Shown here: positions 1 to 21,890 of the stretch, piece after piece | Layout: each line of letters starts with the position of its first letter | How positions within the stretch are numbered: the first letter of the stretch is position 1 | IMG/VR virus record: IMGVR_UViG_3300033183_000047 | Location: 1-21,890 of that record | DNA: 21,890 nucleotides | Reading direction: 5' to 3' (one strand) | Source of the DNA: a virus | The notes under the pieces: model-generated | What the model was told of the DNA's origin: nothing | The model's input: only the letters and a program-made list of their open reading frames with translations | Databases searched by the model: none | Program-made: the position numbers and the translations under genes

Positions 1-180
1 GCCTGTGCCATCAGCGTCTATACTCACCGTATAGTCTGTTGTAAGCGTTAGCTCTGTATCATTGAAGTATACAGCAACGTCAGTCTGTGCTAAGACTTCA
101 AAGTTAAAGGCGTACGGACCTACACCAGCTGAGCCAGTGTAAACTATACGTCTCGTTGTGCTTGATATATCGATTGCCAT
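1..180 (-). CDS. Tail fibre protein, N-terminal part (T7 gp17-like), truncated by window edge
   Basis: Only the first 60 codons are present; the gene continues beyond base 1. The visible N-terminus begins MAIDISSTTRRIVYTGSAGV and continues with a short aromatic segment (PYAFNFEVL) and an acidic YFNDTELTL stretch. This is the pattern of the T7 gp17-type fibre N-terminal domain, which anchors the fibre to the tail nozzle. The ATG at 178-180 has an AGAGGA ribosome site six to seven bases upstream. The gene follows the gp16-like gene by 45 bases, which is exactly where T7 gene 17 lies. In the known family the missing C-terminal part binds the host receptor, so host range cannot be judged here. 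The identification rests on a short N-terminus plus position. Confidence 0.72.
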   Translation of the reverse strand, partial: MAIDISSTTRRIVYTGSAGVGPYAFNFEVLAQTDVAVYFNDTELTLTTDYTVSIDADGTG

Positions 181-225
181 AATGATCCTCTAGTGTGTTA
201 TCCTACCATAAAACCCGCATAAAAT

Positions 226-3200
226 CTAGTAATACGAGTATAATCCCTCCACTGCCGCCTGTAAATCTTTATCCTCCAAATGCATTTCTAACTCTGGAAA
301 ATATGTCTTTAGCTCTTCTAATGCTTCAGTATATGCTTCTGTCATTTGTCTACGTAACGTACGCTGTACTAAGCCTAAGTCATTTTCTCTTTGTAATTCA
401 GCATCTTTGCGCAACAATCTGTCACCAACCTGGTAGTCATTAACAGCTAAATCAATCCACATATTATATTGATCTGCTGATAATTCATATCCATGTAGTT
501 TACGTGGTGGGTTATACACTGGGACACCATTACGTAATAATACATCATATTCCGCAGATACAGATCCATCACTACGCTTGTATGGGTTAAATGCTGCTCC
601 CCAGTTCTTGCCAACAGTAATTGGCTCTGCTGTCAATGGATCTAATATTTCAGGCATATCGTTATTATAGAATGGATTGCGTGATGTATATCGTTTCCAT
701 GCCTCACCCCATGCAGCTAATGCATTTTCATATATACCAGATGGCACACCGCCTTCTTCTGGCAACATAGATCTCTTAGTTAGATCCATTGATCTCTGTG
801 CTGTAGACTGTGCGCTACTCCATGCTCCTAATGGTGAACCACCAATAGCTACATCAGCAACCTTCTTCACACCTTTTCTAAAGAAGTTCATGAACGCACC
901 CTTACGGCTTTGTGGATCACCAGCAAGAATGTCTGTCATTTCTGTATATCCTTGTAATACAGGTAATTCAGATATGAAATTGTAGATAGCCATAGTTGAT
1001 ACCATAACCAAATCATCTGCCTGTTCTAATGTAGATAGATTGTTAGTACCAGCATAAGAATTGTAAGTAAAGTATTCACCAATTGTAGAGCCAATAGCCA
1101 GTAATGTAGAGACAGGCTGTAATCCTTGATAGGATATATAGATATTATCATCACCAATAGACACTGGTGTCATTGTCTTATATTCTTCTATCTCTGCATC
1201 AGACAACTCACCCTTCTTGAATACAATAGAATATGGTTGCCATCCGGTTGCTTCTAATGTTTTACGTTGTTGTAAGTTAGTAGGTCCAGATCCAGTAAGG
1301 TTTCCACCCATGCCAAAGTAAGCCATACTACCAATCATAGTAGAACCCATAGTCGCTTTAGCAATAGCTGCATCAGCTTCTACACCACCTTTAGCAATAG
1401 TCTTATAGAAATTAGGATTAATAAGCTGTAATGGTGAACGCTTGCCAGCTTCTATAACTAGGTTAGTTGGTGTTCTAACAAATGGGAAAAACATCTTCAT
1501 CAACGGAGATATGACTGGATATTTATTGTTATTAGTTAACTGTTGGAAGTCACGCATAAATCCATCAAGTTCTTTTGTAAATGTCAACTCTTTAGATTTA
1601 TCTGTTGCAGCTTCTAGTATTTCTCTAGGTGGATCAGTACGTAGATCAGTTAAGTAATCTGTTGTCATCTCACGTGCTTTTTCTGGATCAATACCTTCTT
1701 TAATTTTAGCACTGTAGAATTGCTCAGCACGTTGTTTTGTTAAGAATCTAAACTCACCAGAATAAGATATAGCTTTGAAGAATTCATCTTCAGCTACCAA
1801 TGCGCGTCCAGGTACAGTAACAAACTTACCCCACATGCGTACAGCATTGCTTGTTGTTTTAGCAAATGGATGGTCTCCAAAGTCAATATCAAACTCATCA
1901 CGCATACGCATCTTATCAAGCTCAATCTTTGACATACCATCAAATGATCTATTCTGTTTAAATGCTTTACCAGCTAATCTACCCGCATCAATCATAGAGC
2001 CAAAGTAACCTTGTGCCTGATCGATAATAGCATTTGCTCTAATGTAATCATCAGATCCTGTAATGCCTGATCTAATCTTACCAACAGCAGATGTCATAAA
2101 TCTTTCTGGGAATTGATATATACCAAACAACGCGTTAGATGTCATGTTACGAATATGTGTTGTAGGGCCAGATAGTAAACCGTTAATCCATGTTGATAAC
2201 CAAATGTCTTTAACAGCTTTGTATCCAAATACATTACTTGCCATCTTGGCTTTATCTTGTGTGCGTTGTAATGCTAAGAACTTAACAGCACGATCTGTTG
2301 ATCCAGCTTCACCACCATGTTCTGCAATAAACTCTTGCATTTGTTTACCACCATCAGACTTACGGATCTCACCGAACATACGCAGTGTTCTACCATAATC
2401 AGCTTGTTTCTTCTCAACAGCTTTAGATATTTCACCAGCTAATGCTAATGTCTGGTCAAACTCTACACGCAGTGCTGGAGTTACTGTACCAGCCTGTTCT
2501 GCCTCTACAATCTTACGTGCTAACATCTCAGCTCGATTAGTCACATCAAGCTGTGTTACTAGCATACGATAAGCTTCTTCTGGATCAGCAATAGTAGGAT
2601 TTTTAGGATCAAGAAGACGCTCAATATAATCCATATCATACGGAGCTTTGCTTTCGACGTTATATAAGTCTTTGTCTTTTTGTTTGTTAATAAAGGCATT
2701 GGCTTCATCCTGTGATTCAAATCTCTTAGCTAGTTTACCTTCTTTATATACAAGATAACGAGAACCCGTCACTGCTTTCTTGACATCTTCTAGTGAAGTA
2801 AATGTCTTTTCACCTTGATAGACTTCACCCACAGCATTGATAAACTGCTTAACACCGTCAGAGTCTTCAATAAAGTTAACATTAAACTTACCATAGTCAG
2901 ATGTTTTCTTGTTACCTTTGTAGCTAACATTGCCTGGCTTAGCATTAATAGACTGCTCTGCTTGTTTTGTTAATACTTCGTCAATTTCAGATTGTGTTGC
3001 ATTAGGTATGATTAAATATTCATCTGTACCGCGTGTTGGCTCCATACGCTTTTTAAGCACAGGATCAATATCCTTCTTAAGTATCTTAGGAATATACTTA
3101 CCAATACCAAGACCAGCAACTTTAACAGGTTCTTCTGTCTCAACAAATACAGGCTCTTTATCTAATACTTGTTCTTCATTAGATACGGTATCAGTCATGA

Positions 3201-3312
3201 CCTCCGCAACAGACTCTGTAGGATCTACTTGCTTAACGACTTCATTTAACTTCTCATCATTAGAAGTCATTTTGTTCATACGAGTTTCTATTGATTGATC
3301 TTGTATAGCCAT
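226..3312 (-). CDS. Large internal virion / DNA-ejection protein (T7 gp16-like position)
   Basis: A 1028-residue protein, the largest in the window, placed between a gp15-like region and the tail fibre. That is where T7 encodes gp16 (1318 residues), the internal core protein ejected into the cell to help form the DNA channel. The N-terminal 65 residues are acidic and low in complexity. Residues 379-393 carry LSGPTTHIRNMTSN, a motif I recall from very large virion-associated (polyvalent) phage proteins. A glycine- and methionine-rich hydrophobic patch lies near residues 690-715, which would fit membrane insertion. I see no HES/GLYQ-type transglycosylase motif, unlike T7 gp16, whose N-terminus carries that activity; a separate gene in this window has such motifs. 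The ATG overlaps the previous stop as TAATG (3310-3314). The role is inferred from size, order and motif. Confidence 0.68.
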   Translation of the reverse strand: MAIQDQSIETRMNKMTSNDEKLNEVVKQVDPTESVAEVMTDTVSNEEQVLDKEPVFVETEEPVKVAGLGIGKYIPKILKKDIDPVLKKRMEPTRGTDEYLIIPNATQSEIDEVLTKQAEQSINAKPGNVSYKGNKKTSDYGKFNVNFIEDSDGVKQFINAVGEVYQGEKTFTSLEDVKKAVTGSRYLVYKEGKLAKRFESQDEANAFINKQKDKDLYNVESKAPYDMDYIERLLDPKNPTIADPEEAYRMLVTQLDVTNRAEMLARKIVEAEQAGTVTPALRVEFDQTLALAGEISKAVEKKQADYGRTLRMFGEIRKSDGGKQMQEFIAEHGGEAGSTDRAVKFLALQRTQDKAKMASNVFGYKAVKDIWLSTWINGLLSGPTTHIRNMTSNALFGIYQFPERFMTSAVGKIRSGITGSDDYIRANAIIDQAQGYFGSMIDAGRLAGKAFKQNRSFDGMSKIELDKMRMRDEFDIDFGDHPFAKTTSNAVRMWGKFVTVPGRALVAEDEFFKAISYSGEFRFLTKQRAEQFYSAKIKEGIDPEKAREMTTDYLTDLRTDPPREILEAATDKSKELTFTKELDGFMRDFQQLTNNNKYPVISPLMKMFFPFVRTPTNLVIEAGKRSPLQLINPNFYKTIAKGGVEADAAIAKATMGSTMIGSMAYFGMGGNLTGSGPTNLQQRKTLEATGWQPYSIVFKKGELSDAEIEEYKTMTPVSIGDDNIYISYQGLQPVSTLLAIGSTIGEYFTYNSYAGTNNLSTLEQADDLVMVSTMAIYNFISELPVLQGYTEMTDILAGDPQSRKGAFMNFFRKGVKKVADVAIGGSPLGAWSSAQSTAQRSMDLTKRSMLPEEGGVPSGIYENALAAWGEAWKRYTSRNPFYNNDMPEILDPLTAEPITVGKNWGAAFNPYKRSDGSVSAEYDVLLRNGVPVYNPPRKLHGYELSADQYNMWIDLAVNDYQVGDRLLRKDAELQRENDLGLVQRTLRRQMTEAYTEALEELKTYFPELEMHLEDKDLQAAVEGLYSYY

Positions 3313-3776
3313 TATTTAACTGCCTTCTTTATAATTGTTTCAGCTGTACCTACTGGTGCGCCTATTTCACCAACAAGCTCTGCACCTTCTGCCACACCCT
3401 CATATTTCTTCCATCCTAATGATTCTAATACTTCACCTACTTTTTCTGATGTAAATGGTACTGTATTGAAGCCTTCAGCAAATTGAACTAAATTACCTTT
3501 CTCTTCTGGATCTACAGTCAACATGTTAAGCAATCCAGTAGCCAACCCAACTAAATCACCTGGTGCGCCTAATGTGCCTTTAATCACTCCTTTTGCAAAT
3601 GCACCGCCCATTTCTTGCATTGCCTCTGGAGTTGCTTTTGCTATATTCACTTGTTGTTGTTGTATATCCATGAATGACTCCATAAATGTACGTTCACGAT
3701 CAGGTATGATATTATATTTAATACGAGTCTCTTCCTCGATCCATAGATCCATTATATCTACATTATCACTTTTCAC
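3312..3776 (-). CDS. Small glycine-rich putative virion protein preceding the gp16-like gene
   Basis: A 154-residue protein. Residues 58-86 form a hydrophobic, glycine-rich segment containing GTLGAPGDLVGLATGLLN, and residues 129-145 repeat a glycine/alanine-rich character. I associate APGDL-G-L-type segments with N-terminal parts of large phage ejection proteins, so this may be a separated piece of that assembly. The chosen start is GTG at 3776: AGGAG (3786-3790) lies nine bases upstream, while the first in-frame ATG (3752) has no ribosome site. It overlaps the previous gene by 11 bases and is joined to the next by TAATG, so it is translationally sandwiched between two internal virion genes. 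The function is not established. Confidence 0.7.
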   Translation of the reverse strand: MKSDNVDIMDLWIEEETRIKYNIIPDRERTFMESFMDIQQQQVNIAKATPEAMQEMGGAFAKGVIKGTLGAPGDLVGLATGLLNMLTVDPEEKGNLVQFAEGFNTVPFTSEKVGEVLESLGWKKYEGVAEGAELVGEIGAPVGTAETIIKKAVK

Positions 3777-5487
3777 TTGGGATCACTCCTAATCTGTATG
3801 CTTTAAGTTTACGTAAATGTTCGATAATACGTGCTGCATATGTTTGTTTATTACGTTGTGATATTTTATCATTATCCATGACCATTTGTTTTACTTGCTC
3901 TTCTGATAGTGTTAAGAAAGCATCTTCATTATTATAATAGTCTGGATAATCTTTAAGTAATCTATTTGTAATAGTCCATTCTACTGGAGCTTGAGATTGT
4001 ATATATTCGCCTTTCACTTGCTCTGCAATCGCACGAGCTTCTTCTCGTTGATTAAATACAATAGATGGATCTTGTTCTTGCATACGCAATACTTCAGTTC
4101 TACGCTGGTCTAGCTTGTCCCTAGCTTGTGCAATTAACGCACGAGTAGGATCATCACGACTCATGCCTTTTAACTCTAATTCATCAATTCTGAATGTTTG
4201 GTTAATGATGTCATTACCAGCTTTTAATGTAGTCTGTGTTTTGTTGTATGCACTTTTTAACTCAGCTGCTTGTTTATAAGTAATGCGATTTTCTAAACGA
4301 GCTTCATCAATATGTGATGGTCCAATCTTTCCAAGGTTGACTTTAAGTTCTAAAGCAGCATATTCATCTAACTGTTGGATAGTAGGTTTCTGGTCTGACA
4401 ATATATCTGCTCTATCTTTAGCACTCATGGTATACCCAATCTCATCTAGCTTGCTAAATAGATCCTCATCAGTTAAGTAGCCATTTGCGTTAGCAGCAAT
4501 TAATTCAGCAGCTTGAACATCTACCATTGCATTCATTTGTTCTTTTTGCTTAGTAATTAAGCTTTGTTGTGTATCATATACTTTATTAATTTTAGATTTG
4601 ATTGCATCAATAGTTCCTGGATCTGTTGCATCTTCAGCTAGTAATAATGCATTATATTTTCCAAAGTTACCTTTAGATGCTTCATCCATCATTTTATTAG
4701 ACACAATGTAGTTAGCTACTGTATCTTGCAATACTTCTTTTTTGATCTTATTAAAAGAAGCAATATGGTCTGACTCTTTATCAGGATCTTGCGCAAACAG
4801 GCCTTTAAGGTTATTTTCATGAACTAATGTTAATGCCTCAATGTCAATAGGATTAGGTGATCTTTCAATAATAGATGCATAATTAGACTTGAATATGTCA
4901 AGTTGTGTATTAATATCTACTCTTGTTTTTTTAATTGTTTCTGTTTGAATATGTTTCTTAGCTTTATCTACAACATCAAAACCTGTAGTCGAAGCAGATG
5001 CTCTAAACTTTAATGCATAGTCAGGATCAATCTGTGCCATCACACGACCAAAGCCTTCTATGTTTGCATTAATGATTTGTTCTACTTCAGCCGGATCTGT
5101 AATCTCACGCTTATTAACAGCATCTAACACGCCTTGTGTATTGATATTAAATTCATTAATAAGATCTTGATATAATAATCCAGCTTGCTGACCACGTGCT
5201 GCTTCACCAAAGACTGTATCTGGATCTGCTAATAATTCATCAATTGGTTTGCCTGATTGAATAGCATCATATATTTGCTGTACAGATGGTCTATTTTGCG
5301 CACCATACTGTTTACCTTCCCTAATAGCAGTACGTTTCATTTGACCTAAGGCAAGCTCAGATACTTGATCCAAACGTCTTTCTAGCGTTTGTGATGCACG
5401 TATGCCTTCTTGTATATTAGATAAATCTAATCTACCTGGGCTTTCTAAGCTAATTCCTCTTGATCTATATCTTCTATCTTCTGCCAT
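3766..5487 (-). CDS. Internal virion protein (T7 gp15-like position), largely helical
   Basis: A 573-residue protein rich in Gln, Ala, Asp, Glu and Lys, with long stretches predicted by eye to be helical or coiled coil and no membrane segment. It sits between the gp14-like protein and the glycine-rich protein ahead of the gp16-like gene. This is the place of T7 gene 15 (747 residues), whose product forms part of the internal core and periplasmic ejection channel. I cannot see a conserved catalytic motif, so the call rests on order, size and composition. The ATG at 5485-5487 follows AAGGA with good spacing, 12 bases after the stop of the upstream gene. It could instead be another kind of structural protein. 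Confidence 0.62.
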   Translation of the reverse strand: MAEDRRYRSRGISLESPGRLDLSNIQEGIRASQTLERRLDQVSELALGQMKRTAIREGKQYGAQNRPSVQQIYDAIQSGKPIDELLADPDTVFGEAARGQQAGLLYQDLINEFNINTQGVLDAVNKREITDPAEVEQIINANIEGFGRVMAQIDPDYALKFRASASTTGFDVVDKAKKHIQTETIKKTRVDINTQLDIFKSNYASIIERSPNPIDIEALTLVHENNLKGLFAQDPDKESDHIASFNKIKKEVLQDTVANYIVSNKMMDEASKGNFGKYNALLLAEDATDPGTIDAIKSKINKVYDTQQSLITKQKEQMNAMVDVQAAELIAANANGYLTDEDLFSKLDEIGYTMSAKDRADILSDQKPTIQQLDEYAALELKVNLGKIGPSHIDEARLENRITYKQAAELKSAYNKTQTTLKAGNDIINQTFRIDELELKGMSRDDPTRALIAQARDKLDQRRTEVLRMQEQDPSIVFNQREEARAIAEQVKGEYIQSQAPVEWTITNRLLKDYPDYYNNEDAFLTLSEEQVKQMVMDNDKISQRNKQTYAARIIEHLRKLKAYRLGVIPSEK

Positions 5488-5499
5488 TATTTATCCTTA

Positions 5500-5988
5500 T
5501 TACCTTGGCGTATATATACTTGGTGACTGCATACTAAATGGATTACCACCAACTTGTTTATAAGCATATCCAGCCATTGCTAATTTAGCACCAGCATCTA
5601 ATATACCACTTCGTCTTGCTACATCAGCAGATGTGCTGTATATTTCTGACTGTGTATTTCCTTGTAAAATTGCATTCTTAGTATTTGCAATATCAAACAT
5701 TAAATCACGTCCAGCTTCTCTATTATTTACAGTTTCTATAAGTTTTGATGATCCTTCCAAGCCAACAACACCACCACCATAACCACGAGCAATGTTAGCA
5801 GCATTACGTTGACGCAATGCTCTTAATGTGTCATTAGCACGTAGTTCATATTCTAATGCTTTACGCTCACCTTCAGCTTGTGCCTGTAAAGCTTGTATAT
5901 CATACATCGCCTCTTGAGCTTTACCTTGCTGATAAGATTGATATGCACTTAATAAACTTGATCCTACAAAAAATGCTCCAGCTGACAT
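5500..5988 (-). CDS. Internal virion protein B (T7 gp14-like)
   Basis: A 162-residue protein. It starts with a small-residue, weakly hydrophobic segment (SAGAFFVGSSLLSAYQSY), followed by an Ala/Gln/Glu-rich helical region (residues 20-65), a glycine-rich turn (RGYGGGVVGLEGSS, about 88-101) and a short hydrophobic C-terminal helix. This pattern fits the T7 gp14 family (196 residues in T7), an internal core protein that is ejected and inserts in the outer membrane. It follows tail tubular protein B with one base between stop and ATG, and the SD sequence AAGGAA lies within the end of the upstream gene. Gene order strongly supports the call. Confidence 0.72.
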   Translation of the reverse strand: MSAGAFFVGSSLLSAYQSYQQGKAQEAMYDIQALQAQAEGERKALEYELRANDTLRALRQRNAANIARGYGGGVVGLEGSSKLIETVNNREAGRDLMFDIANTKNAILQGNTQSEIYSTSADVARRSGILDAGAKLAMAGYAYKQVGGNPFSMQSPSIYTPR

Positions 5989-5989
5989 A

Positions 5990-7957
5990 TTATGTTCCTT
6001 GGTGTGTTGCTAATTTATATTCTAATCCTAACAATGTAAACTTCATAGGTGCAGATTGTGTTACTGTAATCTGACCTTCATTGCTATACCCTAGTATACC
6101 ATGAAGTACCTTCGTTCCGGTAAATTCTGGTACTGCTGTATCTAGCACTCCAGCTCCTAATGAACGGATAGGGACTAGATTGCCATTAATCACTAAATTC
6201 TGTGTCTCATAAAGTAATGCATTGACTTCAACAATACGTTTTTTAAAGCCAATACGTGTACCTGTTTGTATACGTAAGTCAACTGGCATGGTTTTTACTT
6301 CTACATCAAAATTCATACCTACCTCACCAGATGTTGTAGGTGTGGTTGCAAATGTAACTGCACTATCAGCTGTCTGATCTTCTTCTACAAATCCATCTGA
6401 TATAACATGTACTGTTTGACCATCAAGATGTGATGCATCTAAGCTTGCAGCGGTAGTTCCTGTCACAGCTGAATCTGTTAATACAGTTTCATCAAATACT
6501 TCAATATAGTATTTATCTACACTATTGTCTGTGCGTTTAACCACTGTATAAATATCTGTAATATCAACACCAACATCAATGTATGAACCATTGGTAACAA
6601 ACTCACTAGGAGCAATGACGTTCTGCGCACGCAGTAATGAGTATGCAGCCATAGTGCCATCATCTTCATTGACGATTAGTAATAAGTCATTTTCATCTGT
6701 AGCTACTGCACGTCTAATATCCATTGACTTAGGATTTTTAAGTAAATGTCCAGATAGTAATGAGATCTTAGATGTGATATAGGTTAGTTGTGTATCAGAA
6801 TATGCAATTTCAGATAATTGTTTACCTTGTCTTTGTATAAATAACACACCAGATTCTAATTGTTTCACACGCACACCTTCCTTACAACCATTACGAGAGG
6901 TAGAGGATAGGAAAAAGTCTGTTGGTGTGATTGGCGTTAATCCTTCTTGCGGAACATAGAATTCACCACCCGTCGTAAATACTTGCAGATCACGACCAGA
7001 GATAAGATCAACGATAGCATTGAAAGTGTTAGTATCAAGAGTAGCTTCGACAGCATCATCATCCAATCCTTCCACAGCTTCAAAGTCAAAGAATAAAGCA
7101 ACTTTAGAACCCCAGATCGTTGATGGTCTAGATTTACTACCACCAAAGAATAAACGTCCTTGATGGAATGTCACTGATCGTGGCCATCCTCTTGATGCTG
7201 ACCATACATCTTCATATCCTGTTTCTAGTTCCCAGTTACCAGAACTAATCGCAGATGTATTAAAGAATGGGAACTCTGTTACTACATTGACTGATGTAGA
7301 GCTATTGTGTTGTATTATCTTTGCTCGACCTTGTGGTTCTGCATTGATGTATTGTCCAACATGTCCTGAGTTGAAGACACCCGCTGATGCTGTAATGGTG
7401 ACTTTCCCTGAGACATCACTCGGAGTAATGTTTGCTGCTGGATTTGATGTAGATAGTGTGAAAGCATATTGAGGTACCGAATCAAATGTTATATTAGAAA
7501 TTGTCCACGTAGAATCACTACCACCACGCACAATCTTCTTAGGCTGTATGTCTTCATGCACAACAATCAATGTATCAGCTGATTGTGTATAACACATTGT
7601 GCCTAACTGTGCGCTAGCTATTGTTGTTGTTAAATAGTCATTACCTGAACCATTGATGTTTGTAATAAGAGCTTTATTCTTGAAGACATACATGCGGTTG
7701 TTTGTAAAACACAACATGTAACTGTCATCTACTGAGAATTCAAAGTGAACTAAACGTACACCATTCTCTGGGCTACCACCTAACTCTGTAATATACTTAG
7801 TGCCTGGACGACGTGTTACGCCACCTTGTGGTTGACAGATGACATTCTTTGCTGTCTCTAGACCATTCTTATATGACTCTAGATCAACTCTAGACCGTAT
7901 AAGAGGATCTATTTCACCTGAGGTAAAGTTAGTCTGTATGTTGACAAAACGTGCCAT
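5990..7957 (-). CDS. Tail tubular protein B / tail nozzle (T7 gp12-like)
   Basis: A 655-residue protein (T7 gp12 has 794). The N-terminus ARFVNIQTNFTSGEIDPLI with RSRVDLESYKNG, then NVICQPQGGVTRRPGTKYI, is the characteristic opening of podovirus nozzle proteins: FxxGExDP, then GGxxRRPGT. The rest is rich in beta-forming residues, Thr and Ser, without membrane segments. In T7 this protein forms the six-subunit nozzle on the adaptor ring, to which fibres attach. It is coupled to the adaptor gene upstream by a TAATG overlap (7955-7959), which fits the need for both at similar levels. Among the most secure calls in the window. Confidence 0.9.
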   Translation of the reverse strand: MARFVNIQTNFTSGEIDPLIRSRVDLESYKNGLETAKNVICQPQGGVTRRPGTKYITELGGSPENGVRLVHFEFSVDDSYMLCFTNNRMYVFKNKALITNINGSGNDYLTTTIASAQLGTMCYTQSADTLIVVHEDIQPKKIVRGGSDSTWTISNITFDSVPQYAFTLSTSNPAANITPSDVSGKVTITASAGVFNSGHVGQYINAEPQGRAKIIQHNSSTSVNVVTEFPFFNTSAISSGNWELETGYEDVWSASRGWPRSVTFHQGRLFFGGSKSRPSTIWGSKVALFFDFEAVEGLDDDAVEATLDTNTFNAIVDLISGRDLQVFTTGGEFYVPQEGLTPITPTDFFLSSTSRNGCKEGVRVKQLESGVLFIQRQGKQLSEIAYSDTQLTYITSKISLLSGHLLKNPKSMDIRRAVATDENDLLLIVNEDDGTMAAYSLLRAQNVIAPSEFVTNGSYIDVGVDITDIYTVVKRTDNSVDKYYIEVFDETVLTDSAVTGTTAASLDASHLDGQTVHVISDGFVEEDQTADSAVTFATTPTTSGEVGMNFDVEVKTMPVDLRIQTGTRIGFKKRIVEVNALLYETQNLVINGNLVPIRSLGAGVLDTAVPEFTGTKVLHGILGYSNEGQITVTQSAPMKFTLLGLEYKLATHQGT

Positions 7958-8571
7958 TAATACCTCACGTTAATTAATGAGAAATCTTGTATTGCGTTTG
8001 TTGGTTTACCTTGACCATCAATATTCATAGCTTGTCTCATATAGCCACCACGACCATTCTCACCTGGTGTGCCTTCTGCAACGGTCTTCCAGTATTCTGA
8101 GCGATCCACTTGATCTGTAATTGGCATAGCTAAGTGCCAAGCTAATTGATATTTAAGTAATTGTACAAAGTAATGTGGCAATGCATATTCTGGAACATTG
8201 TATTGATAATCAATATATACTTCTTTATAATCTGTGAGAATCTTATCACCAAATAATCTATATTCTCTACGTCTTGGTGCGCCTACTTCATTAGCATCAA
8301 ATAGAGCATTAGGTGTGCCTATGATGTCTGATGGTAGTTGATATTCGTATTTGTATTCAGTAGTTGGTGTCGTGACTAGCCTTGCTAGCTGTACCTTCTT
8401 AAATGAAAATGACCAAGGATAGCTGGCTAATGTCTTGATCTTAATATCTGGATAGATACGATCACATATATTAGCTTCATCTGTTCCTTCTGTAAATGAT
8501 GATATAGGGTTAGCTCCAAGCATTAACAACGCATCGGAACATATTTTGATATTGGTATCACCTGTTGCCAT
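7957..8571 (-). CDS. Tail tubular protein A / head-tail adaptor (T7 gp11-like)
   Basis: A 204-residue protein, close to the 196 of T7 gp11. The N-terminus has the family look: ICSDALLMLGANPISSF followed by an acidic patch, then IYPDIKIKTLASYPWSFSF, where the ring protein is known to contact the portal and DNA. The middle contains YEYQLPSDIIG and VYIDYQYNVPEYALPHYF, typical of gp11/gp4-type adaptors. It forms the ring between portal and nozzle. It is the first gene after a probable terminator hairpin and is translationally coupled to tail tubular B. The ATG at 8569-8571 follows an A-rich AAGGAAAAGAAA leader. Confidence 0.9.
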   Translation of the reverse strand: MATGDTNIKICSDALLMLGANPISSFTEGTDEANICDRIYPDIKIKTLASYPWSFSFKKVQLARLVTTPTTEYKYEYQLPSDIIGTPNALFDANEVGAPRRREYRLFGDKILTDYKEVYIDYQYNVPEYALPHYFVQLLKYQLAWHLAMPITDQVDRSEYWKTVAEGTPGENGRGGYMRQAMNIDGQGKPTNAIQDFSLINVRY

Positions 8572-8596
8572 TTTCTTTTCCTTAAATGTGCAAATA

Positions 8597-8618
8597 GGTA
8601 GGCACCGAAGTACCTACC
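8597..8618 (-). terminator. UUCG-tetraloop hairpin, probable transcription terminator
   Basis: On the minus strand the RNA folds into a 9-bp stem, GGUAGGUAC paired with GUGCCUACC (one U-G wobble), closed by UUCG. The closing pair is C-G, giving the very stable C(UUCG)G tetraloop. The bases after the stem are UAUUUG, a weak U-tract. The hairpin lies in the 65-base gap before tail tubular A, the same place as T7 Tphi between genes 10 and 11. The stem is seen directly; terminator activity is inferred, and with a poor U-tract some read-through is expected. Confidence 0.7.
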
Positions 8619-8636
8619 CAATCTGCATTAAACAAC

Positions 8637-8918
8637 TTAGTCAGCGTCTGCGACTGATAATGCTGTACCGTCAGATACGTCAACAACATCAGATGCATTA
8701 GAAAGAACAGTAACTAATGTAGATGTAGGAACAGAAGCGTCCCATACATGAATTAAGTCACCAACTTTTAATACGCTAGATGCATCATTGAAGTAACCTG
8801 ATGTGTTGATATCAGCTAATGTGTCAGTACCAGGTGCTGTATAGCTCCACATTTGAGGAGCATTACCAGCTTTAGACTGACCACCGATAGGTTGTAGATT
8901 GTCTTTATTATAAGCCAT
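8637..8918 (-). CDS. Small capsid-adjacent protein, unknown function
   Basis: A 93-residue protein immediately downstream of the major capsid gene, ending just before the terminator-like hairpin, so it is expected to share the capsid message. It has a polar N-terminus (NLQPIGGQSKAGNAPQMWSY) and a beta-rich, Asp/Ser/Thr/Val-rich rest (GDLIHVWD, TLVTVLSNASDVVDVSDG). There are no membrane segments or cysteines. Small proteins of this look occur next to capsid genes in other podoviruses, and a head decoration or virion role is plausible, but I recognise no functional domain. The ATG at 8916-8918 has AAGGAGATAACAC upstream, a strong ribosome site consistent with high expression. Confidence 0.72.
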   Translation of the reverse strand: MAYNKDNLQPIGGQSKAGNAPQMWSYTAPGTDTLADINTSGYFNDASSVLKVGDLIHVWDASVPTSTLVTVLSNASDVVDVSDGTALSVADAD

Positions 8919-8929
8919 GTGTTATCTCC

Positions 8930-9772
8930 TTATGATTCACGACAAGTGATTTGAACAATACCTTCAGCATCGATCGCTGTAGCACCAGCTGAGAACATTG
9001 AGTTCACTAAGAACGATGTTTTCTCTGGTACATAGTTGATCTCTGTTTTAGGTCCCATACCTTCAGCATAACCAACAGCGTCTTTATGGAATGCCCATAC
9101 AGTTCTGTCGCTAGAGCCGTCGATAGATAAACCACCTTCAGTTCTGTCGCCTAATACGTGGAATGTAAAACCTAAGAATGTATTGATTTCACCAGCCACT
9201 AAAGCTTTAACAGAAGCATAGTCAGATGATGTAAGTTTTTGCTCACCTAAGATTGATGCTAAAGAGTTAGCATGAATCACCATGTGACGATCTTGTGGAG
9301 GAACGTTACCTTTGTCTAACAATTTCTTAGCTTCAAGAAGTTTGTCTAAGTTAAGGTTTGTGTCTGTACCACCAATGTCGTTTGACACAGTTAGTGATGT
9401 TGATGATGCTGTTAATGCATCAATAATAAGTTGGTCTTGACGACGACCGATAGCATTAGCCACAACTTGTACTAATTCTTGTCTTTCATCAAAATTAACT
9501 TTTTGTTGCATGAAGATGTCAGAATATTCTGCTGCATTCCAATCTTCTAATGTAGCTGTTACTTGAGAAAAGTCCACATTCAATGGTGTTACGTCTGTTT
9601 GTGGAATACGTAATGTAGCTACACCTTTACCCACTTTAGGGAATTTTGCTGTTGAACCTTCAACGCCTTTTCTTTGTCTTACTGCACCAACCAGTTGAGC
9701 TTTCGCTTGGTAAGCCTGTTTAACTTCGGCATCAAATAAGGTAACAAAAGCATTAGATAAACCAATAGCCAT
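8930..9772 (-). CDS. Major capsid protein (T7-like, HK97 fold expected)
   Basis: A 280-residue protein in the T7 gene 10 position, after the scaffold gene and before the tail adaptor. The N-terminal helical region is AFVTLFDAEVKQAYQ, followed by the extended region KFPKVGKGVATLRIPQTDV. The segment YSDIFMQQKVNFDERQELVQ is typical of podovirus coat proteins, where a charged extended loop is followed by the spine helix. The C-terminal part contains MGPKTEINYVPEKTSFLVNS and GAxAIDAEGIVQI, which I also recognise from coat proteins of T7-like marine phages. It is shorter than T7 gp10A (345 residues). The ATG has AAGGAG six bases upstream and a structured leader of about 180 bases with a promoter candidate, fitting very high expression. 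I see no frameshift signal for a 10B-like form. Confidence 0.87.
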   Translation of the reverse strand: MAIGLSNAFVTLFDAEVKQAYQAKAQLVGAVRQRKGVEGSTAKFPKVGKGVATLRIPQTDVTPLNVDFSQVTATLEDWNAAEYSDIFMQQKVNFDERQELVQVVANAIGRRQDQLIIDALTASSTSLTVSNDIGGTDTNLNLDKLLEAKKLLDKGNVPPQDRHMVIHANSLASILGEQKLTSSDYASVKALVAGEINTFLGFTFHVLGDRTEGGLSIDGSSDRTVWAFHKDAVGYAEGMGPKTEINYVPEKTSFLVNSMFSAGATAIDAEGIVQITCRES

Positions 9773-9901
9773 TATTGACTCCTTATAGTAATTAAAGTAA
9801 ATGTTTAATCGCTGTGGTATGCCAGAAAAGCCTGGGCCGTGCTTGCTATTTACGATAGCCAGTCGACAAGATTACTTGCGTTTAAGGGTTACATGAATAT
9901 G

Positions 9902-9941
9902 TAATAGGCCTCATGTGTAATATACCACATAAAGCCTATTA
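9902..9941. repeat. 40-base inverted repeat in capsid leader
   Basis: The arms TAATAGGC (9902-9909) and GCCTATTA (9934-9941) are perfect reverse complements. Inside them ATGTG (9913-9917) pairs with CACAT (9926-9930) around an eight-base loop, leaving a three-by-three internal loop. It could be an RNA processing site, an operator for a dimeric protein, or part of a terminator lacking its U-tract. Confidence 0.7.
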
Positions 9942-9947
9942 ATACAA
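9919..9947 (-). promoter_or_regulatory. Sigma70-like promoter candidate for the capsid gene
   Basis: Read on the minus strand, TTGTAT (9942-9947) lies 17 bases before TATATT (9919-9924). The -10 element matches five of six consensus bases and the -35 only three of six, at the ideal spacing. It falls inside the large hairpin upstream of the capsid gene. AT-rich DNA produces such matches by chance, and a phage-encoded polymerase might use a wholly different sequence, so this is only a candidate. Confidence 0.3.
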
Positions 9948-9954
9948 GACTAGA

Positions 9955-10773
9955 TTAACCGTATACTTGCTGAAAAGCGCGTTCGACTTTCTTACGGTAT
10001 GCTGGATCTGTTTGATACTTAGGATCTGCAACTAGCTGTTGCAATTCTTCTTTAGAAGGTGTACCTTCAACTGGAGTAGTTTCGGTAGGAATACGACCTT
10101 CGTATGATGCTCTAAGTTTTTCTAATGCTGCAATACCTCTAGCAGTTCCGCCCATGACTTTAAACTCCTCAAAATCATCTTTAGACCATACACCTTTATT
10201 CACTAGATTACTAGCCCATTTTACCATGCCATTGATACGTGCTTCAGCATTAGGACCTAACAATCTCATTTCTTCTTGTGTATTAATCTCTGCTTGTTGA
10301 GCATTACCTATACCCATCTCAACAACTTGTCCTACTAAATCATCTAGAGCAGATTGACTAATACCATAGTCTTTTGCCCAGTTTAATACATGTTGTCTTA
10401 ATGGATCATCATTAGGTGTTTCACCAAAAGCAGATGTATCATAGTTGCCATCTTCTGGTGCTTTGTGTTTACCTTGTGATATTTTCTTGCGTAGATCAGC
10501 CCATGATTTAGCAATACCTTCAAGATCTGGAGAGTCTTCATCTTTCTTCCAAAAGTTTTCAGGCCACCAATCTGGTCGCTCTAATGGTTCATCATCATCT
10601 TCCTCATTTAAACCAAACTCTTCTTTGGCTTTAACTTCATCAGGATCGCGATGATCTATATCTACTTTTTGTGGATTTTCTTCGGTACTGGCTTCTTCGG
10701 TTTCTGGAGTAGCTCCATCGAGTAGGCCAGTGCTTTCAGTATTTTCCACACTAGGCTCGAGTGTTTCTTCCAT
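9955..10773 (-). CDS. Capsid assembly scaffolding protein (T7 gp9-like)
   Basis: A 272-residue, strongly acidic protein: the first 100 residues are dominated by Glu and Asp (EETLEPSVENTE, EEDDDEPLERPDWWPENFW). This is followed by a helical middle (EFKVMGGTARGIAALEKLRA) and a basic C-terminal end (ADPKYQTDPAYRKKVERAF). This order, with an acidic disordered start, helical core and basic helix that contacts coat protein, is typical of podovirus scaffolds; T7 gp9 has 307 residues. The DRPDWWPENFW-like tryptophan motif is common in such proteins. It lies directly before the capsid leader and is joined to the small gene upstream by TAATG (10771-10775), with AGGAAATT as ribosome site. Confidence 0.85.
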   Translation of the reverse strand: MEETLEPSVENTESTGLLDGATPETEEASTEENPQKVDIDHRDPDEVKAKEEFGLNEEDDDEPLERPDWWPENFWKKDEDSPDLEGIAKSWADLRKKISQGKHKAPEDGNYDTSAFGETPNDDPLRQHVLNWAKDYGISQSALDDLVGQVVEMGIGNAQQAEINTQEEMRLLGPNAEARINGMVKWASNLVNKGVWSKDDFEEFKVMGGTARGIAALEKLRASYEGRIPTETTPVEGTPSKEELQQLVADPKYQTDPAYRKKVERAFQQVYG

Positions 10774-11036
10774 TATAATTTCCTTGCTCTAATTAACCTT
10801 GCTTCCAAATCCTTAACGATACTATTTTGTCCTTCACGGTAGTAAGCGTAGCTAGGATCGCTACCTGGCAAGGCAACAGGTTGCTCAACAACTGCTTCAC
10901 GCAGCCATTTGATTAACTGTTCACCGTCCTCACCCCCAAGGACTCTTAGACAGAGACGATCAACATCATCTCTTTTTTGATTTACATCTCTAATATCAAG
11001 CGGTAATGCTTGATCTAAATCTTCCCATCCAGCCAT
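10773..11036 (-). CDS. Bbp19-like small phage protein
   Basis: An 87-residue protein between portal and scaffold. It consists of an N-terminal acidic part, a central LCLRVLGGEDGEQLIKWLRE and a C-terminal SYAYYREGQNSIVKDLEARL. The pairing of a short helix ending in a 'GxxxLxxL' step with a later YREGQ/N...I...L helix resembles the Bbp19-type family of small phage proteins found near portals; its biochemical role is not known to me. No membrane segment or metal motif is seen. It starts ten bases after the portal stop and is coupled to the scaffold by TAATG, so it is probably needed in head assembly. Confidence 0.6.
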   Translation of the reverse strand: MAGWEDLDQALPLDIRDVNQKRDDVDRLCLRVLGGEDGEQLIKWLREAVVEQPVALPGSDPSYAYYREGQNSIVKDLEARLIRARKL

Positions 11037-11045
11037 ATATTATCC

Positions 11046-12605
11046 TTATTGCATCATCTCCTGTGCAGCTTCTGGATTCTGTTGTTGCATTTGCTGTGCC
11101 ATTGCAGCAGCTTGTTGTTGCATCATTGCTCGCTCTTGTGGTGTTGGTCTTAACTTCTGAGGAACACCTAGCTTCTCAGCAATGTAATCTAACATCTCAT
11201 CTATCTTAATTGACATCATGCCTTGTGGTCCAGCTTGTTGTGCAATCTGTGCATATTGTAAGATGTTTTGTACATCATCCATATTCTGCGCCATTGCTAA
11301 TGGTGCTACTGGACTAATCTTAACTTCTAATCCATTAACCTTTAGCGGTAATGAAATTATACCACGTTGGTCCATGACTTCTAGCATCTTGCTAACTAGA
11401 GGAATCATTGTTTCATTAATGAGTCGACCAAATGCAGAGCCTAAGTTTTGTGATAACTCTTTCATTCGCTCCACTACTTCTGTTGCTGATCGAGCTGACA
11501 TATTATCTGGTGGTAATGATTCATCAAGTAAGATACGTTTGATATTGGCTACTAAATCATTAATCACTAATTGTGATACATTAAAGTCACCTGATCTTGG
11601 TAATGGTCTGAGTGATTCACCTTGTGGTCCACCATTACGTGCAACCGGAATGATGGCACCTGGCATAATCTTAACCGTATTAGGATTCAATACACCATCA
11701 TCTGCTGCTGTATAAACACCAGAGATAGAGAGAGAAGCATTCTTCAATACTAACTCTTTTGTTTTATTCAATGTCTTAATATCTGGCAATGCAGTAATTA
11801 ACGGTCCACGACCATAGACTTCACCAGCGACTTTAGCATATCGTGATACCACCCAAGGACTATACTTCATGCGTTTATATACAAGCTCAGTCTTAGATTC
11901 TTTATGAATCACATGATAGCAATAGTCACCACGCTTCTGATCTAGAATAGTTGCCTCAATTAGCTCTACATCATCTGTTGGTTTTTGATCTATCTTTGTT
12001 TGTAATTCTTGTGGTATCTCTGCTTCTGGCCATTGACGTTGGATAGACTCACCCTTCATACGCATGCGTCTATATACATTATCTACTTGACCATTTGCAC
12101 CTTCCTCAATAGATACTAAGTATTGTGGCACAGGAATAAAGTTAATGGGATTAAGATCATCACCAGGTTGTACCATCATCACAGCAGTACCCACTGATAA
12201 GTCAAGTAAGAATTCACCAATAGCAATATCAAAGTTAGATTGCTTGAGTGTCGCAAATAACTTATCGTTATACATATCTAACGCAGCTTGTGCTTCAGCA
12301 TTACGATCTTCAGGAATGTCTGGTCCTGGTTCTAAACGACACCATTTACGTTGAGGAGGAAAGATGCCTGATTGCATACGGTTAGCAAATCGTTGTGTAG
12401 AATTGATTGCAGTAGAATCAAACACACGATTCATCTTTTTAGTGCCACCTACTTTACCATCATAATGACCGTCATAAAGATTACGCTGAGGTAGAGCAAA
12501 CTCGTATGCTTCTTCATACAAGTTCCTAAAGTCTTCTTTTTTAATTAATGCTTTTTCATGTCTCTTTAAAACATCTTCTGCACTTAACCTCATCATCGCT
12601 ACCAT
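11046..12605 (-). CDS. Portal protein / head-tail connector (T7 gp8-like)
   Basis: A 519-residue protein (T7 gp8 has 536). Visible family features include an N-terminal helical region with KKEDFRNLYEEAYEFALPQR, then RVFDSTAINSTQRFANRMQS and GIFPPQRKWCRLEPG. Next come a central segment with SPWVVSRYAKVAGEVYGRGP and PDIKTLNKTKELVL, and LDESLPPDNMSARSATEVVER in the stem/crown region. The C-terminal tail is rich in Gln and Met (MMQQQAAAMAQQMQQQ), a low-complexity barrel-like end seen in other podovirus portals. It forms the dodecameric ring through which DNA is packaged and ejected. It starts two bases after the preceding stop, with AGGTGA as ribosome site. Confidence 0.92.
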   Translation of the reverse strand: MVAMMRLSAEDVLKRHEKALIKKEDFRNLYEEAYEFALPQRNLYDGHYDGKVGGTKKMNRVFDSTAINSTQRFANRMQSGIFPPQRKWCRLEPGPDIPEDRNAEAQAALDMYNDKLFATLKQSNFDIAIGEFLLDLSVGTAVMMVQPGDDLNPINFIPVPQYLVSIEEGANGQVDNVYRRMRMKGESIQRQWPEAEIPQELQTKIDQKPTDDVELIEATILDQKRGDYCYHVIHKESKTELVYKRMKYSPWVVSRYAKVAGEVYGRGPLITALPDIKTLNKTKELVLKNASLSISGVYTAADDGVLNPNTVKIMPGAIIPVARNGGPQGESLRPLPRSGDFNVSQLVINDLVANIKRILLDESLPPDNMSARSATEVVERMKELSQNLGSAFGRLINETMIPLVSKMLEVMDQRGIISLPLKVNGLEVKISPVAPLAMAQNMDDVQNILQYAQIAQQAGPQGMMSIKIDEMLDYIAEKLGVPQKLRPTPQERAMMQQQAAAMAQQMQQQNPEAAQEMMQ

Positions 12606-12607
12606 AA

Positions 12608-13030
12608 TTATTCACCTATTCCCATTAATAAACTTCTGTTTTTTAATCTTGGATTTTGTCTTGCTTGTAATGCTTGCTTTTCTTCTTGATCCATAATTGT
12701 ATGTATTTCTTCTGATCTTTTGTTTAATTCCTGTGGAGTGTTATATATTGGAAACTTTCCACTTTTAATATCACGCTCCCATATTTTATACAACTCATCT
12801 TCATCTCGAACAATTCTGCCTTGATCTCTAACATATCCTGGAACAGAAACAAATTTACCTTTATTAGGTCCTTCTGGAATCATAATTCCAGTCGAATATA
12901 CTGTGACAGGACGACCTTCAGCATCGCGCCCTACTTTACCTGACTTGATTGTGTCATGATGATACTTCACAATATTTTGTTCTGCTTTTGATAATGTCAT
13001 CATGTGACGTGGCATATACATATCAACCAT
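12608..13030 (-). CDS. Conserved-looking hypothetical protein upstream of portal
   Basis: A 140-residue soluble, basic protein with no recognised domain. A helical N-terminal part (SKAEQNIVKYHHDTIKSG) is followed by a central beta-like region, PVTVYSTGIMIPEGPNKGKF and VSVPGYVRDQGRIV, and a charged helical C-terminus (EEIHTIMDQEEKQALQARQ). The PEGPN-KGKFVSVPGY region looks conserved and may bind a partner. It lies two bases before the portal, so production with the portal is likely. A minor virion or assembly role is a guess from position only. The start could be the first ATG or MYMPRH a few codons later. Confidence 0.68.
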   Translation of the reverse strand: MVDMYMPRHMMTLSKAEQNIVKYHHDTIKSGKVGRDAEGRPVTVYSTGIMIPEGPNKGKFVSVPGYVRDQGRIVRDEDELYKIWERDIKSGKFPIYNTPQELNKRSEEIHTIMDQEEKQALQARQNPRLKNRSLLMGIGE

Positions 13031-13032
13031 AG

Positions 13033-13305
13033 TTATCCCTTTTTGTTTTTTGCTGCAAATGATCGTGCAGCTTCCTTACTACCAAAACCCCAAGCTTGTA
13101 ATGCTTTCTTTAATCTTGTTGGTCTACCTTTTTCATCTTTTAGAGGACCATCCATCCCACCAAAGCGTGCAGCAAAACTGACACGACGACCATCAGTACC
13201 AGACTTTTGTGGTCGTTTAAGGTTTGATCCTTCAGTTCTTTTAAAATGTTTACGTCCAGCTTCATTGAGTCCACCTTTAGGATTTTGATATTTCTTAGCT
13301 ACCAT
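13033..13305 (-). CDS. Small basic protein, DUF6321-like
   Basis: A 90-residue, very basic protein (many Lys/Arg, few acidic residues). It contains KGGLNEAGRKHFKRTEGSNL, then RRVSFAARFGGMDGPLKDE and KGRPTRLKKALQAWGF. This KGGLxxxGR ... RR-SFxARxxGMxGP ... RPTR pattern matches a small protein family found in many marine phages and catalogued as DUF6321 as I recall; its function is unknown. The charge suggests nucleic-acid binding or packing in the virion. It is coupled to the previous gene by TAATG (13303-13307) and stops two bases before the next gene. Confidence 0.68.
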   Translation of the reverse strand: MVAKKYQNPKGGLNEAGRKHFKRTEGSNLKRPQKSGTDGRRVSFAARFGGMDGPLKDEKGRPTRLKKALQAWGFGSKEAARSFAAKNKKG

Positions 13306-13814
13306 TATTCAGTCCAAGTTAAAATCATTTCAGTCGCGTGGTCTGCTGCTGCACCACCTGAATCTTTGTTTGTCATACGAAATAGATACGTTGTTAATCC
13401 TTTAAGAATAATATTGTTACCACCTATTTCACCACCAGCACCATTTTTTTTCACACCACCAGTTAATATCTCTTGTAATATTGGATTACCTAAACTATTG
13501 ACCGTGGGATTGAGCAAAGCTACACCTTGACTAGTAATTGTACTTGCACGATTCCTATTCAAAATAGGCAATGATGTTCCTCCAGTCACACTTGCTCCTT
13601 CATATAAATAACCCTCGGCATTGCCAGCAGATAATCCAGTAATAGTAAAAACAGGATTTACTCCTTGAGGAAAAGCAATAGCCATATCAAAACTTTCACC
13701 AGCTTCTAATGGATTGTCAAATCCATACATATATCCAGTTACAAATGCTTGGCCTTCAATTAACCTAACATGTGCAACATCACGTGTCGAGTAGGCATCT
13801 CTATACCTTTCCAT
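13305..13814 (-). CDS. Putative virion structural protein, beta-rich
   Basis: A 169-residue protein if started at ATG 13812-13814. GTG three codons upstream is also open but overlaps the ribosome site GGAG, so the ATG is preferred. The sequence is rich in Gly, Thr and beta-forming residues, with FVTGYMYGFDNPLEAGESFD, VTGGTSLPILNRNRAS and ILKGLTTYLFRMTNKDSGG, and ends in ILTWTE. The YEG...GGT...NRNR...YLFRxTN order is one I associate with small beta-sandwich virion proteins of several podo- and siphoviruses whose role is not well defined. It overlaps the preceding micro-gene by one base (TAATG). A fibre-base or decoration role is possible. Confidence 0.7.
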   Translation of the reverse strand: MERYRDAYSTRDVAHVRLIEGQAFVTGYMYGFDNPLEAGESFDMAIAFPQGVNPVFTITGLSAGNAEGYLYEGASVTGGTSLPILNRNRASTITSQGVALLNPTVNSLGNPILQEILTGGVKKNGAGGEIGGNNIILKGLTTYLFRMTNKDSGGAAADHATEMILTWTE

Positions 13815-13948
13815 TATGCCCACTCCGCCTTCTGTATTCTTAATGGTCCTAAGTTAATCAGGAAATAATCTACAGGTTCACCATCTACCTCACCTTCATA
13901 GATCTCAAAACCTAAGTTAAATCCCCAATAGAAATGATATGACCACAT
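13814..13948 (-). CDS. 44-residue hypothetical micro-protein
   Basis: A 44-codon open frame with ATG at 13946-13948 and TAA at 13814-13816. The product begins MWSYHFYWGFNLGFEIYEGE and ends in VDYFLINLGPLRIQKAEWA. It is rich in aromatic residues, with a WGFNLGFEIYE ... YFLINLGPLRI pattern that I associate with very small proteins in other phages, of unknown role. Both ends overlap neighbouring genes in TAATG, so ribosomes terminating upstream can restart here. Its aromatic, acidic composition looks protein-like rather than random. No function is assigned. Confidence 0.72.
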   Translation of the reverse strand: MWSYHFYWGFNLGFEIYEGEVDGEPVDYFLINLGPLRIQKAEWA

Positions 13949-14082
13949 TACTTTTTCTTCTTAGGAAAGCCAGCTAACATATTCTTGTAAGCTTTAGGTG
14001 ATATAGTTGAATCTTCTTTAGATCGACTTGTACCAGCCTTCTTGCGTTTATTTATGTTGTAATATAATCCTTTACTAGCCAT
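13948..14082 (-). CDS. 44-residue basic micro-protein (MASKGLYYN family look)
   Basis: A 44-residue product starting MASKGLYYNINKRKKAGTSR and ending PKAYKNMLAGFPKKKK. The K-GLY-NI-KRK-AGTSRS ... SPKAY opening is one I recognise from tiny basic proteins in many marine phages and cyanophages, with unknown function. It is lysine-rich throughout and lacks acidic patches. It overlaps both neighbours by one base in TAATG (13946-13950 and 14080-14084), so the trio of micro-genes here is probably translated as a coupled chain. Nucleic-acid binding is a guess from charge. Confidence 0.78.
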   Translation of the reverse strand: MASKGLYYNINKRKKAGTSRSKEDSTISPKAYKNMLAGFPKKKK

Positions 14083-14228
14083 TATTTTTTCCCCTTACGT
14101 GCTTCACTCATTGCAATAGCAATTGCCTGATCTTTACTCTTGACAGTTGCCCCTGAACCAGATTTCAATTTACCAGCTTTATATTCTTTCATTACCTTAC
14201 GAACTTTCTTTTGCATCTTATCTTGCAT
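14082..14228 (-). CDS. 48-residue basic micro-protein (DUF6496-like)
   Basis: A 48-residue product. After a basic start it carries VMKEYKAGKLKSGSGATVKS and then KDQAIAIAMSEARKGKK. The pattern 'VM-E-K-GKLKSGSG ... VKS--QAIAIA-SEARK' is that of a small phage/bacterial family recorded as DUF6496 as I recall; its function is unknown. The start at 14228 is decided by a perfect AGGAGG (14237-14242) eight bases upstream; a second ATG at 14216 is also in frame. It overlaps the end of the transglycosylase-like gene by 11 bases and the next micro-gene by one. Confidence 0.8.
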   Translation of the reverse strand: MQDKMQKKVRKVMKEYKAGKLKSGSGATVKSKDQAIAIAMSEARKGKK

Positions 14229-14922
14229 CTAATATTCCTCCTAAGTTACCTTTTTCTGGCGGTTGTTTGATGTTACGTACACGGTTTTCTTGATTATCCA
14301 TTGTGATATATTGATCGTAGTCACGACTAAATGATGCACGTCTAGCAACTTTAGTTTCATCATCTGATTTCTTAGATCCAGACCAATGACTATTGTACCA
14401 GAATGAATTAATAGTTTGATTACCTTGTGTCACTTCATCAATATTAGTATTAGGTTTTTCTAAGTAATCAAATAACAATAGAGCAGATTGCTGACCAGCA
14501 GATAATTTAGATGCATTGCCGTCTTGATATGCTTTAATCATATAACTAGGCACGCCAGCTTTCTTAAGCTTTACTGGATCATTTGTTAACGTCATGCCTT
14601 TTGATTTTAGAATTCTATTAAAAGCGCGACGCAAAGCAGTTCTTAAACTGTTACGTTCAAACTGATACAATCCTTGCCCATGTTTACTGTAATCAAAATT
14701 AGACACTTCTTGTAACTTTGTAGGATCGATTTTAGATTCATGATATGCAATTGGTAACATAATTTCATCAACTATCTGCTCTGGTGTACTCTTTTTATCA
14801 CCTAAATATTGAGTAGCAAACTGATAGTCTTTGTCATTTAATATAACATTTCTAGCTCGTTTAAGATCCATTGCTAATCCTATGTATGTTATAAAGATTA
14901 ATAGGAGAAAAAGATATTTCAT
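14218..14922 (-). CDS. Putative lytic transglycosylase with N-terminal hydrophobic segment
   Basis: The ATG at 14920-14922 gives 234 residues beginning MKYLFLLLIFITYIGLAMDL, a Lys followed by about 15 hydrophobic residues that looks like a signal peptide or anchor. Then, counted from this start, come IAYHESKIDP (about 58-67) and GQGLYQFE (about 82-89). These correspond to the 'ES-xDP' catalytic glutamate (Glu 62) and 'GLxQ' motifs of SLT-type lytic transglycosylases, which cleave peptidoglycan. The predicted role is local wall opening during DNA entry or release. Starts are uncertain: TTG at 14931 is open, and an internal ATG at 14869-14871 has AGGA six bases ahead and would omit the hydrophobic segment. 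Motif spacing is only approximate, so confidence is moderate. Confidence 0.6.
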   Translation of the reverse strand: MKYLFLLLIFITYIGLAMDLKRARNVILNDKDYQFATQYLGDKKSTPEQIVDEIMLPIAYHESKIDPTKLQEVSNFDYSKHGQGLYQFERNSLRTALRRAFNRILKSKGMTLTNDPVKLKKAGVPSYMIKAYQDGNASKLSAGQQSALLLFDYLEKPNTNIDEVTQGNQTINSFWYNSHWSGSKKSDDETKVARRASFSRDYDQYITMDNQENRVRNIKQPPEKGNLGGILDAR

Positions 14923-14931
14923 ACCAATCAA

Positions 14932-15603
14932 TCATAATTTAATGTCAGCTCCAAATAAACTACCAGTCATGGCTAATCCTGTAGTGCCTAACTCTGGTAA
15001 TCCTGTTGATGGTGCTTCACCTGGCAATCTAGCTTTACCAACTAAACCACCAGTACCACGACGTAAACGTCTTTGTGACGCTTTGCTTGCTTCTGATTGT
15101 GCTTTAACTCTAGCTGCGCCTTTCTCAGCAGATCTTTCAATATCAGATAATTCACCAGCAGTATAATCTTTACGTTTAGCATCTGATCTGAATACTTCAA
15201 ACTGTTTAGATATCACTTGACCATTTTTTCTAATCACACCTTCAGGTAATATATCTGATGTTCTAGCAGACACGCCACCACCAAGTCCAAAAACAGGATG
15301 ATATGATGGTTGATATGGCATACCAAATTGACCTGTCATCGGTGACCATTGACCATACATCATGCGACCATAAGATGTTGTTGTGCCAGCTCGTGGTTTA
15401 TATCCTGATTCTGTTAAATATCTTGTTTCTTGCTCTGCTTCTCGATAACCTTCAGAGATTTGTTTATCTACTTGCTGATTCCACCAGTCTTCAGACTTAA
15501 ACACATTACGACCACCAGCAAGATTAAGTAAATCTTTTTGTGCCTTTTCTGATTGAGGAAGCATTCCTCTAGCCAATGCCATTCCGAAGTCTAGAGCAGC
15601 CAT
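14932..15603 (-). CDS. Hypothetical protein, probable virion component
   Basis: A 223-residue protein with no domain I recognise. The N-terminus ALDFGMALARGMLPQSEKAQ is followed by charged helical stretches (WWNQQVDKQISEGYREAEQE), then a glycine/proline/tyrosine-rich middle (PMTGQFGMPYQPSYHPVFG). The C-terminal part is basic and helical (RSAEKGAARVKAQSEASKAS), with a low-complexity tail. The mix of disordered and helical segments suits a structural or internal protein. It starts two bases after the 81-residue gene upstream stops (stop ending at 15605-15607). Confidence 0.62.
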   Translation of the reverse strand: MAALDFGMALARGMLPQSEKAQKDLLNLAGGRNVFKSEDWWNQQVDKQISEGYREAEQETRYLTESGYKPRAGTTTSYGRMMYGQWSPMTGQFGMPYQPSYHPVFGLGGGVSARTSDILPEGVIRKNGQVISKQFEVFRSDAKRKDYTAGELSDIERSAEKGAARVKAQSEASKASQRRLRRGTGGLVGKARLPGEAPSTGLPELGTTGLAMTGSLFGADIKL

Positions 15604-15604
15604 A

Positions 15605-15850
15605 TTATACAGATCCTAATGTGTTATCTTCGTCCTCAACACCAACCTCTGGGCTAAAACGACCACCAGATAATAATGTTCTTTTACCACCTCTTGCTCT
15701 TGCACGACGTTTAGCTGCCATCTCTTCTTGCAGATCACGCTTTTCTGCCTGAGCTTGTTCTCTTGCACGTGCTGTTTCTTCACGCTGTAATCGCAATGAC
15801 TCTTCAGCTGCTGATGTATCTGGCTTACCGCCACCAAACATACCACCCAT
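15605..15850 (-). CDS. Small charged helical protein
   Basis: An 81-residue protein. A glycine-rich N-terminus (GGMFGGGKPDTSAAEE) precedes a long, highly charged helix with coiled-coil potential (LRLQREETARAREQAQAEKR, on to KRRARAR), then GGKRTLLSGGRFSP and an acidic tail. Proteins with a 'GGxFGG-PDTS--E' start, charged helix and GG-R-LLS end occur in other podoviruses near head or internal virion genes; the role is unknown to me. AGGAGAA lies upstream and the ATG overlaps the acetyltransferase-like stop as TAATG (15848-15852). Confidence 0.7.
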   Translation of the reverse strand: MGGMFGGGKPDTSAAEESLRLQREETARAREQAQAEKRDLQEEMAAKRRARARGGKRTLLSGGRFSPEVGVEDEDNTLGSV

Positions 15851-16341
15851 TAGGTTCTCCTCATCATATAATAATCTTTTTTATCGACGCTATATTGTCT
15901 GAGCAAGCCCTCTTTTTTAAAACCTAGACAGCTTGCCCATGACATAGCCCTTTTATCCTCAGATCTTACCGTAATTTGTAGACGATGTAAAGTGAATAAT
16001 ATCTCACAGATATCAAAGAATGCATGTGCGCCTTTAGTCATAGCTATTGGGTATCGTCTAGATTCCTCAGAGAAGAGAGACCACGCTTCACCCACTCCGT
16101 CCCATACCATAACAATCCCAAAGATAGCAACAGGACGATCCTCAATGTAAGCAGTAATACTAGGACCAGCCTGAGACTGATGTATAATACGCTGTTCTCG
16201 AACTTCAGGCGGTACTTGCGCAACCCCATAATCATTTAGTCCTTTAAATGTTTTTAGATGTAAAGCATTGAATGGAACATATCCACCATTCTTTAGCTTT
16301 GGCATGTATTGATCGATAATATCTTTACTGATGAAAGACAT
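15850..16341 (-). CDS. GNAT-fold-like protein (T7 gp13 / DUF2833-like)
   Basis: 163 residues from the ATG at 16339-16341 (an in-frame TTG lies one codon earlier). The order of elements fits a GNAT-like fold: ITAYIEDRPVAIFGIVMVWD as paired beta strands, then SEESRRYPIAMTKGAHAFFD, LHRLQITVRSEDKRAMSWAS and CLGFKKEGLLRQY, the last like the C-terminal 'LGF--EG--R' of GNAT acetyltransferases. It resembles the DUF2833 family that includes T7 gp13, a protein associated with the virion. Unlike T7, where gene 13 follows gene 12, here it sits directly after the large terminase, overlapping it by 17 bases and with only a weak ribosome site. Enzymatic activity is not implied: no clear Q/RxxGxG/A acetyl-CoA motif is visible. 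Confidence 0.7.
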   Translation of the reverse strand: MSFISKDIIDQYMPKLKNGGYVPFNALHLKTFKGLNDYGVAQVPPEVREQRIIHQSQAGPSITAYIEDRPVAIFGIVMVWDGVGEAWSLFSEESRRYPIAMTKGAHAFFDICEILFTLHRLQITVRSEDKRAMSWASCLGFKKEGLLRQYSVDKKDYYMMRRT

Positions 16342-17884
16342 CAAAATCTGTGTTCACAACAGTTTGTGATATAAGTGTATTGGCAGATAAGGCAGATTTG
16401 GTCATACGCTTATGCTCACCACCACCTAATAATAAGTAACCAAAGGCATCACCAATGTGTGAATGTTCATTCTTATTTGGACTATCCTTAAATCTTTCTT
16501 GACCAGCACCGACACTGACTCGTTTAAAATGGTAACCACCAGAGAGAGATTTACGGATACGTTTACATGACGTATGGACTAACAATCCTGGTTTACCATT
16601 AATCAGTCTTTGCATTGGTGCGGCTGCACCTTCACGTCGTACTTTAAAGTTGTTAGATGCGGTAGGCTGTGCATTCAATCCAATGGTCCGTAAGTAATCA
16701 AATGCAGTCACTTCATAGATGGCATCACGTTGCATACCGGCTGGATCTCCCCAGACCATCAATTGTGCTTTAGGATAACGTGCATTAATCTCAGCTAAGA
16801 GTTGTTGACCAAATCGTTCTAGTCCCATATCTTCAGTCACTATCTCATGCAGAATAATCCAACGTCCATTAGCTAGTCGTTGCCCGATTGCGGCTGCTGG
16901 CGTTAAACCAAAGTCAAGTCCTATATGTAATGGTAGCGTTGGATCGTATTCCACTTCTGATGAACTCATTAACTGGTCATCATATTCTGGCCATACGGGT
17001 TTGCCTTCTTGGACATAAGTAAACTTACCTTCAGCATAACAACGGATCCAATCCAAGTTCTTACCACCTAACATCTGATGATAGTAACCACCAGGTAAAT
17101 TGTTGACGTTCTCTGCTTTAGCATTAATCTTCCACCAACGACCACCAGCAAAGATGTGATCGTTAGCTTCTGGATTATCTGGTAATTCGTCTGGTGAGAC
17201 CTCAACCACACCGCCTGGTTGTTGGAAGAAGTCCCATCCATACTTACCTGTAATCGGTTCTTTTTGACTTAACCTAAACCACCAATGGTCGTCATCCATT
17301 GGGTTAGTATCCATCCAAACTCCATGCCAAGTCGGTCCGCCATCCCGCTGTGTAGGATACCGACCAACCCGATGAGTGAGACCATCAATAACAGCTTTTG
17401 GAAGTTCTCTCGCTTCATTTACCCATGCTCCTGTTAGTTCTAATGATAATAGTTTACGGACATCTTTAGGTTGGTCCAATGCTAAGAAGATCACTTCACA
17501 GTCGATGCCAGCGGCATCACCTCTGGAGGGTAGGCGTATATGGTGAGTGATTGGAGGTGTATATAACATCGGACCAAAAGTGTTTTCAGGAAATAACTCT
17601 TGCCATGTTTTAATGGTTGTTGTTTTTAATTCAGGGTAAGAGTTCCTGACAATAACAAATCGAGTATAACGAATGCCATCCACTGGTGATGGCTTCTGTC
17701 TAACCGCACGCATCATAATTTCAGCAGCACACGCGTAGGACTTCCCCGATCCTACCGGTCCCATGAGTCCGCGAACAAATGCATTACTTTGGAGAAACTT
17801 ATAAGTCGTTAGTGCGCCACTGAAATCTAGATCAATGCCTGGACCAGCCAGTGCTTTTTTACTGCGGTCTTTTTTATTGCTCAT
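16325..17884 (-). CDS. terL: Terminase large subunit (packaging ATPase/nuclease)
   Basis: A 519-residue protein. Walker A GPVGSGKS is at 42-49, followed by the adenine-binding-type region and a Walker B-like step ELTGAWVNEARE (149-160) with the catalytic Glu in NE. The coupling motif region WMDTNP lies at 190-195. The C-terminal nuclease begins with HIGLDFGLTPAAAIG (Asp 324), continues with MVWGDPAG (Asp 380) and ends in NEHSHIGDAFGYLL (Asp 479), giving the three acidic residues of the RNase-H-like active site. It drives and cuts DNA during packaging at the portal. The ATG overlaps the upstream gene in ATGA (17881-17884). The terminase genes precede the portal, unlike T7, where gene 19 is near the right end. 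Confidence 0.95.
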   Translation of the reverse strand: MSNKKDRSKKALAGPGIDLDFSGALTTYKFLQSNAFVRGLMGPVGSGKSYACAAEIMMRAVRQKPSPVDGIRYTRFVIVRNSYPELKTTTIKTWQELFPENTFGPMLYTPPITHHIRLPSRGDAAGIDCEVIFLALDQPKDVRKLLSLELTGAWVNEARELPKAVIDGLTHRVGRYPTQRDGGPTWHGVWMDTNPMDDDHWWFRLSQKEPITGKYGWDFFQQPGGVVEVSPDELPDNPEANDHIFAGGRWWKINAKAENVNNLPGGYYHQMLGGKNLDWIRCYAEGKFTYVQEGKPVWPEYDDQLMSSSEVEYDPTLPLHIGLDFGLTPAAAIGQRLANGRWIILHEIVTEDMGLERFGQQLLAEINARYPKAQLMVWGDPAGMQRDAIYEVTAFDYLRTIGLNAQPTASNNFKVRREGAAAPMQRLINGKPGLLVHTSCKRIRKSLSGGYHFKRVSVGAGQERFKDSPNKNEHSHIGDAFGYLLLGGGEHKRMTKSALSANTLISQTVVNTDFDVFHQ

Positions 17885-18042
17885 TCTTCGTCATCAATAT
17901 CTTTGAACTTCATTGTAGCCATACGCTTGAGTTCTTGATTCTCTTTCCATAGCGCATCAATAATCTCCATGACTCTGGTATTATTAAGATGTGCCATAGC
18001 AAACTCTTCACGCAACTGCTCAATCATTGCCTTGAGTTCCAT
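17881..18042 (-). CDS. 53-residue helical hypothetical protein
   Basis: A 53-codon open frame with ATG at 18040-18042 and TGA at 17881-17883, missed by size cut-offs. The product is helical and charged, MELKAMIEQLREEFAMAHLN followed by NTRVMEIIDALWKENQELKR, with a heptad-like spacing that suggests a coiled coil and an acidic end (DIDDEE). A GGAG site lies seven bases before the ATG. It overlaps the DUF3310 gene by 23 bases and the large terminase by four (ATGA). It lies between small-terminase-side genes and TerL, so a packaging-related role is possible but unproven. Confidence 0.68.
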   Translation of the reverse strand: MELKAMIEQLREEFAMAHLNNTRVMEIIDALWKENQELKRMATMKFKDIDDEE

Positions 18043-18268
18043 CTTTAGTCTCCATGTGTTTCACTAAAAAAGCAACATAGTGTTGTAACTTCTTCAAGTC
18101 CTCAACACCCCCTTTATCCCGCCAACGCAGTGCGTACTTTATTATGTTCCCATTGAGGAAACCTTCATAAGCTTCATCAGATAGGTACTCTTGCATGATG
18201 TCTATAGGTTGGATAGTGTGTCGCTTGTAATGGTCACCACCAACTTGGACATTCTTTGGATCAGTCAT
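18020..18268 (-). CDS. DUF3310 family protein
   Basis: An 82-residue protein. The N-terminus has VGGDHYKRHTIQPIDIMQEY and the C-terminal half GNIIKYALRWRDKGGVEDLK and KLQHYVAFLVKH. The pattern GGDHY ... QPI(D/E)xI ... GN-IKY--R---K-G-EDLKKA-HY is that of the DUF3310 family, common in phages of many hosts. The family has been called nucleotide-kinase-like in some annotations, but no kinase motif is visible. It starts with ATG at 18266-18268, overlapping the preceding small gene by eight bases. Confidence 0.88.
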   Translation of the reverse strand: MTDPKNVQVGGDHYKRHTIQPIDIMQEYLSDEAYEGFLNGNIIKYALRWRDKGGVEDLKKLQHYVAFLVKHMETKDGTQGND

Positions 18269-18377
18269 TGTTTCTTCTTCCTACTCTTCGTTTTGCTTCT
18301 TCTGCAAATTTTACCACGATTTCAAAATGCTTGTGTGGTTCATTTAAGATTTTATCAATCCAGTCTGTTTTACTCAT
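18261..18377 (-). CDS. 38-residue basic hypothetical protein
   Basis: A short frame, ATG at 18375-18377 and TGA at 18261-18263, giving MSKTDWIDKILNEPHKHFEI and a basic tail ending RRVGRRNND. It is open further upstream to an ATG at 18452, but that version would overlap the small terminase by 83 bases. The shorter start overlaps the upstream stop by eight bases, as several gene pairs here do, and has GGAA five bases ahead. The function is unknown; short size and basic charge are all that can be seen. Confidence 0.55.
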   Translation of the reverse strand: MSKTDWIDKILNEPHKHFEIVVKFAEEAKRRVGRRNND

Positions 18378-18885
18378 GTTCTTCCGCTTCTTCTTGAACT
18401 CCTCCAATGCCTTCAGAGCTTTCAGACGTGCTGGACTGTTTAGGTTCTTCATAATATGTTGTTGTCTCCGGTGCTTTTACGTTAATACCAATTACTGATG
18501 GCTTATCTGATTCTTCTGGAGTGTCTAGTAATCCTGATGCTTTTGCTAAGATTCTTAGAACACCCACTTTATCCCAAAGCTCAATATCAATAGTTGTATA
18601 AGAATTACCTTCCTTATCGGTCTTGGTAACAGTCTTAATACTCTTGATAGCTTGTAATGCATGCTCAGGAATATCTTTGCTTGCCTTGACCTTAATGTTA
18701 CCTTCACTGTCCCACTCCATGATATCTGTTGGTTTCGTATTAGCAATACTGAGAAGAGTGTATGACACTGCTTCTCTGTTTGCTGCTAACGTCGTAGACC
18801 GCTCCAAGTTCTTTTGCAAGGCTCTCACCCCACCATACCCAGCTAAACTTGGAATCGGTTTATTTTTGTTTCTAGTTTCAGCCAT
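18370..18885 (-). CDS. terS: Probable terminase small subunit
   Basis: A 171-residue protein. The central part carries IPEHALQAIKSIKTVTKTDK and then YTTIDIELWDKVGVLRILAK followed by ASGLLDTPEESDK. This matches the end of TerS proteins, where 'ALQAIKxIK ... D-IxLxDKxxxLxxLxKxxGLLD' forms the helical region next to the large-subunit binding site. The N-terminus is basic (ETRNKNKPIPS), and the C-terminal tail is low in complexity and acidic (EEPKQSSTSESSEGIGGVQE). It would bind the viral DNA start site and deliver it to TerL, which lies three genes downstream. The ATG overlaps the stop of the upstream gene as TAATG (18883-18887). Confidence 0.7.
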   Translation of the reverse strand: MAETRNKNKPIPSLAGYGGVRALQKNLERSTTLAANREAVSYTLLSIANTKPTDIMEWDSEGNIKVKASKDIPEHALQAIKSIKTVTKTDKEGNSYTTIDIELWDKVGVLRILAKASGLLDTPEESDKPSVIGINVKAPETTTYYEEPKQSSTSESSEGIGGVQEEAEEHE

Positions 18886-19169
18886 TAGAATGGTAAGTCA
18901 TCATTATCTAAATCTAAGGCTTGAGCCTGATTCGCTGACTGCGTATGTTGTACTGGTGCTTGCCCACTTTGGTTCGCCACAGCACGACCAATTCTGATAC
19001 GCCTATACTCTTGGCCACTTTTACTCACGTTATCGTATACATCGATGTAATGCTCTGTGCCATCAGGTAATAGAATCTTTCCATTCCAATCTGCATGCCA
19101 CTCTTCTTGTTTACGATCATTCTTAAATACTGAACCAGTGCCTGGTTGTGGTTTATAATCTTCAGCCAT
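18885..19169 (-). CDS. Small putative ssDNA-binding protein with SSB-like C-terminal tip
   Basis: A 94-residue protein. The N-terminal 60 residues look beta-rich (GTGSVFKNDRKQEEWHADWN, KILLPDGTEHYIDVYDNVSK, EYRRIRIGR), as in a short OB-like barrel. They are followed by a Gln/Ala/Ser linker (65-84) and an acidic end, LDLDNDDLPF. This tail mimics the conserved DDDIPF tip of bacterial SSB, which recruits repair and replication partners. It lies directly downstream of the RusA-type resolvase and is coupled to it by TAATG (19167-19171), fitting a recombination or replication role. Family membership is not certain: the body does not clearly match classical SSB. Confidence 0.55.
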   Translation of the reverse strand: MAEDYKPQPGTGSVFKNDRKQEEWHADWNGKILLPDGTEHYIDVYDNVSKSGQEYRRIRIGRAVANQSGQAPVQHTQSANQAQALDLDNDDLPF

Positions 19170-19540
19170 TATTCTTCCTCACTATCTATTTCATAAATAT
19201 GGACGACAGCTGCGCCACCATCCTTCGGTTCACCTCTAGCAATCTCGATGTATTCAAATTGACTATCGTCATCATACACGCTAGCCTTCATTAATGCATC
19301 TAATATTGCTTTTAAGGTATTATCTAGGTCAAATTTTCTTTTTGATCTAGGATGTATCATAACACTAATTCCTAAACTGGCATCACCAAAGCCTTTAGAA
19401 CCTTGTGACTTTACCACAGCAAAGACTTCTTCTGTGAATTTTTTACCAGCTGGAGAGATATATCTTCGCTTTCCCGTTGCGTGCCAATAATTATTTACAC
19501 TCGGCGGATACGGCAATTCATATCTTAGTGTTGGTTTCAT
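19169..19540 (-). CDS. rusA: RusA-type Holliday junction resolvase
   Basis: A 123-residue protein, near the 120 of E. coli RusA. The N-terminal motif LPYPPSVNNYWHATGKRRYIS (11-29) is typical (PPSxN-YW, then a Tyr/Ser region). The metal-binding region KFDLDNTLKAILDALMKASV follows at 69-88, with DDD at 90-92. Asp 71, Asp 73 and Asp 91 or 92 fit the acidic residues that bind magnesium in this family. It would cut recombination or replication junctions so that concatemers can be packaged. The ATG overlaps the RHH gene in ATGA (19537-19540). In phages this enzyme often stands next to SSB-like or replication proteins, as here. Confidence 0.88.
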   Translation of the reverse strand: MKPTLRYELPYPPSVNNYWHATGKRRYISPAGKKFTEEVFAVVKSQGSKGFGDASLGISVMIHPRSKRKFDLDNTLKAILDALMKASVYDDDSQFEYIEIARGEPKDGGAAVVHIYEIDSEEE

Positions 19541-19701
19541 TTTAATCGATCCAATCTAGCATTCACATCTTTAGTAAGATAATACTTGATTGCATCATTG
19601 ATTAAACTTGCTTTTGTTTTCTCTTCACGCTTTGCTGCTACATTGAGCAGTTCAACACTTTGTGGTGTTAAGCGGACAAGAAATGGTTTTAGATCACTCA
19701 T
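19537..19701 (-). CDS. Ribbon-helix-helix (CopG/Arc-like) putative regulator
   Basis: A 54-residue product with ATG at 19699-19701 and TGA at 19537-19539. It begins SDLKPFLVRLTPQSVELLNV and continues AAKREEKTKASLINDAIKYY and then LTKDVNARLDRLK. The N-terminal short beta strand (PFLVRL), the helix (TPQSVELLNVAAKRE), and the KTKASLINDAIKYYL second helix are the classic RHH layout, with the strand inserted in the major groove by dimers. It is expected to repress or tune transcription of a phage or host target. It overlaps its neighbours by four bases on both sides (ATGA at 19698-19701 and 19537-19540), so it is co-expressed with the resolvase. Confidence 0.75.
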   Translation of the reverse strand: MSDLKPFLVRLTPQSVELLNVAAKREEKTKASLINDAIKYYLTKDVNARLDRLK

Positions 19702-20048
19702 GCTACTGCCTTTCTTTTGTTGTCATAGCCATCAAGTTCTTCATTACGTGCGCTCCACATTGCACTAGCTAGTTGAAACACATCATACATGATGACATCT
19801 GGTTGTTTAAGATCTTCAGATCCGTCATAATTAATAGCCTTTAGATATTGCTGTAATACAACAGGTAATGCAATCTTCGCATACTCCATCATTTCTGCAT
19901 AATCTTCTTGTTCTAATACCCAGTATTCATCTGTATTAACTTCTTTTGGCGCACGATTCTTTACACCTTTACTAATCGTATATCCACCAAACAGATGCAC
20001 ACCTCTTTTAGCAATCTCTTCAAACTGCTCAACAGTCAACTCACTCAT
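19698..20048 (-). CDS. Hypothetical protein, 116 residues
   Basis: A soluble 116-residue product, chosen to start at ATG 20046-20048 because AAGGAG lies seven bases ahead; a TTG one codon earlier is also open. It starts SELTVEQFEEIAKRGVHLFG, then KGVKNRAPKEVNTDEYWVLE, a helical acidic middle (EDYAEMMEYAKIALPVVLQQ) and PDVIMYDVFQLASAMWSARN. I recognise no domain or catalytic motif. It sits between a membrane micro-protein and the RHH regulator, in the early-looking block. Confidence 0.68.
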   Translation of the reverse strand: MSELTVEQFEEIAKRGVHLFGGYTISKGVKNRAPKEVNTDEYWVLEQEDYAEMMEYAKIALPVVLQQYLKAINYDGSEDLKQPDVIMYDVFQLASAMWSARNEELDGYDNKRKAVA

Positions 20049-20317
20049 CAAACTTCTCCTTGTAATGGAGGTAATGGTGCTTCATATAATGGAGGGAGTA
20101 TTTCAGGTAATACACTTTCTTCAAATACAATCTCCGGTAATGGACCACTTTCCTCAATCAATAAACTATCGACATCAAATACCTCAATGTCATTTGTTAC
20201 ACCTTCTTTTTTACCTGTGCTTAAGATAGCAAGGACTGCTGCTATCGCTACTACTGCCATTACTACCACAGTTAAGCGATCTTGCCACTTAATATCACAT
20301 TCATCATAGTTAGTCAT
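20048..20317 (-). CDS. Small single-pass membrane protein
   Basis: An 89-residue product starting at ATG 20315-20317 with GGAG six bases ahead. An in-frame GTG/ATG start at 20422 would overlap the previous gene by more than 100 bases and is less likely. A hydrophobic helix lies at about 15-33 (LTVVVMAVVAIAAVLAILS), with a cytosolic-type N-terminus (acidic, one Cys) and a lysine pair after it. The rest is acidic and proline-rich (LPEILPPLYEAPLPPLQG). No lipobox or known holin/spanin motif is clear. Role in membrane interaction or lysis is possible, but position far from the lysis-type genes argues against calling it a holin. It overlaps the neighbour upstream by eight bases. Confidence 0.62.
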   Translation of the reverse strand: MTNYDECDIKWQDRLTVVVMAVVAIAAVLAILSTGKKEGVTNDIEVFDVDSLLIEESGPLPEIVFEESVLPEILPPLYEAPLPPLQGEV

Positions 20318-20588
20318 AAAGATCTCCAACGTATTTATTGCGGACCTTTTTTGTCGGCCGTCCGCGACTCCGTGCATCATTCTTATGTTCTGCTTCCACA
20401 TCTCGTTTACACATCTCCACAATCTTTAAGTATTGACCAGCGGTCATTTCTTTCATACCATGACCAGTAAAGCCTTTTGTCATGCGCCAGTATCCACTAG
20501 GATCAGTAAACTTGTACTCTAATGGCTGACCATCATTAAACTCTTTGATGATTAACATATAAAATTCACGCAATGTTTTGTAAGACAT
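20310..20588 (-). CDS. Hypothetical protein with basic, AT-hook-like C-terminal region
   Basis: A 92-residue protein. It is hydrophobic/acidic at the start (YKTLREFYMLIIKEFNDGQP), followed by YKFTDPSGYWRMTKGFTGHG and a helical segment (EMTAGQYLKIVEMCKRDVEA), then a basic stretch containing RSRGRPTKKVRNKYVGDLYD. RGRP is the core of an AT-hook, which binds the minor groove of AT-rich DNA; in an AT-rich phage such a small DNA-binding element would be plausible but is not proof. The ATG at 20586-20588 has AGAGGTGA ahead and overlaps the methyltransferase end by 23 bases. The function is unknown. Confidence 0.6.
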   Translation of the reverse strand: MSYKTLREFYMLIIKEFNDGQPLEYKFTDPSGYWRMTKGFTGHGMKEMTAGQYLKIVEMCKRDVEAEHKNDARSRGRPTKKVRNKYVGDLYD

Positions 20589-21705
20589 GCTTTATCACCT
20601 CTACAGTCCAGCCATTACCTAACATTTTATATCGTTGTGTATTAGATACACCTTCTGTATAACCATCAGGTACAGTTTGTAATCGTTCACATTCCAATGG
20701 TGTTAATTTTCTGTAATACATTTTGTCTGTTACAAAATTATTTTGCTCCCAAGAACATGATGTTAAGGTTGGTGTTTTACCATCTACAGCTCGATAACCG
20801 CCTTTATTATTACCTCTTGGTTTTTGCAATATCACTACATTATCTTTTTGTACTGATGTTAGTGTATTGGTCTTATCATCTTTACGTACTCCTAATTGTC
20901 GTTTAGTTGAACCATCTTCTTCATATCGACCACGAAATGCACCGCACGCTACTTTAGGTTGACGATTACCACCATTCATAGAATTTAGAGTAGGTGATTT
21001 ACCTTCAGGGCTGTAAATTCGCTTCAGAATATCGTGACCATTAATGTCATCGGCCATACCAACTTGTATTGGTTTAGTGACCAACTGTCGTCTAGCTTTT
21101 GCTTTATACTGTTCCCAGTTAGCACCTTTATAATAATTAGCATCTATGCAATATGATTTATCTCTATCTGATTCAAAATCATTTTCTAATATATCTTTTA
21201 ATACAATCCCTTTATCTTCTGGTTGAGTAATGTTTGGTATATTAGTCCAATACAATCGTACTCGATTCTGTGCAGACACTAATGCACTATTAATCATTAT
21301 TGGCTCAACACCTAAATGCTCACTAATAATATCCTGGTATTCTTTTTTCATCCTGACATTTTCTAAGAGAAAGTATTTAGGATTGCATTCTTTTAATAAC
21401 CGAACAAACTCAAAGAACAATGCAGAACGTGGATCATCAAAGTTTAACTGCTTACCCGCAAAGCTAAATCCTTGACATGGTGAACCACCCAGTAATAAAT
21501 CAATTTGTGGTAAGTTTAATCTTTTATCTTTTACATAGATATTACATACATCACCGAGATGTATTGTATTAGGATAATTCTTTTTAGCTATTTCGATAGC
21601 ATATTTATCTATCTCCGATGCAAAGTAATTATCAACTTTAATACCTAGTTGGTCTAATGCAATCTGACCACATGACATTCCATCAAATAAACTCAATACA
21701 TTCAT
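20566..21705 (-). CDS. DNA (cytosine-5-)-methyltransferase
   Basis: A 379-residue m5C methyltransferase. Motif I is VLSLFDGMSCGQIALDQLG (3-21). Motif IV LLGGSPCQGFSFAG is at 71-84 with the catalytic Cys 77. Motif VI LLENV is at 113-117, motif VIII AQNRVRLYW at 145-153, motif IX RKLTPLECERLQ at 332-343 and motif X LGNGWTVEVI at 362-371. The region 154-331 is the variable target-recognition part, with repeated K(S/T)xTLxS units. The DGMSCGQ-type motif I is typical of phage and DNMT3-like branches. Modification probably protects the phage DNA against host restriction, or marks DNA for packaging. No cognate restriction endonuclease is seen nearby, so it looks like an orphan methyltransferase. Overlaps the preceding 38-residue gene in ATGA (21702-21705). 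Confidence 0.93.
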   Translation of the reverse strand: MNVLSLFDGMSCGQIALDQLGIKVDNYFASEIDKYAIEIAKKNYPNTIHLGDVCNIYVKDKRLNLPQIDLLLGGSPCQGFSFAGKQLNFDDPRSALFFEFVRLLKECNPKYFLLENVRMKKEYQDIISEHLGVEPIMINSALVSAQNRVRLYWTNIPNITQPEDKGIVLKDILENDFESDRDKSYCIDANYYKGANWEQYKAKARRQLVTKPIQVGMADDINGHDILKRIYSPEGKSPTLNSMNGGNRQPKVACGAFRGRYEEDGSTKRQLGVRKDDKTNTLTSVQKDNVVILQKPRGNNKGGYRAVDGKTPTLTSCSWEQNNFVTDKMYYRKLTPLECERLQTVPDGYTEGVSNTQRYKMLGNGWTVEVIKHVLQNIA

Positions 21706-21818
21706 TTCTTTTCTTTCTTACCAAAGATACGTTCAAAGTTTTCTTCAAACTTCTTGCGATCTGTTGGTCTGGGTTTATCACCTTTACCGCCTGGTCCTAC
21801 TCCGTCATTATTAGCCAT
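21702..21818 (-). CDS. 38-residue polar hypothetical protein
   Basis: An ATG at 21816-21818 opens a 38-codon frame ending TGA at 21702-21704. The product begins MANNDGVGPGGKGDKPRPTD and ends in RKKFEENFERIFGKKEKK, a glycine/lysine-rich start followed by a charged helix (KKFEENFERIFGKK). It shares four bases with the methyltransferase ATG (ATGA) and eight with the gene upstream, the same style as other pairs here. The ribosome site is weak (AAAGG at about 13 bases), so translation may depend on coupling. No function can be given. Confidence 0.58.
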   Translation of the reverse strand: MANNDGVGPGGKGDKPRPTDRKKFEENFERIFGKKEKK

Positions 21819-21890
21819 AATAAAAGTTATACCTTTCTCTTTCTTGTTCTCGTTGTTTGTCTATAGCATGTCTTTTTGATGCCCATACTA
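21811..21890 (-). CDS. C-terminal end of an upstream gene (partial)
   Basis: An open frame of at least 26 codons runs from the window edge to TAA at 21811-21813. The visible product ends in VWASKRHAIDKQREQERERY followed by NFYYG, a charged helical end. The other two minus-strand frames here have stops as well. The eight-base overlap with the next ATG and the charged helix, unlike random AT-rich translation, support a real gene end. Nothing more can be said without the adjoining sequence. Confidence 0.5.
   Translation of the reverse strand, partial: VWASKRHAIDKQREQERERYNFYYG

Follow-up and report, generated by a model that had tools for sequence, protein, structure and literature searches.

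Many partner proteins are reported to dock on the acidic C-terminal tip of the single-stranded DNA-binding protein SSB (PMC10164576), and E. coli RecO is described as binding the last nine residues of SSB (PMC7913777). Phage proteins with a tip of this type also bear the name: gp50 of Methylophilales phage MEP301 (ORF50, QRV71478.1) is annotated as 'ssDNA binding protein', and the available sections of the paper on this phage call it SSB, a name given by similarity, and relate it to the Acinetobacter phages SH-Ab and DMU1 (PMC8024684). The members of two PHROG families filed as single strand DNA binding protein, 18154 and 7364, among them proteins of phiVC8, VP2, SH-Ab 15497, PMBT28, VpV262 and others, have a body and a tip homologous to those of the protein described here, several of them with longer linkers and those of phiVC8 and VP2 with two body copies. 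In the record of Vibrio phage VpV262 the SSB label of such a relative is based on likeness to the SSB C-terminus, and at least in this record the label rests on the tail. No experiments on any family member were found in the accessible portions of the literature on MEP301, phiVC8, VpV262, phage SSBs, including those of non-OB type, and the SSB C-terminus (SSB-Ct). On integrative elements, the domain DUF736 (PF05284) is described, in the accessible part of one comparison, as present on all Mesorhizobium ICEs compared (PMC8627217), and a function for DUF736 was not found in the literature searched.

The window, that is the whole stretch of DNA that was analysed, is a virus record of 21,890 bases, which between positions 14000 and 21890 is nearest to MEP301 (45% covered at 72.9% identity). 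On its minus strand, at 18885..19169 and with an ATG start, lies the gene of a 94-residue small SSB-like protein, the orthologue of MEP301 gp50, which matches PHROG 18154 with an E-value of 1.4e-5; the same PHROG family is matched by 48 of the 58 members of the family alignment at 0.001. The protein is composed of a body (residues 1-63, 18981..19169), a fast-changing linker rich in Gln, Ala, Ser and Asn (residues 64-85, 18915..18980) and an acidic tip (residues 86-94, 18888..18914), the last identified from the sequence and from a tip search among relatives, all on the minus strand; its C-terminus reads ...ANQAQALDLDNDDLPF, the final nine residues being DLDNDDLPF. Directly upstream lies the gene of a RusA-family Holliday junction resolvase (19169..19540, minus strand; PF05866, E 1e-12) and directly downstream that of a small terminase subunit (18370..18885, minus strand; PF03592, E 1e-6). 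Both junctions read TAATG, the stop codon TAA of RusA sharing bases with the ATG of the 94-residue gene and the stop codon TAA of the latter with the ATG of the small terminase gene. The coupling of a 94-residue reading frame ending in DLDNDDLPF to RusA, as claimed in the preliminary description, is thus borne out by the sequence, by the TAATG overlap and by the PF05866 match. MEP301 and the window have the same order of RusA, SSB gene and small terminase and the same type of tip, and the two proteins are 58% identical in the matched part, which makes up 80% of the query, but differ in their linkers. Since the paper on MEP301 already names the orthologue SSB, the SSB candidate is not new; the new points are the constancy of the tip and the relationship to DUF736.

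How constant is the tip? A search of IMG/VR with patterns for the body gave 265 relatives, the best 80 of which were kept, and as one of their reading frames (L039) is open, 79 complete proteins were compared. An SSB-like tip, taken as an acidic run at the C-terminus before a final [LIVT]P[FW], was found in 75 of these 79 from the best 80 of 265, and it is false that the acidic tip is missing from homologues, a possibility raised beforehand. The four exceptions are a protein that runs one residue past LPF (L034), one with a frame change (L062) and two that end in QDDSLDIPF (L079 and L082). These figures are drawn from the body-pattern search alone because the other loci were collected partly via tip patterns; over all loci collected, repeats of one gene included, there are 169 body-bearing reading frames, one of them open, 163 with the tip and five without it by the pattern used. 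Among the other stop-to-stop reading frames of at least 60 residues in the same loci an acidic ending occurs in 5 of 4645, counted with a similar, non-identical pattern and with many near-duplicates included, and four of these five are DUF736-like proteins akin to the body. Comparison of the window with an IMG/VR relative (L004) revealed nine synonymous and one non-synonymous changes in codons 1-63, and one synonymous and 12 non-synonymous changes in the codons thereafter; like the tip counts, this pattern shows that the tip-bearing reading frame is more than chance. The tip is near universal in the family while the linker drifts. Moreover, the last 13 residues of the relative in Salmonella phage PMBT28, NEPPMDFDDDIPF, are also the last 13 of the SSB chain 1eqq, which we take to be E. 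coli SSB.

Several further occurrences of such endings were noted. In VpV262 a second reading frame just upstream of the small SSB (L089, 3552-3944, plus strand) ends in DNDIPFDDDIPF. Seven phage proteins that bear the tip but lack the small body continue for 14-15 residues beyond DDDIPF (L106, L124, L153, L157, L158, L160 and L169, with reading frames ending at 2608, 2629, 2587, 2587, 2698, 2587 and 2587, respectively), and RDxFxRGxRTAYxCx is common to six of the seven. The small SSB of phiVC8 (L087, 3800-4315) likewise runs 14-15 residues beyond DDDIPF. In all these proteins such an extension would bury a docking tip; the protein of VP2 (L098, 2501-2974), a near relative of phiVC8, ends at the tip. 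It is these phiVC8 and VP2 proteins that contain two body copies within one protein; a mixed alignment intended for modelling the VP2 tandem was dropped, single bodies having become split across both copies. In the PDB, the very end of several myosin-2 heavy chains (3mnq, 7b19, 7b1a, 2jhr, 2xo8 and 2xel) matches the SSB tail peptide, which on these deposited chains is perhaps a cloning artefact.

The window protein shares with bacterial SSB (PF00436) the acidic tip ending in Pro-Phe and a low-complexity linker, but it has a shorter body, no PF00436 match and a predicted fold that is not OB. The earlier remark that it is no clear match to the SSB family was accurate, as PF00436 does not match the window protein in Pfam up to an E-value of 1 and was not found in the window record at 0.01. 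Furthermore, PF00436 was found neither in any of 14 records, the window and 13 phage records, nor in 28 body-bearing contigs, many of which may be fragments. The records for this search, as for the RusA and ERF searches below, were hand-picked from the collected loci, and two of the 30 records searched (L158 and L160), which do have PF00436, were left out of the 28 because they had been found via the tip, lack the small body and carry the tip on the PF00436 gene itself. An SSB family that also matches E. coli, phrog_44, has matches in nine of the 14 records, all of them confined to the tail part of the profile (positions 157-267 of 271); the match in the window lies at 18849-18977, the end of the 94-residue gene. 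Similarly, HHalign of the phage family against two canonical SSBs aligned only the 9-residue tip. In a profile search against PDB chains the SSB 3pgz was the sole match at E-values up to 10 (E 0.11), covering residues 116-193 of its 193-residue chain and ending at the tip. The OB domain of SSB usually precedes this region, and the match therefore lies after it. A phmmer search of the PDB with the window protein gave only ribosomal protein L28 (E 0.5), the sole Pfam row for the window protein up to an E-value of 1 is unrelated and below its cut-off, and NCBIfam gave no match.

Structure prediction points to a different fold. The AlphaFold model of the window protein, built with 36 sequences, has four strands (residues 12-16, 28-33, 39-48 and 54-63), with averages of 84-91 pLDDT for the ten-residue blocks from 11 to 60 and low confidence in the tail, including most of the linker; the model of the relative L067, built with 58 sequences, repeats this order of four strands with lower confidence. 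Overall confidence is moderate (mean pLDDT 72.3 for the window and 69.4 for L067, pTM 0.53 and 0.46), and the two models, led by different sequences, both place four strands within about 50 residues. A five-stranded OB barrel is seen in neither of these predictions, which are of moderate confidence and not solved structures. The preliminary description had looked for an OB fold and had held a structure other than an OB fold to speak against its reading; at the level of both predicted models, four strands and no barrel were obtained and the structure is not an OB fold. Its divergent phage ssDNA-binding protein accordingly stands in so far as the family is filed under this function (PHROG 18154, MEP301 SSB) and the tip is conserved, and falls as regards the OB fold. 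Foldseek gave no match in the PDB at an E-value of 0.001 (best 0.34) and eight matches in a viral library with TM-scores by query length of 0.52-0.60, none of them functionally named; row 17 of the viral library, at an E-value of 0.045, is a 'Single stranded DNA-binding protein' of Vibrio phage JSF9. In VIA-align, Borrelia Pur-alpha (3nm7) ranks first with the model of the window protein (Z 4.0, rmsd 3.7, 51 aligned) and second with that of L067 (Z 4.1, rmsd 3.8, 49 aligned), both weak matches, and the 50 matches listed for L067 include six further PUR, four PC4/Sub1 and one MRP1/MRP2 rows. PUR, PC4/Sub1 and MRP1/MRP2 are ssDNA- or RNA-binding proteins. The unrelated ELMO1 scores alike (Z 3.9 for the window, 4.2 for L067) and no match reaches a Z of 5; because unrelated rows tie and such scores are common by chance, the likeness to Pur-alpha is a hint only. 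Rows titled SSB or OB are absent from the 50 matches listed per model, an absence that carries no weight. In addition, the body has conserved aromatic positions: at positions 26, 37, 42 and 51 of L067, 91-100% of the residues present are F, W, Y or H.

The family gene is frequently found next to genes for RusA, ERF or DNA polymerase I. RusA is present in 36 of 50 records of relatives, with its domain directly upstream of the family gene in 28 of the 36 and 248 to 5,718 bases upstream in the other eight. ERF is present in 16 of 29 records; it is directly upstream in seven, all in the branch whose records have no RusA match, and at least 732 bases off in the remaining nine, six of them on the opposite strand. 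Among 13 cultured phage records, MEP301 has the RusA neighbour, in seven (BUCT555, SH-Ab 15497, phiVC8, PMBT28, VpV262, Bm1 and VLCpiS6a) DNA polymerase I is adjacent or lies no more than about two genes away, and in three (Mae-JY35, ctfne034 and C72C1) the gene directly upstream encodes an ERF or Sak annealing protein. In the last two, Faunus and Kokobel2, the neighbours are unnamed and no named ssDNA gene is nearby, a peptidase lying several genes away in Faunus. In four cultured phages (L086, L088, L091 and L096) the family gene is next to DNA polymerase I and at most two genes from an adenylosuccinate synthetase gene. Adenylosuccinate synthetase and DNA polymerase I form the gene set of phages with 2-aminoadenine DNA; a literature search for phage SSBs of Z-genomes gave no match.

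The body has kin outside phages. DUF736 does not match the window protein in Pfam, but sub-threshold matches occur in three of seven relatives (15.4-18.3 bits against a cut-off of 22.1), and at an E-value of 0.1 DUF736 was matched by five of 58 relatives, the best at 0.0013. A plasmid search with the relative L069 found a Caballeronia 'DUF736 domain-containing' protein (E 5e-5) as well as proteins of Paraburkholderia and Roseovarius that matched weakly (E 0.04 and 0.4). An HMM of the phage body scores these proteins at 44.6 (Caballeronia), 49.0 (Paraburkholderia) and 41.0 bits (Roseovarius), with a clear second and a weak first copy in each, and Pfam DUF736 matches the Roseovarius protein at 1.5e-24, the Caballeronia protein at 0.012, below its cut-off, and the Paraburkholderia protein not at all. 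A profile scan of genome contigs found no relative with an early family alignment and two relatives with the Paraburkholderia protein. HHalign of the phage family against eight plasmid DUF736 proteins gave a probability of 95.5% (E 1.6e-8, 40 columns) and a window-led alignment against DUF736 one of 87.8% (E 3.3e-6), whereas the controls stayed at 0.2% and 0.1% (phage family and DUF736 against a two-sequence RusA alignment) and at 0.1% (DUF736 against canonical SSB). Judged from these profile alignments, the body of the phage family shares core ancestry with DUF736. The Caballeronia and Paraburkholderia proteins, from plasmids of Burkholderiaceae, end in LEDEDIPF and PEDDEIPF, respectively, and since they carry both parts, the combination of body and tip exists outside phages. 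Unlike the phage family, the eight aligned DUF736 proteins (L184-L191) extend about 20-30 residues further at the C-terminus and lack an SSB tip at that place. In five of the eight the sequence closes with DDEDLM[AS]VIPW and a single acidic residue, which bears a faint resemblance to an SSB tip set back from the end by one residue. On a Mesorhizobium plasmid (L191, 1489-1788) the gene for DUF736 immediately precedes trbB, a conjugation gene. We tentatively suggest that the small SSBs of phages and the DUF736 proteins of conjugative plasmids and ICEs may together make up a single ssDNA-binding family of non-OB type, spread over mobile elements with its bodies single or in tandem, which has acquired SSB tips where partners of host SSB are to be recruited. 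On this view DUF736 would bind ssDNA during conjugation or establishment.

What might the protein do? We consider it moderately probable that it is a small phage ssDNA-binding protein of non-OB type, the SSB tail of which recruits SSB partners of the host. The four-stranded beta body of about 60 residues would contact ssDNA with its conserved aromatics, and the flexible linker would carry the SSB-type acidic tip ending in Leu-Pro-Phe, which, by analogy with E. coli SSB, may dock host partners such as RecO, RecG and the like onto ssDNA arising in phage recombination and replication, beside RusA. We infer the ssDNA binding of the candidate from the neighbours, from the conserved aromatics and from the absence of PF00436 SSB in the records searched. 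Against it stand the body of the window protein, which by reading of the sequence is not strongly basic, the two cultured phages with no named ssDNA gene nearby, and the cases of ERF (nine of 16) and RusA (eight of 36) that are not adjacent. If it is right, a protein name based at least in part on a tail motif includes a second route to an SSB-like hub, one without the OB fold, DUF736 would gain a testable function, and phages bringing their own tip onto ssDNA could redirect repair and replication factors of the host without an OB-fold SSB of their own.

The main rival is an adaptor or a decoy, the latter also raised in the preliminary description; here the body would have a phage protein (RusA, ERF or the polymerase) as its ligand instead of DNA, and the tip would recruit host SSB partners or titrate them away from host SSB. 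That no other distinctive part is as constant as the tip, which can equal that of an SSB exactly, that the body has no proven DNA-binding fold and that the neighbours vary among RusA, ERF and DNA polymerase would all suit such a role; the body, however, stays conserved as the neighbour changes, for which a common ligand such as ssDNA is better suited, and kindred bodies occur on plasmids beside other genes, so that we regard an adaptor or decoy as unlikely. An ordinary, extremely diverged OB-fold SSB that the models folded wrongly would agree with the database names and with 3pgz as the sole PDB profile match (E 0.11). It appears distinctly improbable, as that match falls beyond the region where the OB domain usually lies and stops at the tip, HHalign with two canonical SSBs aligns the 9-residue tip only, and two models from different leads agree on four strands. 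The TAATG overlap with the small terminase gene, in the same order in MEP301, might finally suggest an accessory protein of packaging working with the terminase, but ten of the 13 cultured records have DNA polymerase, ERF or Sak neighbours instead, and we give this role hardly any credence.

Some other genes of the window may be mentioned. A C-5 cytosine DNA methyltransferase gene at 20566-21705 on the minus strand (PF00145, E 8.8e-49) has DNA similarity to Roseobacter and Flavobacterium phages, and the annotated gene table of MEP301 has no methylase in it. On the same strand, small proteins encoded at 18020-18268 and 19537-19701 match PHROG 'nucleotide kinase' families (best E 7e-24) and the ribbon-helix-helix family PF01402 (at its cut-off).
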